Of a DNA stretch of 64,000 bases, positions 1 through 64,000 are shown one piece after another (the first letter of the stretch is position 1; the number at the start of each line of letters is the position of its first letter). Where the stretch lies: positions 62,001 to 126,000 of IMG/VR virus record IMGVR_UViG_3300036406_001035; one strand, given 5' to 3'. The DNA is from a virus. Position numbers and translations under genes: made by a program. The notes under the pieces were generated by a model. It made no database searches and was not told the origin of the DNA. It was given only the letters and a program-made list of their open reading frames with translations.

Positions 1-558
1 TCTTAAATAATCCCTAACAACTTGTTCTTTACCTGCTTCAGAAGTAATATCTATTGAAAATACTCTTTCAGCTTCACCCCAAGATTCTAATAAAGATTTA
101 ACATCAGTTCCTCCAGATAAACCATATTTCATTATAGATTGAAATTGAGGAGGTAGAGCTTGTAATTGTTCCTGAAATATATATTCATTTACTTCAGACA
201 ATTTATCTTGAATATTATCTTTAACAAGAGCAACTAAATCTTCTTTAGTTTTAATTTCATAATCTTCATATAATGAAATTACACCTTGTTCTGCTAATAA
301 TGTTGCAGCTGCACTTGCAATCGAATCTAGTTCTCCTAGAGAATCATCAGGTTTATCACCTTTTTTCTCTTTATCTAAATTCTCTAAAAGACTATCATCT
401 GTCTTTTCCTTAATTGGATCCACTAATACGTTTGGATCTTTTTCAGGATCTTCTAATCCAGATTTGTCAAGAGCTATATCTTCTTTAATAACTTCAAAGC
501 CCTCTAAAAGACTTTCTGTTTTTTGGGAATCATCCCAATTAGTAATTTCAAATGCCAT
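1..558 (-). CDS. Scaffold-like acidic virion protein (3' end outside window)
   Basis: Partial gene: 186 codons are visible from an ATG at 558, and the frame stays open to base 1. The protein starts MAFEITNWDD. Its first ~90 residues are very acidic and rich in D, E, K and L. An alanine-rich helix follows, then a more ordered part with LPPQFQSIMKYGLSGG. It lies directly downstream of portal, where tailed phages place scaffold, protease or capsid genes. An acidic, helical, low-complexity protein there suggests a scaffold or capsid-assembly factor. The position and composition are seen; the role is inferred. A 141-base gap separates it from portal and may hold its own promoter. Confidence 0.6.
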   Translation of the reverse strand, partial: MAFEITNWDDSQKTESLLEGFEVIKEDIALDKSGLEDPEKDPNVLVDPIKEKTDDSLLENLDKEKKGDKPDDSLGELDSIASAAATLLAEQGVISLYEDYEIKTKEDLVALVKDNIQDKLSEVNEYIFQEQLQALPPQFQSIMKYGLSGGTDVKSLLESWGEAERVFSIDITSEAGKEQVVRDYLR

Positions 559-699
559 ATGTCGGTTTATTTAATTTAGGTCTTCCAATACCTCTTTTAT
601 AATATAAGGTATATCATTTATATATTAGAACAAAATATATTCATTAATAAAATTAATTACATTTAGAGAATATAAACTGTATTAAATAGTTTTGAAATG

Positions 700-3462
700 C
701 TATTTATCATAACGATTTTTATTTTCTTTGGCTATTTTTAATCTTTCTTTTTCTATAGCCATTTTTGTTACTAATTCTTTTTCTTTTAAAAGATTTTGTT
801 TAGACTGATTTTTAATTTGACTTTCAACTTGTCGTTCTTTTAAACCTTGTTCAGTTTGAAAGTTCTGTTGTTTATTATATTCTTTTAAGTTTTCAAGTGA
901 ATCTATTTCACTATTAGCATTTGCATCAGTTTGAATTCCACCCAATTCACTTATTTCAGCAATATATCGTTTTGTTTGATCTTCACGTTCTTTCCAATAA
1001 TCTTCACGTTCTAATTCTTTTAATTGCTGCTCTTTAGCAAAAGCCTGTTGTTGTTCTAACATTTTTTGTTCATGTTCACGTTGAGCTTCAACTTGTTGTC
1101 TACGATTCTCTTCTGATTTTTCTAATTGCTCAATAATTTCAGATGGAGATTGAGATTTTAATAACTTCATATAATCAGACATCTCTGCTCCAGCAGTATT
1201 AATTTGTAAAGCTAATCCATGCATTTTCTCTACTAAAGCTTTTATATCAGAAGTAGATTGACAAAATAATTTTAATTCTGGTAATAATAATTTTTCACCT
1301 TGAACTTCAAATAATACATTTTCATAATCAGAGTTAGTATAAGACACTTTTACATTCGGTTTAGTAGACGCTAAGTATTGCTCAGAATCTAACATTAACT
1401 GTCTTACTCTTGGCATTAATTCATTTAAATGCCTATCAAATAAATATTCAGTTTGAGCATAGGAATTAATCTGAGCTGCTTGTACACCTGTAGCTGATTC
1501 AGATGCTTGTACCGTACCAGTTCTTTGAGGAGTTATACCTAAGATAGATAATGCCATATCTTTATAATATAATCCTAATTGTATATTTCTTAATATATCT
1601 GGAGTATTACTAAAATCTAATACTTGGAAATGAGAAAATCCTGTACCAGTTGGATTATTGGTTGGTGAACCATCCATTAAAGCTATATTATTATTTCTAA
1701 TAATTTCAAGCCATTTATTCATAGCATGTTTACCCCAAGTACCATCAAAAGATTTCTTTGGAATATAATTCTGATCGATCATAATAACCTTTCCATTAGC
1801 TAAATTATTAGCTAACATATCTATATTTTGGTTATTTACAATATTAAAACAGATTTGAGGTGGAGATAATTTTCTTACAAGAGATACAGATTTAGTATTT
1901 CTATCTGAAAATACCATACCCTCAACAGGTAATCTATCTAATTGTAAATCAATAGGTTCTCCACTTAAATACAAAGCATTGTTAAACGATGCTCCTGGAT
2001 ATTGAGATCCAGATAATGATGTTCTAGCAATCTTTACACCAAATCGAATCTCAGGTTTCCAATACCAATCAATGTGTTCACCTGCTATTAATGTTTCTCT
2101 ACATTTCTTTTTAGAAATAGAATTATCATAAACAGGTTCATCAGTAATAATGTAATCTTCATCAATAGTATCTAATTCTAACATTCCTGATTCATTATAT
2201 TTAGCTAATGTACCATATCGTTTGTATGATCTCCAATAAACTTCTGTAACTCTTAATAAATCATTTCTTAAAAAGTAATCAAAGGTATCTTCATAATCAT
2301 CTCTCTTTTTTAAAGATTGTTCATATATAGATAACTGTTTTTTTAATTTTTCATTTAATAACGCATTTTCATAAGTTACATCAGTTATATTTTCTGGATA
2401 TTGTTGAGAAAAGTCAGTCCAATTAGATTTATCACCTAAATTAGTACCAGCAACAGCATTCACTAATTGACTATCTGTAGTTAATGACTTGAATTGATGA
2501 GTTGAACGTAATAACTCATAATCACTCTCTTTCATTATATGTCCATAATTTCTAAATATATCAGATAAAGACATATACATTTGCCTTCCAGCATAATTAG
2601 TTTCAGATACCCAACGTTTATCAGGTGACTTATGATAAAAAGTATATCTAGGATTCCAGACTTCTGGTACAATGTCATCTTCTAAAGATCTAATATGCCA
2701 AAATGTCTTATCTGCAACAATTACATCTCTAAAGGATAATGCTTGTAATTCTTTCATTTTAAAACGAAGATTATCCCATTCAATCATTCTATTAGCCCAT
2801 TGTTCACCCATTGTTTGATAGGTTTTGAACTTCAGTTCAGATTGTACAAGTTGTTCAGCATGATTCATTTCTGCTTCAAACTGTTGCATTTGTTCAGGAT
2901 TATTTTGATCTAAGCCTATCTCTTGATATTTTTGAAGAATGTCTTGTTTAGCTTTTTCAACAAGAATACCTAATATCATATCTTTTTTATATGATAATTT
3001 TTCATTTACAGTGTAATCATCAACTCCACGTACAATAATTCTAGAATCTCGTTTAATATATTCTCCTACAAATAAATTAACAATAGGAGGTATAATAGGA
3101 AAGAACATAATAGGCATGAACTGTTGAGTTTCTTCAACAATATCTTCAACATAACCCTCATATTCTCCATTCTTACCATAATCTTCAGGATTTAAAATTC
3201 CTTCAGCCATTTCATAATCCTTGGCTAAAGCTTTCCATTCTTTTGATAGATCATTATAAGCTATTCTTTCAAACCAATCCAAATTCCACATCTTCCATTC
3301 ATCAGTCTTTTCAAACTTAGAAACCATCTGAATAGGAGATATAGCCCATAATTTACTATAGCCAATACCTTTTGTCCATCCATTTAATATTTGTCTAGAT
3401 GTAACAATTAAAGACTTCTTATCACTTTGAGTAGGTAACTTGACCTGTTTTCTTTTTGCCAT
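700..3462 (-). CDS. Portal protein
   Basis: A 920-residue protein encoded next to the terminase in the late operon, which is the usual portal position. Portal forms the dodecameric ring at the capsid vertex through which DNA enters and leaves and to which the tail attaches. The N-terminal ~450 residues hold several W/Y-rich segments. The middle carries the stretch around SGSQYPGASFNNALYLSGEP. The last ~150 residues are a long E/Q/K-rich coiled coil, about residues 770-920. The large size with an extended helical C-terminus resembles portals of crAss-like and other large Bacteroidota phages. The assignment rests on size, context and overall character rather than a short diagnostic motif. The ATG at 3462 follows a 54-base gap after terminase. 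Confidence 0.8.
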   Translation of the reverse strand: MAKRKQVKLPTQSDKKSLIVTSRQILNGWTKGIGYSKLWAISPIQMVSKFEKTDEWKMWNLDWFERIAYNDLSKEWKALAKDYEMAEGILNPEDYGKNGEYEGYVEDIVEETQQFMPIMFFPIIPPIVNLFVGEYIKRDSRIIVRGVDDYTVNEKLSYKKDMILGILVEKAKQDILQKYQEIGLDQNNPEQMQQFEAEMNHAEQLVQSELKFKTYQTMGEQWANRMIEWDNLRFKMKELQALSFRDVIVADKTFWHIRSLEDDIVPEVWNPRYTFYHKSPDKRWVSETNYAGRQMYMSLSDIFRNYGHIMKESDYELLRSTHQFKSLTTDSQLVNAVAGTNLGDKSNWTDFSQQYPENITDVTYENALLNEKLKKQLSIYEQSLKKRDDYEDTFDYFLRNDLLRVTEVYWRSYKRYGTLAKYNESGMLELDTIDEDYIITDEPVYDNSISKKKCRETLIAGEHIDWYWKPEIRFGVKIARTSLSGSQYPGASFNNALYLSGEPIDLQLDRLPVEGMVFSDRNTKSVSLVRKLSPPQICFNIVNNQNIDMLANNLANGKVIMIDQNYIPKKSFDGTWGKHAMNKWLEIIRNNNIALMDGSPTNNPTGTGFSHFQVLDFSNTPDILRNIQLGLYYKDMALSILGITPQRTGTVQASESATGVQAAQINSYAQTEYLFDRHLNELMPRVRQLMLDSEQYLASTKPNVKVSYTNSDYENVLFEVQGEKLLLPELKLFCQSTSDIKALVEKMHGLALQINTAGAEMSDYMKLLKSQSPSEIIEQLEKSEENRRQQVEAQREHEQKMLEQQQAFAKEQQLKELEREDYWKEREDQTKRYIAEISELGGIQTDANANSEIDSLENLKEYNKQQNFQTEQGLKERQVESQIKNQSKQNLLKEKELVTKMAIEKERLKIAKENKNRYDK

Positions 3463-3516
3463 TATATAGTATTACAATATAAGTTACAGTATTAATATTA
3501 AAAATGAAAATAATTT

Positions 3517-5739
3517 TTAATGTGAAAATCGTAATCTTTGTGAAAAGAAACCTTTTGAAGGTTGAATAGATACAACATCTTCTTCTTCTTCAGTATCATC
3601 AAATTCTGATGTTATTCCTGAATTAATATACATTTCACAAGCAGATAAAGCTAAACCAAAAGCTACAAGTCTATCAATATTAAACCGTTTCTCATATCCA
3701 ATCATTTCATTTATTAAACCTACATCTATAATTCTTTCACATCCATAGATAGTTCGAACTACTTCTCCAGACGGTTTTCTAACAACATCTAAGACATCTC
3801 CTACATATTCTTTTTCTTTATTTAAGATAAACTGTTTAAGTTTTCCATTTGGAGACATATAAATTCCATAATTTCTATGTACATCATCTTCAATAACAAC
3901 GTCTTCTCCCATTATACGTTTAGCTTCTGATGCTGGCATTAAATACTTATGATCTAAATTCTTACCCCTCATATGATCAATAAAAGAAGTAACATTGTTT
4001 TCTACAAGAGCATAAGCATTATACATTCTTAATAAGAATTCAGCTTGCTCATTTGTTTTCTTTCTATCATCATATCTTCCTAAATACCAAGCCACAGGTT
4101 TATATCCCTCATTTCTAATTTTTAATTCTCCTGTCTCAGGATCTTTATATTTAACTCTGGTTCTATTTTTAAATATATATATACAAAATAAAGATTCAGA
4201 TGTAGTTGTAATATCAGTTTGAATAGGATCTATTCCTGCAAAGTACATACGAGAAGGAGGTTCAGAAGAACCTTTTTCAATTTGAGGAAACTCAGAAATA
4301 CATATTGCTCCTCGTTTATCAGCATCAGCTTCCCCTTTAAACGGAAACTCAGTAATAGCCCTTCTATCTACATGTTGCCATCTTACATTTCCATCCCTAT
4401 CTTCATATAACTCACACTTTGTTATAGTAGGTTTAGATACAACCATTCTATCTTTATGAGACTTTAATATTCTAGCTTGAAAGAAACCATCTTTTCTAGC
4501 AGCAAACCCTTCTTCAGGAGATGTAATCTTTTGAGATAAATCTAATTGAATCAATTCAGCATTTTTACCAGATGCTTTTAGTTTCTCTTTTTCTTTTTGA
4601 ATCCAAGCTAAAGACAAATCTACATCAGAATTACCATCTTCATCATAAAAAGGTTTACCTGTTAAATCATCAACACCTTCCATATTATAAGCTTCTGAAA
4701 TAAACAAACCACAAGGTTGACCATGTTTTGTTGGATCTTTATCCCAGATATTAGTTACTGCTAAAAAGTTATGAGAATTAGGATGATAAAATATTTCTTG
4801 TAAATCTTGAGCATCATCAAGTTCTCCTAAAGCTCCAGAACATATAATTGTACCAGTTGTTAATGAACCTCTTTCTAATGCAGGACGTATATAACCAATT
4901 GTTTTTAACATTGTTGGAGTAATACCTGCTTCTTCATAAAAGAAGAAAGTTTGAGCACCACCAACACCTGAATCAAAACTCTTTTGAAAGGTAACACCTT
5001 TTAAAGTACTATCTTTTCCAAAAAATCCACCATCTTTTAAATCTATACGCTCAAGCCATTCTAATAATTTAGGTTTAACAGGTCCACGTTTAAAGGCAGA
5101 AGAAGTATTTTGATCACAATGAGATTTATAACGTTCTAAGAATCTCCAGGATTTAACTACTTTACCCTCATCAATAGCCCCAATTGTATTAACAGTACCT
5201 TCAAACCAAACATATGACCAAAATAATACAGCCATTATTTTTAAAGAATATCCTCTTTGACGAGCTTTTAAAACAACAGCATGTTTACCTTTTAATAAAC
5301 ATAACATTAAATAATGAAAGAAATATAAATCATTATCATGAACTAAAGCAAACCCTTTTTTTCCTCTAACTGCATCATGAAAAGGACAATAATTTAAATA
5401 AAAATAATAAAAAGGAGGAACATATACATTATCGTAAATTACTCCCTTTTTAGATTTATCTCTTTCAAAATTCCAGAATTTAATATATGAAGCAGTTCCT
5501 TTTACAGTATTAGAATATAAACCCCCTTCTAAATTAGGTCTAGTACAAGATGTTACATATTTAATAGCCATCTCTTTCCATTTCTTAGTATTCTTTAAAT
5601 TATACTGTCCTGGAAGTTTAAATTGACTTTCGAGATATTCTGTAAACTCCTCTTTATTAGAAAAAGTTGTTTCCGACCATAGATCTGTGCTAGAATCATA
5701 TGTAGGAATATGTAATGGATATTCAATTAATAATGACAT
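3517..5739 (-). CDS. terL: Terminase large subunit (TerL)
   Basis: ATP-driven DNA packaging motor and headful nuclease, 740 residues. The ATPase domain has a Walker A-like segment KARQRGYSLK near residue 158 and a Walker B QTFFFYEEAG near 262, ending in the EE pair expected of TerL. The C-terminal RNase H-like nuclease domain shows YFAGIDPIQTD near 500, an acidic segment ALVENN near 575, and a further conserved block around DVVRKPSGE near 655. These acidic residues probably bind the metal ions. It starts at 5739, two bases after the preceding gene ends, and lies immediately upstream of portal. Terminase-portal adjacency is typical of tailed phages. I see no intron or frameshift. Confidence 0.93.
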   Translation of the reverse strand: MSLLIEYPLHIPTYDSSTDLWSETTFSNKEEFTEYLESQFKLPGQYNLKNTKKWKEMAIKYVTSCTRPNLEGGLYSNTVKGTASYIKFWNFERDKSKKGVIYDNVYVPPFYYFYLNYCPFHDAVRGKKGFALVHDNDLYFFHYLMLCLLKGKHAVVLKARQRGYSLKIMAVLFWSYVWFEGTVNTIGAIDEGKVVKSWRFLERYKSHCDQNTSSAFKRGPVKPKLLEWLERIDLKDGGFFGKDSTLKGVTFQKSFDSGVGGAQTFFFYEEAGITPTMLKTIGYIRPALERGSLTTGTIICSGALGELDDAQDLQEIFYHPNSHNFLAVTNIWDKDPTKHGQPCGLFISEAYNMEGVDDLTGKPFYDEDGNSDVDLSLAWIQKEKEKLKASGKNAELIQLDLSQKITSPEEGFAARKDGFFQARILKSHKDRMVVSKPTITKCELYEDRDGNVRWQHVDRRAITEFPFKGEADADKRGAICISEFPQIEKGSSEPPSRMYFAGIDPIQTDITTTSESLFCIYIFKNRTRVKYKDPETGELKIRNEGYKPVAWYLGRYDDRKKTNEQAEFLLRMYNAYALVENNVTSFIDHMRGKNLDHKYLMPASEAKRIMGEDVVIEDDVHRNYGIYMSPNGKLKQFILNKEKEYVGDVLDVVRKPSGEVVRTIYGCERIIDVGLINEMIGYEKRFNIDRLVAFGLALSACEMYINSGITSEFDDTEEEEDVVSIQPSKGFFSQRLRFSH

Positions 5740-5741
5740 AA

Positions 5742-6254
5742 TTATCGTATTTGACCAACCTCTTGATCACCTCTTGTATTCTGTTTTAAATCTTCTAATA
5801 CTGTTTTCTTTGTAGCTGAAACAGAAGCAGCAATCTTTCCTAAATCTTGTAAAATAGACTTTCTTTGACCTAAATCTTCAGAAGACATAGGTGTAGTAGA
5901 TAAGTAATAAATCATATTATGTATCTCTTGTTCAGCTAATTCAAATAATCTATAGATAGGTGTAATATATAAACTCTTTAATCTTTCTATACATCTATCC
6001 AAAATAGGATCATCACTATCAAATTCACCAATAGTACTATATACTTCTATAATAGCACTCTCTCTTTTTTCCTCATCTGATAAATTCCTTAAAGGACTAT
6101 CTATAGCAGACATTAAATGACAATAAGCTAAATAAGGTTCAGCATTATCTTTATATTTATCAATAACATCCTTTACGTCTGCAATCATATAAGCATTTGG
6201 AGTTATTAATAATCTACCCCTGGTTTTATCTATTTCAAATAATTGTGGACTCAT
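5742..6254 (-). CDS. Conserved hypothetical upstream of TerL, possible small terminase subunit
   Basis: 170 residues, mostly helical by composition. It starts MSPQLFEIDKTRGRLLITPN and has a central acidic helix and a C-terminal KTVLEDLKQN-type helix. I recognise no enzyme motif. It lies two bases upstream of terminase and overlaps its own upstream neighbour by four bases (ATGA-type coupling). A terminase small subunit commonly sits in this slot and is often unrecognisable by sequence, so that role is possible but only inferred from position. It could equally be a head-completion protein. Confidence 0.7.
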   Translation of the reverse strand: MSPQLFEIDKTRGRLLITPNAYMIADVKDVIDKYKDNAEPYLAYCHLMSAIDSPLRNLSDEEKRESAIIEVYSTIGEFDSDDPILDRCIERLKSLYITPIYRLFELAEQEIHNMIYYLSTTPMSSEDLGQRKSILQDLGKIAASVSATKKTVLEDLKQNTRGDQEVGQIR

Positions 6255-6493
6255 TTACTTTCTTTATATTCTTTTGGATCATATGTCTTAAAAGTATCAC
6301 TATATGCATTCTGACCAATAGTAGTCGTACTATCACAAGTGACAACATAAGGAGGATTTGTATAAATATAAGGAGGAGGACTATACATTGGACTATTAAT
6401 AACAATAGGTTCTTGTATATCCAATAAGATTAACATCTCATCAAATGTAATTTGTTTAGAGTCATATAGACGTTGTATTATATTTCTTTTCAT
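6251..6493 (-). CDS. Small Pro/Tyr-rich hypothetical protein
   Basis: 80 residues starting MKRNIIQRLYDSKQITFDE. A short helical N-terminus is followed by a Pro/Tyr/Thr-rich stretch (SPPPYIYTNPPYVV, residues ~38-51) and a polar tail. It overlaps both neighbours by four bases, so it is translationally coupled in the late operon. I do not recognise the family. The extended Pro/Tyr segment suggests a flexible linker or peptide bound on a virion protein surface. Confidence 0.65.
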   Translation of the reverse strand: MKRNIIQRLYDSKQITFDEMLILLDIQEPIVINSPMYSPPPYIYTNPPYVVTCDSTTTIGQNAYSDTFKTYDPKEYKESK

Positions 6494-6861
6494 AGCATTA
6501 ATAATTCAAAGTGTTCTGGTGTTGTAATAGTTCTATAATCACAAATGATTTCTTCATTTATTTCTATATCAGAAATAGCAATACCTATATTCCCAATAAA
6601 AACAATATTAGGATCTTCTGAATGATTTATAAACTTAGCGTCATCACAATCTAAATTATAAATTTGTTCTAACCCTTTCTTTTCTACTGTAGCATATCTA
6701 TCCAAATATTCTCTATATTCATATGGAATTTGAGACATAGGAATCTCAATATCTTTATCTGATTTAAACCAAATAGGTCTACCTTTTTCTATATACTCAG
6801 CAGCATATAACCCATAACCGTGGATTAATGATTTTCCTGTTGTTGTTCTAATTAAAAGCAT
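6490..6861 (-). CDS. SET-domain protein (predicted lysine methyltransferase)
   Basis: 123 residues, close to a minimal SET domain. Visible hallmarks in order are GYGLYAAEYIEKG (residues 15-27, the N-SET glycine-rich entry), FINHSEDPN (78-86, the NHS..PN pseudoknot that binds S-adenosylmethionine), and NEEIICDYR (102-110, the E-E-x-x-x-D-Y element with the catalytic tyrosine). Such domains move methyl groups from SAM to lysine side chains. The pre- and post-SET cysteine clusters of eukaryotic enzymes are absent, as in most bacterial and viral stand-alone SET proteins. It sits between thioredoxin and an 80-residue gene in the virion operon, so a virion or host protein target is plausible. The target is unknown. 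Confidence 0.8.
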   Translation of the reverse strand: MLLIRTTTGKSLIHGYGLYAAEYIEKGRPIWFKSDKDIEIPMSQIPYEYREYLDRYATVEKKGLEQIYNLDCDDAKFINHSEDPNIVFIGNIGIAISDIEINEEIICDYRTITTPEHFELLML

Positions 6862-7124
6862 GATAAATGATTTTTAATTAATAATGCTGTTTGTGCACCA
6901 AAACCGTTAACTATTTTACTAGAATCATCACTGATTAATACTAAAGTAGGAAAAGCATAACTTTCAACTTTTTTCATTTCTTCATATAATTCATTTAATG
7001 TAACTGTCTCATCACTAATTATTTTAACCTTTTCTTGACATTCATCATTTAAAGTATTAATAAACATTTTTAATGCTTGACATGGTCCACATGACTTTTT
7101 TGATAATATAAGTAATTTATTCAT
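6852..7124 (-). CDS. Thioredoxin-like protein
   Basis: 90 residues with the redox motif CGPC at 12-15 and the cis-proline signature AFPTL near 57-61, the two diagnostic elements of a thioredoxin fold. It should reduce or isomerise disulfides in the host cytoplasm, or serve as an electron donor. It is shorter than a typical ~105-residue thioredoxin and near glutaredoxin length, but CGPC is the thioredoxin active site. It overlaps the SET gene by ten bases. Phage thioredoxins can also be structural partners of other phage proteins; nothing here shows that directly. Confidence 0.85.
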   Translation of the reverse strand: MNKLLILSKKSCGPCQALKMFINTLNDECQEKVKIISDETVTLNELYEEMKKVESYAFPTLVLISDDSSKIVNGFGAQTALLIKNHLSCF

Positions 7125-7125
7125 T

Positions 7126-7803
7126 TTATTTTAATTTTTTTAATATTGCTGTAACTTCTTTCCTTAAATAAGGAACTTCATAAATAACCTCTTCAATAGG
7201 CATTAAAGTATCTTCATCATGAATCGTATGTAATATCCTCATTGTTCCAGGACGTAACTTCCTATTATTATCTAATATTAACCTCATATATAAAGATAAT
7301 TGTAAATTATACTCCCTATAATTACACCAATCTATATGAGATATAGGTTCTTGAAACATATACTTCTGATAAAACTTTCCAATCTTAAATAACTTAGCTG
7401 TCTTATAAATAGCCTTATCTGATTTAAAATCATCAATATAAACCTTATTATCAATAACCTGAACCCTATCAGGAATACCTATTAAACTATATTTAGGATG
7501 AACAAAAGGTTTCTCATCATAAATATAACCCTCCTCAATTATATAATTTAAAGGATTATACACAAATGAACTAGAATCAATTTTACTATACTCATATCTA
7601 ATATAGTTATCGTAATCTGCATATTCTTGTTGTTTAGATTCATGTAAACTATTTCCTTTATATATACCCTTATCTCTAGCTTCTTCCCACTCTTTTAAAA
7701 TAGATTCCGTTGAAACTCCTAAATCTTTAGCTTTTTGCTTGGCTTTCTTATCCCAATCAATTTTAGGACCTAAACCTTTTAATAACTCCTTTACACCAAT
7801 CAT
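7126..7803 (-). CDS. PD-(D/E)XK family nuclease (RecB/Cas4-like)
   Basis: 225 residues. An N-terminal NSLHESKQQE contains the conserved His (about 54) seen before the core in RecB-type nucleases. The core has GIPDRV (110-115) followed by VYIDDFKSDK (121-130), giving the D112...D125-x-K127 metal-binding signature. A YNLQLSLYMRL helix (near 178-188) matches the conserved QxxxY-like motif of this superfamily. It should cut DNA in a metal-dependent way, perhaps trimming ends for replication, recombination or packaging. It overlaps the ClpP-like gene by four bases. No Fe-S cysteines are seen, so it is not a full Cas4. Confidence 0.82.
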   Translation of the reverse strand: MIGVKELLKGLGPKIDWDKKAKQKAKDLGVSTESILKEWEEARDKGIYKGNSLHESKQQEYADYDNYIRYEYSKIDSSSFVYNPLNYIIEEGYIYDEKPFVHPKYSLIGIPDRVQVIDNKVYIDDFKSDKAIYKTAKLFKIGKFYQKYMFQEPISHIDWCNYREYNLQLSLYMRLILDNNRKLRPGTMRILHTIHDEDTLMPIEEVIYEVPYLRKEVTAILKKLK

Positions 7804-8309
7804 AATCCTAAATACTTCTTATTAAACTTTAACATTTTTTCTAATCGAGCATGTGTAAAAAATTCATCATAATTATTTTTAATCCGATCTATTTCATCTT
7901 CTGTAAAATCTACATACTTAGAAGTATCTTCTAAAGTAGGAAAACTTTTAATTTTCTTCTTTAAGAAATTCTCATATTCCCCATTATGAACCACAGCTCC
8001 TTCAGTTAAACCAACCCCAAAAGTCTTAGATAAATGATACATCCCATCTACATAAGGTAATAACTTCTTTTCACAATTAGCTTGAAAAAATAACTTAAAC
8101 CCACTTGAAAATAAGTGAGAATATCCAATTAATCGTGTTCTATGTTTATTCTTCTCAATAATATCTAATATAGCATGAACAATTGCTATATCACCACCTA
8201 TTGAAGCAAAATATATATCTAAACTTTCTTCTGGATGAATGCTATTATAACAATCTACTATTCTATCCAACATGTCTAGATTAACTTCACTATTTAAATT
8301 TAATATCAT
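7800..8309 (-). CDS. ClpP-like serine protease, candidate prohead protease
   Basis: 169 residues aligning by eye with ClpP/S14 proteases. LDIYFASIGGDIAIVHAIL (30-48) matches the strand and glycine turn read INSPGG in ClpP. LFSSG (66-70) places Ser68 at the nucleophile position of the ASMG motif. DGMYHLSK (88-95) gives His92. NNYDEFF (145-151) gives Asp148 as a possible third catalytic residue. Several phage families use ClpP-like enzymes to mature proheads, and this gene is in the terminase-portal operon, so a prohead protease is the best guess. The triad is my manual alignment and the maturation role is inferred. Confidence 0.72.
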   Translation of the reverse strand: MILNLNSEVNLDMLDRIVDCYNSIHPEESLDIYFASIGGDIAIVHAILDIIEKNKHRTRLIGYSHLFSSGFKLFFQANCEKKLLPYVDGMYHLSKTFGVGLTEGAVVHNGEYENFLKKKIKSFPTLEDTSKYVDFTEDEIDRIKNNYDEFFTHARLEKMLKFNKKYLGL

Positions 8310-8611
8310 TCTACTGTTACTTTTACTGTGATAACATATTTCTCAGGAATACCATTATTAGTATAACTGATACTTGCTGTTTTTTTAATAGCTCCTTTCT
8401 TCCCAGATGTATTAATCCCAATTGTAACATTTGTAGACATCCCAGATTCTAAGATCCCTATCTTTACATAAGGTTTCGTACAACCACATGATGCTGTAGC
8501 ACCTGTAATCATAATATTATTAGAAAACATATTTGTTAATTCAATAGTCTCTTGAGGAACTAAACCCTCTTTTACTATCCCAAAATCAATTTCTTTATTA
8601 CCTATTAACAT
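8306..8611 (-). CDS. DUF1573-type Ig-like (ASH-like) protein
   Basis: 101 residues with an all-beta, Ig-like pattern: DFGIVKEG near the start, then the very characteristic TGATASCGCTKPYV (53-66), then G...T..I.I.TSGKKG and a final strand. The SCGCT block followed by a strand and the G-K-x-G turn is typical of DUF1573 proteins, abundant in Bacteroidota and found in some of their phages. The domain generally mediates protein-protein binding. Here it probably decorates or assembles part of the virion. No signal peptide is visible. It overlaps its neighbours by 4 and 7 bases. Confidence 0.75.
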   Translation of the reverse strand: MLIGNKEIDFGIVKEGLVPQETIELTNMFSNNIMITGATASCGCTKPYVKIGILESGMSTNVTIGINTSGKKGAIKKTASISYTNNGIPEKYVITVKVTVE

Positions 8612-9021
8612 AATATAACTTTTTTTCTTTCTAAATCAATTTCAAATTTATGCTTCTTCTTAAATTGCTTCCACTCAGATAAAGTTAACATCTCAGGAAA
8701 ACAACCCTGGTCACAAGCTGAATCAGCTAATAAAACCTCAGAAGTAACACATCCACAAGGACACTCATTCTTCTTTAAACATTCCCTACCCTGATTATTA
8801 AACTGTAAATTATATGTACGCCAAATTATAATCTCTTGCTTATATAATGGTAAACCAAAATATTCTTTAGCTTCAGCTGTTAATAACTTAGACGCTGCTG
8901 GACTTAATAACCCTCTGCGTATCTTAGCTTGTAAATAAGACTTTATATGAGCCTTATTTAAAGTTTTTTCTGTAGCCTTTATTCCAAAAAAGGCTAATAT
9001 TTTAATTAATATCTTTTTCAT
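8605..9021 (-). CDS. Cysteine-rich hypothetical virion-operon protein
   Basis: 138 residues from the ATG at 9021 (MKKILIKILAFFGI). An in-frame ATG at 9051 would lengthen the overlap with the upstream gene from 20 to 50 bases; other overlaps in this operon are 14 bases or less, so 9021 is preferred. The N-terminus is a basic amphipathic or hydrophobic helix. The C-terminal half holds CLKKNECPCGCVTSEVLL and CDQGC, six cysteines that could bind zinc or an Fe-S centre. I do not recognise the family. Confidence 0.65.
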   Translation of the reverse strand: MKKILIKILAFFGIKATEKTLNKAHIKSYLQAKIRRGLLSPAASKLLTAEAKEYFGLPLYKQEIIIWRTYNLQFNNQGRECLKKNECPCGCVTSEVLLADSACDQGCFPEMLTLSEWKQFKKKHKFEIDLERKKVILC

Positions 9022-9400
9022 ATGATTCATATTGCTTTTTACAAAATTCAACTTGTCTCTCAGATAACTCTATCTTCTTCTTCTTAAAAGGTAATATTAC
9101 ATTTAAATATGTAGAAAATAACTTCTTAGCAGCTTTAGATATAGGCTTATTTACATAATTAGGATCTTTACTGCATTTATATCTACGCATTGCTAAATAC
9201 TTATGTACCTGATTCTCAATCTTTTGACTCTTTAAAATAAATGATCCGAAATGTGATAAATAACAAGAACCCTCTTCTAAACTTAATATCTTATCCTTTA
9301 AATGAGAAAATACAGCAGAACCTACTGACTTTACTAACTTCTCATCTAACCCATACTTATTAGCAACATTATTATATACTATATCTATCTTACTTATCAT
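9002..9400 (-). CDS. HU/IHF-like DNA-binding protein
   Basis: 132 residues. The first ~60 follow the HU/IHF pattern: an N-terminal two-helix dimerisation region (NNVANKYGLDEKLVKSVGSAVFSHLKDKI) and then the turn CYLSHFGSFILK (46-57), equivalent to the LxGFGxFxv element of HU/IHF. The C-terminus is very basic. Such proteins bend DNA and could help packaging, site recognition or genome organisation. IHF-like genes near the structural module are a recurring feature of crAss-like phages. The fold is inferred from pattern; the beta-arm is degenerate. Confidence 0.65.
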   Translation of the reverse strand: MISKIDIVYNNVANKYGLDEKLVKSVGSAVFSHLKDKILSLEEGSCYLSHFGSFILKSQKIENQVHKYLAMRRYKCSKDPNYVNKPISKAAKKLFSTYLNVILPFKKKKIELSERQVEFCKKQYESYEKDIN

Positions 9401-9749
9401 GTAATATATTTAAGTTTAATAATATCTTACCACCTAAATTTAAAGGTAAATACAAAGGGGATATAATTAAATCCCCCTTTGTATCCTTTACTAAAACCTT
9501 CATTTTCTTTAAATAACTCTTATTGTTATCTATAGTAGCCTTGGATTTATAATAATTAGCTAATCGTAATGACTTATCTAAGTGATTCTTATAAGCAACA
9601 TCATTAATGCCGTAATAATAAAAGTCTAATATTAAATTTAATTGAGCATCACTTAATGAAACATTAAACTCAATACCCTTAACCTTTAATATGATCCTTA
9701 ATAAATCATCTATATTAACTACCTTAATATAATCCTTAATTACTAACAT
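9390..9749 (-). CDS. Hypothetical late-operon protein
   Basis: 119 residues, leucine- and isoleucine-rich, starting MLVIKDYIKVVNIDDLLRII. The N-terminal two thirds look helical and the end looks like short strands (ISPLYLPLNLGGKILLNLNI). No catalytic motif is visible. It is coupled by 11- and 14-base overlaps to the HU-like and coiled-coil genes, so it is made with the virion proteins. Function unknown. Confidence 0.65.
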   Translation of the reverse strand: MLVIKDYIKVVNIDDLLRIILKVKGIEFNVSLSDAQLNLILDFYYYGINDVAYKNHLDKSLRLANYYKSKATIDNNKSYLKKMKVLVKDTKGDLIISPLYLPLNLGGKILLNLNILHDK

Positions 9750-10014
9750 CTTCTCCTACATTATCACTTTTTTCTTGAGCATTTAATACCTCATCTTGCA
9801 TCTGAGCTGTCATAGCCTCCATCTCACTTAATTGCTGACTAATAATCCCCTCTAACTTAGCATGCTCACTCTTGTATAACAATGACTCATACTTAGCCTT
9901 CCAAAATCGTTGCTCTAACTCTAAAATCTGTACATCATCCTTCATTGTTCGTACATAATTAGAACGCATCATCTTTAACTGCTCAGGACTAGGTCCTACT
10001 TTTTGATCTTCCAT
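9736..10014 (-). CDS. Small coiled-coil protein
   Basis: 92 residues, strongly charged and helical, with heptad-like spacing from about residue 10 to 80 (EQLKMMRSNYVRTMKDDVQILELEQ region). It carries many Q/E/M residues and an acidic tail. It follows the GroES-like gene by 14 bases. It could be a scaffold, chaperone or tail-assembly cofactor; nothing specific can be assigned. Confidence 0.65.
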   Translation of the reverse strand: MEDQKVGPSPEQLKMMRSNYVRTMKDDVQILELEQRFWKAKYESLLYKSEHAKLEGIISQQLSEMEAMTAQMQDEVLNAQEKSDNVGEDVSN

Positions 10015-10028
10015 ATTTATTATTTTAT

Positions 10029-10319
10029 TTATTTATAAATTGCTAATACCCTGTCCTGTGGAATAAACATCCTACTACGCTTATTATCAGGATCCGTATA
10101 TCCTACATACTGTAAACTAGGATCTATTACTACAACCTGACCAACCTCATAATCCTCATGACAACTATCCCCTACACCAACTACTAAACATAACCAATTC
10201 TTAATCATCTCAACACTAGACTCAGCTCCATCAGGTATAATTATACCACCAGCACTTACTAAATCCTTAGGAGGTTCCTCAACTAATAAAACCCTACCCT
10301 TTACTTTCTTAAATTCCAT
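10029..10319 (-). CDS. GroES-like co-chaperonin
   Basis: 96 residues, the usual length for Cpn10. It opens with a beta strand and V-x-G-R-V-L-L-V-E pattern (residues 5-14). A glycine-containing mobile loop follows, SAGGIIIPDGAESS (22-35), where GroES binds GroEL through a hydrophobic triplet; here III is conserved. The barrel strands VVGVGDSC and VGQVVVIDPS come next, and the protein ends in DRVLAIYK. A phage GroES analogue, like T4 gp31, would adapt the host chaperonin to fold the capsid protein. It is the first gene of the leftward operon, so it would be made early relative to the other virion genes. Confidence 0.85.
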   Translation of the reverse strand: MEFKKVKGRVLLVEEPPKDLVSAGGIIIPDGAESSVEMIKNWLCLVVGVGDSCHEDYEVGQVVVIDPSLQYVGYTDPDNKRSRMFIPQDRVLAIYK

Positions 10320-10625
10320 ATATTATACTATTTTATAATACAAAGTTAACCCCATTTAATCACTATATATAAATTGTAATATATATTTAACTACTTTTTA
10401 ACTTTTAAAATTATTTTTTATGTATTTATACCCCCCCATCAAATCTAATATCTATATAATACCCCCCTCCCCCTTTTCTATAATAAAAAAACTGTAATAT
10501 ATAAAAACTGTAATATCTAGAATACATAGGGTCCGACCCAAAATTTAGCCCCATTGTTGAATTGGTGAGCGGGTTACCCCCATATAACTAAGCGCCATAT
10601 TAAAAACAAATTAAAACGTAAAAAA
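10320..10625. other. Divergent intergenic control region
   Basis: 306 ORF-free bases between the leftward virion operon and the rightward genes. It contains the minus-strand TAACTTTG box, two C-runs on the plus strand (about 10431-10437 and 10461-10475), and three spaced copies of a (A)CTGTAATAT-like element (near 10373, 10490 and 10507, the first being TTGTAATAT). Near 10529-10536 a GGGTCCGACCC palindrome is visible. It probably holds promoters for both directions and their operators. No gene or RNA structure of tRNA type is seen. Confidence 0.6.
10341..10348 (-). promoter_or_regulatory. Putative Bacteroidota-type promoter for the virion operon
   Basis: On the minus strand the sequence reads TAACTTTG, matching the -7 element TAnnTTTG used by the primary sigma factor of Bacteroidota. 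It lies 21 bases before the ATG of the GroES-like gene, giving a transcription start a few bases downstream and a short leader. I do not see a clear upstream TTG at the expected distance. Confidence 0.5.
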
Positions 10626-11108
10626 ATGAGTAAGTTAAAAATTACCCTTGTAAAGGGACGCTACGGATTTGCTGAACCAACAGCTGATTTTCCAACCAAT
10701 TTAGCAGAAAACCATCATGTAGTGGTTGATGCTAAGAAACCTTTGGTACGTGTATTATTAGCAGCTACGGAAACAGCAGCAGCCGCTCTGAAAGGCAAAG
10801 AAATTGAGCCAATTTATGCGGGAAATGACCAAATTACGGGATTTCCAATGTATCAGGTAGCAGGTGCTACTAAAGCGTTGAATAACGTACGTTATGAGCA
10901 ACGCATAGAAACTGCATTGGAAAGGAGTGCTACATTAATCCAAAAAGCAACAGCCATTGCCAAAACTAAAGGTGTTACTAAGGAAGAGTTGTTAGGACTC
11001 TACATGCAGCAAGCTAAGAATGCTGCAATTGCACGCTCTGAAGGAACCGCTCAAAGAACTGCACCAACCAACTTAGTACAACAACCTGTTGTAGGTGCGT
11101 TTTCATAA
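10626..11108 (+). CDS. GC-richer hypothetical protein, probably highly expressed
   Basis: 160 residues, MSKLKITLVKGRYGFAEP..., with a beta-type N-terminus and an alanine-rich helical C-terminal half (RYEQRIETALERSATLIQKATAIAK). Codon use and GC content clearly exceed those of the neighbouring genes: many GCA, ACG, CGC and GGC codons, against A/T-ending codons elsewhere. It stands alone, with the divergent promoter region upstream and a strong terminator right after the stop. The isolated unit, distinct codon use and near-perfect terminator suggest high expression, or acquisition from another source. I do not recognise the family. Alternatives are a head decoration protein or an abundant DNA-binding protein. 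Confidence 0.75.
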   Translation: MSKLKITLVKGRYGFAEPTADFPTNLAENHHVVVDAKKPLVRVLLAATETAAAALKGKEIEPIYAGNDQITGFPMYQVAGATKALNNVRYEQRIETALERSATLIQKATAIAKTKGVTKEELLGLYMQQAKNAAIARSEGTAQRTAPTNLVQQPVVGAFS

Positions 11109-11111
11109 AAG

Positions 11112-11132
11112 AAGGGCTTCGGCCCTTTTTTT
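11112..11132 (+). terminator. Rho-independent terminator
   Basis: A six-base stem AAGGGC / GCCCTT closed by a UUCG tetraloop and followed by a run of T, starting four bases after the stop codon of the GC-richer gene. It is the strongest terminator-like hairpin in the window. Confidence 0.9.
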
Positions 11133-11141
11133 ATATACCAA

Positions 11142-11158
11142 GGTGGTGGGTGGGTGGG
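11142..11158 (+). other. G-run tract, quadruplex candidate
   Basis: The sequence holds GG-GG-GGG-GGG-GGG runs separated by single T residues, just after the terminator and before the tRNA. Short loops and repeated G-runs are what intramolecular G-quadruplexes need. It stands out in such an AT-rich genome. Confidence 0.5.
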
Positions 11159-11203
11159 CATATAACTTATAATAATGTATTAAAGTTATTGTTCATTCGT
11201 GTA

Positions 11204-11277
11204 GGACATTTAGCTCAGTTGGTTAGAGCGTCTGACTCATAATCAGAAGGTCACAGGTTCAATTCCTGTAATGTCCA
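11204..11277 (+). tRNA. tRNA with CAT anticodon (Met, or Ile2)
   Basis: A full cloverleaf can be drawn: acceptor GGACATT / AATGTCC, D-arm AGCTCAGTTGGTTAGAGC, anticodon stem TCTGA / TCAGA with loop CTCATAA, T-arm ACAGG-TTCAATT-CCTGT, discriminator A. CAT reads AUG as Met. If the wobble C were lysidylated it would read AUA as Ile. A paired first base argues against initiator tRNA. CCA is not fully encoded. It comes 71 bases after the terminator, so it likely has its own promoter. Confidence 0.92.
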
Positions 11278-11522
11278 CAAACTAAAAATCCAGAGATATA
11301 AGGATCTACTGGTACGATTAAGGATATATTGATTATAACATATGATAGTGATAAATAATCTAACAGCAGTTTTATACACCCTTCTTCGTAAAGCATCCTG
11401 CTGAGGGTCATTTTTGAGAATATTATATTTATTATCTCTTATATTATAATATAAGATATGATATATTTTAATATATACCAAATATTTGAACATATTTCTC
11501 ATAAAAAAACCAATATTTCATC

Positions 11523-11711
11523 ATGAATAAGCCTAATTTACATCCTGAATATGATATTGTAGTACAACAATTAAATGGAGATAATTATGTCATAATTAAA
11601 TCTCCTGAAAAAGTTGAATATGATATTAAAATCGAACAACATTTCCTTAATCACCTCGTAAATCTCTGGAATCTACAAAATCTTAAAGTAAAAATCCTTA
11701 CAACTAACTGA
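11523..11711 (+). CDS. Small hypothetical protein
   Basis: 62 residues, MNKPNLHPEYDIVVQQLNGDNYVIIKSPEKVEYD..., with a beta-hairpin-like first half and a helical leucine-rich second half. It is preceded by 245 ORF-free bases after tRNA-Met, where I see only AT-rich sequence and no clear RNA fold. The start follows an A-rich leader. Function unknown. Confidence 0.55.
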   Translation: MNKPNLHPEYDIVVQQLNGDNYVIIKSPEKVEYDIKIEQHFLNHLVNLWNLQNLKVKILTTN

Positions 11712-11914
11712 TAATCAAGCACTTATACACTTTGAATTTCAAAGTACTTTGTAAAACAAAGAGATGATTAAGTGTCTATTTCCCTACATATTCTTTTTAC
11801 AATCTTTGTAAAGCATTGATTTTAAAGGATATGGGAAAAAAGTTGGGGCTAATAAGATAGCTTTGCATTATAAACTCAAAAAGAGAATAAAACTCTATAA
11901 AATTGATATATATT

Positions 11915-12076
11915 ATGTACAAAGTATATTGTTCTTATCACAATCTTGAAGGAACTTGTAGTATTGAAGACTACAATGATTGTAAATCAGGGTTAAATAG
12001 TTCACGTATGTTATATGTGGATTTTCCTACTTTTAGACAAGCTGTTCCATTTAGTACTATTAGTATTATTGGATAA
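11915..12076 (+). CDS. Small hypothetical protein (53 aa)
   Basis: A short reading frame starting MYKVYCSYHNLEGTCSIEDY with three cysteines in the first ~30 residues and a C-terminal VPFSTISIIG. It starts about 45 bases after an AAACTCAAAAA leader element shared by its neighbours and ends 32 bases before the next gene. Its composition fits real coding sequence. Function unknown. Confidence 0.5.
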   Translation: MYKVYCSYHNLEGTCSIEDYNDCKSGLNSSRMLYVDFPTFRQAVPFSTISIIG

Positions 12077-12108
12077 TTATTAAATTAAAACTCAAAAACA
12101 AATTAATT

Positions 12109-12510
12109 ATGACTACTACATTTCAAAAGTTAGATCCTATGGATTACATATTTAACAAAGGTGCAAGTTCTTACCATATTGAAGTCTTTGACAACGGTAT
12201 TAGATATGAGCTTTTGTTAGTTCATACATCTTCAGGTAAAACTATTGATAGCCACAGTCTAGACAATTGTCTCATGTGTCCTGAGTTTGTTGATCCTTGC
12301 TTTTATAACCATAAGGTTATTAAAGGTAAATTTGACAGAAGTGATTGGATTGATAATGCTTGTCCTTATGTACTCAAAACTATTGAAGACAGGATAAATG
12401 CTAATAATCAGCAGTCTTTAATTGATTTTCTCAAAGAACACAATGAAAGAGAGGAAAGGTTGAGAGAACTTGACATGAAACGTGCTTTTGATTCAGCTCC
12501 TTCCTATTAA
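12109..12510 (+). CDS. Hypothetical protein
   Basis: 133 residues, MTTTFQKLDPMDYIFNKGASS..., with a beta-rich N-terminal half (SYHIEVFDNGIRYELLLVHT), four to five cysteines in the middle (NCLMCPEFVDPCF) and a charged helical C-terminus. It is preceded by the AAACTCAAAAAC leader. No family recognised. A hammerhead ribozyme starts 42 bases after its stop, so its mRNA 3' end may be set by self-cleavage. Confidence 0.7.
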   Translation: MTTTFQKLDPMDYIFNKGASSYHIEVFDNGIRYELLLVHTSSGKTIDSHSLDNCLMCPEFVDPCFYNHKVIKGKFDRSDWIDNACPYVLKTIEDRINANNQQSLIDFLKEHNEREERLRELDMKRAFDSAPSY

Positions 12511-12551
12511 GTTAGGGAGGAGTTTTAACTTTCAAGTTGGTAAACTAGCTA

Positions 12552-12609
12552 TAAACTGTCGTGGGAATGTATCCTGCCTGATGATGACCCAAAAGGTCGA
12601 AACAGTATA
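12552..12609 (+). ncRNA. Hammerhead ribozyme 1 (type III)
   Basis: All three helices and the catalytic core are visible. Stem III ACTG-U pairs with A-CAGT around the cleavage site GTC (predicted cut after C12560). Stem I GTGGGA / TCCTGC has loop ATGTA. The core CTGATGA spans 12578-12584. Stem II GACC / GGTC has loop CAAAA, followed by GAAA (12599-12602). The open helix is stem III, hence type III. There is one extra U (12585) between the CUGAUGA box and stem II, shared with ribozyme 2. It lies in the 593-base ORF-free stretch 12511-13103. Confidence 0.82.
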
Positions 12610-12873
12610 AAGCACTACTATAGGAGGCATCCTTTGTAGTAAAGAAAGAAAATAGTGTATCACTGCACATTGTTTTCTTTTGCTTTCTCTTTTAGAACTA
12701 TCTTACCTTAGTTTGAGGTAGCGAGATAGGTCTATTTAAAAAAATGTAAAATTTAAAAAAAATTACCTGAAAGTATTTCCAAATGTAGTGATTAGGAAAA
12801 AGGATAGGGGCTTGTGGTTAAGCTGTAGACTACGAGCAAGAGCAGTGGTATTGATATCTTCCTTATAGATATT

Positions 12874-13016
12874 ATTATAACAAATAATAGAGAAGTACGA
12901 ATTACAACCTCAATTGTAATTAAAAGAAAAAGTAAGTGTGAGAAGCTTATAAATATCTTTTGTATTATATATAGATGTACACTATATGTAAGATTTTATC
13001 TATTATTTGTTATAAT
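12874..13016. repeat. 17-bp perfect inverted repeat enclosing a 109-base RNA-like segment
   Basis: Arms 12874-12890 and 13000-13016 are exact reverse complements (17 bases, read ATTATAACAAATAATAG). A smaller hairpin GAATTACAA / TTGTAATT lies inside. The right arm ends exactly where hammerhead 2 begins. The transcript would form a long closed hairpin, suggesting a structured RNA released by the flanking ribozyme. Confidence 0.75.
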
Positions 13017-13075
13017 TTCTGTCCATAAACTATTGTTTATGCTGATGATGACCTAATTGAGGGTCGAAACAGAAA
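13016..13075 (+). ncRNA. Hammerhead ribozyme 2 (type III)
   Basis: Stem III TTTCTG-U / A-CAGAAA surrounds the GTC site (predicted cut after C13023). Stem I is a perfect 7-bp CATAAAC / GTTTATG hairpin with loop TATT. The core CTGATGA spans 13042-13048. Stem II GACC / GGTC (13050-13053, 13062-13065) is followed by GAAA (13066-13069). The same extra U (13049) sits between the core box and stem II. It ends 28 bases before the next gene, so cleavage would give that mRNA a short 5'-OH leader. Confidence 0.85.
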
Positions 13076-13103
13076 CCGCAAAAACTCAAAAAAATAAACA
13101 ATT

Positions 13104-13355
13104 ATGTCAAATTCTACAATAGTAAAACCACAGATAAGTTTTACTGATGAACAAAAAGAAGAAATTAGAGAAGCTTTTCAACGTCTTATGGGAATGAATG
13201 GAGATCCTTTTAAAAAAGAGATATTTACTACAGGTAAATTAAGTCAACGTTCTTATGAAGTCATATGTAATAATATTTCATATAATGGAGAGAGTAGTAT
13301 AAAAGAGCATTTTGGATTAGTTCATTGGTATTATTTACAAGGATTACGAAAATAA
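13104..13355 (+). CDS. Hypothetical protein downstream of hammerhead 2
   Basis: 83 residues, MSNSTIVKPQISFTDEQKEEIREAFQRLMG..., predicted mostly helical, ending in YYLQGLRK. It is preceded by the AAACTCAAAAAA leader directly after the ribozyme. The EEIREAFQRLM helix recalls EF-hand-type starts, but there is no calcium loop, so I do not call it that. Function unknown. Confidence 0.65.
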   Translation: MSNSTIVKPQISFTDEQKEEIREAFQRLMGMNGDPFKKEIFTTGKLSQRSYEVICNNISYNGESSIKEHFGLVHWYYLQGLRK

Positions 13356-13391
13356 ACATTCAAAGGAAAGCGTAGACTTATTTTTAGTATG

Positions 13392-13480
13392 TTCACTAGT
13401 TATAACAAAAGTAGTAACTGAGATAATATCAACATGATAAGTGGAGTAAACCACATTTAAAATCTGTTATAACTAGTGAA
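13392..13480. repeat. 15-bp perfect inverted repeat around a 59-base insert
   Basis: Arms 13392-13406 and 13466-13480 are exact reverse complements (TTCACTAGTTATAAC). Inside, GTGG-AGTAAA-CCAC forms a small hairpin. It occupies the 176-base gap between two small genes and has the same design as the 12874-13016 element. It is probably a structured RNA or mRNA end. Confidence 0.7.
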
Positions 13481-13531
13481 TATATTAAATACGTACTTGT
13501 CTTTATTTTTAACTCAAAAATTTTTAATTTT

Positions 13532-13726
13532 ATGAAAAGATTATTTTTATTGCTATTTATAGCAATTTCTTTAACTCCTATGACTGTAGAATATAGTCAT
13601 GATGGAGTCTGTGAATGTGATGGATTGAATAGAAGTTGTCCAAAGATCTTTACAGAAAAGACTACCTTAGTAGGTTATTTAAGTGAAGATATTCATTATA
13701 TTGAGGATATTCATATTGGATGGTAA
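13532..13726 (+). CDS. Small secreted or membrane-anchored protein
   Basis: 64 residues with an N-terminal signal-like segment MKRLFLLLFIAISLTPMTV and then a soluble part with three cysteines (VCECDGLNRSC). The positive N-terminus and 13-residue hydrophobic core suggest export; there is no clear lipobox cysteine right after the core. It could act at the host envelope, for example in superinfection exclusion; this is inference. It carries the TTAACTCAAAAA leader. Confidence 0.6.
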   Translation: MKRLFLLLFIAISLTPMTVEYSHDGVCECDGLNRSCPKIFTEKTTLVGYLSEDIHYIEDIHIGW

Positions 13727-13737
13727 ATAATATAGCT

Positions 13738-13908
13738 ATGGATAGGGAAAAAGCATTGAATTGGTGGTATAAATTACCAGAAGTTCATAAAATAGAGTTA
13801 TTTAAACAATATTTCACAATTCCAAATAAATTCACACCTGCTAAAAATTGTAATCAATTAACTGGTAGAGAAGTTGAATATATTTGGTCAAAAACACAAG
13901 TAAAATGA
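13738..13908 (+). CDS. Small hypothetical protein
   Basis: 56 residues from the ATG at 13738 (MDREKALNWWYKLPEVHK). An in-frame ATG at 13720 would overlap the preceding gene by seven bases. The body is typical of short phage proteins with a K-x-x-L-F-x-x-Y helix, and it ends EVEYIWSKTQVK. It is coupled to the next gene by an ATGA overlap. Function unknown. Confidence 0.6.
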   Translation: MDREKALNWWYKLPEVHKIELFKQYFTIPNKFTPAKNCNQLTGREVEYIWSKTQVK

Positions 13909-14114
13909 AAAAATATTCAAACACTAGAATGTTTATAGAATACATTCTTATTGTATTTTGTAGTTATTTACTAATATCTTTTATTATTTCTTTCATTGGA
14001 GGATATGGTTATAGATATATTTTAACTCATTGGGGTCAACTATATGGAATTCTTTTTTTATATTGGTGGATTCCTTTTCCAAGAATGATAGATATGGATG
14101 ATGAGAATAACTAG
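13905..14114 (+). CDS. Small two-helix membrane protein
   Basis: 69 residues starting MKKYSNTRMFIEYIL. Two hydrophobic segments, about residues 10-30 and 45-60, are separated by a GGYGYRY turn, and the tail is acidic (DMDDENN). The ATG overlaps the preceding TGA. Likely an inner-membrane protein; role unknown. Confidence 0.6.
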   Translation: MKKYSNTRMFIEYILIVFCSYLLISFIISFIGGYGYRYILTHWGQLYGILFLYWWIPFPRMIDMDDENN

Positions 14115-14134
14115 AGATATAAGAAAGTAGTTTT

Positions 14135-14171
14135 GAGTTCACCTGCGATTACATCAACGGTGAACTCTTTT
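14135..14171 (+). terminator. Probable rho-independent terminator
   Basis: Nine-base perfect stem GAGTTCACC (14135-14143) / GGTGAACTC (14159-14167) with a 15-base loop, followed by TTTT. It lies 20 bases after the membrane-protein stop codon. Confidence 0.6.
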
Positions 14172-14268
14172 AAATAACCATTGCTTCTAGGTTCTCACAT
14201 ATTGTGAGTTTAGTAAGAGCACAAAATAAATGTTTAAAATTTTATTAACTCAAACAAAACAAAAACAA

Positions 14269-14547
14269 ATGGAAAGACAATTTAAAAAAAACGTAAAAAC
14301 AAACCCCGTTTCTGTTAAAGAAGGGTATGGTGTAAAAGGAATGGAATTAGAGCTTAACTTAATTCAAATTCAAGTGTTAGGATCTGTTTATAAAGCTATT
14401 TTAGATAAAAAAGATTTATTAACTGTTGAAGAAGATGCATTATTACCATTTCTTAAAATATTTAAAGATTTTTCTTTAGATAAAAATAATATTTGGTCTA
14501 ATTTTGAAGAAGAAACTTTGCCTTCTGAAAATAATATGCAAGTTTAA
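14269..14547 (+). CDS. Hypothetical protein
   Basis: 92 residues from the ATG at 14269 (MERQFKKNVKTNPVSVKEGYG). This start is preferred over the in-frame ATG at 14230 because the sequence between them is the same TAACTCAA-plus-A-rich leader that precedes neighbouring start codons. The protein is helical with an acidic tail (FEEETLPSENN). Function unknown. Confidence 0.6.
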   Translation: MERQFKKNVKTNPVSVKEGYGVKGMELELNLIQIQVLGSVYKAILDKKDLLTVEEDALLPFLKIFKDFSLDKNNIWSNFEEETLPSENNMQV

Positions 14548-14635
14548 AAATATAGGTTGGTAAACCTTTAAGCTTCCACTCTTAAACCTACTAAAGAGTA
14601 TAAATAAATAGTAGATAACTCAAAAAACAATTAAT

Positions 14636-14905
14636 ATGTTAGCATTAAAAATTCAAACAATGTTTGATAGTCCATTAACAAGTATGGATGAATATGAGTA
14701 TTTATTAGGTATATGCTCAGATGGATTGTATGTTCTTAATTTAGAAAAAACAGAAATAGTGGATGTTATTGTTTCTGGTAATTCTAAAGATTGTACTCTT
14801 TGTTCAGCTCCTGATGAAAATACCTTTTTAGAAGTTATTACAGTTATTAAGGAAGTTCTTTCTAATGGACTTAATCCTTTAACAATTATTCAATTTGGAC
14901 AATAA
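14636..14905 (+). CDS. Hypothetical protein
   Basis: 89 residues, MLALKIQTMFDSPLTSMDEYEYLLGICSDGLYVLN..., with an alternating beta pattern and one long helix (FLEVITVIKEVLSNGLN). It is preceded by the AACTCAAAAAAC leader. No recognised family. A 904-base ORF-free stretch rich in inverted repeats follows. Confidence 0.6.
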   Translation: MLALKIQTMFDSPLTSMDEYEYLLGICSDGLYVLNLEKTEIVDVIVSGNSKDCTLCSAPDENTFLEVITVIKEVLSNGLNPLTIIQFGQ

Positions 14906-14971
14906 TTCTTTGAGTTTAGGGGGAGATGGTAACGTCAATCCCTAAGCTTTATCTGATTGTAGGAAATATAT

Positions 14972-15082
14972 AAAAATTGAGCAAGACTTGACTACAATGA
15001 TAACAACCCATAAGAGGGTCAATATGTAGTATAATGCACTGAAACCCATTAATTAATCTGAAGGTTGCAATGCTCAATTTTT
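14972..15082. repeat. 12-bp perfect inverted repeat with nested stems
   Basis: AAAAATTGAGCA (14972-14983) pairs perfectly with TGCTCAATTTTT (15071-15082). Inside are ACTACA / TGTAGT and ACCC / GGGT stems, giving a branched hairpin followed by a U-rich 3' side. The architecture matches the elements at 12874-13016 and 13392-13480. Confidence 0.7.
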
Positions 15083-15087
15083 TATTC

Positions 15088-15379
15088 TCTTTGCACATTC
15101 TCATGTGGATATAAAAATTTCTTATAGCACCTTACGAGGCGAGGTGTTTACTATGACAGGATAAATCTGTTGTTTCAGACAACTGGATAAATGCATAGGT
15201 AAGATGTGAAACTACCTGATTAAGACTATAGTGGTAAGGCAAAGAGTCCTTATCTGATCTCTTAATCAGTCTCCCAAAGGGTGAGCAGTTGTAATCTATG
15301 AGGTATATAACGAAAACCTCCTAACGAACATTGTGTAGAAATACAAGCTTTGTTTAGTATTACAACTGAGTGCAAAGGA
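15088..15379 (+). ncRNA. Multibranched RNA domain
   Basis: An outer helix of about nine pairs (CTTTGCAC region at 15088-15096 with GTGCAAAG at 15370-15379, one wobble) encloses several perfect helices: CACCT / AGGTG near 15129, CTGATTAAGA (15216-15225) / TCTTAATCAG (15260-15269), and CAGTTGTAAT (15286-15295) / ATTACAACTG (15359-15368), the last containing GAGGT / ACCTC. Two independent 10-bp perfect helices inside a closed outer stem make a folded RNA much likelier than chance. Confidence 0.65.
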
Positions 15380-15482
15380 TAAATGGGGAAGTTAGTACAA
15401 GATGTATAAGCCTAACGTAAGGTTTCAAAAGAGAACGTAAACTCTCTTAGATGTGGTAAAAGTCCACAACTTCTCTTTTTAT

Positions 15483-15560
15483 AGGTGTATAGTTCAAGCG
15501 GTTAGAGCAATTTTACGTTAAGTAAAGGAAATCCAGGTTCAAATCCTGGTGCACCTACCA
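15483..15560 (+). tRNA. tRNA-like gene with unusual anticodon loop (CCA encoded)
   Basis: Acceptor AGGTGTA / TGCACCT, D-arm GTTC...GAGC, T-arm CCAGG-TTCAAAT-CCTGG, discriminator A and an encoded CCA are all clear. The best anticodon stem is TTTTA / TAAAG with loop CGTTAAG, whose centre reads TTA, complementary to the UAA stop codon. Position 33 is G instead of U, and two unpaired A's lie before the stem. If the loop is shifted by one base, GTT (Asn) would be the anticodon, but that stem is poor. The tRNA identity of the body is firm; the decoding specificity is not. Confidence 0.7.
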
Positions 15561-15809
15561 ATTAATAAAGGAGACTAGGACTACAAAGATGTAAAGTCTT
15601 ATTAATACTGCTAGTAGTAATGTACGCAGCTTCATCAAATTAATTTATTTTCTTTTAAAAACTATACAGGTGGTACACCTATTAGATAGGGAAGTTGCAA
15701 CAGACGTATAAATCGTGCGGTAATAGCAACAGGTGGAAGTAAGACTACCTTTATAAACTTACAAATCTAAACCTTAAATTTTTCTGTTTTTGAAACAGTA
15801 CAAACCATC

Positions 15810-16724
15810 ATGAGAAATTCTCTATCAGACAAAGGCTTGAGTTTGTCACAAGCACAATCTATTAGTAATTTATGTTTTCAAAAAACACAAGAAATTGCAA
15901 ACCAACTTGCTGTTATTAACAACAGTGAAAAAACATTAAGTATAGGTTCTAAAACTTATACTGATACAGTAGGTAATCCAATACCTAAAGATATTGTAGC
16001 ATTAATCCTTGAAAAGGGTTTATTGCATTCTACACAAGCTTTTCTGATGGAAAACATCAGAGCTAAAGATTCCCTTATAAAGGAATTAAAAGCTAAAAGC
16101 TTTGTTAGTGATTTAGAGTACCCTGTTTATCCTCAAACTAAAGAAGCTAATACTTTACCTTTAGTTGATGAGAAATGGGGTTGGGATCAACTTTCTTTAT
16201 CTGAATACAATGAGTATTTAGAAGCAGAGAGCTATGCAGCTCATATTGGGCAATTTATTCATAAAGATTCCAAATTGGACATTCTTCGTAAAGAATTACC
16301 TTTTTTGAAGACATTAGAATGGATGAATATTGAAGATGGTAAGAAAACACCTTTAGATGTAAAAATTCATCATACTTCTACTCAATTATTGAATATTCAT
16401 AATGAATTAGCTGCAAAGCATAGACATTATGAACAAAAAGTAAATTACTTTAAAGCTAAGGTTAAAAACTTGGTAACTGAAGAAAACGCTCGTATTTCAG
16501 CTGAAAATGGTGTACTTATATCTAAAATCAACTCTGAAAATGAGTTATTAAGATTAGATTACAATACTGCTGTAAAAGTATATGAAGAAGCTAATCAAAA
16601 AGCTATTCAAATATTTGAGCAAAAGCGTCAAGAAGATATTCAAAAAACTTCTTCTTTACGTATTCAAATTGATCCACGTTTTCAACCTGTTGTAGATTTA
16701 TTTCTAAAACAGCTAGAAAACTAG
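15810..16724 (+). CDS. Coiled-coil hypothetical protein
   Basis: 304 residues. The N-terminus (MRNSLSDKGLSLSQAQSISN) is followed by a mixed domain to about residue 190 and then a long coiled coil (about 190-285), where HRHYEQKVNYFKAKVKNLV and IFEQKRQEDIQKT show heptad-like spacing. It is unique in having ORF-free, structure-rich DNA on both sides (904 and 438 bases), so it is probably transcribed alone. The weak leader ACAGTACAAACCATC differs from the A-rich leaders of its neighbours. No family recognised. Confidence 0.75.
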   Translation: MRNSLSDKGLSLSQAQSISNLCFQKTQEIANQLAVINNSEKTLSIGSKTYTDTVGNPIPKDIVALILEKGLLHSTQAFLMENIRAKDSLIKELKAKSFVSDLEYPVYPQTKEANTLPLVDEKWGWDQLSLSEYNEYLEAESYAAHIGQFIHKDSKLDILRKELPFLKTLEWMNIEDGKKTPLDVKIHHTSTQLLNIHNELAAKHRHYEQKVNYFKAKVKNLVTEENARISAENGVLISKINSENELLRLDYNTAVKVYEEANQKAIQIFEQKRQEDIQKTSSLRIQIDPRFQPVVDLFLKQLEN

Positions 16725-16736
16725 TCCATACTGATG

Positions 16737-16862
16737 GTAAGAAAGAGATAGGCACAAGCTGATTCTTTTTCTTTTTATGTTTATATAATAAGTCCAAAAC
16801 AATATATAATATATATTATAATAACTAAAGAATGGCTTTGTGCCAAAAAACCGCTTTCTTAC
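16737..16862 (+). ncRNA. Long nested hairpin in an ORF-free region
   Basis: The 438-base gap 16725-17162 begins with a compound hairpin: outer GTAAGAAAG (16737-16745) / CTTTCTTAC (16854-16862), then GGCACAA / TTTGTGCC (about 16751 and 16837), then ATTCTTT / AAAGAAT, all collinear in one long stem. The rest of the gap is AT-rich with a CCTGAA / TTCAGG hairpin near 17061-17077. I see no gene in it. Probably a structured transcript end or small RNA. Confidence 0.65.
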
Positions 16863-17162
16863 AAAATAAAACAAAACTGAGATAGAACTCACTAGTTAAT
16901 AAGGTTACTGAAAACTCTAATAAGAGCAGATAATTTATTAATGAACATGAGACTTAGTATTTGTCATTGCCTTTGTAGTAAGAAAGGTCTTTGTTTTAGT
17001 ATTTGATTTTGTATTTATCTATTTACTTATTATATAAACAACATTTATTTTTAAATACCTGAATGAATAATTCAGGTTGGTAGTCTAATATCCTGAAAAA
17101 TCTAATGGATAGCGTTTAGTGACTATGATGTAATTATTAATAATTTAAAAACAATAAAACTC

Positions 17163-17486
17163 ATGCTTGAAGAAACTATTATTTTAATTCCTAAATTAGT
17201 TGGAACTGATTTAAAGACTGAAATAACTAAATTTTGGAATAAATCGTTAATTCCAGGATTATTTAAAGATTCTTTTGGGAATCTTCTTAGTCAAAATGGA
17301 GATTTATTAGAAGTTAATGAATTATACTCATTAGCTTTAAAGGCTGCTCATAATAGTACTTCTCGTTTTTATGCTATTTTAGCAGATATGTCTAATCAAT
17401 TAGGATTAGATTTTGATGATTTTGAAGAACAAATTAATTCATTAGTAGTCTCAAATGAAAAATTTTATGAAACCTCTTATAATTAA
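17163..17486 (+). CDS. Hypothetical protein
   Basis: 107 residues, MLEETIILIPKLVGTDLKTEITKFWNKS..., mainly helical with an acidic C-terminal third (DFDDFEEQINSLV). It starts a run of closely spaced genes. Short leader ACAATAAAACTC. Function unknown. Confidence 0.6.
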   Translation: MLEETIILIPKLVGTDLKTEITKFWNKSLIPGLFKDSFGNLLSQNGDLLEVNELYSLALKAAHNSTSRFYAILADMSNQLGLDFDDFEEQINSLVVSNEKFYETSYN

Positions 17487-17487
17487 T

Positions 17488-17646
17488 ATGGAACAAGAAA
17501 CTAGTATTTTAACAGAAGTAACAGCTACTCATAAGGTTTTTAATATTAAAACAAATCAAATTTGTTTTATAGGAACGTATGAAGAATGTGATGATTATAA
17601 ATATTCATCAGTATATCCTATGATTTATGAAATAATACCAAGATAA
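17488..17646 (+). CDS. Small hypothetical protein
   Basis: 52 residues from the ATG at 17488 (MEQETSILTEVTATHKVFNIK), one base after the upstream stop. An in-frame ATG at 17455 would overlap the upstream gene by 32 bases. Beta-rich; ends SVYPMIYEIIPR. Function unknown. Confidence 0.55.
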   Translation: MEQETSILTEVTATHKVFNIKTNQICFIGTYEECDDYKYSSVYPMIYEIIPR

Positions 17647-17647
17647 T

Positions 17648-17815
17648 ATGAATGAAGAAAAGATATGGTCAGATGACCCACAATATGAAGAGTTTTTTAA
17701 CTTTCCTGTATCTGTTATAGAATCCAGTAATGGAATGTGGGTTGCTGCATTTAATAAAAAGAGTGAAGAATACTTAGGAGAAGATATATCAGCTGTAGAA
17801 TCCAAAATACAATAG
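17648..17815 (+). CDS. Small acidic hypothetical protein (55 aa)
   Basis: Short frame starting MNEEKIWSDDPQYEEFFNFP, one base after the preceding stop and 21 bases before the next gene, ending in TAG. Acidic with aromatic residues; a W-V-A-A-F strand lies in the middle. The tight packing supports a real gene. Function unknown. Confidence 0.55.
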   Translation: MNEEKIWSDDPQYEEFFNFPVSVIESSNGMWVAAFNKKSEEYLGEDISAVESKIQ

Positions 17816-17836
17816 AACAACATCAAATAATTTTAT

Positions 17837-18370
17837 ATGGAAAAGAAAAGAAATTTATGGGTAATACCAACAGATAAACCAAGTAGGTTAATTTATAATG
17901 ATGCAAATCAATTATGTTACCAGTCTAATAAGTCATATAAGAATGATAGAAAATGGATGCACAGAAAAAAGTTTAACATCTACATCACTAATTCAGAAGA
18001 AATTAAAGAAGGAGATTGGGTATATCATTATGCTTCACATAAAATGTTTAAGTATGATGGACACGGACTTTGTGTGGAAGTTAAAAAAATCATTCTAACA
18101 ACAGACCAAGACTTAATCAAAGATGGTGTACAGGCTATTGACAATGGGTTCTTAGAATGGTTTGTAAAGAATCCAAGTTGTGAGAGTGTTGAGATTGAAA
18201 ATACTTGTTTAGAAGTAAGAGTATGTGATTGTGCTATGAATGAAAATTGTTTAAAGCCTGGATACAAAATCATAATTTCACAAGAAGAACCTAAACAAGA
18301 AATAGCAGGTAAAGCATTTTATGAATCTGCTGATAAAGTAATTACAGTTACGAGACAAGAAAATGTATAG
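17837..18370 (+). CDS. Accessory phage protein, paralogue of the gene at 19202
   Basis: 177 residues. A central block, FNIYITNSEEIKEGDWVYHY then KKIILTTDQDLIKDGVQAID and FLEWFVKNPSCESVE, is nearly identical to part of the 264-residue protein 1.3 kb downstream. The EGDW...Y pattern followed by strands suggests a small SH3-like barrel, and the D-L-I-x-D-G-V-Q-A-I-D-x-x-F-L-E-W-F block is common in Bacteroidota phage accessory proteins. A cysteine cluster (VCDCAMNENCLKPGYK) follows. Function unknown. It ends in TAG, overlapping the next start. Confidence 0.7.
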   Translation: MEKKRNLWVIPTDKPSRLIYNDANQLCYQSNKSYKNDRKWMHRKKFNIYITNSEEIKEGDWVYHYASHKMFKYDGHGLCVEVKKIILTTDQDLIKDGVQAIDNGFLEWFVKNPSCESVEIENTCLEVRVCDCAMNENCLKPGYKIIISQEEPKQEIAGKAFYESADKVITVTRQENV

Positions 18371-18629
18371 TGAGGAAGAGGTGAGAGAAACAGTAAATTG
18401 GAAAGCAGTGTATGAAGAATCATTAAGTATGCAAAAGTGTTCAAATGCAGGATTCTTAAGTAAAATTAATGAGTTAAAAGAGCAAATCAAAACAATGTAT
18501 AGTAAGGAAGAAATTAAGGAAGCGATAAGATTTGGTTTTGATAAGGGTTTTTGTAGTAATTCAAGAAATAAAGTAAAAAATTTAGGACTATCAGAACAAG
18601 AATGGTTTGAACAATTTAAAAAGAAATAA
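18363..18629 (+). CDS. Small accessory protein
   Basis: 88 residues, MYSEEEVRETVNWKAVYEESL..., with two repeats of a Y-S-x-E-E-x-x-E helix (MYSEEEVRE and MYSKEEIKE) and a C-terminal WFEQFKKK. The last element is shared with the 264-residue protein at 19202 (WIEQFKKK). The start overlaps the upstream stop by eight bases. Likely an all-helical protein module exchanged among these genes. Confidence 0.6.
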   Translation: MYSEEEVRETVNWKAVYEESLSMQKCSNAGFLSKINELKEQIKTMYSKEEIKEAIRFGFDKGFCSNSRNKVKNLGLSEQEWFEQFKKK

Positions 18630-18630
18630 T

Positions 18631-19032
18631 ATGAACAAAGAATTTATACCATACGAACATACACCATACGAACAAGCATTAGCTTTAAAAGAACTTGGTT
18701 TTGATGAACCATGTTTTGGATATTACAATATTGACCCACAACTAAAAAATCCTGCTTTTAATATGGTAAAACCATTTGAGCACATATGGTGTTTACCTGC
18801 TCCTTTATACCAACAAGCATTTAGATGGTTTAGAGAGAAGCATGGAATTTTTGTATCAATTGTTCCAAATAGACATGGGAGCTTAGATTCTTTTATTGGA
18901 TGGATTTATGTACCATTAAATGGTTCTACTAAAGATATTAATGTTGGAGATTATAAAATAGGGTTTAATACTCCAGAAGAAGCAGAACTTGCTTGTTTAA
19001 TTAAATTAATCGAAATTGTAAAAAACAAATAA
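18631..19032 (+). CDS. Hypothetical protein
   Basis: 133 residues from the ATG at 18631 (MNKEFIPYEHTPYEQALALKEL), just after the upstream TAA. The pattern EQALALKELGFDEPCFGYY... and W..P..LPAPLYQQAFRWFREKHGIFVSI is typical of a small conserved family in Bacteroides phages. A second region (TPEEAELACLIKLIEIVKNK) forms the C-terminal helix. Cytoplasmic; function unknown. A shorter relative of the EPCFGYY and YEQAFKF blocks occurs at 20558. Confidence 0.65.
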   Translation: MNKEFIPYEHTPYEQALALKELGFDEPCFGYYNIDPQLKNPAFNMVKPFEHIWCLPAPLYQQAFRWFREKHGIFVSIVPNRHGSLDSFIGWIYVPLNGSTKDINVGDYKIGFNTPEEAELACLIKLIEIVKNK

Positions 19033-19033
19033 G

Positions 19034-19186
19034 ATGGAAAAGATAAAAAAGTATTATCCCTTTTGGCTAGGTCTTTTGTGGTTTATTATCTTAAATGGTT
19101 TTGAAATCATTAGAAGTGCGCCAAGTATTGGAATGCTAATCATGTATCTGATTGGGTATTTTAAACTAACTAAATTACACGAGTAA
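19034..19186 (+). CDS. Small membrane protein (50 aa)
   Basis: Frame starting MEKIKKYYPFWLGLLWFIIL one base after the upstream stop. Two hydrophobic segments (about 8-22 and 30-43) surround an NGFEIIRSAPS loop, and the tail is basic. Probably a host inner-membrane protein. Function unknown. Confidence 0.55.
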   Translation: MEKIKKYYPFWLGLLWFIILNGFEIIRSAPSIGMLIMYLIGYFKLTKLHE

Positions 19187-19201
19187 TAAAAACAAAATAA
19201 C

Positions 19202-19996
19202 ATGAAAAACATACACATATTACCAACAAATAAACTGATTCAAAACATCTACATCACTTCTGATGAAGAAATTAAAGAAGGAGATTGGGTTTTTAATTTT
19301 GAATATAATTACATAGTCCAATATAATTCTGAAAAACATGACAATAAATTTTGGTACAAGAAAATCATCCTAACAACAGACCAAGACCTAATTAAAGATG
19401 GTGTACAAGCTATTGATGATGAGTTTTTAGAATGGTTTGTTAAGAATCCAAGTTGTGAGGAGGTTGATATTAAGAGAAATTATCTAGGTAGCAAATGTTT
19501 AAAATGTGGTTTTATAGAAAATCATGATGAAGTTGATACTAAAGATTGTCCTAAATGTCATAATACAACTTATGAACATTTATATAATAACAAAATCGTC
19601 ATCCCACAAGAAGAACCTAAAAAAGAAACAACTCAAGCAATAGATAAGCTTTTTGATGAGGCTAAATCTGAATTTGGAAATACGCTTAAAATGTTATCAG
19701 ATTCTTTTATAGATAAAACACTTGAAGAAGCTGCTGAAAGATATGTTAAATCTGATTTAAAAAAAACACCTCTGTATTGGTTATTTCATGATACTTTTAA
19801 AGCAGGTGCTAAATGGCAAGCAGATAGAAGGTATGGTGAGGAAGATATGATCAACTTTGCAGAATTTGTAGCAAAATATCCAGATAAAAATAAAAATGTA
19901 AACGGAGAAATGTTACACGCTAAATCTAAATATGATAGTTCTGAAAGAACTATTGATTTATTACAAGAATGGATTGAACAATTTAAAAAGAAATAA
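19202..19996 (+). CDS. Accessory protein with zinc ribbon
   Basis: 264 residues in three parts: residues ~15-90 repeat the EEIKEGDWV and DQDLIKDGVQAID...EWFVKNPSCE module of the gene at 17837; residues ~98-125 form a four-cysteine ribbon (CLKCGF...CPKCHN); the rest is helical with the segment FKAGAKWQADRRY and ends WIEQFKKK. The modular build suggests fusion of parts that are separate genes upstream. Nucleic-acid or protein binding through the ribbon is likely; the role is unknown. Confidence 0.7.
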   Translation: MKNIHILPTNKLIQNIYITSDEEIKEGDWVFNFEYNYIVQYNSEKHDNKFWYKKIILTTDQDLIKDGVQAIDDEFLEWFVKNPSCEEVDIKRNYLGSKCLKCGFIENHDEVDTKDCPKCHNTTYEHLYNNKIVIPQEEPKKETTQAIDKLFDEAKSEFGNTLKMLSDSFIDKTLEEAAERYVKSDLKKTPLYWLFHDTFKAGAKWQADRRYGEEDMINFAEFVAKYPDKNKNVNGEMLHAKSKYDSSERTIDLLQEWIEQFKKK

Positions 19997-19998
19997 AA

Positions 19999-20253
19999 AT
20001 GAATAAAAATTTTGAAAATGCAATGGAAGCAATTGGTCAAGCAGTATTTGAAATGTTTGATAAAAACACTCCACAACCAGTTTCTAATTTACTATCAATT
20101 GTAAACGAAGGATACGTATTAGTACAATGGCCTGAATCACAAGAGTATATGGAAGAAGAATGGTTTGATGAAGAAGCAATATTTTGTGGAGGAAGTGAAG
20201 ATAAAACAGGTGGTAGTGCTTACTTTATACCTATAAAATATATAGTAAATTAA
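19999..20253 (+). CDS. Small acidic hypothetical protein
   Basis: 84 residues, very acidic (EEEWFDEEAIFCGGSED). It begins with a helix, MNKNFENAMEAIGQAVFEMF, and has a beta segment around NEGYVLVQWPESQEYMEEEWFDEEA, typical of phage proteins describing an SH3-like barrel. Two bases separate it from the previous gene. Function unknown. Confidence 0.6.
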   Translation: MNKNFENAMEAIGQAVFEMFDKNTPQPVSNLLSIVNEGYVLVQWPESQEYMEEEWFDEEAIFCGGSEDKTGGSAYFIPIKYIVN

Positions 20254-20269
20254 TTAAAATAAAAAACCT

Positions 20270-20515
20270 ATGCTAAAATTTTTAGGTAAAAAAACATCTT
20301 CATTATCTCCAATTTTAGATCCTTTTAAATCTGATAAAGTAGATAGTATTTCCTTTAGATTACATTCCTGGGGAAAAGAACAATATTGGAAAGGAACCGT
20401 AACTTTCAAAAATGGTAATACTTCAGGAGAATATACAACAAAAGAATATAAACCTGATGAATTTGAGAATTGTGTTAGAGATATTGAAAATGCTATAAAA
20501 AGTACAGCTATATGA
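20270..20515 (+). CDS. Small hypothetical protein
   Basis: 81 residues, MLKFLGKKTSSLSPILDPF..., with antiparallel strands (VDSISFRLHSWGKEQYWKGTVTF) and a final helix EFENCVRDIENAIKS. The start follows an A-rich leader. Function unknown. Confidence 0.55.
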   Translation: MLKFLGKKTSSLSPILDPFKSDKVDSISFRLHSWGKEQYWKGTVTFKNGNTSGEYTTKEYKPDEFENCVRDIENAIKSTAI

Positions 20516-20557
20516 ATGAAAAGAATTTTATTTTAACACCACTTAAAAAACATACTT

Positions 20558-20950
20558 ATGCAAATTATTTATCATATTTTAATTATAGTAGGAATTATAG
20601 ACATGATCTTATATTTTATAACTCCTTTTAGTTTTAGAATAACTAAAATTCCTAATCATTGGTTTAGATATCTTCTACCTTGTTCTGGAATATATTTATT
20701 TATTTCTTATTTAAAGAATAAAAGACGTTTACAAAATTTAGAAGAATCTTTGATTTCTTATGAGGATTGTAAAAAACTAAGAACTTTATGTTTTAATGAG
20801 CCTTGTCAAGGTTACTTTACAGAAATAAATGGAGGAGAAATAACATTTATTCTAAAAGAATATAATATTAATGATAATAATCATCTTTTAAGACCTACTT
20901 ATGAACAAGCTTATAAATTTCTATTAGCTCTTAAATTCGATACTCAATAG
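20558..20950 (+). CDS. Membrane-anchored hypothetical protein
   Basis: 130 residues. The first ~60 hold two hydrophobic helices (IIYHILIIVGIIDMILYFI and LLPCSGIYLFISYL) separated by a short basic loop. The rest is cytoplasmic and contains ISYEDCKKLRTLCFNEPCQGYF, resembling the EPCFGYY block of the gene at 18631, and EQAYKFLLAL. So this is a membrane-tethered relative of that accessory family. Function unknown. Confidence 0.6.
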   Translation: MQIIYHILIIVGIIDMILYFITPFSFRITKIPNHWFRYLLPCSGIYLFISYLKNKRRLQNLEESLISYEDCKKLRTLCFNEPCQGYFTEINGGEITFILKEYNINDNNHLLRPTYEQAYKFLLALKFDTQ

Positions 20951-21064
20951 AGTATCGTTGGGTCGTTAACTATATGAAGTAAAATCCAAAATATAGGTAA
21001 GATATATATCTTATACGATTAAGGTAATCTCTTTTTATTTTTTAAAACCTTAAAACAAAAAAAC

Positions 21065-21271
21065 ATGTCAGAAAAAAAGCCAATTAAAGGAAAACTACAT
21101 CTTGAACCTGAACAAGAACAAGAAGTAGAATTAAGATTCTTAACTTCTTATAAAGGAGGAGTTGAAGGAACAAGTTTACACATTATAATTCCTGAAACAG
21201 GACAAGGAATTGTAATAAATCACAATAATTTAGTCTTATTAAAAGAAGAGCTTAATCAAATCTCTTTATAA
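21065..21271 (+). CDS. Small hypothetical protein
   Basis: 68 residues, MSEKKPIKGKLHLEPEQEQ..., with a lysine-rich N-terminus, beta strands (SLHIIIPETGQGIVI) and an acidic helix at the end. It stands alone with ~115 ORF-free bases on each side; the left one includes an ACTCAATAGAGT palindrome near 20941. Function unknown. Confidence 0.55.
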   Translation: MSEKKPIKGKLHLEPEQEQEVELRFLTSYKGGVEGTSLHIIIPETGQGIVINHNNLVLLKEELNQISL

Positions 21272-21388
21272 TTTATAACATATCAATAGTTGTGTTTTAT
21301 TGTTGTAGGTGTATATGGTAAGATCTGAGTTTACAGATGAAAGGATAGTAGGTACTATCCAATTTTTTTCACTTTAAAAATATAAAAT

Positions 21389-21817
21389 ATGTTAGCTACA
21401 GCTATTAAAATTGCCTCAGAAGCATTCGAACATACATACGATAAAGGAAATAAACCTTATATATTACATTTATTATATGTAATGAATAAAGTAAGTCATT
21501 TAGGAGAAACAGCAATGATTTGCGGAGTATTACATGATTTATTTGAAGATAAATATGCAGGAGGTTATACAGAACAATATTTGTTAGATCAAGGTTTTTC
21601 TTTAGAAATAATCACTATTTTACAATTATTAACTCATAAACCTGAAGAAGTTTATATGGATTATATTAAAAAATTAGCTTATAATCCAATAGCTAAAGCT
21701 ATTAAATTGGCTGATTTAGAACATAATTCTAAAATTACAAGACTTAAAAACCTTTCTAAAAAGACATTCGATAGATTAGAACTTTATTGTCAAGCTTATA
21801 CATATTTAAATTCTTAA
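21389..21817 (+). CDS. HD-domain ppGpp hydrolase-like protein (SpoT/MESH1-like)
   Basis: 142 residues. The metal-binding HD set is readable: His15 in ASEAFEHTYDKGNKPYI (with the conserved D-K-G-N-x-P-Y-x-x-H entry), His27, the HD pair at 49-50 (GVLHDLFED), and Asp109 in KAIKLADLEHN. The order and spacing match the HD hydrolase domain of SpoT and of stand-alone MESH1-type enzymes that cleave the alarmone (p)ppGpp. There is no synthetase domain. Lowering ppGpp could block the host stringent response or alarmone-based defence. A related nucleotide substrate is possible. Confidence 0.8.
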   Translation: MLATAIKIASEAFEHTYDKGNKPYILHLLYVMNKVSHLGETAMICGVLHDLFEDKYAGGYTEQYLLDQGFSLEIITILQLLTHKPEEVYMDYIKKLAYNPIAKAIKLADLEHNSKITRLKNLSKKTFDRLELYCQAYTYLNS

Positions 21818-21823
21818 TATATA

Positions 21824-22063
21824 ATGACATTAACGCAATTTAAAGCTTTAAAATCTACCATAGTATCAATTTCATCTAGTGAAACTTCTATATTTTCTGA
21901 ATTAATATCATTTAATGAAAATGAAACAATTGAAGGGGAATTAATTAAAGAAGAAGAATACTTTGGTAATATTTTAAAGTATAAAAACAGTATAACATAT
22001 ACTGTGTCTATTCCTCAAGGAATAATTGAAATTGATAGTTATCGTTTTCAAAAACTCACTTAA
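21824..22063 (+). CDS. Small hypothetical protein
   Basis: 79 residues, MTLTQFKALKSTIVSISSSE..., beta-rich with acidic strands (ENETIEGELIKEEEYF) and a final IIEIDSYRFQKLT. It follows the HD gene by six bases, so the two may be co-expressed. Function unknown. Confidence 0.55.
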   Translation: MTLTQFKALKSTIVSISSSETSIFSELISFNENETIEGELIKEEEYFGNILKYKNSITYTVSIPQGIIEIDSYRFQKLT

Positions 22064-22074
22064 AATAAAAAAAA

Positions 22075-22827
22075 ATGAATGAAAAACTTATAAATGACGT
22101 AAAGTTATTAGAAGACCCTGAATTAAAAAAAGCATTAAGTTTATTAGATTTAGCAGCTCCTAATTCTAAGGTTTCTAAAAATCGGAAGATATGTGCTGAT
22201 ATTAAAGATGCTCAGAATATGACAGATAAAACTAATATTAAAGCTTTATCTGCTTATGAATTACAGCAAGAAATGAAAAGATTTAACTTGGTTTTAGTTA
22301 AATCCAACTATTATAAAGGATCTTATAATAAGGACTATTTAAAGAAATTAACTGCATTTTTAGAAGATGAAAAAGCATCTATTATTTCTTCTGAATATGA
22401 AATCAAAAATAATATGTTCTTTTTATATCCTTTTAATCCTTTTTTACTTTTTACAAAAGAGTCAGATAAAGGTAACTTTATTGCTCGGATTTATGATGAT
22501 GCGTTACATTTTAATAATGGATGTTTTATTAAAAATCCTACATTATTATTTTATTATAATGAGAAATTTTACGTTATAGAAAGAGGAAATTCTTATAATA
22601 AATTTAACGCAATAATTGGATTCTTAACTAAATCTATATTTAGTTGTATATTAACTTATATTTTAATAGCAATTAGTTTAGCTTCATTATTAGTATTATC
22701 TAAACCTAGTTTTATATTAGCAGTTAGTTTTGTAGGAGTAGTTATTTTTATGATATTTTTATTTCTTACAATGATTAATCAAATAGATTATAATAAATCT
22801 TTTAAAAAACTATACAATGAAAATTAA
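22075..22827 (+). CDS. Hypothetical membrane protein
   Basis: 250 residues. The N-terminal ~180 are soluble, with a helical start and later beta segments. Two transmembrane helices lie at about residues 183-205 (SIFSCILTYILIAISLASLLVL) and 210-235. The C-terminal tail is short and charged. A C-terminal hairpin anchor implies that the N-terminal domain faces the cytoplasm. It overlaps the next gene by eleven bases. Function unknown. Confidence 0.65.
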   Translation: MNEKLINDVKLLEDPELKKALSLLDLAAPNSKVSKNRKICADIKDAQNMTDKTNIKALSAYELQQEMKRFNLVLVKSNYYKGSYNKDYLKKLTAFLEDEKASIISSEYEIKNNMFFLYPFNPFLLFTKESDKGNFIARIYDDALHFNNGCFIKNPTLLFYYNEKFYVIERGNSYNKFNAIIGFLTKSIFSCILTYILIAISLASLLVLSKPSFILAVSFVGVVIFMIFLFLTMINQIDYNKSFKKLYNEN

Positions 22828-23395
22828 TTCTCATATTCACATTTTTAAAAACATCTCAATGAAAAAATATTTATTTATCTTATTACGAATAATTGCTTTA
22901 ATTTGTTTAATTTATACATTATTTGTAATAACGAGATTTACAATTAGTGTTGTAAATCAAGAAGTTATGATAAAACAACGTTTTTATCGTACAGAAGAAA
23001 AAAGAAAAACTACATATCAAAATATGTATAAAACTGTATTAGAAAAATATAATGTAATTAAATTTGCTGATACAGGTTTTGCTAATATTATGTTAATTCA
23101 AATGTCTAATCAAAGTCCTAATAAAGAATTAATGTGGTATTGGGTACAACAAAATAATCCTTCTATAACTTATACGAGGGTTCTTGATATGTATAATGAT
23201 TTAATTAATTTAATTGAATCTAAACGTAATGACTTTACATATATTGAGAATGAATTACAGCAATTAAAATTTGAACATGATAGTTTATTGTTAACAATTC
23301 CTTCTAAATTTGTTGTTGGAAGAAGAAAACCAATAATTTATAGACCTATATTGTCTGATAAAACTGATGTAGTTTTTAGAACTAATAAGGAATAA
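22817..23395 (+). CDS. Hypothetical membrane-anchored protein
   Basis: 192 residues with one N-terminal membrane helix (YLFILLRIIALICLIYTLFVI) followed by a largely helical domain with a coiled coil near residues 125-155. An in-frame ATG at 22859 (MKKYLFILL) would remove a 14-residue basic extension and is an equally good start. Anchored with the domain outside or inside depending on topology; the positive N-terminus predicts an exported C-terminal domain. Last gene before the tRNA array. Confidence 0.6.
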   Translation: MKINSHIHIFKNISMKKYLFILLRIIALICLIYTLFVITRFTISVVNQEVMIKQRFYRTEEKRKTTYQNMYKTVLEKYNVIKFADTGFANIMLIQMSNQSPNKELMWYWVQQNNPSITYTRVLDMYNDLINLIESKRNDFTYIENELQQLKFEHDSLLLTIPSKFVVGRRKPIIYRPILSDKTDVVFRTNKE

Positions 23396-23435
23396 ATTAT
23401 AAAAACCCTTTCTATTTTTATAGAGAGGGTTATCC

Positions 23436-23661
23436 AGTCAGGTGGCAGAACTGGTAATGCCTATAGCTGAGTATTGGAATAAACAAGTAGACCCCTAATT
23501 AAAAGCCTAACGGATTTCACCACCAAGAACCAAAGTTCTGGAATAATAAAAATCCTCAGATGTGGTTTAGGGACTTATCAAACTCTCCGAAATCAGAGTA
23601 GGAGCTGTTAATAACCAAGATGGTAAGTGTTTATTTACAGGTTCGAATCCTGTCCTGACTA
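23436..23661 (+). tRNA. tRNA-like gene A with ~150-base internal insert
   Basis: The ends are those of a normal tRNA: acceptor AGTCAGG / CCTGACT, D-arm GGCAGAACTGGTAATGCC, T-arm ACAGG-TTCGAAT-CCTGT, discriminator A. The middle is far too long. A perfect helix AATAAAC (23478-23484) / GTTTATT (23629-23635) lies where a class II variable arm would start, and encloses ~145 bases with further stems (GGATTT / AAATCC, GAAC / GTTC, CTCT / AGAG). It is either a tRNA with a small intron or a tRNA-derived RNA. The anticodon cannot be assigned. Confidence 0.6.
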
Positions 23662-23675
23662 CAAAAAATATTAAT

Positions 23676-23834
23676 ATGAGAAGTAAAACAGTTCAGAGAA
23701 TGCTGGATAAGATGAAAAAAGACCCTTGGTGGGTTAAGTTAAAAAGATGGTTAATAGTAGAATTTTACGTAATCAATTGTTTGGGTGTTGTTAAATACAT
23801 AAAAAATAATATAGTCAGGTGGCGGAATTGGTAG
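23676..23834 (+). CDS. Doubtful small ORF between tRNA-like genes
   Basis: 52 codons, MRSKTVQRMLDKMKKDPWWV..., with a basic amphipathic start and a hydrophobic middle. It ends in TAG 21 bases inside the next tRNA-like gene, which argues against it. It has an A-rich leader. Kept as low confidence because it would be a plausible small membrane-active peptide. Confidence 0.3.
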   Translation: MRSKTVQRMLDKMKKDPWWVKLKRWLIVEFYVINCLGVVKYIKNNIVRWRNW

Positions 23835-23984
23835 ACCGTCTCTTGGTTGAGAAGGCTTATAGTCCATGTTCGGGGATTAACTCTTTGGCATACCGACAAC
23901 TACAGTGAAGTATGAATGTACCTCTCCTGATGTAGCGACAGAGTTTTAACTATAAGTATACAGGTTCGAATCCTGTCCTGACTA
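23813..23984 (+). tRNA. tRNA-like gene B with ~90-base insert
   Basis: Same acceptor (AGTCAGG / CCTGACT) and T-arm as gene A, with D-arm GGCGGAATTGGTAGACC. A helix CTTATAGT (23856-23863) / ACTATAAG (23949-23956) just before the T-arm encloses ~85 bases. Between D-arm and this helix is a hairpin TCTC-TTGGTT-GAGA, possibly an anticodon arm, although its loop has six bases. The total of 172 nt is twice that of a normal tRNA. The anticodon is not assignable. Confidence 0.6.
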
Positions 23985-24002
23985 CTAAAATATTACGTGA
24001 TA

Positions 24003-24134
24003 ATGCTAACTTTAGAAGAATTTAAAAATAAGTACTCTGTTGAATTAGATGGGTTATTGGATGATGATGTAAAATATTATTACCATATATATTTAGAAGA
24101 TCCATTTCAGTTTCATTCAGATATGATTGATTAA
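24003..24134 (+). CDS. Small acidic hypothetical protein (43 aa)
   Basis: MLTLEEFKNKYSVELDGLLD..., acidic with a YYYHIY segment, filling the space between two tRNA-like genes and stopping four bases before the second. Its position in a tRNA array lowers confidence. Function unknown. Confidence 0.45.
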   Translation: MLTLEEFKNKYSVELDGLLDDDVKYYYHIYLEDPFQFHSDMID

Positions 24135-24138
24135 TAAT

Positions 24139-24231
24139 AGTCAGGTAGCGGAATTGGTAGACGCAAAAATAGAATTAGTAAGGTCGTAACCCCTTTACAA
24201 TTTACAGGTTCGAATCCTGTCCTGACTACCA
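24139..24231 (+). tRNA. tRNA-like gene C (same ends, short middle, CCA encoded)
   Basis: Same acceptor and T-arm as genes A and B; D-arm AGCGGAATTGGTAGACGC; the 3' end reads ACCA. The middle is about 45 bases: a helix GAATT / AATTT adjoining the T-arm encloses GTAAGG / CCTTTAC with loop TCGTAACC. The D-arm resembles Leu/Ser-type tRNAs. The loop holds GTA (Tyr) or TAA (Leu), but no standard seven-base loop can be drawn, so the amino acid is not assigned. Confidence 0.6.
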
Positions 24232-24607
24232 TTATGGCGGAAACCTAACAAGTTGTGGGGCTCCTGTGTCTCTTAAAGTCTATAAAATACTTTAAGTCCA
24301 ATTAAAAAGACAAGGTAGTGCAGAGTATAAAATCAACCCTTTTATAAAATGAATACTTGATATGTATTCTGTGTTTTTAGGTTAAAAACTAGGATATCCA
24401 TACAACCTTATTTGTATGTTCTTCTATGAGTTTAAGGTTCTCATATTGATATAAATTATATATATGAAGATATATTAAAAGTTATTATAATCATGATTAT
24501 AACTTTTAGATTTATATCTGTTTGGCAAAAAGAGAAGAAGTATTAGGATGGTATAACTTACATCCGAGTGTCGTTTCATGAAACGATGCTACTCCTTATA
24601 AAAATTT
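24232..24607 (+). other. ORF-free spacer with palindromic hairpins
   Basis: 376 bases without a gene. Clear folds are AAAAGTTAT / ATAACTTTT around 24477-24508, CGTTTCATGAAACG (a 14-base palindrome near 24573), GGATG / CATCC near 24548-24572, and AAGGTT...AACCTT-type pairs earlier. The segment 24530-24595 could be a compact three-way-junction RNA. Its tRNA-array position suggests processing sites or another small RNA. Confidence 0.5.
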
Positions 24608-24678
24608 TCGAGTATAGTATAATGGTAGTACGCCTCATCCTGGAAGAGGTAGCATAGGTTCGAATCCTATTACTCGTA
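24608..24678 (+). tRNA. tRNA-like gene with atypical anticodon loop
   Basis: Acceptor CGAGTA / TACTCG (six pairs plus a T-T end), D-arm GTAT...GTAC, T-arm ATAGG-TTCGAAT-CCTAT. The anticodon arm CCTC / GAGG has an A-A mismatch and loop TCCTGGA. In standard numbering the anticodon would be CTG (Gln) with C at position 33; a wider loop would allow CCT (Arg) or TCC (Gly). The body is a good tRNA; the specificity is uncertain. Confidence 0.7.
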
Positions 24679-24777
24679 CTAATTAAAAAAATTAAACAAC
24701 AATGAAATATTCAAGTACATTCTTTGTTATTATGAAAGATATGAAAAAACATTTACATAACTTATAAATCTATAAAT

Positions 24778-25119
24778 ATGGATAAATATATAAATAAAGA
24801 CAATATATCAATTGTTTATAAATCTTATAAACAAAAAAGTTTCTGGATTTATCATCCTGAAAAAATAAAACGTTATTTTTTTGGTTTATATCAAGAAGTA
24901 GAACCTGAACATTTAAAATATCATGATTGTGATCTTATGACTACAACTAATTTTTCAAACTATATTATTGAAAATAATATAGTTTATGATAAACCTATTC
25001 TTGAGATACATATGAATTCAGGAGATAAACATATTATAAGATTTAATTCTAATGAAGAATTAAATAAATATATTGATGAAAATCCTTGGATATTATTAAA
25101 TCTTATGTTAATAAATTAA
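24778..25119 (+). CDS. Hypothetical protein
   Basis: 113 residues, MDKYINKDNISIVYKSYKQ..., Tyr/Lys/Ile-rich, with beta character and a C-terminal segment ELNKYIDENPWILLNLMLIN. The hydrophobic end recalls the LLLI-type tails of the following genes, though it is not identical. It begins the dense block of short genes after the tRNA array. Function unknown. Confidence 0.6.
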   Translation: MDKYINKDNISIVYKSYKQKSFWIYHPEKIKRYFFGLYQEVEPEHLKYHDCDLMTTTNFSNYIIENNIVYDKPILEIHMNSGDKHIIRFNSNEELNKYIDENPWILLNLMLIN

Positions 25120-25123
25120 TATC

Positions 25124-25387
25124 ATGACAGAACAAGAATTTAGAGATATATATCCTCCTGAAGTTATTGAGCTGATGCTCCAAAGACAGGAGGAGCAAGG
25201 AAATCCTAGAAATATTCAACCTTTTTTAAAAGACATTATGACAGGTACAATCTCAGGAGGATTTAACTGGATAAGAACTATTGAAGGTTGGTGTTTTTGG
25301 GATAAAGTATTAAATTATAAACAGTTTGAAGTTTTTTATAAACAATATCCAAAGAAAGAATTAAAAAACATTTTATTATTATTATGA
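25124..25387 (+). CDS. Short paralogue family 1 (EFR-YPPE-IELMLQRQ), copy 1
   Basis: 87 residues. The N-terminus TEQEFRDIYPPEVIELMLQR is shared almost unchanged with copies at 28817 and 35474, followed by QGNPRNI, a variable part with FNWIRTIEGWCFWD, and YKQYPKKEL. It ends KNILLLL, one of the recurrent hydrophobic tails. The final ATTATG joins it to the next gene in ATGA overlap. The conserved YPPE...LQRQEEQGNP block looks like a protein-interaction helix pair. Function unknown. Confidence 0.7.
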   Translation: MTEQEFRDIYPPEVIELMLQRQEEQGNPRNIQPFLKDIMTGTISGGFNWIRTIEGWCFWDKVLNYKQFEVFYKQYPKKELKNILLLL

Positions 25388-25659
25388 AATTAAATAAAGA
25401 AAGAATTGAATTACTTCGACAAAGAAAAGTAATAATTTATAATGATAAAAGTGATGAATCTGTTAAATTATTAAAAGAAATAGTAGATTTTATAAGTAAT
25501 AGATTTGTAATGGGTTCTGATACATTTTATTATATTAACACTAACGGATCTTGGGAGAGTTATCATCAATTATCAAATGATCACAAATATATAAAGCAAC
25601 ATTTTCCAGCCTGGTTTTTTGAAGAAGAATTAAACAATAAAACCCTATTATTACTATGA
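25384..25659 (+). CDS. Short paralogue family 2 (KLNKERIELL), copy 1
   Basis: 91 residues. The start MKLNKERIELLRQRKVIIYND and the end AWFFEEELNNKTLLLL are matched by the gene at 36818 (KLNEKRIELL... SWFFEEENNNILILI). The middle varies. It ends in the hydrophobic tail. Overlaps on both sides are four bases. Function unknown. Confidence 0.7.
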   Translation: MKLNKERIELLRQRKVIIYNDKSDESVKLLKEIVDFISNRFVMGSDTFYYINTNGSWESYHQLSNDHKYIKQHFPAWFFEEELNNKTLLLL

Positions 25660-25814
25660 TAACAAAAAAGAATAAGGTTATTTTATCAGTAGTATTATTA
25701 GTAATACTTTTATTTATAGCTTTTAGTTTATTAAATATACCATCTACATTGGCTATGTTTATTGGACTTGGCTTATTAGTAGCATTATTAATATATACTA
25801 TACTGAATTTATAA
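25656..25814 (+). CDS. Small two-helix membrane protein (52 aa)
   Basis: Starts MITKKNKVILSVVLLVILLF in ATGA overlap with the previous gene. Two long hydrophobic helices (about 8-25 and 31-50) are joined by NIPST. Shape and size fit a holin-like or other small membrane protein, but no lysis genes are nearby. Function unknown. Confidence 0.6.
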   Translation: MITKKNKVILSVVLLVILLFIAFSLLNIPSTLAMFIGLGLLVALLIYTILNL

Positions 25815-25859
25815 ACTTAAAAAACAAGAAATATGAAAGAATTACAACAATTAGAATAA

Positions 25860-26093
25860 ATGAAAAAAAGAATAGATAGAGTTTATAGTGGAGATATTTT
25901 TACATGTTATTATAACAATACATACATAAAAATAACTGTAATTAAAAGTGGCATTAAATATGTCACTTTTTCTTTACAGCAAGATACTCAACTTATAATT
26001 CCTTCAAAACAAGTTTATTTAGAAAATTTTAAAGAATTAGTAACACATTATAAAGAAGAAAAAATCAAAAACAATATTTTATTACTTATTTAA
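25860..26093 (+). CDS. Small SH3-like hypothetical protein with hydrophobic tail
   Basis: 77 residues, MKKRIDRVYSGDIFTCYYNN..., all-beta in the first 60 residues, then a charged helix and the end KNNILLLI. Its stop is TAA and the next start is 24 bases away. So the LLLI ending here is not forced by an overlapping start codon, unlike in most sister genes. Function unknown. Confidence 0.65.
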   Translation: MKKRIDRVYSGDIFTCYYNNTYIKITVIKSGIKYVTFSLQQDTQLIIPSKQVYLENFKELVTHYKEEKIKNNILLLI

Positions 26094-26116
26094 ACAATTA
26101 AAAAACAAACAAAATT

Positions 26117-27112
26117 ATGATTAATTTATTATTAGCTATAATAATTGGACTTATTATAGGAAAACAATTAGGAATATTCAAATTTAATGAATACGTTAAA
26201 ACATATACACAACAGGACTTTGAACAAGGTTTATGTAGTCGTCATGAAATTGGAGATGAAAACCCTAACTCACGATTAATAGCTAAAGCTATTTTAACAT
26301 TATGTATTACATTATTAATTTGGTTATTAGGACCAATAGGAGTTCAATGGATTAAAAGTGATACGTATGGATTAAAAATAGATAGATTAGGAACTAATAA
26401 AGGTGTTCCTATTGTTAGAGATTGTCAGGGTGTTGTTTTTTATAACACTTATCTTACAGATGTTAATGAATATGATAGGAAGACTAGACATATTGAATTT
26501 GATCAATTTGAAGTAGCTTGTAAAGGAGGTACTTTAATTCCTGTAAAACCATCTTTAAATATGGCAGTTAAAAAATCAGCTTTACCTTATATTTATACAC
26601 ATTTAACAAAAAGTGAAGATTTAAGTGATATTGATGATAAATTTGTTAAAAATGCTGTAAATATAGCTATAACAAATGCTACAAATTTATTTACTCCTGA
26701 TAGTATATTTAATAATGCTGATAATTACAGAATAACAGTAGAAAATTATTTAAAATTATCATTAGGTAAATATTTTGATATAGATCAAGTTAAAACTGGA
26801 CAAAGACCTCCTAAATCTATGATTGCTCAATTACAAAGAAAAGCAGAAGCTGTTCAAAATGCACAACAAGCAGAATTAGATAGACAAACTGCTGTAGCTA
26901 GAGCTCAAGAAAAAATGGCTACAGCTAGAGGAGACTCAGCAGAAGCTGTTATTACAGCATCTGGTAGAGCTATTGCTATTCAAAAAGAACAGTCTGTTAT
27001 TACACCTACTTATGTAGAATATATTAAGTGGACAAGAGCTGCTTCTACTGTAGAAAGAGTACCAAGTACTATATTAGGTACAAATACCTCTGTTTTATAT
27101 AACTCTAAATAG
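26117..27112 (+). CDS. SPFH/prohibitin-like membrane protein
   Basis: 331 residues. Two N-terminal hydrophobic helices (residues 2-18 and about 55-75) are followed by a beta-rich SPFH-type domain (GVPIVRDCQGVVFYN...IEFDQFEVACKGGTLIPVKPSLNMAV) and a long alanine- and glutamine-rich coiled coil (about 240-295) with the tail TTVERVPSTILG-like. SPFH proteins assemble into large membrane scaffolds. A phage copy could organise or protect the host membrane, or exclude superinfecting phage. The family assignment is by pattern. The ACAAACAAAATT leader suggests strong translation. Confidence 0.7.
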   Translation: MINLLLAIIIGLIIGKQLGIFKFNEYVKTYTQQDFEQGLCSRHEIGDENPNSRLIAKAILTLCITLLIWLLGPIGVQWIKSDTYGLKIDRLGTNKGVPIVRDCQGVVFYNTYLTDVNEYDRKTRHIEFDQFEVACKGGTLIPVKPSLNMAVKKSALPYIYTHLTKSEDLSDIDDKFVKNAVNIAITNATNLFTPDSIFNNADNYRITVENYLKLSLGKYFDIDQVKTGQRPPKSMIAQLQRKAEAVQNAQQAELDRQTAVARAQEKMATARGDSAEAVITASGRAIAIQKEQSVITPTYVEYIKWTRAASTVERVPSTILGTNTSVLYNSK

Positions 27113-27179
27113 TTATAAATTTAATTTTTAAAAATCATTTAATAAATACAATAAACAATCAAAAAAACAAACAAAAATT

Positions 27180-27725
27180 ATGGCAAATCCAAAAAAAAGT
27201 GCAAAAAGCACTACAATAGCTGACTCTAAAGCAGTAGCTACAGTTGAAACTCCAAAAATTGAACTTCCTGTTAAAAGTGATGGAACTCTTGACAAAACAA
27301 AGATTTCTACAACTATTAAACAATTAGAAGAATTACGAGATCAATTAAAAGGTAACTTAGATCAATCTGTTAAAACAGATATTTGTTTTAATATTCAATT
27401 AAGTTCAAAAAATATCCAGGAAATCGATACTTTGACTGATTTGGTTTATTTACATGCTGCTGCAAGAGAAGCAAAAAATAAATTTGATCAAAGTGTTTCA
27501 GAATTAGGACTTAATGGAGTAATTAAACCATTTAAGATTAATGATGTATCTATTGAAGAGTTTAATGCAGCAATTGTTAAAAGAACTTTTGAAATCAAAA
27601 ATAAAGCAAGTCTGGAACAAGTTGAAAACAGCTTGAAAGAAATGCAACAATTCCTTTCAGAAGAAGAAAAGCAAAAACGAGCTATGGAGCGTATTATTAA
27701 ATCCGCTTCTGGTTTATTACAATAA
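27180..27725 (+). CDS. Hypothetical coiled-coil protein
   Basis: 181 residues, MANPKKSAKSTTIADSKAVAT..., with a basic, disordered N-terminus, two helical regions (TIKQLEELRDQLKGNLDQSV; NSLKEMQQFLSEEEKQKRAMER) and a middle domain. It follows the SPFH gene and ends at a strong terminator. Similar in style to the coiled-coil protein at 32022, with the same AACAAACAAAAATT leader. Function unknown; possibly a partner of the SPFH protein. Confidence 0.65.
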   Translation: MANPKKSAKSTTIADSKAVATVETPKIELPVKSDGTLDKTKISTTIKQLEELRDQLKGNLDQSVKTDICFNIQLSSKNIQEIDTLTDLVYLHAAAREAKNKFDQSVSELGLNGVIKPFKINDVSIEEFNAAIVKRTFEIKNKASLEQVENSLKEMQQFLSEEEKQKRAMERIIKSASGLLQ

Positions 27726-27744
27726 TATTATTGTAAAATAACTT

Positions 27745-27785
27745 AAAAAGAGGGTTAATTAAATATTAACTCTCTTTTTTTATTT
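27745..27785 (+). terminator. Terminator directly before tRNA-Arg
   Basis: Long stem AAAGAGGGTTAAT / ATTAACTCTCTTT with loop TAAAT, followed by a run of T. It ends at the base before the tRNA, so it both terminates the upstream mRNA and borders the tRNA 5' end. Confidence 0.8.
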
Positions 27786-27857
27786 GGTCTCATAGTTCAA
27801 GGGATAGAACTACAGTTTTCTAAACTGTTAATCCATGTTCGAATCATGGTGAGATCA
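27786..27857 (+). tRNA. tRNA-Arg (TCT)
   Basis: A full, canonical cloverleaf: acceptor GGTCTCA / TGAGATC, D-arm AGTTCAAGGGATAGAACT, anticodon stem ACAGT / ACTGT with loop TTTCTAA (anticodon TCT, reads AGA), T-arm CCATG-TTCGAAT-CATGG, discriminator A, no encoded CCA. AGA is the favoured arginine codon in these AT-rich genes, so the tRNA matches phage codon use. Confidence 0.93.
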
Positions 27858-27872
27858 CAAAAAACCTTAAAA

Positions 27873-28193
27873 ATGAAAAAAGAAATTATTATAGAAAGAA
27901 TAGAGAAAAATAAAATTTATTTAATTGTAGATGATAAATCAATGTTATTAGAAAAATTGAGCAAATTTGTCTGTAATATAAATGGTGAAAATGATGAAAT
28001 ATTGCTTTATTTATTTAACTCTAGAGAAAATTATACTAAAAAGTTAGAAGTTTTATATGGTCATCAAGCAATTAAAGGAATTTGGCCTATATTTAATAAT
28101 CCAAATACTCCTATTTTAGACTGGTTAGTTAAAGAAATATATGAATTTAATAAACAATTTAATAATACTTCTCAAATCTTATTAATATTATGA
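27873..28193 (+). CDS. Hypothetical protein with hydrophobic tail
   Basis: 106 residues from the ATG at 27873 (MKKEIIIERIEKNKIYLIVDD), chosen because the longer frame would begin inside the tRNA. It is helical with a beta start and ends SQILLIL, another of the tail set, overlapping the next start. Function unknown. Confidence 0.6.
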   Translation: MKKEIIIERIEKNKIYLIVDDKSMLLEKLSKFVCNINGENDEILLYLFNSRENYTKKLEVLYGHQAIKGIWPIFNNPNTPILDWLVKEIYEFNKQFNNTSQILLIL

Positions 28194-28438
28194 CACATTT
28201 TTTACAATTTATAAGAGATTTCTTATTATTTTTTTACTTATTATTATTTATAATAACGATTATAAACGCATTTAATAGAAAATCTTTATTTCGTAGAATA
28301 CCAGAAGAAAATGAAAATGATATTCTTAGTTTTAGAATGTTGTTATTTGTAATAGTATATTTTATCGGTATGCCTCTATTTATAATATGGGGTTTTTTTG
28401 TTAATGTATATAAACTATTATTAGATGATGAAAAATAA
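28190..28438 (+). CDS. Small two-helix membrane protein
   Basis: 82 residues, MTHFLQFIRDFLLFFYLLLF..., with hydrophobic helices at about 9-27 and 48-72 and a polar loop (NRKSLFRRIPEENEND). The ATGA overlap links it to both neighbours. Likely an inner-membrane protein. Function unknown. Confidence 0.6.
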   Translation: MTHFLQFIRDFLLFFYLLLFIITIINAFNRKSLFRRIPEENENDILSFRMLLFVIVYFIGMPLFIIWGFFVNVYKLLLDDEK

Positions 28439-28820
28439 ATACGATATATTAATTTCCATTATAATTATTGGATTAGCTTTTCTTCTATTCTGTTCTTATT
28501 TAGATAATAGAACTGTAGAAGGATTATTGACATTATCCATAGTTTTGTTTACTATGGGAACAGTATTATTAATCTTAAGATTAATAACTATATATAATTA
28601 TAAATCAAAATCTACTTATAATTATATTAATAAAAAAGTAATATGTATAAATAATATATATTATTTAGAAGAATTAGATTTTACAATTTCTAAAGAATAT
28701 TATATTATAGATACTTATTTTTCTATAAAAGATAATGTAAGATATTGTATTATCAAAGATAACCAGAATAATAAAATTAAAATAAAAGAATCTGATTTAT
28801 TATTAATATTTAAACTATGA
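28425..28820 (+). CDS. Membrane protein with C-terminal soluble domain
   Basis: 131 residues. Two membrane helices (about 8-26 and 36-58) are followed by a beta-rich domain (YNYINKKVICINNIYYLEE). It has two possible starts three bases apart; the overlap with the previous gene is 14 or 11 bases. The end DLLLIFKL resembles but does not equal the common tail. Function unknown. Confidence 0.6.
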   Translation: MMKNKYDILISIIIIGLAFLLFCSYLDNRTVEGLLTLSIVLFTMGTVLLILRLITIYNYKSKSTYNYINKKVICINNIYYLEELDFTISKEYYIIDTYFSIKDNVRYCIIKDNQNNKIKIKESDLLLIFKL

Positions 28821-29080
28821 CAGAAAAAAAATTTAGACAAATATATCCTCCTGAAGTTATTGAGCTAATGCTCCAAAGACAAAAGGAGCAAGGTAATCCT
28901 AAAAATATTAAACCTTTTCTTAATCAAATACAAGTGGCTTTAACCACTGGAGGATTTAATTGGACTGATACTATAGAAGGATTTGATTTTTGGAATGACG
29001 TGTTATATCTTGAAGATATTAATGTATTTTATAAAAAATACCCAAAAAGTTCAAACAATAAAATTTTATTATTAATATGA
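28817..29080 (+). CDS. Short paralogue family 1, copy 2
   Basis: 87 residues. TEKKFRQIYPPEVIELMLQR and QGNPKNIKPFLNQI match the copies at 25124 and 35474, with the same FNW-T-EGF-FW middle. It ends SSNNKILLLI with an ATATGA junction to the next gene. The presence of copies at three separate places argues for repeated duplication or insertion of this small gene. Function unknown. Confidence 0.7.
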   Translation: MTEKKFRQIYPPEVIELMLQRQKEQGNPKNIKPFLNQIQVALTTGGFNWTDTIEGFDFWNDVLYLEDINVFYKKYPKSSNNKILLLI

Positions 29081-29559
29081 TAGATGAAATAATTTATAAT
29101 AAATGTCCTCAGTGTAATCAAGAATTAAAAAGACAAGATATTCTAGAACATTTTATGAATGCTAAAACTGATATAAATCATCCTCAGTATGATTATTATA
29201 AAAATTATTCTGATGAAGATATATATAAAGTAGCAGAAAGTTATGGTTATGATAAAAATAAACCTGTATATTTTCAGAATGATATTACATTGATGGAGTA
29301 TTCTCGATTATATGATGGTGGTTTATTATATAAATGTAATCATTGTAATAACAGCTGGGGTAGATTTTCTGGAATTCCAAATATCGAACCAGAAAAAGAA
29401 GCAAGGTATAGACTAAATATACCAATACAAAAATTTAATAGCGGTAATGGAGCCACATTATGCTATTCTTGTAGTAAAATCATTGATACTGGTCTTAATA
29501 ATAAACAGTTATTATGTGATGAATGTAAAATAAACTTAGATAAACTTAAAAAAACTTAA
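29077..29559 (+). CDS. Zinc-ribbon protein
   Basis: 160 residues with three cysteine-pair sites: CPQCNQ near residue 9, CNHCNN near 88, CYSCSK near 129 and CDEC near 146. These suggest two zinc-binding modules flanking a helical centre (YSDEDIYKVAESYGY). Nucleic-acid or protein binding is likely. No exact family. It has an ATGA overlap with family 1 copy 2. Confidence 0.65.
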   Translation: MIDEIIYNKCPQCNQELKRQDILEHFMNAKTDINHPQYDYYKNYSDEDIYKVAESYGYDKNKPVYFQNDITLMEYSRLYDGGLLYKCNHCNNSWGRFSGIPNIEPEKEARYRLNIPIQKFNSGNGATLCYSCSKIIDTGLNNKQLLCDECKINLDKLKKT

Positions 29560-29563
29560 AAAT

Positions 29564-30064
29564 ATGAATTATACTAAACTTTTTTATTGGCTAACAGTAG
29601 CTGATAACGCTAAAATCTTTTTTGGTTGGTTTGCTATTCTTTTTACATTAATATTTATAATAGTAACACTAGTAAGAATATTTAATACTTTGGAAGGTGA
29701 TGGATCTGAAGAATTTTATGATAAATGTAATAAATGGACATGGTATAGTACTCCATTTATGTTATTGTTTTTAACATTATGGATATTTACACCTAATAAA
29801 AGAGATGCATTACTTATAGTAGCAGGTGGTTCTACTATGAATTTTTTAACTCAAGATAGTACTGTTAAACAACTACCTCATGAATTGAGTTCTTATCTTG
29901 TAACAGAGATCAAGAATATGGCAGAAGAAACTAAGTTAGAGTTAAATATTAATGATAATAAACAAAAAATACTTGATGAAGCCAAACAATTAACAGCAGA
30001 ACAGTTAATTGAAAGATTAAAAACAGATACTACATTAAAAAATATATTAATTAATGGAAATTAA
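29564..30064 (+). CDS. Hypothetical membrane protein
   Basis: 166 residues with two transmembrane helices (about 22-42 and 60-80) separated by a polar loop with a WTWYSTPF segment, then a soluble helical domain (ELSSYLVTEIKNMAEETKLEL). Overlaps the pentapeptide gene by eleven bases. Function unknown. Confidence 0.6.
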   Translation: MNYTKLFYWLTVADNAKIFFGWFAILFTLIFIIVTLVRIFNTLEGDGSEEFYDKCNKWTWYSTPFMLLFLTLWIFTPNKRDALLIVAGGSTMNFLTQDSTVKQLPHELSSYLVTEIKNMAEETKLELNINDNKQKILDEAKQLTAEQLIERLKTDTTLKNILINGN

Positions 30065-31064
30065 AAATACAAAAGGAGAACTTCTTTATAAATCAAGAAA
30101 AACTAAACTAATAGCTGTTATAGAAGAAGCTATAGCAAATAATATTTCTTTAGCATATACTGATTTATCAGGTGCTGATTTATCAGATGTTGATTTAACA
30201 AATGCTGATTTATTAGGAGCTGATTTATCAGGTGCTGATTTATCAGGTGCTGATTTATCAAATGCTGATTTATCAAATGCTAATTTATCAAGAGCTAATT
30301 TATCAAATGCTGATTTATCAGATGCTGATTTAGCATATGCTGATTTATCAGGTGCTGATTTATCAGATGTTGATTTATCATGTGCTGATTTATCAGGTGC
30401 TGATTTATCAGGTGCTGATTTATCAGGTGCTGATTTAGCATATGCTGATTTATCAGGTGCTGATTTATCAGATGTTGATTTATCATGTGCTGATTTATCA
30501 GGTGCTGATTTATCAGGTGCTGATTTATCAGGTGCTGATTTATCAAATGCTAATTTATCAAGAGCTAATTTATCAAATGCTGATTTATCAGATGCTGATT
30601 TAGCATATGCTGATTTATCAGATGTTGATTTATCAGAAGCTAATTTATCAGATGCTTATCTAGGCGATCTTAATCTATCAGGAGTTAATTTATCAGAAGC
30701 TGATTTATCAGGAGCTAATTTATTAGGAGCTGATTTATCAGGAGCTAATTTAACAAATGCTGATTTATTAGGAGCTGATTTAACAGATGTTATTTTATCA
30801 AATGCTGATTTATCAGATGCTGATTTATCAGGAGCTAATTTAACAAATGCTGATTTATCAGATGTTGATTTATCAGGAGCTAATTTAACAAATGCTGATT
30901 TAACAGATGTTAATTTATCAAATGCTGATTTATCAGATGCTGATTTATCAGGTGCTGATTTATCAGGAGTAGATTTATCAGTTCTTGCTAGTTCTTCTAA
31001 AAAAGATAAAGCTCCAAAAAAGAAGAATAAGTTAACTAATACAAATATATTACTATTAATATGA
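30054..31064 (+). CDS. Pentapeptide-repeat protein
   Basis: 336 residues, of which about 36-310 are uninterrupted pentapeptide repeats A-D-L-S-G/N/D, roughly 55 units. These fold as a right-handed quadrilateral beta helix. Pentapeptide proteins such as Qnr and MfpA mimic DNA and inhibit or protect gyrase, so a DNA-mimic role is possible. The DNA is a near-perfect 15-base repeat (GATTTATCAGGTGCT type) with larger duplicated segments, so the length probably changes by slippage. A short N-terminal domain (KGELLYKSRKTKLIAVIEEA) and a lysine-rich tail ending NTNILLLI flank it. Confidence 0.9.
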   Translation: MEIKNTKGELLYKSRKTKLIAVIEEAIANNISLAYTDLSGADLSDVDLTNADLLGADLSGADLSGADLSNADLSNANLSRANLSNADLSDADLAYADLSGADLSDVDLSCADLSGADLSGADLSGADLAYADLSGADLSDVDLSCADLSGADLSGADLSGADLSNANLSRANLSNADLSDADLAYADLSDVDLSEANLSDAYLGDLNLSGVNLSEADLSGANLLGADLSGANLTNADLLGADLTDVILSNADLSDADLSGANLTNADLSDVDLSGANLTNADLTDVNLSNADLSDADLSGADLSGVDLSVLASSSKKDKAPKKKNKLTNTNILLLI

Positions 31065-31486
31065 CAACCAAATTATATTTTTATATTCAAGAAATTTTCA
31101 GATATTATTTTCTTTTATTACATGAAATATCTCATTATATAATGGCTTTAATTATTAGTTCATTTATTAAAGATATTACAATAAATGAATTTCATTTACA
31201 ATTTGGAGAAATACAGGTAAAATCTGATGGTTATAGTATTAAACATAGTTCAGGATATGTTCAAATAGGTGGTGCAAAACATAGAGATCTCAAGAAAGAT
31301 TTTTGGATATTTCTATGCACCTTAGCTCCTCTACTATTTACTCCATTATGGTTATATACTTTTTATACTATTCATATTTATATATTTATAATAGGTATAT
31401 TATATTTACCTACATTATTACCTTCAAGGAGTGATTGTAATTATATTTATAATTATTTAGGATATAAATTGTTACTATGGCATTAA
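31061..31486 (+). CDS. Predicted membrane metalloprotease (HExxH)
   Basis: 141 residues. The zinc motif HEISH lies at 21-25 within a hydrophobic helix (FLLLHEISHYIMALI). A membrane-embedded HExxH near the N-terminus, a beta segment and later helices (SDCNYIYNYLGY near 126, with a candidate third ligand Asp) recall site-2 (M50) proteases, but the protein is short. It could cleave a host membrane protein. The third ligand and exact family remain unproven. Confidence 0.6.
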   Translation: MTTKLYFYIQEIFRYYFLLLHEISHYIMALIISSFIKDITINEFHLQFGEIQVKSDGYSIKHSSGYVQIGGAKHRDLKKDFWIFLCTLAPLLFTPLWLYTFYTIHIYIFIIGILYLPTLLPSRSDCNYIYNYLGYKLLLWH

Positions 31487-31662
31487 AGAATAAAAAAAAT
31501 AAAGTAAAAAAAGAAGATCAGTTTAAAGAAATTGAAATTAATGTTTCACCACTACCATTAACAGAGTATTTTACTAATGAATACTTAATTGAAAACAGAA
31601 GAAAACCAGATGAATTTGAATTGAATGACTATATTAAAGATAAATTAGAGTATTTGAGATAG
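31477..31662 (+). CDS. Small basic/acidic hypothetical protein
   Basis: 61 residues, MALKNKKNKVKKEDQFKEIE..., with a lysine-rich start and an acidic helical end (DEFELNDYIKDKLEYLR). It overlaps the HExxH gene by ten bases. Function unknown. Confidence 0.55.
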   Translation: MALKNKKNKVKKEDQFKEIEINVSPLPLTEYFTNEYLIENRRKPDEFELNDYIKDKLEYLR

Positions 31663-32021
31663 TGGGGAATCTCATTTTTAAACCTCAATAGATAGGATAA
31701 TCTATGTACTTTTAAAAATATTAATAGCAGAAGTCTCACAAGCTTTAGCATCCCAGTTTAAATCTGAGGTGATCCACCAAGAATAAGGATTGTAAAATAA
31801 CAAATATTTTTATTAAAAAGTAAAAACGTGTAACAAATGATAATATATTTAATATATTCTATGAGATATATTGAGTCTATGCCTTTTTTAAGAATAGATA
31901 ATATGAATCATAGAATTAAAACAAAAAGTATAGTACAAAACAAATTTAAAATTAAAAAACAAACAAAAATTATTAAAAGATCTTGTAATAGAATAAGATC
32001 TTCAATTTAAAATTATTAATT
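31663..32021 (+). other. ORF-poor spacer before coiled-coil gene
   Basis: 359 bases. The first ~130 (31664-31795) are less AT-rich and contain paired elements such as GAATCTCA / AAGTCTCAC-like direct similarity and a GGTGATCCACC end that hints at a tRNA-like or other RNA fold, which I cannot complete. The rest is AT-rich with a small ORF (31837-32010) and an AAAGATCTTG...AAGATCTT repeat near 31977-32002. Confidence 0.4.
31837..32010 (+). CDS. Doubtful small basic ORF
   Basis: 57 residues, MIIYLIYSMRYIESMPFLRI..., a hydrophobic start followed by a strongly basic second half (KRSCNRIRSSI). It lacks an A-rich leader, and its end holds the AACAAACAAAAATT leader motif normally found before starts. 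It may be chance; listed because it fills an otherwise empty stretch. Confidence 0.3.
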   Translation: MIIYLIYSMRYIESMPFLRIDNMNHRIKTKSIVQNKFKIKKQTKIIKRSCNRIRSSI

Positions 32022-32645
32022 ATGGGCGCTACAACAGCTAAAAAACCATCAGGAACAAAAACAACTGAACTTATTATTGGTTCAAGTGCAGCTAATCTTT
32101 CAAGAGGATTAGAAAGTTTACGTAAATTAAACAGTGATCTGGAAAACTTCGATAAACTTATTGAAGAAAAAACGTTAAAAACAGCAGATTTAGAAGAAAA
32201 AATTGAAAGATTAAATGCTGAATTTATAGAAAAACGTAGAACTGCTGAAGTAAACTTTCAAAATGATTTGAAAGAACATGAAATGAGTGTCATTCAAAGT
32301 ACATTACATTCTCAAAATAAAGTTGCTATTTCTAATGAAGAATTAGAAGGTTATCGTAGTTTAAAAAATGAGTTTGATAAACGTTTAAATGAAGCTGTAA
32401 ATGTTAAAATGCATACTTTGTCTTCAAGTCATGCAAGTGAAATAGCTTTGTTAAAAGCTAATAATGAACGTGATAATGCTCAACGAGATGCTAAAGTAAC
32501 TGTATTACAAGATAAAATTGATATGTTACAGAAACAAGTAGAATCATATGAAACTATGATTGCAGAAAATCGTAAAGCAGAAACTGAAAGAGCTAGAGCT
32601 ACAGCAATTCAATATCCTGTTGGTCAGCAAATGAATAAGTCTTAA
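32022..32645 (+). CDS. Coiled-coil hypothetical protein
   Basis: 207 residues, MGATTAKKPSGTKTTELIIGS..., with an extended coiled coil from about 25 to 190 (LRKLNSDLENFDKLIEEKT, AQRDAKVTVLQDKIDMLQKQ). No enzymatic motif. It is transcribed ahead of a terminator and a tRNA. Possibly a structural or DNA-organising protein. Function unknown. Confidence 0.7.
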   Translation: MGATTAKKPSGTKTTELIIGSSAANLSRGLESLRKLNSDLENFDKLIEEKTLKTADLEEKIERLNAEFIEKRRTAEVNFQNDLKEHEMSVIQSTLHSQNKVAISNEELEGYRSLKNEFDKRLNEAVNVKMHTLSSSHASEIALLKANNERDNAQRDAKVTVLQDKIDMLQKQVESYETMIAENRKAETERARATAIQYPVGQQMNKS

Positions 32646-32668
32646 AATTAAAAAAATAATCAAATTTT

Positions 32669-32697
32669 AAAAGCTAGCTATAACAGTTAGCTTTTTT
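32669..32697 (+). terminator. Terminator directly before a tRNA
   Basis: Stem AAAAGCTA / TAGCTTTT with an 11-base loop and a following T-run, ending two bases before the tRNA acceptor. Same terminator-then-tRNA layout as at 27745-27786. Confidence 0.75.
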
Positions 32698-32699
32698 CT

Positions 32700-32771
32700 C
32701 TCTTCATAGTATAATTGGCAAAATGCAACCTTAAAACGGTTGAGATAGTGGTTCGAATCCATTTGAAGGGG
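32700..32771 (+). tRNA. tRNA-like gene, anticodon loop TTAAAAC
   Basis: Acceptor CTCTTCA / TGAAGGG (two G-T pairs), D-arm GTAT...ATGC, anticodon stem CAACC / GGTTG, loop TTAAAAC, T-arm AGTGG-TTCGAAT-CCATT, discriminator G. The standard reading gives anticodon AAA (Phe), which is rare because bacteria use GAA. A shift gives TAA (Leu). The D-stem and anticodon stem share a base, so one must be a pair shorter. The tRNA body is good; the identity is uncertain. Confidence 0.75.
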
Positions 32772-32790
32772 CTTATTTAAATTTAATCTT

Positions 32791-32988
32791 ATGTCAACAA
32801 AACAAAAAAAACCTAAAAAAGAAAAAATGTTTGATTTAAAAGAATATTTAAAAGATATTCGAAGTCTTGGTAATCCTAGTATTTTAAAAGATGGTTTATA
32901 TTATAGAACTAGATCTGTAGTTAGTCAACCTACTTTAGGAGTATTAGAATGCCCACGAGCTAAATCAAGAATGAACGGATTTTCATAA
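32791..32988 (+). CDS. Small basic hypothetical protein
   Basis: 65 residues, MSTKQKKPKKEKMFDLKEYL..., with a lysine-rich N-terminus and an Arg/Ser-rich C-terminus. It follows the tRNA by 19 bases. Possibly nucleic-acid binding by charge alone. Function unknown. Confidence 0.55.
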   Translation: MSTKQKKPKKEKMFDLKEYLKDIRSLGNPSILKDGLYYRTRSVVSQPTLGVLECPRAKSRMNGFS

Positions 32989-33015
32989 TTAAAAACAATA
33001 AAAAACAATAAAAAG

Positions 33016-33201
33016 ATGACTATTACAATTACAACAACAGTTGAATCATTAAAAGGACAAACAACTACTAAAACTTTAAGGAAAATAACTCCTTCAAAAG
33101 ATTTTATAGGATTTACCAAATATGGTAAACCTATTAATGCAGAAATTCTTAAGTTATGTAAAGCTTTAGAACCTACTGCTACTGGCTTTTATTTATCATA
33201 A
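33016..33201 (+). CDS. Small Thr/Lys-rich hypothetical protein
   Basis: 61 residues, MTITITTTVESLKGQTTTKT..., beta-type start rich in Thr and a helical end (EILKLCKALEPTATGFYLS). The A-rich leader ACAATAAAAAG supports the start. Function unknown. Confidence 0.55.
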   Translation: MTITITTTVESLKGQTTTKTLRKITPSKDFIGFTKYGKPINAEILKLCKALEPTATGFYLS

Positions 33202-33223
33202 TTAAACCTTTAAATCTATAACA

Positions 33224-33703
33224 ATGAAACAAGAAGAAACAAAAAAAAGAAAACCGTGGGTATTTTATTTATTTGATAAGATTAACTTTAAACAAAAAGG
33301 ACCATTATTTTTTGAAGAATGTCCTAGTTCAGAAGAAATACTGAAAATGGAAAAGTTTAATATTGTCTTTTATTATAACAGAATTAAATCTCATTGGGTA
33401 ATTCCTCAATATTTTTCTGATTTAAGATTATTAAATGCTCAACATAAGCTATATTCTACTTTATGTAAAAGTGAAATAATCCGTATATTATCTCCTATTG
33501 TAAAAGAATTATTACTAATTCAAAGAGATAGTCAAAATACTAAAGAAACTGAAGTAATTAAAGAAATGAGAAAATATGAAGAAATACCTAAATTTCCTGG
33601 TGGTGGATACTCTACTGATTGGAAATCTCAAAAAGCTGAACAATTAGCTATTAGTATTAAGAGATTAAAAAGAATTTATGGGTCGAACACAAAGGTTAAA
33701 TAA
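33224..33703 (+). CDS. Hypothetical protein
   Basis: 159 residues, MKQEETKKRKPWVFYLFDKI..., with an aromatic, beta-type first third (LFFEECPSSEEILKMEKFNIVFYYN) and a basic helical C-terminus (LAISIKRLKRIYGSN). It overlaps the next gene by 26 bases. Function unknown. Confidence 0.6.
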   Translation: MKQEETKKRKPWVFYLFDKINFKQKGPLFFEECPSSEEILKMEKFNIVFYYNRIKSHWVIPQYFSDLRLLNAQHKLYSTLCKSEIIRILSPIVKELLLIQRDSQNTKETEVIKEMRKYEEIPKFPGGGYSTDWKSQKAEQLAISIKRLKRIYGSNTKVK

Positions 33704-34361
33704 AAAACTAAATAATTTAGATAATAATCCTCACTATGGAGTATATAATGCTTACATAGTGAGGATTAATTCCTATACCGTTACTCTAAAAGATATATTT
33801 TCATCATATGAATTTGATATTATATTTAATTTATCAAATGAATATGAATATACTAAAGCTGGAAAAGAAATATATATTAATCAATATGGAAATATTGGTT
33901 ATGGAAATGAGGATTTATTATTTGAATCATTTAAGAAAACAAAATATTGGCAAGCTAGAAAAGGAGAAAGACATTTATTTTCATTTTTAAAAGCATTACA
34001 TAATTCTAATATATTTGATCCAAATGTTAATTTACAAAAAAATCAAGATTATATAACTAATCCTGATGCATTTAAACAGCTATTTTTATCTGATCATGAT
34101 TATAATCCTACTATTGGTGGATTATTATATTTAGATGACGATTATTGTCAACAAATTTTAAATAAATATGTTCCAGGAAATAAATCTTCTATTATTAGAA
34201 ACTCTAAAGGTGATTTTAGTAAAATAAATGATTTTACTATAAGTGATTTTGTAAACTTATTTATCAATAATTATAATCCTTCAGGAATTTATAGATATGA
34301 TTATATTGTTAATTTTAATGAAGAACCTATAATAAAAAATATAAAAGATGAAGAATTTTAG
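33678..34361 (+). CDS. Hypothetical protein
   Basis: 227 residues, MGRTQRLNKKLNNLDNNPHY..., Asn/Tyr-rich. It has a beta-type N-terminal domain (AYIVRINSYTVTLKDIFSSYEFD) and a helical C-terminal half (FTISDFVNLFINNYNPSG). A GGAAATATTGGTTATGG turn follows KEIYI. No family recognised. Overlaps both neighbours. Confidence 0.6.
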   Translation: MGRTQRLNKKLNNLDNNPHYGVYNAYIVRINSYTVTLKDIFSSYEFDIIFNLSNEYEYTKAGKEIYINQYGNIGYGNEDLLFESFKKTKYWQARKGERHLFSFLKALHNSNIFDPNVNLQKNQDYITNPDAFKQLFLSDHDYNPTIGGLLYLDDDYCQQILNKYVPGNKSSIIRNSKGDFSKINDFTISDFVNLFINNYNPSGIYRYDYIVNFNEEPIIKNIKDEEF

Positions 34362-34698
34362 ACAATTATGGTTTACAGATCAATTAGCTGTTGAAATTAA
34401 TAATATTGAAGATTTAGCTAAATTTAATAAATTATATAGAAATTTACAGAAATATTGTAATATAAATGTTAAATTAACTTATGATTTAAAGAGTACACAG
34501 GAAAGATTAAGATTAGGAACTATTTATATTATGTTATATGGTGTTTTTGGTAAGGATTTGCCTTCTATAGTTGAATCTAGATATTATTTTATAAATATAT
34601 CTGAATTTGAAAATATATTTAAATCAGATCTTTTAATAGCTAAAATGGAAGAATTAATAACTGAAATTGAAAATAATAATGAAGACACATCAGATTAA
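34348..34698 (+). CDS. Short protein with recurrent C-terminal helix
   Basis: 116 residues, MKNFRQLWFTDQLAVEINNI.... The end, ELITEIENNNEDTSD preceded by FKSDLLIAKME, belongs to the recurring C-terminal helix (L/I-x-x-I/M-x-x-I-E) seen in a dozen neighbouring short proteins. The N-terminal two thirds are beta-like. Function unknown. Confidence 0.6.
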   Translation: MKNFRQLWFTDQLAVEINNIEDLAKFNKLYRNLQKYCNINVKLTYDLKSTQERLRLGTIYIMLYGVFGKDLPSIVESRYYFINISEFENIFKSDLLIAKMEELITEIENNNEDTSD

Positions 34699-34978
34699 AA
34701 TCCAAAAAGACGTGATTTATTATGTTGTTATAAAACATAATCAATATATAGTAAAAGCATCTGAAACAAGTACAAGTTATTTAAGAGGAATTACATATAG
34801 ATTTCTAGAAAATAGATTTATAAAAATGATACCTTCTATGAATTTATATATATCTGATCTAGATTCTTATATTACATTGAGTATAGCTAAACCTTCTTTA
34901 GTTAGAATGAGTCCTTTTTATGATCCTATAAATAAATGTTTAGATTTAATAAAACAAATTGAAGATGAAAATTATTAA
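34679..34978 (+). CDS. Short protein with recurrent C-terminal helix
   Basis: 99 residues from the ATG at 34679 (MKTHQIKIQKDVIYYVVIKHN). The longer frame would need a TTG start. It is beta-rich and ends NKCLDLIKQIEDENY, the common helix. It overlaps the previous gene by 20 bases. Function unknown. Confidence 0.6.
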   Translation: MKTHQIKIQKDVIYYVVIKHNQYIVKASETSTSYLRGITYRFLENRFIKMIPSMNLYISDLDSYITLSIAKPSLVRMSPFYDPINKCLDLIKQIEDENY

Positions 34979-35477
34979 TGAAAATGGAGAATTAAATAAA
35001 GAAATTAGAGTAATTGAAGTTTATGATGATGTTCATATTAACTTTTTATCTATATTTTTTAATTATAAATCTAATTCTTATAAATATGAAGAACGATTTA
35101 GAAATTTACATGGATATATTTCTCCAATAGGTGTCAATATATTAAAAAGTACAAATCCAAACTCTGTTGTAGATATATATACTGTCATGTATGAATATTA
35201 TAGATATTTATGGAATGAAAATAAATTACATATTACTATAGATAAAAACTCTGATGATATTTGCAAATTTCTTATAAATTCACAAGATTGGGATAATGAG
35301 TTTCATACTAGTCATCATGGACGATATTTATACAACATTCTAGATTTAAAACATGATATTTATTTTATACCAGCTACTAACATATTACATATTATAGATA
35401 TGTATAAGAAAAAGAATCCTGCATTTAAATCTTTTAATTTAATTGATGAAATATTAGAGAAAATAGAGAAATTATGA
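34965..35477 (+). CDS. Hypothetical protein with recurrent C-terminal helix
   Basis: 170 residues from the ATG at 34965 (MKIINENGELNKEIRVIEVYDD); the frame upstream offers only a TTG. A Y/F/N-rich body with a HHGRYLYNILDLKHDIY segment, ending FNLIDEILEKIEKL. Overlaps neighbours by 14 and 4 bases. Function unknown. Confidence 0.6.
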   Translation: MKIINENGELNKEIRVIEVYDDVHINFLSIFFNYKSNSYKYEERFRNLHGYISPIGVNILKSTNPNSVVDIYTVMYEYYRYLWNENKLHITIDKNSDDICKFLINSQDWDNEFHTSHHGRYLYNILDLKHDIYFIPATNILHIIDMYKKKNPAFKSFNLIDEILEKIEKL

Positions 35478-35767
35478 CAGAACAAGAATTTAGAGAAATA
35501 TATCCCCCTGAAATTATTGAGCTGATGCTTCAAAGACAGGAGGAGCAAGGTAATCCTAGAAATATTAAACCTTTTCTTAATGAAATACGAGCGGCTTTAC
35601 ATGATAAAGGATTTACATGGGATCGTACTATAGAAAAAGATATATTTTGGGACGAAGTGTTAGTTCATAGAAACTTTGAATTATTTTATGATCGATATCT
35701 TAAAAAAAATAAAACATTAGAATTATGTCAGAAAATAGAAGAATTGATCTCTCATTTAGAAAAATAA
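35474..35767 (+). CDS. Short paralogue family 1, copy 3
   Basis: 97 residues. TEQEFREIYPPEIIELMLQR and QGNPRNIKPFLNEI match the other two copies, with FTWDRTIEKDIFWDEVL as the middle block. Instead of the LLLI tail it ends CQKIEELISHLEK, the alternative C-terminal helix. So the same body carries either of the two recurrent ends. Function unknown. Confidence 0.7.
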   Translation: MTEQEFREIYPPEIIELMLQRQEEQGNPRNIKPFLNEIRAALHDKGFTWDRTIEKDIFWDEVLVHRNFELFYDRYLKKNKTLELCQKIEELISHLEK

Positions 35768-36064
35768 AAGATTTATATCGAAAAAATAGTTGTTTTATAG
35801 GTATTCAAAATCAACAAGATTTACAATATTTATTAAATCAAGGATTTCAGGAGGATCTCAGATTACACTGCCTTGAAGATTATAAATGGGATACAGATAA
35901 TAAATGTATATGGCTATGTCATCATGGATATTCAAAAAAAAAAAGATAACCATTCGAGTCCATATATAACAATAAAAGAATTAATGGAACTAAAAGATAG
36001 AGGTCTATATTTTGTTAAGAAAATGTTAGAAATTGTAGAAAAATATGAAAATAGAGAACTTTAG
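35725..36064 (+). pseudogene. Short gene split by a one-base shift at an A11 run
   Basis: Frame 1 (35725-35949) reads MSENRRIDLSFRKIKDLYRK... to HHGYSKKKR then stop. The run of eleven A at about 35934-35944 lies just before it. With ten A the frame would continue KKKDNHSSPYITIKEL... into the frame open to 36064, ending in the recurrent C-terminal helix KKMLEIVEKYENREL. So one ~112-residue gene appears broken. It could be a true mutation, a sequencing error in the homopolymer, or programmed slippage. The fused protein would be a normal member of the short-protein set. Confidence 0.6.
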
Positions 36065-36821
36065 AAAATATTTTGGAGAATGGTTTGAATTATTTAAACC
36101 ATTTTTAGAATCAGAAGAATTTGAAAATATAATTAATGAATTAAGATCTAGAACTAATAGAGGAAAGATTATATTTCCTTATAGTTCTACATTGCAAGCT
36201 AAATGTATCAACTGGAAAAATCCTCAAAATTGTATATTTAAATGTTTTGAATTAACTCCGCCTGATAAATTAAAAGTGATTTTATTAGGATTAAGTCCAT
36301 ATTATACTGTTAAAAACGGTAAACCTATTGCTGATGGATTAGCTTTTTCTACTCAAGATAAAGATTTACCACCTTCTTTAAATGTTTTATATAAAGCTCT
36401 AGAAGATGATTTATATCCTTCAAATTCTAATATTATTAAAAATCCTAATTTATCTTATTTAGCAGAACAAGGTGTATTATTATTAAATATAGCATTAACT
36501 TGTGAGCCTCAAATGGCTACAGTTCATGTAGATATATGGAAACCATTTATTATGTATTTTATTAAATTACTAAATGAACAGTTTTCTGATATACATATTG
36601 TAATGTTTGGAGAAGAAGCTCAGTTTTATAAAAAATATATTAATCAACATAGCTTAGGAGGATTTAAATTTAATAATCATCATTATTTATATTTAGAAAA
36701 TCATCCAGCGTATTATGCTAGAAATGAAGCCAATATGTCTACTAATTGCTTTTCTCAAATTCAACAACTAACTGGAAATGTAATAAATTGGATGCAAATA
36801 AAAGAAAATAAAGAATTATGA
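36045..36821 (+). CDS. Uracil-DNA glycosylase family protein with altered active site
   Basis: 258 residues laid out like family 1 UDG. VILLGLSPYY (78-87) stands for the water-activating GQDPYH loop; ADGLAFS (97-103) and PPSLNVLYKAL (109-119) follow; then YLAEQGVLLLNIALT (about 144-158) and the ENHPAYYARNE segment (about 213-223) in place of the HPSPLS leucine loop. In the first loop the catalytic Asp is replaced by Ser84, so base excision may be weak or absent. It may be a UDG inhibitor-like decoy, a DNA-binding remnant or a changed glycosylase. UDG homologues occur in crAss-like phages. It overlaps neighbours by 20 and 4 bases. Confidence 0.82.
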   Translation: MKIENFRKYFGEWFELFKPFLESEEFENIINELRSRTNRGKIIFPYSSTLQAKCINWKNPQNCIFKCFELTPPDKLKVILLGLSPYYTVKNGKPIADGLAFSTQDKDLPPSLNVLYKALEDDLYPSNSNIIKNPNLSYLAEQGVLLLNIALTCEPQMATVHVDIWKPFIMYFIKLLNEQFSDIHIVMFGEEAQFYKKYINQHSLGGFKFNNHHYLYLENHPAYYARNEANMSTNCFSQIQQLTGNVINWMQIKENKEL

Positions 36822-37132
36822 AATTAAATGAAAAAAGAATTGAACTATTAAAAAATACAGAAGTCATTATACATAACCAAAATTTCAGAAAAGATTTAGG
36901 TTTATTAAATCAAATTATATCAAAATGTTTAAATCGTGTTATTCGTCTTGGCGGTACAACTAAATATTATGGAATAACAAAAATAGATATTAATAAATAT
37001 GATTGGGATAGTAGTGATTTTAGTGATTATTTAATCGAATATTTACTAAACCCAACAAGTAAGAATATACTTATTAAACCTATTTCCTGGTTTTTTGAAG
37101 AAGAAAATAATAACATATTAATACTCATATGA
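36818..37132 (+). CDS. Short paralogue family 2, copy 2
   Basis: 104 residues. KLNEKRIELLKNTEVIIHN at the start and ISWFFEEENNNILILI at the end pair it with the gene at 25384; the middle differs. It lies between the UDG homologue and DNA polymerase in a chain of four-base overlaps. Function unknown. Confidence 0.65.
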   Translation: MKLNEKRIELLKNTEVIIHNQNFRKDLGLLNQIISKCLNRVIRLGGTTKYYGITKIDINKYDWDSSDFSDYLIEYLLNPTSKNILIKPISWFFEEENNNILILI

Positions 37133-39105
37133 TAAATAATGATAATATATTAATATATGATATAGAAACTATATTAGGTTATACTTTATTTAGTTTTTAT
37201 GATCCTATATTAGATGAATACATTGATTTTAGTATTAATGAATATGAAAATGAATATTTAGAATTATTAAAATCTTTAGAACAGAATCAAGATAAATATT
37301 TTGTTGGATTTAATAATATCAATTTTGATGCGCAAGTTAAGGAACATCTATGGCGTAATAAAGACAGATTAGTCTTATTAAGTTCTAAAGAATTTAATCA
37401 AGAAATATGGCAATATGCTCAAGATATTATAGAAACTAGCAATCATGGAGGATTTGTTAAATATCAAGAACATGATTTTTCTTTTAAACAATTAGATCTA
37501 TTTAGAATACAACATTTTGACAATAAGAATAGACGGGTTGGCTTAAAACGTTTAGAGTTTGAAATGGATGCAGAAGATGTAAGAGAAATGAATATTCCTC
37601 ATACTAAACTTACATTCACACCTGCTGAAGTTAAAGATTTAATTGATTATTGTCATAATGATATTAAAGAAACATATAATAATTATAAATATCTAATTGG
37701 TGATACTACTAATGCTTTTTATCAAGGTACTAATATGATTGAATTAAGAGAAGCGTTAAGTAAAACTTTTAATATTAATTGTTTAAATTATTCTAATTCT
37801 AAATATGGTGATGAAATAATGAAGAAAATCTATTCTGAGAAATTAGAAATAGATATAAAGGATTTACCTAAAAAAGGTACATTTAGAAAGAAATTAATAT
37901 TCAAAAATTGTATCCCTGATTTTATTAAATTTCAAACTTCTACACTTAATAATTTTTTAAATGATCTTAAACTAAAAGAAATTAAACCAAGTGACAAATA
38001 TGAAAAAACTATTAAAATAGGAGATAGAAAACATACGTTTGCTTTAGGAGGATTACACTCTGTAACAGAAAATGAATCCTTTATTGAAGATGATGAATAT
38101 GAATTAATAGATGTAGATGTCGCGGGCTACTATATCTGGACTATTATATCTCAAAAAATAATACCTAAACATTTAAAAAAAGAGTTTTTACATGTAGTAG
38201 AATGGTTATTTAATGAAAGGATTAAATTAAAACCCTTAGTAAAAACCAAACCTGAATATAAAGCCTTAGTAGCAGGATATAAAGAATCAGCTGTTTCATT
38301 ATATGGTAAGATGGGTGATCCTTCTAATTGGATGTATGATCCTCAAGGTAGGTTACATATTTGTATAGCAGGACAATTAGCTATTTTAATGTTAATTGAA
38401 CAATTAGAACTTGAAGGTTTTAAATGTTTTATGTCAAATACCGATGGAGCTTCTTTTCAAGTAAAAAAAAGTAAAAAAGACTTATTTTTTCAGATTTGTG
38501 ATAAATGGTGTAAGGATACTACGTATTCTTTAGAATATACTTATTTTAAAAAGATATTCTTTCAGAACGTTAATAGTTATACTGCTTTAACACTTGATGG
38601 GAAAATTAAACAAAAAGGTAGTTTTTTAACTTCTACAGAATTACATAAAAACAAATCATTTAGAGTTATTGCTTTAGCATTAGAACAATACTTTATAAAT
38701 GATATTAAAGTTGAGGATTTTATTAAATCTCATGATAATATTTTTGATTTTGTAGGTAGATCTACAGCATCTAAAAATAAATTCTATCATGAAGATATTA
38801 TTTCTAAAGAAAGATTACCTTATTTAATTAGATATTATCCTTCAAATGATAATTCAGCACAGAAAATAATGAAAATTAAGGATCCTAAAAATCCTACAAA
38901 TGCTAATAATACTTTATTATCTCCTGCTGAATTAAAGAAAATTACATGTAATTATTTACCTAAATCTTTATATTCTGATCATTTATCTAAAGTTAATAGA
39001 GATTGGTATATAGAAGAATGTTATAAAATAATAAATCCTATTATTATAAATAAAAAAATAAAAAACAAGAAATTTAAAGATCCTAATCAAATTTCTTTAT
39101 TTTAA
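37129..39105 (+). CDS. polB: DNA polymerase, family B
   Basis: 658 residues with a 3'-5' exonuclease and polymerase. Exo I is YDIET (10-14), Exo II GFNNINFDAQ (~60-70) and Exo III YCHNDIKETY (~180-190). The polymerase has motif A DVDVAGYYI (~325-333, DxxSLYP-like), motif B GYKESAVSLYGKM (~383-395) and motif C SNTDGA (~435-440), where N-T-D-G replaces the usual D-T-D/YGDTD. The single Asp plus motif A Asp would hold the metals. It is smaller than most replicative PolB and lacks visible TPR domains of protein-primed enzymes, so RNA-primed synthesis with the primase at 57785 is likely. Family-B polymerases occur in part of the crAss-like phages. Confidence 0.88.
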   Translation: MINNDNILIYDIETILGYTLFSFYDPILDEYIDFSINEYENEYLELLKSLEQNQDKYFVGFNNINFDAQVKEHLWRNKDRLVLLSSKEFNQEIWQYAQDIIETSNHGGFVKYQEHDFSFKQLDLFRIQHFDNKNRRVGLKRLEFEMDAEDVREMNIPHTKLTFTPAEVKDLIDYCHNDIKETYNNYKYLIGDTTNAFYQGTNMIELREALSKTFNINCLNYSNSKYGDEIMKKIYSEKLEIDIKDLPKKGTFRKKLIFKNCIPDFIKFQTSTLNNFLNDLKLKEIKPSDKYEKTIKIGDRKHTFALGGLHSVTENESFIEDDEYELIDVDVAGYYIWTIISQKIIPKHLKKEFLHVVEWLFNERIKLKPLVKTKPEYKALVAGYKESAVSLYGKMGDPSNWMYDPQGRLHICIAGQLAILMLIEQLELEGFKCFMSNTDGASFQVKKSKKDLFFQICDKWCKDTTYSLEYTYFKKIFFQNVNSYTALTLDGKIKQKGSFLTSTELHKNKSFRVIALALEQYFINDIKVEDFIKSHDNIFDFVGRSTASKNKFYHEDIISKERLPYLIRYYPSNDNSAQKIMKIKDPKNPTNANNTLLSPAELKKITCNYLPKSLYSDHLSKVNRDWYIEECYKIINPIIINKKIKNKKFKDPNQISLF

Positions 39106-39124
39106 ACTTAAAAAACAAAATACA

Positions 39125-39763
39125 ATGATGGAAAAACAAACAAAAAGCATAGCTTTAGAAACACAAGCTAAAGTAGACTTTAATTTAACTAAAGATGATA
39201 TTTATTTAGTATTACAAGAAGAAAAAATACAAGACATTAATATTAAAATTAATGATTTAAAAAAACAAATTGAAGATATTGAAAATACTCAAGAAAATAT
39301 AAAAAAAGATATTATAAATAAAATCAAAAAATTAAATAAAATTCCAATAGATTTTGATCATGATTCTTTCTTTAATACAGCTGGTCAGTATATAAAATTG
39401 TATGATATGGAATATCTATCTCAATTAAAAAACTTTAGAAAATCAATCAATTCTAAAAACAGTATTAGATTTTCAAATACTATCAATATAAAAAATTCTC
39501 ATGTTAATATATATCAAAAATATGAAGACTCAGAAGGATTTATTATCAATAAAGGTAAACAGATTAGTCTAAAATCGAATAAAACTATTGAAGATTTAAT
39601 TAAAAAATATAATTCTTTTACAGAAGTATTAGAAAAACTATATATTGAGACTAATGAGTTAGAATATGAGATTTTAACAATTACTTCAGATAATTCTTAT
39701 AAAGCTAAATTTATTAAACAAATTATTAAAGATTCTCCAGAAATAATGAAATTATTAAAATAA
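39125..39763 (+). CDS. Coiled-coil protein after polymerase
   Basis: 212 residues, MMEKQTKSIALETQAKVDFN..., Lys/Ile/Asn-rich, coiled coil at about 20-70 (INIKINDLKKQIEDIENTQ) and another helix near the end. Two ATGs three bases apart give equivalent starts. It has a separate A-rich leader, 19 bases after the polymerase. Could be a polymerase accessory factor; inference from position only. Confidence 0.6.
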   Translation: MMEKQTKSIALETQAKVDFNLTKDDIYLVLQEEKIQDINIKINDLKKQIEDIENTQENIKKDIINKIKKLNKIPIDFDHDSFFNTAGQYIKLYDMEYLSQLKNFRKSINSKNSIRFSNTINIKNSHVNIYQKYEDSEGFIINKGKQISLKSNKTIEDLIKKYNSFTEVLEKLYIETNELEYEILTITSDNSYKAKFIKQIIKDSPEIMKLLK

Positions 39764-40108
39764 ATGTCTCATAACGGTATAGAATTTAATAAAGATATTA
39801 ATTCTTCTAATATTAAACAATATCTTAATACTAGAGTTTCTATATTATGTCATACCCCTGAAGATTGGGATTATTTAATGAAAATAACAGAAACTAAAGC
39901 AACCGATAGTAATAAATATATTAAAAGTAGTAATAAGTTATTTGATTTATATGATCCTTCTTCAGTATGGACTAGTACAAGTTTTAAAAATATTATTAAC
40001 AGTACAGATAGAAAGGTAATTAATATTAAGGATATTTATTATAATGATTTATTCAGAGCTATAGATGATTTATTAGATTTAATAGAAAAAAATGAGTCAA
40101 AAATTTAA
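39764..40108 (+). CDS. Short protein with recurrent C-terminal helix
   Basis: 114 residues starting MSHNGIEFNKDINSSNIKQY, immediately after the preceding stop. The middle has LYDPSSVWTSTSFKN, and the end IDDLLDLIEKNESKI is the recurrent helix. Function unknown. Confidence 0.6.
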   Translation: MSHNGIEFNKDINSSNIKQYLNTRVSILCHTPEDWDYLMKITETKATDSNKYIKSSNKLFDLYDPSSVWTSTSFKNIINSTDRKVINIKDIYYNDLFRAIDDLLDLIEKNESKI

Positions 40109-40418
40109 GTTATATGAGTTTTATAGAGATATAAGATCTTCTGATAAAGAAAATATTTGGCAATTAGTTGGTTTAGATGCTCGAAAAGATGCAGGTGTAT
40201 TTAAAAAAATTAAAGATTCTATCAATACAGGACATTGTGCACCTCAAAAAGATTATTGGTATGATGAAGAAGGTAATGATATATATCATACTAGAAACCC
40301 AGAAGAACGATATTATTTTTTTACTATTCACAATGTTAAACCTCTTTTGTCTTCTACTTTAGAGGATAAAGTAGAATATATATTAAAAATGATTAAAGAT
40401 TATGAAAATAATAAGTAA
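40092..40418 (+). CDS. Short protein with recurrent C-terminal helix
   Basis: 108 residues, MSQKFKLYEFYRDIRSSDKE..., with a Y-x-F-Y-R-D-I start, a GHCAPQKDYWYDEEGND middle and the end TLEDKVEYILKMIKDYENNK. The YFFTIHNVK strand before the helix recurs loosely in sister genes. Overlaps neighbours by 17 bases each. Function unknown. Confidence 0.6.
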   Translation: MSQKFKLYEFYRDIRSSDKENIWQLVGLDARKDAGVFKKIKDSINTGHCAPQKDYWYDEEGNDIYHTRNPEERYYFFTIHNVKPLLSSTLEDKVEYILKMIKDYENNK

Positions 40419-40977
40419 ATATAAAGACTATTATGATTACTTGCAGGGTATATATGGTATAGATGATAAATTAATTCTAGATCGAAGAGATTTTAATTCT
40501 ATTCCAAAAGATAGATGTAATGAAAAAGTACAATTAATTATTGGAGATAAAATTTTAGCAGGATATCATTATAATAATGAATATTATTTTGGACAAAAAC
40601 GATTAGATAAGTTAAATGAAATAACTAAAAGTAAAAAAGTAAATAGATGGGATGAAGAAGAAGGTGTAACTCATTGGATTTTAGACACAAGACTTAATTG
40701 TAATATTAAAGGTTTTAACAATGATACAGAATTTGCAATATGTGAATATACAGTCCCTAAATATAAAGAGAGTGTAATTCTTGGAGTTAAATATAAATAT
40801 CCTAAATTATCAGATTATAATATTTCTTTTATTTTAGATCCTCATACTATATGGTTAATATTAAATGAATATTTATCTAGAAAAGTAACAGAAGGAGAAC
40901 CAATTGTTCCTGTTGGAGACGATAAAGTAAGACTTCTATCCGCAGGATTTGATCCTAAAACTAGTTTTAGAAAATAA
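40402..40977 (+). CDS. Hypothetical protein
   Basis: 191 residues, MKIISKYKDYYDYLQGIYGI..., with a central WDEEEGVTHWILDTRLN segment and a basic end (DPKTSFRK). The start resembles MKIINENG of the gene at 34965. Similar proteins starting with a K-I-x-S-K-Y-K-D-Y-Y-D-Y pattern are common in Bacteroidota phages. Function unknown. Confidence 0.65.
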   Translation: MKIISKYKDYYDYLQGIYGIDDKLILDRRDFNSIPKDRCNEKVQLIIGDKILAGYHYNNEYYFGQKRLDKLNEITKSKKVNRWDEEEGVTHWILDTRLNCNIKGFNNDTEFAICEYTVPKYKESVILGVKYKYPKLSDYNISFILDPHTIWLILNEYLSRKVTEGEPIVPVGDDKVRLLSAGFDPKTSFRK

Positions 40978-41046
40978 TGACAGAATATTTATTGTATTGA
41001 TTCTATCTATAAATGATGAGAATTGGATAGATATATTTAAAAAGAA

Positions 41047-41277
41047 ATGACAAAACCTGGTTTTATAAATAAAAGATTAATTCTTTTATTTGAATCTGAA
41101 AAAAATGAAGATATTATAAAACAACAAGAGATTGTGGATAATTATAATAAAATAAGAAGAAATGAATGTTATTGTGGACATACTGATGTATGTGATTGTG
41201 AAAATCCTGGAATAAGTGAATTTAAATCAAGTTTATACACTTGTTCTATTCCAGAGTTTATTTTAGATAAGCTCTAA
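41047..41277 (+). CDS. Small cysteine-containing protein
   Basis: 76 residues with a C-x-C-G-H-x-D-V-C-D-C cluster (YCGHTDVCDC near 40-49), a possible zinc site, and a helical C-terminus (PEFILDKL). It precedes a tRNA by four bases and starts after a 69-base gap that includes a CTATC / GATAG hairpin. Function unknown. Confidence 0.6.
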   Translation: MTKPGFINKRLILLFESEKNEDIIKQQEIVDNYNKIRRNECYCGHTDVCDCENPGISEFKSSLYTCSIPEFILDKL

Positions 41278-41280
41278 TTT

Positions 41281-41349
41281 GGGTTATATAGTATAATTGG
41301 TATTATGATTATTAATAATCGGATGTAGGTTCGAATCCTATTATAACCC
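41281..41349 (+). tRNA. tRNA-like gene with G-1:C73 pair
   Basis: Acceptor GGTTATA / TATAACC is extended by an extra G at the 5' side facing C at the discriminator, the mark of tRNA-His. T-arm GTAGG-TTCGAAT-CCTAT is normal. The anticodon arm TGATT / AATCG has a six-base loop ATTAAT with no GTG, so it cannot decode His as drawn. The D-arm is degenerate. A tRNA body with an unreadable anticodon, as in several other members of this set. Confidence 0.6.
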
Positions 41350-41388
41350 CTTTTTAAAAACAAACATTAAATAAAAACCTTAAAAATT

Positions 41389-42270
41389 ATGAATGTAGGT
41401 GTAATCGTAGGACGATTTCAGAATTACAAATTACATGATGGTTATCATCATCTTATTAATGAAGTAGTAGAAGAAAATGATAGAGTTATCATTATTATTG
41501 GACAGAGTTTATCTAATTTAGAAGATAGAAATCCAATTCCAGCAGAATTAATAAAACAAAGTATAGAACAACAATTAAATAATGATAATATATCATATTT
41601 AATATTACCTGATTGTCCATCAGATGATTTTGTATGGACTATCAAATTAGATGAATTAATAACATTAAATACAGAATCAACTGATTATATTAAATTATAT
41701 GGTAGTAGAGACTCGTTTTTAAATACATATCAAGATTATGGAAAATATAAATCAAAATATATTGAAAATAAATCATATGTATCTTCTTCATTTTTAAGAA
41801 GTAATGTAAAACCAGTAATATCTGAAGATTTCTTAAAAGGAATGATATATGCTCAAAATACAAGATTTCCTATAGTTTATTCTACTGTTGATTGTATGAT
41901 TATTAGAAAATCATGGTTATTTGGAAAACAAATATTATTAGGTCTTAAAAATAATACTCAAAAATGGTGTATTCCTGGAGGATTTATAGATCCTTATGAA
42001 ACTTCAGAAGGAGCCATTAAAAGAGAATTATCAGAAGAATGTCCTCATATCAAATATAAAAAATTACAATATATCCAAGATGTAGTTATAGCTGATAGAA
42101 GATATATAAATTCTAAAGATTCTGTATTAACTCATTTATATCAAGCAGAATATGTATCTGGTGATTTAATTGCTGGAGATGATTTAGAAAGATTAGAATT
42201 CTTTTCTATTAAAGATGCATATTATATCTTAGAAGATAATCATAAACATTTTTTAAAATTATTAAAATAA
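41389..42270 (+). CDS. nadM: Bifunctional NMN adenylyltransferase / Nudix hydrolase
   Basis: 293 residues. The N-terminal nucleotidyltransferase domain has GRFQ (8-11) followed by LHDGYHHL (15-22, replacing HxGH) and VSSSFLRS (~138-145, the ISSTxxR element). The C-terminal Nudix domain has the box GGFIDPYETSEGAIKREL then SEEC (about 195-217), matching GX5EX7REUXEE. This architecture makes NAD from NMN and ATP and hydrolyses ADP-ribose-type dinucleotides. The start follows an A-rich leader, and the NadV gene begins 28 bases later. Together they complete nicotinamide to NAD. Confidence 0.92.
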   Translation: MNVGVIVGRFQNYKLHDGYHHLINEVVEENDRVIIIIGQSLSNLEDRNPIPAELIKQSIEQQLNNDNISYLILPDCPSDDFVWTIKLDELITLNTESTDYIKLYGSRDSFLNTYQDYGKYKSKYIENKSYVSSSFLRSNVKPVISEDFLKGMIYAQNTRFPIVYSTVDCMIIRKSWLFGKQILLGLKNNTQKWCIPGGFIDPYETSEGAIKRELSEECPHIKYKKLQYIQDVVIADRRYINSKDSVLTHLYQAEYVSGDLIAGDDLERLEFFSIKDAYYILEDNHKHFLKLLK

Positions 42271-42298
42271 AAAAAATTTAATCAAAAATTAACACAAT

Positions 42299-43693
42299 AT
42301 GAGAAAGAATATAATACTGGATACTGATTTTTATAAATTATGTCATCCTAAAGCATTAAAACCTGGTATAACAGGTATGTATGAATATTTAGAAAATAGA
42401 ATAGGAAAACAACCTATAATGCAAGTAGCTGGTATAGGGGTAGTTATTCATGAACATTTTTTAAATCCAGTAACACAAGAAATGATAGATGAAGCTGTTG
42501 AAGAATCTATATTAGGTGGAGGTTATAATTTAATTGATGAAGAAGTATGGAAGAAAGTAATGAAATTAGGATACTTACCATTAAGAGTTAAAGCTTTACC
42601 TGAAGGTACTATTATTAGACCTGGGACAGCTTATTTAACTTGTGAAGCTACTGAAGATTGGTTTGCACCATATGTAGGACAATTTGAAGGTTTATTTCAA
42701 CATACATGGAGTCCTTCTGCTGTTGCTACACGAAGTTTTTTAATGAAAAAAAACATTAAACCTTATTATGAATTATCTTCAGATACATTAAATAATTTAG
42801 ATTATGCTGTAAATGATTTTGGATTTAGAGGAGATAAATGTTTTGAAGCTGCTGCTATAGATGGTTTTGCACATATGATTAATTTTCCTGGTTCAGATAA
42901 TATTGCTGCATCGAGAGCTGTAATTAAAGATATTTATCAATATAAAGGAAGATTAAAATCTGTATGGGCTACAGAACATAGTGTAGCCATGTCTTTTGGT
43001 AGAAATAATGAATTAGATTATGTATTACATCAATTATATCAAGCTCCTCCTGATGCTAATGTTTCTATTGTTATAGATGCATTTGATCAGGATAATTTTA
43101 TTAAAAATATAGCTTGTCATCCAGAAGTAATTGATAAACAAAAATCAAGAACAGGAAGATTAATATGGAGACCTGATACAGGAGATAAATATATTAATAT
43201 TCCTAGATATTCTGATATAGTTGCTGCTGCATATACTTATTCTATTAATAGAAAAGGATATAAAGTCATAAATCATAATGTAGGATTTATTCAAGGTGAT
43301 GATATTGATGAAACTGTTCCTAATTTATATAAAGAATATACTAAAGCAGGTTGGTCAGCAGATAATTTAGTAACTGGTTCTGGTGGTGGATTATTAGTTA
43401 AAAACTTAACTAGAGATACACATAGAATAGCTATGAAACCTTCTGAAATGAGATTTGGAGATGATATTGTTAATGTACAAAAAACACCATTATCTGATCC
43501 TACTAAGAATTCTAAATTAGGAAGAGTTAAAACTACAACATCTTTACATGGATTTACTACTTTAGAAGCAGGAAAAATGTCCGCACCTCAATTTGCAGGA
43601 TATCAAGATTGTTTAGAAACTATATTTGAAAATGGAGTATTTCAAAGACCTCATTTTCAAGATATTATTAATACAGCTAATAAATATTTATAA
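42299..43693 (+). CDS. nadV: Nicotinamide phosphoribosyltransferase
   Basis: 464 residues, the normal length. DTDFYKLCHP (8-17) starts the protein. FGFRGDKCFEAAAIDG (~177-192) holds the phosphoribosyl-loop region, VWATEHSVAMSFGR (~221-234) the conserved His that becomes phosphorylated, RPDTGD (~293-298) and FIQGDDID (~330-337) follow, and GSGGGLL (~361-367) binds the PRPP phosphate. It condenses nicotinamide with PRPP to give NMN, using ATP. With the NadM protein it forms a two-step NAD recovery path known from several large phages, where it counters NAD-depleting defence. No truncation seen. Confidence 0.94.
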   Translation: MRKNIILDTDFYKLCHPKALKPGITGMYEYLENRIGKQPIMQVAGIGVVIHEHFLNPVTQEMIDEAVEESILGGGYNLIDEEVWKKVMKLGYLPLRVKALPEGTIIRPGTAYLTCEATEDWFAPYVGQFEGLFQHTWSPSAVATRSFLMKKNIKPYYELSSDTLNNLDYAVNDFGFRGDKCFEAAAIDGFAHMINFPGSDNIAASRAVIKDIYQYKGRLKSVWATEHSVAMSFGRNNELDYVLHQLYQAPPDANVSIVIDAFDQDNFIKNIACHPEVIDKQKSRTGRLIWRPDTGDKYINIPRYSDIVAAAYTYSINRKGYKVINHNVGFIQGDDIDETVPNLYKEYTKAGWSADNLVTGSGGGLLVKNLTRDTHRIAMKPSEMRFGDDIVNVQKTPLSDPTKNSKLGRVKTTTSLHGFTTLEAGKMSAPQFAGYQDCLETIFENGVFQRPHFQDIINTANKYL

Positions 43694-44097
43694 TGAGAAA
43701 TGAATTTAATATATCTACAATTAGTGATATGTTACAAGCTATTAATATTTTTAATGATATTCATGCTTGTCAGAATTATACTTTAATTAAACCTGAACAT
43801 GCTATCAATTTTAAAAAAATATCATATGAAATGTGGTTATCCTATAATATACATATTGTTAGTCAAACATGGGAAAATACTTCTGGTGGATGGCAAAGTA
43901 TAGGAGGAGCAGCTATGACAACACAATTTACAATTATAATAGAACATATCTTCTCTAATTCTGTTTGGGTGTTTTATTCAGGTAAATTAGCATATATATG
44001 TACTATGGATAGCTTATATAACAAATATAAAGGTCAATTAGAGCATTTACCAGGTAAAAGTAACGCTATAAAAAATTTAACATTAATTAACGTTTAA
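43693..44097 (+). CDS. Hypothetical protein after nadV
   Basis: 134 residues, MRNEFNISTISDMLQAINIF..., starting at the last base of the nadV stop. It contains SQTWENTSGGWQSIGGAAMTTQFTI, a beta-rich central block, and a basic end. Close coupling suggests co-expression with NAD salvage, but no enzymatic motif is seen. A terminator follows. Confidence 0.6.
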   Translation: MRNEFNISTISDMLQAINIFNDIHACQNYTLIKPEHAINFKKISYEMWLSYNIHIVSQTWENTSGGWQSIGGAAMTTQFTIIIEHIFSNSVWVFYSGKLAYICTMDSLYNKYKGQLEHLPGKSNAIKNLTLINV

Positions 44098-44107
44098 ACA
44101 AATAATA

Positions 44108-44138
44108 AAAAAGAGATCTACAATAGGTCTCTTTTTTA
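44108..44138 (+). terminator. Terminator of the NAD-salvage unit
   Basis: Stem AGAGATC / GGTCTCT with a seven- to eight-base loop (one wobble), preceded by A's and followed by TTTTTT, 11 bases after the stop at 44097. Confidence 0.75.
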
Positions 44139-44151
44139 TTTTAATACAATT

Positions 44152-44457
44152 ATGAAAAAAGGAAAAATAATAGAAATGTCACAGGAAACTTTAATTATAT
44201 GTGATAATCCAAACTGTAATTATACAGTCCCAAGTATTGATAATAATATAAAAGAATATATCAATAAACCTTGTCCAAACTGTAATTCTAATTTATTAAC
44301 TGAAAATGATTATAAAAACTTTATAACTTTTACAAAAGTTGTAAATGTAATTAATTTCTTATTTGGATGGATTACATATATAATTCCTTTAAAAGAAACA
44401 TCTTCTGTTAGTATTCATCATCATGAAGGAAAAACAACTATAGAAAAAGAGAAATGA
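44152..44457 (+). CDS. Zinc-ribbon hypothetical protein
   Basis: 101 residues. CDNPNCN (17-23) and CPNCN (41-45) form a four-cysteine ribbon. A hydrophobic segment (VVNVINFLFGWITYIIPL, ~61-78) may be a membrane anchor or buried helix. The tail is His/Glu-rich. ATGA overlap with the next gene. Function unknown. Confidence 0.6.
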   Translation: MKKGKIIEMSQETLIICDNPNCNYTVPSIDNNIKEYINKPCPNCNSNLLTENDYKNFITFTKVVNVINFLFGWITYIIPLKETSSVSIHHHEGKTTIEKEK

Positions 44458-44666
44458 ATTTAGAACAATTATTAGATTGTATTGATAATAATATTCCATT
44501 AATTTGGAATGATCCCGATCCTATACCAGGAAACGATTATACAATATCATATATAAAAGATATTAATATAGAAGATTTTGATAAACATACACCTATATTA
44601 ATAGAATATAATAAAGGAAACTCTGAAGCTGAAGTCTTTTTACATGAAATATTAGTAAAACAATGA
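44454..44666 (+). CDS. Small acidic hypothetical protein
   Basis: 70 residues, MNLEQLLDCIDNNIPLIWND..., acidic with a PDPIPGNDYTISYIKDI strand region and a final helix. Four-base overlaps on both sides. Function unknown. Confidence 0.55.
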   Translation: MNLEQLLDCIDNNIPLIWNDPDPIPGNDYTISYIKDINIEDFDKHTPILIEYNKGNSEAEVFLHEILVKQ

Positions 44667-44854
44667 GAAAAAATGAAAGTTTAATTAATATTATTGAGAA
44701 AATATTAACTCCTGAAACTAATTGGGAGTTAATTATGAGTGTAATAGAACAAATAAAAAAAGAAGGGACAAGTAATATATTAATTACAACTAATAAAGAA
44801 GAAGTCGTAACAGATATTAAAATTTGGTTAGAATCTTATAAAAAGTTATTTTAA
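44663..44854 (+). CDS. Small hypothetical protein
   Basis: 63 residues, MRKNESLINIIEKILTPETN..., all-helical by composition, ends WLESYKKLF. The start overlaps TGA of the previous gene and its stop overlaps the next ATG by one base. Function unknown. Confidence 0.55.
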   Translation: MRKNESLINIIEKILTPETNWELIMSVIEQIKKEGTSNILITTNKEEVVTDIKIWLESYKKLF

Positions 44855-45252
44855 TGGAAAAACAAAAAATAAGAATTAAAGACGTTCCTTATATTTATTT
44901 AGATATAGATATTATTGAAGGAGATATAACTGAAGTTAGTGCTAATATTTTAAATATTAGACAAAATTTACATTTAGCATATTTAGAACGACAAAAGAAT
45001 GTTCCTGCTGAAAAGTTTACTCCTTTTGAACTATATGAAGAAATATATATTAAAAGAGATTATAACGATTTAGATTTAGAAATAGAAGTATATAGATTAG
45101 AAACAGATGAAGAGTGTCGTGAAAGAGAAGAACTACAGAAAAAAAGATCTAATGCTATAAAAAAAGCTGCAAAAGAAAGAAAGTTAAAACAAGCACAAGA
45201 AGAATTAGAATTATATAATAAATTAAAAGCTAAATATGAAGCAAAAGAGTAG
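44854..45252 (+). CDS. Helical hypothetical protein
   Basis: 132 residues. The first 40 are beta-like (KIRIKDVPYIYLDIDIIEGD) and the rest is a charged coiled-coil-like helix with AAKERKLKQAQEELELYNKL. Function unknown. A separate 48-codon frame begins inside its last 17 bases. Confidence 0.65.
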   Translation: MEKQKIRIKDVPYIYLDIDIIEGDITEVSANILNIRQNLHLAYLERQKNVPAEKFTPFELYEEIYIKRDYNDLDLEIEVYRLETDEECREREELQKKRSNAIKKAAKERKLKQAQEELELYNKLKAKYEAKE

Positions 45253-45382
45253 TTATGATTTTATACAGAAAGAATTAAGTCATCATTTAATTACTGAAAA
45301 ATTTGATTCAAAAACATTTAAAGATAAATATCCTGAAATTGATATTCATAAAAACAACCTTACAATATTATATATTCCATGA
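45236..45382 (+). CDS. Small hypothetical protein (48 aa)
   Basis: MKQKSSYDFIQKELSHHLIT..., lysine-rich with a His pair; ends KNNLTILYIP. It overlaps the previous gene by 17 bases and is linked to the next frame by CATGA, so it fits the tight packing of this block. Function unknown. Confidence 0.5.
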   Translation: MKQKSSYDFIQKELSHHLITEKFDSKTFKDKYPEIDIHKNNLTILYIP

Positions 45383-45546
45383 ATTTAGAATTTCTTATTA
45401 AATACGCAGAAGCTAAACAAAAAAATAAAAAAATTAACATCATATATTATAAATATATATTATATGTAAATGAAATAAAAACAATATATAATGACTTATA
45501 TAGAAACATTGACAAACAGATTAAAAAAACTTTTATTAGAAGTTAA
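45379..45546 (+). CDS. Small basic hypothetical protein (55 aa)
   Basis: MNLEFLIKYAEAKQKNKKIN..., Lys/Asn/Tyr-rich. The ATGA junction supports the start, but the last 56 bases overlap the next gene, more than usual here. Moderately likely. Confidence 0.4.
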   Translation: MNLEFLIKYAEAKQKNKKINIIYYKYILYVNEIKTIYNDLYRNIDKQIKKTFIRS

Positions 45547-45991
45547 TATTGCTAATAATGTGGCAATTAAGAATGGTAGTGAAATACCGAGTGTATTTAT
45601 ATTAGCATATGAAAGATTAGATACTCAAGAAATAGAATATACAAAGTTTGCTCTTGATACAGAAGATGAAACGTCTAAAAAAGCGTCTAAAATAGCTTTA
45701 GAAATGACATTGAAGCAATCAAAAGAGGAGATTAAACCTATATTATTAATATCAATATTAAATGCTTGGTATGTACAAAAAGATATAAAAGAAGTTAAAG
45801 AAGTACATGATATTAAAGTATCTGAAGATCCAGATAAAAAATCATGTTTAGTTTTAGCATGTGAATTTAGTGATCGATCAATTACTATTATGAAAAAAGA
45901 AGAAAGTGAAGAGTTAATAGAAACAGTTGATACATATGATTCTAATGAAAACTATGGAGAATTTCAATTTATTCTAAAAAGACTTAAATAA
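45491..45991 (+). CDS. Hypothetical protein
   Basis: 166 residues, MTYIETLTNRLKKLLLEVNI..., with a helical first half and beta segments (ILAYERLDTQEIEYTKFALDTEDE; SCLVLACEFSDRSITIMKKEE). A helical partner protein resembling that at 48380 in composition. Function unknown. Confidence 0.6.
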   Translation: MTYIETLTNRLKKLLLEVNIANNVAIKNGSEIPSVFILAYERLDTQEIEYTKFALDTEDETSKKASKIALEMTLKQSKEEIKPILLISILNAWYVQKDIKEVKEVHDIKVSEDPDKKSCLVLACEFSDRSITIMKKEESEELIETVDTYDSNENYGEFQFILKRLK

Positions 45992-46000
45992 TATTACTAA

Positions 46001-46738
46001 ATGAGTACAAATAACTTAGGACAAATAGATAAATTGAAAATTCAAATTGATAAACCGTTTGAATTTGATTCTGAGATCGAATATAATAAACTGACATTAT
46101 TGACAGGTGCAAATGGTAGTGGAAAAAGTTTTTTTAATAAATTATCTTATTGTTTAGTTTCTATTTCTAATATGTATATTATGACTAAAGATCTAGATAT
46201 TACAAAAAAACAAGCTCAATTCTTTTTTGATAATTGTTTTGATAATCAAAATATAAATGGAGATATTTCTGTAACTTTTACTTCTGAATTTGAAATAATT
46301 GTTAAATTTGATTATGGTACAATTGTAAATTTAGATGTAAATAAAGTAGTTTGTGATGTTGGAACTAATATTGTTTATATGTCTTCTAACATGAGATTAT
46401 TAACAGAATTAGAAAAATATATTCATCTTAAAAATTCATTATTACCTAAAGGACTTATAAATGATAATGACATTTTACAACTTTGTAAAATTTATAAGTT
46501 ATATGATATATTATATGCAGAAGCTGTATATAATAAATTAAAAATAGGTATTGATATACCTCCTAGTAGTTTTTCTAAATTTGAAAACTTTAAAGATATT
46601 AATAAGGTATATTATAATGAACATTCTAATAAAATATGTTATTTATTATCAGATGGGACGGATGGATTAGTTTCAACATTATCAGCTGGAGAACAAGCTA
46701 TAATTAACATGTTTATTACAAATCTAATTTATAAATAA
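46001..46738 (+). CDS. Truncated ABC/RecF-type ATPase
   Basis: 245 residues. The N-terminal domain has a perfect P-loop, LTGANGSGKSFFNKL (34-48), in the layout of RecF/SMC/OLD-type ATPases. Near the C-terminus is the ABC signature STLSAGEQA (~226-234). The frame then stops (NMFITNLIYK), so the Walker B and D-loop that normally follow the signature are missing. Either the gene has lost its end, or it works as a partial subunit. The next 97 bases hold only a 25-codon frame with no Walker B. Function unknown. Confidence 0.75.
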   Translation: MSTNNLGQIDKLKIQIDKPFEFDSEIEYNKLTLLTGANGSGKSFFNKLSYCLVSISNMYIMTKDLDITKKQAQFFFDNCFDNQNINGDISVTFTSEFEIIVKFDYGTIVNLDVNKVVCDVGTNIVYMSSNMRLLTELEKYIHLKNSLLPKGLINDNDILQLCKIYKLYDILYAEAVYNKLKIGIDIPPSSFSKFENFKDINKVYYNEHSNKICYLLSDGTDGLVSTLSAGEQAIINMFITNLIYK

Positions 46739-46835
46739 AAATGACAACACAAATTAAAGGAGTAAAAGAAATAATTTCAATATTAAATGAACAAGGACTT
46801 ATATTAATATTTAATTAATAAAATACAAATGATTA

Positions 46836-47087
46836 ATGAAATACAAATTTAACATAGGAGATAAAGTACAAATTAATGATTCTGGTTCAGGTTTTTGGCC
46901 TTCAGAAGTAGGAAAAATAGCTACAATTACTGCTAAAGGACAATACTTTTCTGGACCAGGATATTTAATTGAAGAAAAATATTATGGAAATCCAACATCA
47001 GGTAAGCTTGATGGATTTGTAGGAAAAGCAAGTTTTAAACTATATAAAAAAGCACCAAAAAATAATTCTATATTATTATTAATATGA
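46836..47087 (+). CDS. SH3/KOW-like protein, tandem copy 1
   Basis: 83 residues, KFNIGDKVQINDSGSGFWPS... with GKIATITAKG and YLIEEKYYGNP, the G-D-x-V-x-I and G-x-I-A-x-I pattern of a small SH3-like (KOW) barrel. The next gene repeats it with about half the residues identical. It ends APKNNSILLLI with an ATATGA junction. Such barrels bind RNA, DNA or proteins. Confidence 0.7.
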   Translation: MKYKFNIGDKVQINDSGSGFWPSEVGKIATITAKGQYFSGPGYLIEEKYYGNPTSGKLDGFVGKASFKLYKKAPKNNSILLLI

Positions 47088-47653
47088 CCTATAAATTTAA
47101 AGTAGGAGATAAAGTAAAAATTACTAATTGTGGTTTAGGTTTTCCTCCTTCAGAAATAGGAAAAATAGCCACAATTACTGAAACAGGATATTATAGTAAA
47201 TCTCCTGGATATAGAATTAAAGAAAAATATGAAGGAAACCCAAAAACAGGGCATTTTGATAAATTTGTTTGTGAATCAAGTTTTGAATTAGTACCAAATT
47301 TCGAATATATTCCACCAAAATATGAAAAAGGATCTATAGTATATATAAAAGCTTCTTTTATTTTTATATATTCTTTTGTAGCAATAGATATCACTAAAAT
47401 ACGTTCTTTTTATAGAATTAAGGGTAAAAAAATTTCTGATCCAATAAGTTTAACTCAAGAAACTTTATTATATGTTAAAAATAATGAATATATAATCACA
47501 GATATAAATGGTAGAAGAGAACGAGTATATTTAGTTTATGATAAACATCATAGAATATATCTTATAGAAGAAAGTCATTTAGATAAAAAACAACGTTTAT
47601 CTACTGATAAAATAATTAATAACATAGAAAACATATTAAATAACATTAAATAA
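47084..47653 (+). CDS. SH3/KOW-like protein, tandem copy 2 with extension
   Basis: 189 residues. Residues 1-70 repeat the upstream barrel (KFKVGDKVKITNCGLGFPPS, GKIATITETG, YRIKEKYEGNPKTG). The rest is a second, beta-rich part (YEKGSIVYIKASFIFIYSF...) and ends DKIINNIENILNNIK, the recurrent C-terminal helix. The tandem genes arose by duplication; one carries the LLLI tail and the other the helix. Function unknown. Confidence 0.65.
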   Translation: MTYKFKVGDKVKITNCGLGFPPSEIGKIATITETGYYSKSPGYRIKEKYEGNPKTGHFDKFVCESSFELVPNFEYIPPKYEKGSIVYIKASFIFIYSFVAIDITKIRSFYRIKGKKISDPISLTQETLLYVKNNEYIITDINGRRERVYLVYDKHHRIYLIEESHLDKKQRLSTDKIINNIENILNNIK

Positions 47654-47659
47654 TAAATT

Positions 47660-47923
47660 ATGGCAAAGCAATTCATTAACAAAACAGCAGCATTCAATTT
47701 AATTCAGCAAACTAAAGGTCATTTTTTTGGAGTGACTTTTACAGAAAAAGACGGTTCAAAAAGAATTATGAATGCACAATACAGTAAACGTGAAACAAAT
47801 CCATTAGGATATGTATTATTACGAGATACTAATATTAAAGATGGTACATCTGGTTTACGTAATGTTAATTTACAAACTATTAGTGAATTAAAAATTAGTG
47901 GTATAACATATAAAGTAAAATAA
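47660..47923 (+). CDS. SH3 beta-barrel phage protein
   Basis: 87 residues, MAKQFINKTAAFNLIQQTKG..., with GHFFGVTFTEKDGSKRIMNAQY, the F-x-V-T-F-x-K-K-D-G-x-x-R pattern of a small SH3-fold protein family common in Bacteroides phages (role unknown). It follows the previous gene by six bases and overlaps the next by one. Confidence 0.75.
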   Translation: MAKQFINKTAAFNLIQQTKGHFFGVTFTEKDGSKRIMNAQYSKRETNPLGYVLLRDTNIKDGTSGLRNVNLQTISELKISGITYKVK

Positions 47924-48396
47924 TGAGTACAATTTATAAATTTGAAGATTTATTATCTTTTCAAGACTCACAATTAGGAAGTGGAGATGAATTTGAAGCA
48001 TGGGATATTTTTGGAAAATTTGATCCTGCTAAGAAAAGATTAGATAATTTATTAAATGATGATAGTTTCTTAGAAAGAATAGGAAGTGTTCTAAACGTTG
48101 AACAAGAAGAAGATAGTATTACAGTAAAAGGAAATACTATAGCTTTACTTAATAATCTTTTATTAGAATTAGATAAAGAAGAAAACTATACATGGCCTGA
48201 AATAGCATCTACATGTTTCTTTTTAGGAAGAAATTTAGATGTTATAGTAAAGAAAGTCAATAAATTATTACATAGAAAGTATAGTCCTGTTGGAGAAGAT
48301 ATGAATGTAATTGAAGAATCAATGCAAAGATTTGAAAAAGAATTAGAAGAATTAAAAAATGAATTAGAATTATTAAGAGATGCAGGAATTATATAA
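47923..48396 (+). CDS. Hypothetical protein
   Basis: 157 residues, acidic and helical. It has LEDLLSFQDSQLGSGDEFEA-type start, an EIASTCFFLGRNLDVIVKKVN middle helix and a coiled-coil end (FEKELEELKNELELLRDAG). Upstream of the MoxR/VWA unit. Function unknown. Confidence 0.65.
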   Translation: MSTIYKFEDLLSFQDSQLGSGDEFEAWDIFGKFDPAKKRLDNLLNDDSFLERIGSVLNVEQEEDSITVKGNTIALLNNLLLELDKEENYTWPEIASTCFFLGRNLDVIVKKVNKLLHRKYSPVGEDMNVIEESMQRFEKELEELKNELELLRDAGII

Positions 48397-48916
48397 TGTC
48401 ATTAAGAAAAATGTACAAAAAACATGTGATATCTTAAAAAATAATGAATCTTTTAAATATCCTTTATATGTTATTATTGCTAAAGATCAAGAAACTAATG
48501 AAATTAAAATAATGAACATAGATCACCAAAAATTTATGTTATTACAAATGATTTGGAAATTAGAAGCTACTACGAAGGATAATAAACTAAAAGAAGAAGA
48601 ATTAAATTTAGGTTTATTTTTCAATTATTCTTTAACAAAAGTTAAAGAAACTCAAAATTGGGATATATTAGGTTATTATTTTTTAGCTATTGGATACATG
48701 GAAGATGATAAAGATGTTATAAAAGAATTGAAAAAACTTGATGCAGAAGAATTACAAGAAATAATGAGTGATGAAACGTTTACTATGAATAAAGGTTTAA
48801 CTGCAATTATTCGTACAAAAGATACAACAGCAGCTCTTTCATTTGATTTAACTTCAGGAGAGCTAGTAAAAGAAAATTTTGCTCAAAGAAGTGAAAATAT
48901 TTATGAAGATAATTAA
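48380..48916 (+). CDS. Hypothetical protein
   Basis: 178 residues, MQELYNVIKKNVQKTCDILK..., helical with a beta end (LTAIIRTKDTTAALSFDLTSGE). Start within the previous gene's last 17 bases. It sits before the MoxR/VWA genes. Function unknown. Confidence 0.65.
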   Translation: MQELYNVIKKNVQKTCDILKNNESFKYPLYVIIAKDQETNEIKIMNIDHQKFMLLQMIWKLEATTKDNKLKEEELNLGLFFNYSLTKVKETQNWDILGYYFLAIGYMEDDKDVIKELKKLDAEELQEIMSDETFTMNKGLTAIIRTKDTTAALSFDLTSGELVKENFAQRSENIYEDN

Positions 48917-49421
48917 AGGTTTTGAAATAGATCCTAATATTTTTGACATTAAAGAAGTAGATATTCCTGTTTCTGAAGCAGGAAGTTGTTTTGATTATAT
49001 GTATTCATTTTTTGATAGAGATGAATGGGATAGTGATATTGAGCAAGAAAAAGATGGTTTAAATCATATATTATATATTAAAAAAAACAATTTAATAAAT
49101 ATTGCTTCTCAAATTGAAAAATATACAGAAGATAAATTAAAAAAATTAAGTGAAGAAGAACAACAAGCTGAACAAGAAATAATTAATTCTAAAAAGCTTA
49201 GAAAACACGATATAGATATAAATGGATTTTTATGGAAAGGTCAACATCCTAAAGATATGATTTTTGATAAAGCATTATTAATAGGAATTGACTTTTTTAA
49301 TGATCCTGTATCTACTAATATAACATTAGAAGAAATAAAAAAAATAATAGAATTTAGAAAATTCAATGGAACAGAAATATTATATAAACAAAAAAGTAAT
49401 TTTAATTTACTCTCTTTTTAA
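48903..49421 (+). CDS. Hypothetical protein
   Basis: 172 residues from the ATG at 48903 (MKIIKGFEIDPNIFDIKEVD); the longer frame would overlap by 38 bases. Charged helix in the middle (IEKYTEDKLKKLSEEEQQAE). Last gene before the MoxR ATPase. Function unknown. Confidence 0.65.
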   Translation: MKIIKGFEIDPNIFDIKEVDIPVSEAGSCFDYMYSFFDRDEWDSDIEQEKDGLNHILYIKKNNLINIASQIEKYTEDKLKKLSEEEQQAEQEIINSKKLRKHDIDINGFLWKGQHPKDMIFDKALLIGIDFFNDPVSTNITLEEIKKIIEFRKFNGTEILYKQKSNFNLLSF

Positions 49422-49447
49422 CAAACAAATAAAAAATCTTATAAACA

Positions 49448-50626
49448 ATGGCAACAATTAATGAAATCCCAAGTATGGAACAAGGTATTCAACAAGAAAT
49501 TAAAACAAAACACGTCCCTTCTAAATTTGTATATGCAGATCATGTATTTAAAGGACTTGAATTAGCTCGTAAATCAGGAGAAAATATTATTTTATGGGGA
49601 ATGGGTGGATTTGGTAAATCTGAAATAGTTAATAAATATTTCAAAGATTTAGGCATTAACCCTTATGTAAAATCTTTAGGTAGTGGTACTACTATTGATG
49701 CTCTATTAGGTGGTGTAGATTTAGGTTTATTTAGTCATGGTATTATTGATCATAAAGCTACAGCAGAAGCTAAGAAAGCTGCGTTAGAAGCAGGATTAGA
49801 TATTAATGATGTGCAACCTATTTATATAAAAAAGCCAGGAGCAATCGAATATTTAATTGAAAATTCATTTATGAATGAGGAATATGTAGTATTTGAAGAA
49901 GCTTTAGATGCTCCAGATTTTGTTTTAGAAGCATTAAAAGATATATTGACTTCTAAAGAATTTAGAAATGGTACACAACGTCATCCTTTAAAAACTAAAA
50001 TGATTGTTATTTGTACTAATAAATCTCGTGCAGATTTTGCTACAGATAATGCATCTTTAAAAGCTTTAATGGAACGTTTTGTAATGGAAGTTAAAGTAGA
50101 ATGGCCTGCTTATAATGCAGAAAACTATTCTCATATGTTTAAAGAATGTTTTGGAAAAAGTAATAAAACTTTAGCATATATTTTAGGAGAATTGGCTAAA
50201 GATAAACTTATTGTTTCACCAAGAACTGCTGTAAAAGTATTATTAGGAATGGAAGAAGCAGGAACAGATTATATGTCTTATGTTGCAGAATTTACTTCTG
50301 AAAGAGCAAAATCTGTAGTTCAAGAAAGTATTAAAAAATATAAATCTGTAGCTCGAATTGATGAATTAACAGATAAAGTTGATGAGGCTATTAAACAAAT
50401 TAATACTATTGATTTTTCTGGTGGATTCCAAACTATTAATTTACCAGTATTTAAAGAAGCGTTACAAACAATTAAAAGATCTAAAGAAGAGTTATCTAAA
50501 ACTAAAACTGATGATGAATTAATGAAGAAAGTAACAATGTTAGATGAGAAATGGAATCAAATTTTAGAGAAAAATATGAATGAGTTGCAAAAATTAACAG
50601 GACTCGATCAATTAAATAAAAAATAA
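49448..50626 (+). CDS. MoxR-like AAA+ ATPase
   Basis: 392 residues. Walker A WGMGGFGKSE (50-59), the sensor/pore stretch VKSLGSGTTIDALLGGVDLG, Walker B YVVFEEALDA (~143-152) and sensor 1 MIVICTNKS (~182-190) follow the MoxR order. The C-terminal ~140 residues are helical. MoxR ATPases act as chaperones with a VWA-domain partner, encoded here directly downstream with a one-base overlap. The target could be a phage or host enzyme matured by the pair. The ACAAACAAATAAAAAATC leader suggests good translation. Confidence 0.88.
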   Translation: MATINEIPSMEQGIQQEIKTKHVPSKFVYADHVFKGLELARKSGENIILWGMGGFGKSEIVNKYFKDLGINPYVKSLGSGTTIDALLGGVDLGLFSHGIIDHKATAEAKKAALEAGLDINDVQPIYIKKPGAIEYLIENSFMNEEYVVFEEALDAPDFVLEALKDILTSKEFRNGTQRHPLKTKMIVICTNKSRADFATDNASLKALMERFVMEVKVEWPAYNAENYSHMFKECFGKSNKTLAYILGELAKDKLIVSPRTAVKVLLGMEEAGTDYMSYVAEFTSERAKSVVQESIKKYKSVARIDELTDKVDEAIKQINTIDFSGGFQTINLPVFKEALQTIKRSKEELSKTKTDDELMKKVTMLDEKWNQILEKNMNELQKLTGLDQLNKK

Positions 50627-51618
50627 TGAATTGGTTTAATTTTAAGGAAAAAGCAGAAAAACCCTTATTTATTAAAGATAATGAATGGTACTATACTCCT
50701 ACTTTGGGGTATAGTACTTCTATCTTACAAAATAATAAGATGAATTATGTTAGACCTGAATTTTTTCAGGAACTAACTAGATTTTTTTCTCATCAAATGA
50801 TGTGGAATAAAGACTATATTGATGATAGTTTTAAAGACATGAGTAAATTTAATGAGCAACAACAAGAAAAATTAGCTAAAAAAACAAATTTTTATGAAGG
50901 TTTATATAATGAATATATTCCAGGTTATACATTCATAGATAAAGCTCTCTTTTTATTGCAATATATGAAAGAAATAGCTGGTCAACAAGATCCAGAAAGT
51001 TTTATGGAAGGAGCAGAACCTTCTACTCAAGATGATTTCATGCAAGAAATGAGAGATAATCTACCAGGAAAAGGAGAATGGGAAAACCCTAATTTACAAA
51101 AATTAAAAGAAAATAGAAAAGATATTAATACTTTTAAAAAAAATGTAGATTTTCTTAGACGTATAGCTAAAGTAGAAAGTTTTGGTAAATCTTTTGAAGT
51201 TAAAAAGAAAGTTACAGATAAAAGAGTACAAAATGCTCCTAAAACTAAACAGAAACGATTAACCCATTTTGAAGATATTATGAGAAGTCCATTATATCAA
51301 AGAATGTTACCTGATTATGATATTAGATTAGCTCAGAAAACGTTAATTACTAATGTTCCTGTTAAACCTGAAACTAAAAAACAAAAGATTATTATCCTTA
51401 TTGACGACAGTGGATCAATGAATGAGAATTTTAAAAAAGAATGGGTTTATGCTATTGTAGCTAATAGATTACAATATGCTATGATTAAAGAGTGTGAAGT
51501 ATTTATAAGTATGTTTTTAACTGAAGGAACTATAAAATCCTATAAATTTACACATATTTATGATGAACAATCTGCATTAGAATTTTGGAAAACATTTAAT
51601 TTTAATCCTGGTGGAGGT
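50626..51618 (+). CDS. VWA-domain protein, exon 1
   Basis: 331 codons, read in frame to the predicted 5' splice site after GGT at 51618. The MIDAS metal site DxSxS appears as IIILIDDSGSMNE (residues ~256-268). The exon ends FNFNPGGG, which in intact VWA proteins is followed by T/D of the MIDAS loop. With exon 2 (52760-53008) the protein is 413 residues, and the junction reads PGGG-DTQVGHVINS. Partner of the MoxR ATPase upstream. Without splicing, translation adds six residues (KSVASV) and stops at 51639, leaving the MIDAS site incomplete. Confidence 0.88.
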
Positions 51619-52759
51619 AAAAGTGTTGCCTCGGTATAAAGTAATTTATACAAAAATAAATCTATCTAATTCGGTGGAACTCTTAACAGATAATGCTGAA
51701 GACAATACCGAGCCAAGCTTAGAAATAAGAAGGTGTAACGACTATCCCGCAAGGGAGTACATTCAAGTGAATGGAAAAGGTAGACATCCTATAGAGTATA
51801 GGATGAAGATATAGTCTAATCTTATAGGAAACTATAAGCTGGATTTAATTCCGAATATAATTTAACGAATTATATTGAATATTATAAATTAAAATTTGGT
51901 TAAATTATTATATTTCCGTATATTGTATTATACAAATAATATAATATGAAAAAAGTAAATCTGTCAAAAGAACAAATCAAAGAAGTTATAGAACTTTATA
52001 CAATTAAAAAGTTTAGTATTAAAAAAATAGCAGATAAATTTCAATTATCAAATATACCTATTACAAGAATATTAAAAGAAAACGGTGTAAAAATTGTAAA
52101 TAATACACAGTTTGTGAAAAAATATTCATTAAATGAGCAATATTTTAAAGATATTGATACGGAAGATAAAGCTTATTATTTAGGTTATTTATATGCAGAT
52201 GGATATGTATCTATTAAAAGAAATTCTGTTACTTTAACTTTACAAGAAGAGGATTTACCTATAATTGAAAAATTTAAAGACGTTATTAATACAAATAAAC
52301 CTATTTATACAATCAAACCTCCTAAAAAATTTCTTCATAGAAAGGTTTTAAAAACGTTAATGATTGTTAATAAATATTTTTATAAGCATTTAATTGATAA
52401 AGGTTGTTTAAATAATAAATCATTTATTCTTGAATTTCCTACACAAGTCCCTGATAATTTAATTCATCATTTTATTAGAGGTTATTTTGATGGGGATGGT
52501 TGTATTTGGTATAAAAATGGAAAAAATCCATGTGTAGAAATTGTTGGAACAGAAATGTTTTTAACTTGTTTACAAGATTTATTAATTAATAAAATTGGAT
52601 TAAATAAAACAAAATTAAGTTGTCGATTTCCTAATAGGAATAATACAACAAGAACTTTAAGATTTTCATCTAAAAAAGATGTACAAAACTTTAAAGATTT
52701 TATTTATTCAAATGCAACGATTTACTTAGAAAGAAAAAAAACTAAATTTTAATTTAACG
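51619..52759 (+). ncRNA. Group I intron (1141 bases) in the VWA gene
   Basis: P1: the exon end GAGGU pairs with the internal guide GCCUC (51628-51632), with the expected U-G pair at the splice site. Core: P7 strands GACTAT (near 51739) and ATAGTC (near 51810), the hallmark block AAGGTGTAACGACTATCCCG and the closing AAGATATAGTCTAA, plus a CCCGCAAGGG hairpin, all typical of group I introns in phages. The 3' end is G52759 before GAC. It interrupts the codons of the MIDAS loop (PGGG|DTQ), a conserved site as expected of endonuclease-driven introns. It contains a LAGLIDADG gene. Confidence 0.9.
51946..52752 (+). CDS. LAGLIDADG homing endonuclease (intron-encoded)
   Basis: 268 residues. An N-terminal helix-turn-helix-like region (IKEVIELYTIKKFSIKKIAD) precedes two dodecapeptide motifs: YYLGYLYADGYV (77-88) and FIRGYFDGDGCI (176-187), each ending in the metal-binding acidic residue (D85 and D184). 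Two motifs make a monomeric, pseudo-symmetric enzyme that cuts the intron-less allele of the VWA gene, so the intron spreads. The stop ends seven bases before the 3' splice site. Complete and apparently functional. Confidence 0.92.
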   Translation: MKKVNLSKEQIKEVIELYTIKKFSIKKIADKFQLSNIPITRILKENGVKIVNNTQFVKKYSLNEQYFKDIDTEDKAYYLGYLYADGYVSIKRNSVTLTLQEEDLPIIEKFKDVINTNKPIYTIKPPKKFLHRKVLKTLMIVNKYFYKHLIDKGCLNNKSFILEFPTQVPDNLIHHFIRGYFDGDGCIWYKNGKNPCVEIVGTEMFLTCLQDLLINKIGLNKTKLSCRFPNRNNTTRTLRFSSKKDVQNFKDFIYSNATIYLERKKTKF

Positions 52760-53008
52760 GACACTCAGGTCGGACACGTTATTAATTCTATTGAAAAGGA
52801 AATAGTAAATAATAAAAAACTATATAATTTAAATATAGATCTTTCTCATGAACGTCCTGAAATATTAATAGTTAATGATGGGAATGATTCTGTAAAAACT
52901 AGTGTTAACTGGAAAACTAATGCTATAACTATATCACAAGCAAATGATCAATTAAAAGCATTATGTGAAGATACAGGAGGTTCTTATATCTCATTTAATT
53001 ATGATTAG
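52760..53008 (+). CDS. VWA-domain protein, exon 2
   Basis: 82 codons plus TAG, reading DTQVGHVINSIEKEIVNNKK... to GGSYISFNYD. It begins exactly at the 3' splice site, carries no start codon of its own, and completes the VWA fold including the ERPEILIVNDG strand and the final helix/strand. Spliced in frame it yields a 413-residue protein. Confidence 0.88.
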   Translation, partial: DTQVGHVINSIEKEIVNNKKLYNLNIDLSHERPEILIVNDGNDSVKTSVNWKTNAITISQANDQLKALCEDTGGSYISFNYD

Positions 53009-53014
53009 ATTCTT

Positions 53015-53044
53015 AAAAAGGTTAGAGTAACATCTAACCTTTTT
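53015..53044 (+). terminator. Terminator after the MoxR/VWA unit
   Basis: Stem AAAAGGTTAGA / TCTAACCTTTT with loop GTAACA followed by T's, starting seven bases after the VWA stop codon. Confidence 0.85.
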
Positions 53045-53061
53045 ATTTTAAATATTAAATA

Positions 53062-53436
53062 ATGGAAATATATACTTATAAAGGTAAAATATACTATATT
53101 TTTGAAAAAGATATAGATGAAGACAATTTAATTAATTTTATTAATAACTTACATAAACTATATAACTTAATAAATTATGGATCATGGGTAGATAAAGAAA
53201 ATAAAATTTCTCCGCTTATATCATATATATCACTTAAAGCACGTTATAAAGAATATGGTTATTTAGTTTTTGAATTAGAACAACGTGACGATGGTAAATA
53301 TAATCTTTATCATAATAGTTCTAATAATTTCTCTAACGTTTATAGAGAATATCAAGAATCTAAATTTAAAAGAACTGAGATAACTATTAATAAAATAGAA
53401 GATATAATAAGAACTTATGAAACAAATTTATTATAA
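53062..53436 (+). CDS. Short paralogue family 3, copy 1
   Basis: 124 residues. MEIYTYKGKIYYIFEKDIDE, then a helix INNLHKLYNLIN and IWV..., and YHNSSNNFSNVYREYQESKF. The same order of elements is seen in the gene at 53751 (YYIFQGDIN, IWQHVLNEL, YRSENNYQKIYREYLTVRS), so these are paralogues. It ends with the recurrent helix KIEDIIRTYETNLL. Function unknown. Confidence 0.65.
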   Translation: MEIYTYKGKIYYIFEKDIDEDNLINFINNLHKLYNLINYGSWVDKENKISPLISYISLKARYKEYGYLVFELEQRDDGKYNLYHNSSNNFSNVYREYQESKFKRTEITINKIEDIIRTYETNLL

Positions 53437-53770
53437 AGTTAATTTTATTTCAGATATTATAGTCATATTAAAAGACGCTCTTAATAAAGAATTCATAGAT
53501 CAAAAAGAATATGATGGATGGTTTAATGATATAGGAGAAATTAAATCTGGATGGAAGGATATAATTTATCATAATTTGAAAAATAAGACAGTATATATAA
53601 AAATATTTTCACAAGATAAAGAAAGTTATATAGAAATTAATAGTAATATAACAGATTTTATTACTGTCTCTGATATAATGAATGATAATAATAAAAATAT
53701 ATCTATAAAATTAGATAAATTATTTGAAAAAGCTGAAAAAATAAATAACAATGAAAACTTATACTCGTAG
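53417..53770 (+). CDS. Short protein of the same block
   Basis: 117 residues, MKQIYYKVNFISDIIVILKD..., between the two family 3 copies. It resembles them only in general size and in the C-terminal helix IKLDKLFEKAEKINNNENLYS. Overlaps neighbours by 20 bases each. Function unknown. Confidence 0.6.
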   Translation: MKQIYYKVNFISDIIVILKDALNKEFIDQKEYDGWFNDIGEIKSGWKDIIYHNLKNKTVYIKIFSQDKESYIEINSNITDFITVSDIMNDNNKNISIKLDKLFEKAEKINNNENLYS

Positions 53771-54116
53771 TCATATTCATCATTATTATATATTTCAGGG
53801 AGATATAAATACTTTTATAAGTGAATTAGAACAATTAATAAACCATTTAACTAGTATAAGATTATCAAATTATTCAATATGGCAACATGTATTAAATGAA
53901 TTAAAACAATTATCAGGAGATAAATATACAGAGATAAATGATGTAATAAATAAATATGGATATATAATTCTTCATAAAGATGATAATACTCTATATCGTT
54001 CTGAGAATAATTATCAAAAGATATATAGAGAATATTTAACTGTTAGAAGTAATATCATTATTAACTATTTTGAGGAAACAATAAAAAATTATGAAGAAAG
54101 TATTAATAGGGAGTAA
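53751..54116 (+). CDS. Short paralogue family 3, copy 2
   Basis: 121 residues: YYIFQGDINTFISELEQLIN, SIWQHVLNELKQLSGDKYTE, and YRSENNYQKIYREYLTVRSN mirror the gene at 53062. It ends YFEETIKNYEESINRE, the recurrent helix. Overlaps the next gene by 26 bases. Function unknown. Confidence 0.65.
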   Translation: MKTYTRSHIHHYYIFQGDINTFISELEQLINHLTSIRLSNYSIWQHVLNELKQLSGDKYTEINDVINKYGYIILHKDDNTLYRSENNYQKIYREYLTVRSNIIINYFEETIKNYEESINRE

Positions 54117-54840
54117 AGCCCTTCAATATTATAGTCTAAGTAATAGATCTATAAAAGATGTAGATTATGCTGTTGATGATAAACAGCATTCAGGTAAAAT
54201 TGGTATTACTGAATATCTATATAATCCAATTATTACAAGAAGAAATGATGAAATATGTTCTTTAAATGATTTATTAACTTTAAAAGTTAGTCATGTAGTT
54301 GGTTGGGATATTGGTTGGGATAAGCACATGTGGGATATTCATAAAATTATTACGTCAAAATATGATTATCTTTTTGATATGGAATTATTTAATGAATTGT
54401 ATTTATTTTGGAATACAATACATGAAAAGAATAAACGAAGTAATTTAGATATGTCTGCTAATGATTTTTTTACAAATGCTATTAAATATCCAATAAAACA
54501 TGATGATTTACATGAAATGTTAATAAAACATTCTCATTTTAAAGGACAATTAACTCCAACATATTGTAAAATATTAAAAGATGATAGTGAAGTAGATGTA
54601 AGTGAAGATAAATTTAATATGTTATCTTTTGAAGAAAAACTGAATTTAGTTCAGGAAGAAGTAATGGTTATGGCAATGGAAAGAAGTTTCCATCCAGATT
54701 ATAGGATTAATTATAATATAATGTTAAAGAAATTTATTTTAAATCATGCTCCTTTATGGGAAGCTATATTTATTATATTTAATTATCCAAAATTAATAAA
54801 ACCTTTTTTTAATTATAAACAATTTTTAAACAATGAATAA
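54091..54840 (+). CDS. Nucleotidyltransferase-fold protein
   Basis: 249 residues. The start KKVLIGSKALQYYSLSNRSI then KDVDYAVDD gives the G-S-x-A-L...D-V-D core of the nucleotidyltransferase superfamily (residues 6-30), where the two Asp hold the metal. The rest is helical, with conserved W-D-I-G-W-D-K-H-x-W-D-I-H-K and H-D-D-L-H-E segments. Similar proteins of unknown role occur in T4-like and other large phages. The substrate is not evident. Overlaps the previous gene by 26 bases. Confidence 0.7.
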   Translation: MKKVLIGSKALQYYSLSNRSIKDVDYAVDDKQHSGKIGITEYLYNPIITRRNDEICSLNDLLTLKVSHVVGWDIGWDKHMWDIHKIITSKYDYLFDMELFNELYLFWNTIHEKNKRSNLDMSANDFFTNAIKYPIKHDDLHEMLIKHSHFKGQLTPTYCKILKDDSEVDVSEDKFNMLSFEEKLNLVQEEVMVMAMERSFHPDYRINYNIMLKKFILNHAPLWEAIFIIFNYPKLIKPFFNYKQFLNNE

Positions 54841-55123
54841 ATTAGAGATTTTAGAAAAGATATTAGAAGATCTTAATCCTAGTGCTATAACAAATAGATT
54901 AGCACTTTTTAAGTTTGGATTAGTTGAAGAAGAAACATCAACAGGATATTATGATGAAAAGAGTCAAGGAGATTATGGTATACTTACATCTGTATATTAT
55001 AATAATGAAGAAAATTTATATCTTCAAGTTACTAAAGAAACCGATTCTTATGGAGAAAATGAACATATTAAAAGTATTAAATATGTAACACCAATATCTA
55101 AAACTGTAACTATTTATGAATAA
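54833..55123 (+). CDS. Short paralogue family 4, copy 1
   Basis: 96 residues, MNKLEILEKILEDLNPSAIT..., with strands YGILTSVYYNNEENLYLQVT and the end SKTVTIYE. The last residues recur in the next two genes. The end TATGAATAA overlaps the next start. Typical beta-sheet pattern of a protein resembling the gene at 55456. Function unknown. Confidence 0.65.
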   Translation: MNKLEILEKILEDLNPSAITNRLALFKFGLVEEETSTGYYDEKSQGDYGILTSVYYNNEENLYLQVTKETDSYGENEHIKSIKYVTPISKTVTIYE

Positions 55124-55463
55124 AGAAGAAGAAATTATACAATTGTTAAATGATAGCTTAAAACCTATAGCTTATCCTTTAACTCCTAAAGAGATTTTAA
55201 AAGAATTTAAATCTGCTATAAGTAAGAACGATCTATATTTTAATAATTTTATTTATGGAATGGATATATTTGAAAATTTTGAATTAATACAAAAATATAG
55301 AGCTTCAAATCTTACAAATAATCAAGATATAATTATATTAAGACATAAATTAAATAATAATTATATCAAAATATCTAAAAATTATGATGATTTAGAAGTA
55401 TTAAAAGAAAAAGATATAAAAATTGTAAATCCTAAAACAATAGAAAAAACAGTATATGAATAA
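55116..55463 (+). CDS. Short paralogue family 4, copy 2
   Basis: 115 residues, MNKEEEIIQLLNDSLKPIAY..., helical first half, ending PKTIEKTVYE. Joined to both neighbours by the same ATGAATAA overlap. More diverged than the other two copies. Function unknown. Confidence 0.6.
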   Translation: MNKEEEIIQLLNDSLKPIAYPLTPKEILKEFKSAISKNDLYFNNFIYGMDIFENFELIQKYRASNLTNNQDIIILRHKLNNNYIKISKNYDDLEVLKEKDIKIVNPKTIEKTVYE

Positions 55464-55818
55464 AGATTTAAATGAATTAAAAGATTTAATTCAAGACATC
55501 CAAGATATTAAGACTGTTCAAATTACACGAGAACAATTGATAGCTAAATTAAGAGAACTTAAGATAACACCAGGAAATTTTGCTTATGAAAATTATGATC
55601 AGAATAAGTTAGGATTTGGTCCTATAAGAGAAATTGAACAAATTGGTGGAGAAGAAGGCGGTTCTAATTGGTTTTCTATTAAACATATGGAGAAAACTAA
55701 TCAGTATTTTAAAATAAGTGGATATTATCAAAGTTATAGTGGAACTGATTTTGATCCTTATGAAGATTGTTTAAGAGAAGTATCTCCTAAACAAAAAACT
55801 ATTACAGTTTACGAATAA
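55456..55818 (+). CDS. Short paralogue family 4, copy 3
   Basis: 120 residues. FGPIREIEQIGGEEGGSNWF, YFKISGYYQSYSGTDFDPYE and the end KQKTITVYE match copy 1. The final YE uses different codons and no start overlaps it, so the shared end is inherited at protein level. The family resembles a beta-barrel fold conserved in Bacteroides phages. Function unknown. Confidence 0.65.
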   Translation: MNKDLNELKDLIQDIQDIKTVQITREQLIAKLRELKITPGNFAYENYDQNKLGFGPIREIEQIGGEEGGSNWFSIKHMEKTNQYFKISGYYQSYSGTDFDPYEDCLREVSPKQKTITVYE

Positions 55819-55823
55819 TTTTG

Positions 55824-55831
55824 TATATTTG
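55824..55831 (+). promoter_or_regulatory. Putative Bacteroidota promoter box before the SF2 helicase
   Basis: TATATTTG, a match to TAnnTTTG, within TTGTATATTTG. It ends only five bases before the helicase ATG at 55836, so the mRNA would be leaderless or nearly so if this is the -7 element. Confidence 0.5.
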
Positions 55832-55835
55832 CTTT

Positions 55836-56921
55836 ATGACAAAACGTGAAGTAATACAAAATAATATAGTAAAAGCTATTCAAGAGGATAGTAATAAAGT
55901 TTTAGGTATTCATGTCTCAATGAGACTTGGTAAAACAAAAGCATTAATAAATTATTTTAAAACGTTAAAAAATAAACCTAAAATATTGATTTCTTATCCT
56001 GATAATAAAATTAAAGAAAGTTGGGAATTTGAAATGGATAAATGGGATTATAAAAATGAAAATATTACATTTTGTAATTTTTCTAGTTTAAAAAAATATG
56101 TTAATGAGAGTTATGATATATTGGTAATTGATGAATGTCAATTTTTGAGTGATTTTGAATTAGAACAAGTTGTTTTATTAAAAGATAAATGTTCTAAAAT
56201 ATTAATGCCATCAGGTACAATATCACAAAAAACATATGAAAGATTATCAATATATCTAGGTATGGTTATAACATATGAGTATAGTGTAGAATCAGCAATT
56301 AATGATGAAATTATAGCTGATTATCAAATAACTGTACATTATGTTAAATTAGATACGAAATTTAAAACTAAAGCTAAAAATGGTGTCATGAGAAGTGAGA
56401 AAAATCATTATGATGCTTATTCAGCAGTAATAGAAAATTTAAAAAGACAAAAAAAAGACTTTATGTTTTTATCTTTACAAAGAAATAGAATATCTCAAAA
56501 TTCAATTTCTAAAATTAATTATGTTAAAGATTTATTAAAACAGATGAAAGATAAAAGAGTCTTGGTTTTTAATGGATTAGCTAAAGTTGCTGATAGTTTA
56601 GGGATTGATTCGTATCACAGTAAAGTGAGTGACTCTGGATTTAAGAAATTTCAACATAAAGTTATTAATCATTTAGCTTTAGTAAATATGGCTAAATCTG
56701 GAGTTACATTTAATTATTTAGATTCTATTATATTAAATGGATTTACGCATAATGAAAGTGAGTTATCACAAGTTATTGCAAGAGCACAAATCATGGATTT
56801 TAAAAATAAAGTAGCTGATATACATATTATATGTTTAACAGAACCTGCTGAAGTTAAGAAATTGCAAAATGCTCTTAAAATGATGAATTTGAGTAAAGTA
56901 AATTATATTGAATCTAAATAA
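55836..56921 (+). CDS. SF2-type DNA helicase
   Basis: 361 residues from the ATG at 55836 (MTKREVIQNNIVKAIQED); the frame opens upstream only with TTG. Motif I is SMRLGKTKA (28-36), motif Ia ILISYPDNK, motif II VIDECQFL (~96-103, a DEXQ box), motif III PSGTIS (~122-127), and motif VI SQVIARAQ (~308-315, with the R finger). The order matches phage SF2 helicases of the SNF2/UvsW type. It probably remodels replication forks or branched DNA. It begins the replisome cluster. Confidence 0.85.
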   Translation: MTKREVIQNNIVKAIQEDSNKVLGIHVSMRLGKTKALINYFKTLKNKPKILISYPDNKIKESWEFEMDKWDYKNENITFCNFSSLKKYVNESYDILVIDECQFLSDFELEQVVLLKDKCSKILMPSGTISQKTYERLSIYLGMVITYEYSVESAINDEIIADYQITVHYVKLDTKFKTKAKNGVMRSEKNHYDAYSAVIENLKRQKKDFMFLSLQRNRISQNSISKINYVKDLLKQMKDKRVLVFNGLAKVADSLGIDSYHSKVSDSGFKKFQHKVINHLALVNMAKSGVTFNYLDSIILNGFTHNESELSQVIARAQIMDFKNKVADIHIICLTEPAEVKKLQNALKMMNLSKVNYIESK

Positions 56922-56926
56922 TGTTG

Positions 56927-56934
56927 TATATTTG
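56927..56934 (+). promoter_or_regulatory. Putative Bacteroidota promoter box before the SSB gene
   Basis: TATATTTG in TTGTATATTTG, identical to the box at 55824, placed 20 bases before the SSB-like ATG. It would give a ~14-base A-rich leader, suited to a highly expressed protein. Confidence 0.55.
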
Positions 56935-56954
56935 TAATCTAAAAATAAATAATA

Positions 56955-57713
56955 ATGTCAAGAACAACAAGAATTGAAATTGCAGAAAATCCTGCAAAGA
57001 AACTTTTAAAATGGAAATCATCTGAAGGTTCATTCCAATATTGGGATAAAACTTTAGAACAGAATGTAACAGTAGATTTACCTTTTAAATTTGCTATTTT
57101 GGAAGAAAAGTATGTATCATTTAATGGATTTGATGAAGAATCAAATACAGCTATTTGGTCAAATGAAGTGAAAGATGCTAATGAAATGGTAATTGTTAAA
57201 TCAGGAGAATCAATATTAGGTGAATTTAAAAAATCAGAATGGAAAAATGTAAAAGATAGTCCTGCATTTAAATCAGCTAATTATACTCAAATATTATATG
57301 CTGCTGCAAATTTTGGTTCTGGATGGGAAATATGTAGAATTATGTTAAATAAATCTGCATTAACTGGTGGGATTTTAAAAGATAAAAAAACAGGTGTGAC
57401 GTTTCCTGGTCAAGAAACAGATGGATGGATTAATTTTATGAATAATTTGTCTAAAGCAAAAGGTAGACAAGCTATTTATGATAATTTTATAATTGTTAAT
57501 GGATCTAAATCTAAGAAAAATGGAGCAGTTAATTTTACTGTACCTGAATTTGATTATGAAGCTATGGACCAAGAACAAAATGAAGAATTTAATGCTTTAG
57601 CTATTAAAGTTGATGACTATTTCTTAAATAGAGTAATTAGTAAAGAAATTACCTCTAATCCTGAAAAAGTAGAAACAAAAGAAGCTTCTTACAATGAAGA
57701 ATTGCCGTTTTAA
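56955..57713 (+). CDS. Single-stranded DNA-binding protein (SSB-like)
   Basis: 252 residues. The N-terminal two thirds have an OB-like strand pattern (FAILEEKYVSFNGFDEESNTAI) with GSGWEICRIMLNKSALTGG in the core. The C-terminus is acidic and ends YNEELPF, the aromatic-tipped tail by which SSB proteins recruit replication partners. It lies between helicase and primase, has its own promoter box and its own terminator, as expected for an abundant protein. It resembles the large SSB analogues of crAss-like phages more than bacterial SSB. Confidence 0.8.
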   Translation: MSRTTRIEIAENPAKKLLKWKSSEGSFQYWDKTLEQNVTVDLPFKFAILEEKYVSFNGFDEESNTAIWSNEVKDANEMVIVKSGESILGEFKKSEWKNVKDSPAFKSANYTQILYAAANFGSGWEICRIMLNKSALTGGILKDKKTGVTFPGQETDGWINFMNNLSKAKGRQAIYDNFIIVNGSKSKKNGAVNFTVPEFDYEAMDQEQNEEFNALAIKVDDYFLNRVISKEITSNPEKVETKEASYNEELPF

Positions 57714-57737
57714 TTTGTTTTGATTTGTATTTGTTTT

Positions 57738-57766
57738 AAGACCTGATAAATTCAGGTCTTTTTTTT
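57738..57766 (+). terminator. Terminator after the SSB gene
   Basis: Nine-pair stem AAGACCTGA / TCAGGTCTT with loop TAAAT and a following T8 run, 24 bases after the SSB stop. Confidence 0.9.
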
Positions 57767-57784
57767 ATATTTATATAAAATAAT

Positions 57785-58762
57785 ATGAGTAGATTAAACC
57801 GAGAATTAGATTGGAAAGATATAGAAAATAAATTTGATATTATTGAATATATATCTAGATATACATCTTTAAAAAAGCAAGGTCATTATTATATAGGATC
57901 ATGTCCATTTCATAATGAAAGTAATCCTTCATTTTCTGTTAAAAACAATACATTTCAATGTTATGCTTGTCAAATAAAAGGATCAGGAGTTATAGACTTT
58001 GTAATGAAAAAGGAGAATATTAATTTTATAGAAGCTTTAAATGTTTTAAAAAAAGATAAAGGTTTAGAATCTCAAAAAATTAATATTAAAAAACCTAAAA
58101 TTATAAAGCCTTTAGAAATAGATTTTGTAGATGGACCTTTTACAGATAAACATATAGAATATTATGCTAAATTAGAAATGGATAAGTCTTTCTTAGAAAA
58201 GAAAAATGTATTTGCTGTTAAATCATGGGCAATGGGTTATGGTCATAATAAAAAAATAATACAATTTACTCAAGATGAATATGTATTTGCTTATTATGCT
58301 GCTGATATTGATAAATGTAAAATATTAAGATTAGGGCCTGAAATAGATAGCAAAGATAAATGGAGAAATAACGCTCCTAATTCTTATTTATGGTATTATA
58401 ATGATTATGTTAACTTATATCCTAAAGATGTAGGATTTGTAGTAAAAAGTGTTAAAGATGCTCTTATTGTTCAAAAAACAGGTAGACCTGCTATAGCTAC
58501 AAATAATGAATCAGATGTTATTTTATTACATAATAATGTTCAAAATATAGAGAAAATATTTAAAAAACCTATAATGTGTTATGGAACAGATCCTGATGGA
58601 AAAAGAAAAAGTATAAACATAACAAATCAAACTAATTGGGGTTGGTTTAATATTCCTAATGATTTATATGATCTTTATAATATTGAAGATTTTGCTGATT
58701 ATTTAAATAACGGATTTAATTATAAACAATTAGAAAGCATGTTTAAAAGAAAGAAATTATGA
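57785..58762 (+). CDS. DnaG-type primase
   Basis: 325 residues. The CHC2 zinc finger is C40-x-x-H43...C59-x-x-C62 within SCPFHNESNPSF and FQCYACQIKGSG; the following VIDFVMKKENINFIEAL helix is typical. The TOPRIM region follows, with VGFVVKSVKDALIVQKTG (~217-234) standing for the VxEG.D motif, though its acidic residue is changed to K-S-V-K-D, and YGTDPDGKRK (~267-276) for the D-x-D motif. It should make RNA primers for PolB. It lacks a fused helicase, which is a separate gene 2.3 kb downstream. The altered first TOPRIM motif is notable. Confidence 0.85.
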   Translation: MSRLNRELDWKDIENKFDIIEYISRYTSLKKQGHYYIGSCPFHNESNPSFSVKNNTFQCYACQIKGSGVIDFVMKKENINFIEALNVLKKDKGLESQKINIKKPKIIKPLEIDFVDGPFTDKHIEYYAKLEMDKSFLEKKNVFAVKSWAMGYGHNKKIIQFTQDEYVFAYYAADIDKCKILRLGPEIDSKDKWRNNAPNSYLWYYNDYVNLYPKDVGFVVKSVKDALIVQKTGRPAIATNNESDVILLHNNVQNIEKIFKKPIMCYGTDPDGKRKSINITNQTNWGWFNIPNDLYDLYNIEDFADYLNNGFNYKQLESMFKRKKL

Positions 58763-59010
58763 AATTAAAAATAGGAGATAGAGTTACATTAAAACCTAAT
58801 TGTCAGTATTATGAACAATCATATGATGTTAAAAATGATTGTTACTCAATAGGAACTATAGTAGAAGAGCCATATAAGGAAACTCAAGATTGGGTTGGAA
58901 TTGAATGGGATACTGGATATATGAATTATTATCAAATAGAAAATGTAATAAAAGACCCAGAGTTAATTGATAATATGTTAAAAATAATAGAAAATTATGA
59001 ATCCAGATAA
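58759..59010 (+). CDS. SH3-like protein with recurrent C-terminal helix
   Basis: 83 residues, MKLKIGDRVTLKPNCQYYEQ..., with the G-D-R-V-x-L start and W-x-G-I-E-W-D-x-G-Y strand of a KOW/SH3-like barrel, then PELIDNMLKIIENYESR, the recurrent helix. This joins the two recurrent modules in a single short gene. ATGA overlaps. Confidence 0.65.
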   Translation: MKLKIGDRVTLKPNCQYYEQSYDVKNDCYSIGTIVEEPYKETQDWVGIEWDTGYMNYYQIENVIKDPELIDNMLKIIENYESR

Positions 59011-59197
59011 AATAAGAGATGTAATTATAGGAAATGTTAATGACTTAGTTGCAGAAATAGAAACTAAGAATGACATAATTGATGAGTTAACTCAAGCAAT
59101 TAGAGAGTTAGAAAACAAAATAGAAGAAAAAGATGATGAAATACAGAAATTAAAAGTAGAAATACAAGTATTTACATTTTTAGAAAACGTAAAATAA
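58997..59197 (+). CDS. Small coiled-coil protein
   Basis: 66 residues, MNPDKIRDVIIGNVNDLVAE..., almost entirely a charged coiled coil with heptads (ELENKIEEKDDEIQKLKVE). Between primase and helicase genes. It may form part of the replisome or a regulator; unknown. Confidence 0.6.
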   Translation: MNPDKIRDVIIGNVNDLVAEIETKNDIIDELTQAIRELENKIEEKDDEIQKLKVEIQVFTFLENVK

Positions 59198-59202
59198 TTA
59201 AT

Positions 59203-59610
59203 ATGTTAATAACAGAAATAAAAGATAAACATTTTAAAGATAATTATAATAATGCTATTAAATTTAGCAATATGTCAGAATTAGATAAGTTTATTGCATA
59301 TATAGAAGAAGATAGAAATAGATATGATAAATTATTTGGAACTCCTTATTCAGAAACACAGATAAAGTATTGGAGAGAGGTTTTAGAAAATAATTTAAAA
59401 AAGAAAAGATTTAGATTTGTATCAATTAGAGATCGTGGAGCTTGTTATAATGGACAAAATACAAACTATTTACAATCTGAAAAAATAAGATATTCTAATA
59501 TATCTGCTATAGATCAGATGTTAGATATGATTACTATGTATGAAAAAAAAGAAGAAATGTCTGATACAGAAAAAGAAATAAGATCTATTTTAGATGAATT
59601 GGCGTTATAA
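59203..59610 (+). CDS. Short protein with recurrent C-terminal helix
   Basis: 135 residues. Helical start, a middle FRFVSIRDRGACYNGQNTNY, the recurrent helix SAIDQMLDMITMYEKKEE, and an added acidic helix SDTEKEIRSILDELAL. Overlaps the next gene by 17 bases. Function unknown. Confidence 0.6.
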   Translation: MLITEIKDKHFKDNYNNAIKFSNMSELDKFIAYIEEDRNRYDKLFGTPYSETQIKYWREVLENNLKKKRFRFVSIRDRGACYNGQNTNYLQSEKIRYSNISAIDQMLDMITMYEKKEEMSDTEKEIRSILDELAL

Positions 59611-60016
59611 AAATAAAGAAGTTAAGAATATTCCAAAAGATTACGATCATTTTATTTATATTATTACTAATATAGATACAGGACAATGGTATGTTGGTAA
59701 AAAGATATTTTTCAATAAAAAACGAGTTAAATTAAGTAAAAAAAGAAGACTTGAATTAAATACTAGAAAAATATATGAACATATTGTTAAAGAAAGTGAT
59801 TGGAAAGATTATTATGGAAGTTCAATAGAATTAAAAAATGATATTTTAAAGCGGGGAAAAGATAAGTTTAAAAGAGAGATTCTTAAGTATGTTAAAGGTA
59901 AAAAACAAGCTACTGCTTGGGAACTTTATTATATATTTAAAAGTGGATTTCCTGATAAATTATCATATAATGGGAATATATTAGGTAGGATATTTAAAAA
60001 AGATTTTATAGAATGA
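59594..60016 (+). CDS. GIY-YIG/Seg-like homing endonuclease
   Basis: 140 residues. The N-terminus has FIYIITNIDTGQWYVGKK (17-34), the Y-I-x-x-N...G-x-x-Y-x-G-x-x pattern of GIY-YIG nucleases; the next ~60 residues include DYYGSSIELKNDILKRGKDK (~77-96), a block typical of phage Seg-like free-standing endonucleases, and the acid-containing helix ATAWELYYIFKSG (~117-129). It would cut a target in related phages and spread by repair. It sits between primase and helicase genes, a common place for free-standing mobile nucleases. Not intron-encoded here. Confidence 0.75.
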   Translation: MNWRYKNKEVKNIPKDYDHFIYIITNIDTGQWYVGKKIFFNKKRVKLSKKRRLELNTRKIYEHIVKESDWKDYYGSSIELKNDILKRGKDKFKREILKYVKGKKQATAWELYYIFKSGFPDKLSYNGNILGRIFKKDFIE

Positions 60017-61059
60017 CATTAGATGAATTACATAAATTAATGAGTTACAATGTAACATCTTTATTTACTATGATATTAAAACATAGATTGTTATATTATG
60101 ATTTTGAGAAATATTATAAGAATTCTTATAGTCAATGTACAGCTTATGTAGAAAAATCTGGTAATTTAACTGATGATTATGTATTTCATGTATTTAAATA
60201 CTCTCCAGAATGTGAAAAATTAATAGAAAAACATTTTGAGAGTTTGGATGAACATGAAGATACTATACATGTTGGTTATTATATAGTAGTAGTAATGAAT
60301 AAATGGAGTTATATGAGTGGAGATGAATGGCAATCATTACAACAAAGTAATTATTATGATTTTAAAGATTCTTTATTTAATGAATCTAGATGGAATCAAG
60401 GTGCTAATATCCATAATTCTATCATTACTAAATCTGATAAATTAGCTAATTTATTAGAACTTTATATAGGAGAAGATGTTAGAAAAAGAAATATATATTG
60501 GAAAGCGTATTTAAAAGAAGAAGAAGTCTTAGATTTGGATAAAATATCAAACATGAAAATACTTGGATACAATGAAGAATGGATTTTAGAACAATTAAAT
60601 AAAGCTTCTAAATATGATAAAATTGTATATGAAAAAGTATTAAAGCATAGTTTTGAAATTACAGCTCCAGCAATAACAGGCTTACAAGCTTTACATTATA
60701 AAGAAGATTATGATTTTAAATCTTTACATCAAAGATTAGAATCATATTTAGAAGAAAAAACAGGTAAAAAACAATATAGAATTGATATTTTAGGAACTAA
60801 ATTTTCTATATTACCTAATGAAAAGGATTTTGCAGCTAAATTAAAAAAAGCATGTAAACAATATAATTTAACAGATATGAATAAAGTTGAAAAATGTCTA
60901 AAAAATCATTTAGATAAATTACAACCTCCATTATTACATTATTATATATTACATAAAGAAAGAGGAAGTCAATTAGCTACAGATTATCAATCTTTTGAAG
61001 AAGATAATATGAATGAGAGAATTAAAGAAGTTATAAAAAATAAAGATTTATTTGGATGA
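60013..61059 (+). CDS. Hypothetical replisome-neighbour protein
   Basis: 348 residues, MTLDELHKLMSYNVTSLFTM..., with a mixed N-terminal domain, a helical region (GEDVRKRNIYWKAYLKEEEV) and a C-terminal helical part ending KNKDLFG. It overlaps both the Seg-like gene and the DnaB-like helicase by four bases. That tight link with the helicase suggests a helicase loader or N-terminal partner, but no motif proves it. Confidence 0.65.
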   Translation: MTLDELHKLMSYNVTSLFTMILKHRLLYYDFEKYYKNSYSQCTAYVEKSGNLTDDYVFHVFKYSPECEKLIEKHFESLDEHEDTIHVGYYIVVVMNKWSYMSGDEWQSLQQSNYYDFKDSLFNESRWNQGANIHNSIITKSDKLANLLELYIGEDVRKRNIYWKAYLKEEEVLDLDKISNMKILGYNEEWILEQLNKASKYDKIVYEKVLKHSFEITAPAITGLQALHYKEDYDFKSLHQRLESYLEEKTGKKQYRIDILGTKFSILPNEKDFAAKLKKACKQYNLTDMNKVEKCLKNHLDKLQPPLLHYYILHKERGSQLATDYQSFEEDNMNERIKEVIKNKDLFG

Positions 61060-61958
61060 GTAAAATAGAAATATATCAACCTGGACATTGTTATGATAAA
61101 ATGATTCATCAATATCAAAAAGGAAAAGTCAAAGGTACTACAACCTATAATAAAAATATTGATGAAGCATGGACTTGGAGATTACAAGAGTTTAATATAT
61201 GGACTGGATATGCAAATGAAGGAAAAAGCTTAATGTTAAAACAATTATGTCTAATAAAAGCACTTGAGGAGGGTAAGAAATTTATTTTTTCTTCACCCGA
61301 AGATTACCCTCCTGAAGAATTTTTTGATGATATGATACATACCATTTCAGGCGGATCTACAGATAAGGATAGAAAAAACTATATATCTAAGGAACTTTAT
61401 GATAAATGTTTTGATTTAATTAAAGATAAATTTTACTTTTTATATATTAAACCTCCATTTAATACTATTGAAAATGTTATTTTACAAATGGAAGAATTAA
61501 TTAAAAAAGAAGAAATATATGCTTGTATAATAGATCCTATTTTAAAATTTACTCCTTCAGATAAAGCTCCTGATAGAGATGATCGTTATGCAGGATACAT
61601 TGGTACTCTTTTAGTAGACTTTGCTAGAAGACACAATGTATCTATGCATATGGTCATGCATCAAAATACTCCTAAAATTATAGAAAGTACAGGATGTTAT
61701 CCAAAACCTAATATGTATAATGTTAAAGGAGGTGGATCGTGGAATGATGGAGCAGATAATCTTGTTTTTGTACAAAGACCTCTATATGCTAAAGATAAAA
61801 TGGATGATACTGTATTATTTGGTTCTCAAAAGATTAAAAAACAAAAATTGGTAGGAATACCACAAGAAATGAAATTTAAATTTAATAGATTAACAAATAG
61901 ATATACTGATATGAATGATCAAGATATATTCTATTTTGATAAATTTTTAACAAAATGA
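61056..61958 (+). CDS. DnaB-like replicative helicase
   Basis: 300 residues. RecA-type core: Walker A TGYANEGKSLML (50-61), motif 1a FIFSSPEDYP (~74-83), Walker B YACIIDPILKF (~150-160), the H motif MHMVMHQNTPK (~190-200) and a C-terminal VKGGGSWNDGADNLVFVQRP (~217-236) standing for the Q-motif and beta-hairpin arginine region. It is shorter than bacterial DnaB (no N-terminal domain), as in T7-type or phage DnaB cores. It should unwind DNA at the fork with the primase and SSB encoded nearby. Confidence 0.85.
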   Translation: MSKIEIYQPGHCYDKMIHQYQKGKVKGTTTYNKNIDEAWTWRLQEFNIWTGYANEGKSLMLKQLCLIKALEEGKKFIFSSPEDYPPEEFFDDMIHTISGGSTDKDRKNYISKELYDKCFDLIKDKFYFLYIKPPFNTIENVILQMEELIKKEEIYACIIDPILKFTPSDKAPDRDDRYAGYIGTLLVDFARRHNVSMHMVMHQNTPKIIESTGCYPKPNMYNVKGGGSWNDGADNLVFVQRPLYAKDKMDDTVLFGSQKIKKQKLVGIPQEMKFKFNRLTNRYTDMNDQDIFYFDKFLTK

Positions 61959-62182
61959 AAGAATACTCAGTCCCAATCAGATGGGAATCTTACTGTAGAA
62001 TAACAGTTCAAGCTTCTAATATAAATGAAGCATGTACTTTAGCATTAAAAGAATTTTTATCTATATCTGATGATAATTATTTAGATGATAGTTTTTCTAT
62101 TGATGAATTTATAGTAGAAGAGAATCCTAATGAAGCAGAATTATATAATGAAGAAGAAATTTATAAAAAATTATGGGAATGA
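61955..62182 (+). CDS. Small hypothetical protein
   Basis: 75 residues, MKEYSVPIRWESYCRITVQA..., with the pattern V-P-I-R-W-E-S-Y-x-R-I-T-V-x-A-x-N-x-x-E-A seen in small phage proteins, then an acidic helix. ATGA overlap with the helicase. Function unknown. Confidence 0.65.
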   Translation: MKEYSVPIRWESYCRITVQASNINEACTLALKEFLSISDDNYLDDSFSIDEFIVEENPNEAELYNEEEIYKKLWE

Positions 62183-62210
62183 ATTTAAAAATATTAGAAG
62201 GTATAAAAAT

Positions 62211-62804
62211 ATGAAAATAAGATTATTTAATAAAGCAATAGGAGATTTTAATAATGTTTATTTTTCTTCTGATTTACATTTAAATCATGAAAATATTATT
62301 AAATTTGGTAGAGATTTCAAAAATGTATCTCATATGAATAGAACTATTATTGATAATATTAATAAAGTATGTCAACCTACAGATTTATTAATATTATTAG
62401 GAGATACATTAATGGGTAATAAAGATTATAATGATTTTTGTTCTAATATTAATTGTAATTTAATAATATTATATGGAAATCATTGTAATATTAATAAATT
62501 TAAAGAAGTTACAGCTTCAAATTTATTATATCACGGATATTATCTTGAAATACAAGTTGATAAACAAGATATAATTTGCTCTCATTATCCAATGATGCAT
62601 TGGAATTATCAAAAAGATGGTAGTTTTATGTTACATGGACATAATCATGGTTATGAATGTGCTGTATTGAAAGAAATCCATAAATATAAATCAATGGAAG
62701 TAGGAATAGATTGCTATTATGAAGAATATAAAGAATGGAAACCTTATTCTTATAAAGAAGTAAAAGAAAAATTAAAAAATAAAAAATTAATAAATAGACA
62801 TTAA
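62211..62804 (+). CDS. Calcineurin-like metallophosphoesterase
   Basis: 197 residues from the ATG at 62211 (MKIRLFNKAIGDFNNVYFSS). Motifs in order: SDLHLNHENI (20-29, D-x-H), ILLGDTLMG (~58-66, GD), LYGNHCN (~82-88, GNH), CSHYPMMHW (~117-125, H) and LHGHNHG (~135-141, GHxH). These residues hold two metal ions that hydrolyse phosphomonoesters or -diesters, perhaps nucleic-acid ends or cyclic nucleotides. The longer in-frame start would overlap the upstream gene by 53 bases. Confidence 0.87.
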   Translation: MKIRLFNKAIGDFNNVYFSSDLHLNHENIIKFGRDFKNVSHMNRTIIDNINKVCQPTDLLILLGDTLMGNKDYNDFCSNINCNLIILYGNHCNINKFKEVTASNLLYHGYYLEIQVDKQDIICSHYPMMHWNYQKDGSFMLHGHNHGYECAVLKEIHKYKSMEVGIDCYYEEYKEWKPYSYKEVKEKLKNKKLINRH

Positions 62805-62805
62805 T

Positions 62806-62883
62806 ATGGCTAGAATTATAAAAAACCCAGGTAGAGGTTATAGCGGTAGAGAAAAACAACCTATTTATGTATATGATTTCTAG
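62806..62883 (+). CDS. Possible 25-residue peptide
   Basis: MARIIKNPGRGYSGREKQPI... with basic character and ends VYDF. It follows the phosphoesterase by one base with no leader of its own, ends in TAG, and is too short to judge. Listed as possible. Confidence 0.35.
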   Translation: MARIIKNPGRGYSGREKQPIYVYDF

Positions 62884-62928
62884 TAGTAATTAACATAGAT
62901 AGATTTGATATAGATTAAATAAAATAAT

Positions 62929-63339
62929 ATGAAAAATACAACCGTAATAATAAAAGGAGAAGCTAAATGTGATTACCCTCATTTAGTAGAATTACATGGA
63001 ATATCATGTGAACAAGATTTCACAGAATATTTTGATGATGAATTTACATTTAAAGATAAAATAGACTCAGGTTATATGAGTTTTAGTTATGAAAATGGAA
63101 AATTATATACATTAACAGTCTATGATTGTAATTGTAAATTAACAGAAGAAGAATTGCTAACATTAGAAGAATATACACAAGGGCAATGGTCTGATGGTAT
63201 AGGAGAAGGTTTTGAACAACAACCTGCTACATATGTAGATGATTATTTAAACTCAGATGGAGAGATTACAACTGAAGTATATATTAGTCCTTGGTTTTTT
63301 GGTCAGAAAATAAGTACAAATCAAAAAGAATTAACATAA
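62929..63339 (+). CDS. Hypothetical phage protein
   Basis: 136 residues, MKNTTVIIKGEAKCDYPHLV..., acidic, beta-rich, with GQWSDGIGEGFEQQPATYVDD near the middle to end. The G-Q-W-S-D-G-I-G-E-G-F-E-Q block is common in phages of Bacteroidota and other hosts; its function is unknown to me. It overlaps the next start by one base. Confidence 0.7.
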   Translation: MKNTTVIIKGEAKCDYPHLVELHGISCEQDFTEYFDDEFTFKDKIDSGYMSFSYENGKLYTLTVYDCNCKLTEEELLTLEEYTQGQWSDGIGEGFEQQPATYVDDYLNSDGEITTEVYISPWFFGQKISTNQKELT

Positions 63340-63731
63340 TGAAATTATTTTTAGATGATATTAGGTATCCTAAAGATTGCATAGATTATATGCATAGAAG
63401 AATAGGACATTTAGCAAAGTTTTATGAAGATGATTGGGTTATTGTTAGAAATTATGATGAATTTTGTGATGTTTTAAAAAACCATTTTCAGGAAATAGAA
63501 GTCATTTCTTTTGATCATGATTTAGCAGATGAACATATGTTAGATTATCATAAACATCAAGGTAATGGAAATGATATTATAGGATATGAAGACTTTAAAG
63601 AAAAAACAGGGTTAGATTGTGCTTTATTTACAAAAGAAATATATAAAGAGAATAATTTAGTATTACCAACAATGTTTGTTCATAGTATGAATCCTGTTGG
63701 GACTCAAAATATTATAAATGTGTTTAAATGA
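63339..63731 (+). CDS. Cyclic-phosphate-processing receiver domain protein
   Basis: 130 residues from the ATG at 63339 (MKLFLDDIRYPKDCIDYMHR). LFLDDIRYP (3-11), WVIVRNYDEFC (~30-40), VISFDHDLAD (~54-63), a G-x-D-C-A-L-F segment (~88) and VHSMNPVGTQNI (~115-126) match the receiver-like family predicted to act on cyclic phosphates in RNA repair, widespread in phages. The D-D and D-H-D residues would hold metal. The two upstream genes may work with it, for example the phosphoesterase at 62211. Confidence 0.8.
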   Translation: MKLFLDDIRYPKDCIDYMHRRIGHLAKFYEDDWVIVRNYDEFCDVLKNHFQEIEVISFDHDLADEHMLDYHKHQGNGNDIIGYEDFKEKTGLDCALFTKEIYKENNLVLPTMFVHSMNPVGTQNIINVFK

Positions 63732-63880
63732 AAGATTATTTAAATGAAAAAATAGACAGATTATTAAGAATTGGAACTTTAAATTTTTGGAATATTAAAA
63801 AATATTTAAAAGAAGAAGGATTAAATTTAAGTAAAACTGCATTAATTAAAAGAATTAAAGAATTATGGAAGAATTGTTAA
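63728..63880 (+). CDS. Small basic hypothetical protein (50 aa)
   Basis: MKDYLNEKIDRLLRIGTLNF... to WKNC, helical and basic, in ATGA overlap with the receiver-like gene. Reminiscent of a small HTH (KKYLKEEGLNLSKTALIKRI) but too short to be sure. Function unknown. Confidence 0.55.
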   Translation: MKDYLNEKIDRLLRIGTLNFWNIKKYLKEEGLNLSKTALIKRIKELWKNC

Positions 63881-64000
63881 AACAAATGAGAGAGGAAATG
63901 AATCAATATATATTAGTTGATAAAGACTCCCATCAAGTATTAAATTTAGTAGAAGTAGAAGTTGTAATTCCAATTATTGAAAAATATATAAAATTAGCAT
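63865..64000 (+). CDS. Hypothetical protein (3' end outside window)
   Basis: The start MEELLKQMREEMNQYILVDK is open to the window edge; 45 codons are visible. It overlaps the previous gene by 16 bases, like others in this block. The V-E-V-E-V-V-I-P-I-I-E-K-Y segment suggests strand plus helix. Function unknown. Confidence 0.5.
   Translation, partial: MEELLKQMREEMNQYILVDKDSHQVLNLVEVEVVIPIIEKYIKLA

Follow-up and report, generated by a model that had tools for sequence, protein, structure and literature searches.

Two type III hammerhead ribozymes bound a conserved structured RNA in crAss-like phages: a candidate excised non-coding RNA

The role of hammerhead ribozymes in phages has been open since their discovery in prophages, and a ribozyme found behind a small protein gene of a viral genome raises the question of which RNA it would cut and what such a cut would release. 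The locus considered here lies in a stretch of 64,000 nucleotides (hereafter, the window), which is one part of a virus record of 142,521 bases (142.5 kb). The terminase and the portal protein of this phage match PHROG families, and the best matches of the terminase among named phages are to Crassvirales, at about 27% identity. The cassette reads rightward, shortly past a switch in gene direction, and the leftward terminase gene is about 7 kb away. It is preceded by a small ORF of 133 aa (12109–12510, + strand), which has no confident family and is not conserved beside the element in relatives. A 12-bp hairpin (12495–12524, + strand; fold z −3.9) overlaps the stop codon of this ORF and, judging from its predicted fold, would be a candidate 3′-protecting or terminator-like hairpin of the upstream mRNA; in the related phages L016 and L030 the hairpins GGGGGC-UUAU-GCUCCC and GGGAG-CUUAGU-CUCCC, respectively, are found immediately 5′ of the ribozyme.

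An earlier note had read the sequence as a type III hammerhead cut after position 12560. The ribozyme, here called HHR1 (12552–12611, + strand), has the features of this type: the core CUGANGA...GAAA...N-U-H, three helices and an open stem III. Stem III is formed by ACUGU/ACAGU (5 bp, or about 11 if 2 mismatches are allowed) and is followed by the cut-site residue H17, which is C12560, so that the predicted cleavage is at 12560|12561, in agreement with that reading; stem I, GUGGGA/UCCUGC (6 bp), precedes the CUGAUGA core, and stem II, GACC/GGUC (4 bp), is preceded by the extra U12585, located between A9 and the stem, and followed by GAAA. This shape is also the minimum-energy prediction for its stretch. 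Recognition by the Rfam covariance models, which the earlier note had proposed as a check, was only partial. In a search of a 601-nt stretch, Hammerhead_3 (RF00008) matched HHR1 with 31.8 bits (E 6.9e-5), below the gathering score of 48.5, which is a database cut-off for automatic annotation and not a biochemical definition; the scan of the whole window reported neither of the two hammerheads described here, the short stretch being needed to reveal HHR1, and the second one (HHR2, below) was not reported by RF00008. HHR1 resembles the RF00008 consensus in its CUGAUGA/GAAA core, the U-H cut site, the open stem III and the loop-closed stems I and II, and differs from it in the unpaired U after A9 and in the score under the cut-off.

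A covariance model built by a leave-one-out procedure from 17 hammerheads of the HHR2 (downstream) type, with all HHR1 copies excluded, gave HHR1 51.7 bits (E 5.7e-12, 165 kb searched), whilst the best unrelated site in the phage reached 13.5 bits. Moreover, in an alignment of 20 phage copies 95.6% of the cells were paired, both sides had changed in 11 of the 17 pairs, and the covariation was 0.404, compared with 0.126 in shuffled alignments (0/500 as high) and 0.03–0.09 when the partners were slid. The earlier note had held that the hammerhead should be given up if both a covariance-model match and compensatory changes were missing, and both were found. That these are inactive chance or decayed hammerhead-like sequences is in our opinion very improbable: the RF00008 score below the gathering cut-off and the lack of a recognisable HHR1 in the related phage L020 point in that direction, but the leave-one-out match and the compensatory changes argue against it. 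Sequence, fold, model and compensatory changes therefore bear out the type III assignment, and the comparison of sequences confirms the hammerhead at 12552–12611 as real.

The extra U had been regarded as an inherited variant rather than a sequence error, and this holds well. HHR2 carries it, and so does each of the two ribozymes in L016 and in L030, relatives in which stem II now reads GGGG/CCCC and GGGA/UCCC beside an unaltered U. The exact pattern including the U was found in 63 IMG/VR contigs, which belong to crAss-like phages and to many others; the extra U is, thus, an established variant. On the other hand, it has a precedent: according to PMC3705267, which cites De la Pena and Flores 2001, the hammerhead of CChMVd(+) carries an extra A after A9, that is, one unpaired base between A9 and stem II as in HHR1, the difference being that it is an A in a plant viroid RNA and here a U in a phage DNA genome. 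On that account an unpaired base in this position is already known and the extra U is not novel; other variants of the hammerhead core have also been described (PMC3088659). A hammerhead with one extra U is, therefore, a correct observation, but close to what is known. In some other phages we observed that the U is matched by a second U before GAAA, which resembles the U10.1-U11.1 mismatch of PMC3088659.

HHR1 is one of a pair. HHR2, a type III hammerhead with the same extra U, is located at 13015–13078 (+ strand), with predicted cleavage at 13023|13024, and no further hammerhead was found in the 142.5-kb record. About 25–26 nt past HHR2 is the start codon of an ORF of 83 aa (13104–13355, + strand), which has no confident family. 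The loops CUAUUG and UAAUUGAG, between which a loop I–loop II tertiary contact might form, show good conservation among HHR2-type copies. All four phage lineages that carry the element (the window phage, L020, L016 and L030) have an intact HHR2, and L016 and L030 also have an intact HHR1, whose stem II has undergone compensated changes. We rejected the idea that a hammerhead is a fixed feature of crAss-like phages, since it was found in 0/18 further IMG/VR relatives, in a search that had no positive of its own, and in 0/6 named genomes, in a search that detected the window phage as a control.

The segment between the two ribozymes is itself conserved. About 410 nt recur in the four distinct crAss-like lineages beside unrelated genes, with identities to the window, by BLAST of the region against the contigs, of 87% in L020, 73% in L016 and 75% in L030, and the terminases of these three phages are 31–37% identical to that of the window phage. 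The conserved block carries one- and two-base indels, which speak against its being a reading frame. Read by hand, its structure comprises 12 helices with 85 pairs in total, and one of the helices is a pseudoknot; across the four sequences 97.3% of the cells are paired and 20 pairs are altered on both sides, and the covariation is 0.318, compared with 0.188 in shuffled alignments (0/500 as high) and 0.03–0.10 with partners slid by 1–3 columns, values that come from four lineages in five records, with few independent events, many of them common to L016 and L030. Going from 5′ to 3′ on the + strand, the structure contains hairpin 1 (12614–12640; ACUAC/GUAGU, inner 4 bp and GGCA loop, 2 compensatory pairs), hairpin 2 with the loop AUCACUGC (12648–12677; 4 compensatory pairs), a variable hairpin region (12695–12735), whose sequence is not conserved and whose hairpins in the relatives were read by eye, helix 4 (12776–12799; block CCUGAAAGUAUUNCC..GGRAA), the invariant GGAUAGGG (12802–12809), hairpin 5 with the pseudoknot 12822–12826/12842–12846 (12810–12846), whose closing pair covaries as G-U, A-U or G-C depending on the phage, and hairpin 6 (12854–12872; 2 compensatory pairs). 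A long-range stem of 17 bp (12874–12890/13000–13016; 3 compensatory pairs) then spans 12874–13016 and encloses three hairpins (12902–12919, 12923–12961 and 12965–12991), the inner helices having 7 compensatory pairs. A structure obtained by RNAalifold from the first alignment, in which the 5′ half of hairpin 2 was engaged in long-range pairs, was replaced, since the local hairpin covaries better. The RNA predicted to be released (12561–13023, + strand) folds with z −5.4 with respect to shuffled sequence, and the fold in which the main comparative helices are forced is just 1.3 kcal/mol above the free minimum.

Homology among these phages falls to background identity at the outer edges of the ribozyme pair, and the genes flanking the element are not shared among the phages that carry the RNA. 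The clearest case is L020, in which the 5′ half of the RNA has diverged and positions 6500–6959 are 96–100% identical to positions 12801–13050 of the window, while the terminase is 35% identical; the block must therefore have moved between phages and, on the sequence comparison, the near-identity of the 3′ half is best read as recent horizontal movement. No Rfam family matched 12606–13014 above chance, relaxed threshold included. Three pattern scans of IMG/VR returned only the same four lineages, and no homologues were found in GTDB bacterial genomes (one pattern), in plasmids or in an annotated phage collection; the pattern matches L165/L166 and L170–L177 were rejected by both models as chance matches. 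Retrieval of neighbours by protein similarity gave only a near-identical contig, L005. A type III toxin-antitoxin pair was also considered and dropped, as there is no conserved neighbour protein and no tandem RNA repeats were seen in the element.

Taken with the two ribozymes, we consider it probable that the pair excises a structured ncRNA of 463 nt (12561–13023) from a rightward phage transcript, with the 5′-OH and 2′,3′-cyclic phosphate ends expected of hammerhead cleavage. We infer that, in the cell, HHR1 would cut first, at 12560|12561, as it emerges, leaving the upstream mRNA with a 2′,3′-cyclic phosphate behind a hairpin. The body of the ncRNA would fold next, including the 17-bp stem that ends beside the stem III strand of HHR2, and since the stem stops at this border, both the ncRNA fold and the ribozyme could form without competition at that point. 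HHR2 would then cut at 13023|13024. According to the model, this single cut defines where the ncRNA ends and where the next mRNA starts; the latter would begin with a 5′-OH and carry the folded remainder of HHR2, a short A-rich leader and the start codon. The excised RNA might be stable and might act in trans. The earlier note had suggested that HHR1 sets the 3′ end of the upstream mRNA or frees a downstream RNA; the direction appears right, but the freed RNA would be one particular conserved ncRNA with a cut at either end, which had escaped that reading. Double excision is not obligatory, because L020 keeps HHR2 and the ncRNA and has no recognisable HHR1, and in L020 the 5′ end of the ncRNA must arise otherwise.

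The folding of the 3′ part of the element leaves room for a different use of HHR2. When the transcript was folded from 12561, HHR2 was not clearly favoured until more downstream sequence was included, which counts against excision. The invariant GGAUAGGG has a possible partner, UUCUGUC(C), at 13017–13024. In the folding models, a helix between GGAUAGGG and UUCUGUCC would span the cut site, and it could mask or regulate HHR2, or hold the mature 3′ end. If HHR2 were a regulated switch, the folding of the ncRNA, or a bound ligand or protein, would decide the release of the downstream gene. RNAalifold and the partition function favour the GGAUAGGG helix at some transcript lengths, and both partners are invariant in the four lineages, but at other lengths its probability is about 0, and its pairs show no covariation; we regard such a switch as improbable.

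A further explanation is that the two ribozymes are ordinary mRNA punctuation, and that the RNA between them, though long and structured, is simply untranslated and has no separate function. The survey of other phages gives it some ground. In a set of 44 non-redundant type III hammerheads from phages, an ORF begins 5–40 nt downstream of 34 (control 15%, p 3e-20), and 51% of phage type III hammerheads have a strong hairpin just upstream of the cut site (controls 14% and 12%, p 5e-5), figures that count in favour of excision as well; many phages have single hammerheads placed after a hairpin and before the start codon that follows, and in L013, L065, L052, L060 and L029 a series of hammerheads separates the genes of an operon. 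Moreover, 10 other records with a crAss-like terminase have a single HHR2-type ribozyme without the ncRNA, mostly just before unrelated ORFs, and a precedent in prophages has been published (PMC3088659). What speaks against it is that the compensated fold and the pseudoknot are conserved in phages that share neither flanking gene, and punctuation needs none of that. Mere punctuation of this locus is, thus, rather unlikely, and excision of the ncRNA is the reading that we prefer. For other phages, the position of 34 of the 44 before a start codon, and of half behind a hairpin, suggests that some of them use ribozymes as a code for processing and mRNA separation. In prophages, hammerheads clustered around genes were proposed to divide long transcripts, and processing or circular products were suggested (Perreault et al. 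2011, PMC3088659); the hairpin-ribozyme-start pattern extends this idea. The crAss-like pair is similar in that several hammerheads would divide one phage transcript, but those of the prophages flank protein genes, whereas the pair flanks a conserved structured ncRNA (PMC3088659).

In the five loci named above, and also in L061, L042 and L047, we observed operons in which almost every gene is preceded by a type III hammerhead. The order of the unit in these loci is short hairpin, ribozyme, a TTGGAGG-type ribosome-binding site and start, and several of their hammerheads show core changes, among them a U-U mismatch at the stem II base.

The preferred reading, excision of the ncRNA, could be extended rather than replaced by considering the element as a DNA-encoded viroid-like or mobile cassette, whose excised RNA is circularised by back-ligation of the hammerhead or by a host RtcB and whose block moves between phages. 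Base pairing is possible between the 3′ end of the excised RNA, UUUCUGUC, and the GAAACAG arm retained at the 5′ end; it comprises 4 bp in the window and 7 bp in L030 and would rebuild a hammerhead over the junction, so that closure by back-ligation or RtcB is, from the sequence, conceivable. The end of homology at the ribozyme edges and the near-identical block of L020 fit this extension, but phage genomes commonly show sharp mosaic borders that involve no RNA step, the search of eight records found neither RtcB nor RNA_ligase nor a reverse transcriptase (RVT_1), even if a host ligase could serve, and for other prophage hammerheads circular products were sought and none was found (PMC3088659). 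A parallel is offered by retrozymes, plant hammerhead retroelements that move via reverse transcription and circular RNA (PMC4918200). As in retrozymes and viroid-like elements, two type III hammerheads bound a non-coding unit from which a monomer RNA could be released, HHR1 being missing in L020; the difference is the reverse transcription used there (PMC4918200), for which no gene was found in the records searched here. We therefore hold the mobile and circular extension as a possibility of limited weight, and a new phage ncRNA family with hammerhead-made ends, a circularised monomer and a ribozyme-bounded block moving between crAss-like phages is proposed with equal caution.

Among large structured RNAs of other families, GOLLD and ROOL are often phage-borne. 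Like GOLLD, ROOL and OLE, the new ncRNA is hundreds of nucleotides long and multibranched, and it differs from them in lacking an Rfam match at the relaxed threshold and in its predicted ribozyme-made ends (PMC12286853). In the literature searched, mostly outside subscription journals, no text joins hammerheads with Crassvirales, and a hammerhead pair bounding a structured ncRNA family is new relative to the databases and literature searched. A matched pair around a conserved, gene-free RNA would give phage hammerheads a concrete job, namely the making of both ends of an ncRNA without protein, and the excised RNA would represent an undescribed family in an abundant phage order, possibly with a circular form.

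Other observations in the window concern tRNAs. A sequence similar to the Hatchet ribozyme (24228–24338, + strand; 43.4 bits, E 2e-5, where the Rfam cut-off is 51) begins precisely where a tRNA-Leu-like gene (24139–24228) ends on its 3′ side, with CCA at the junction, and its cleavage is predicted to fall at or beside the 3′ end of the tRNA; it was not found in 15 other records. Two more tRNA-Leu-like genes (23436–23664 and 23813–23985, + strand) have the same ends, AGTCAGGTGGC ... ACAGGTTCGAATCCTGTCCTGACTA, but their lengths, about 230 and 170 nt, look like those of genes interrupted by inserts, and they were not called by ARAGORN. The same program called, at 15483–15560 and 41282–41350 (+ strand), a tRNA with the anticodon TTA, which reads UAA, and a tRNA with a two-base anticodon; these may be suppressor or degenerate phage tRNAs. 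Finally, in the L059:141 region a hammerhead core lies directly 3′ of an apparent T arm and acceptor end of a tRNA and, by its sequence context, is possibly another ribozyme at the 3′ end of a phage tRNA.
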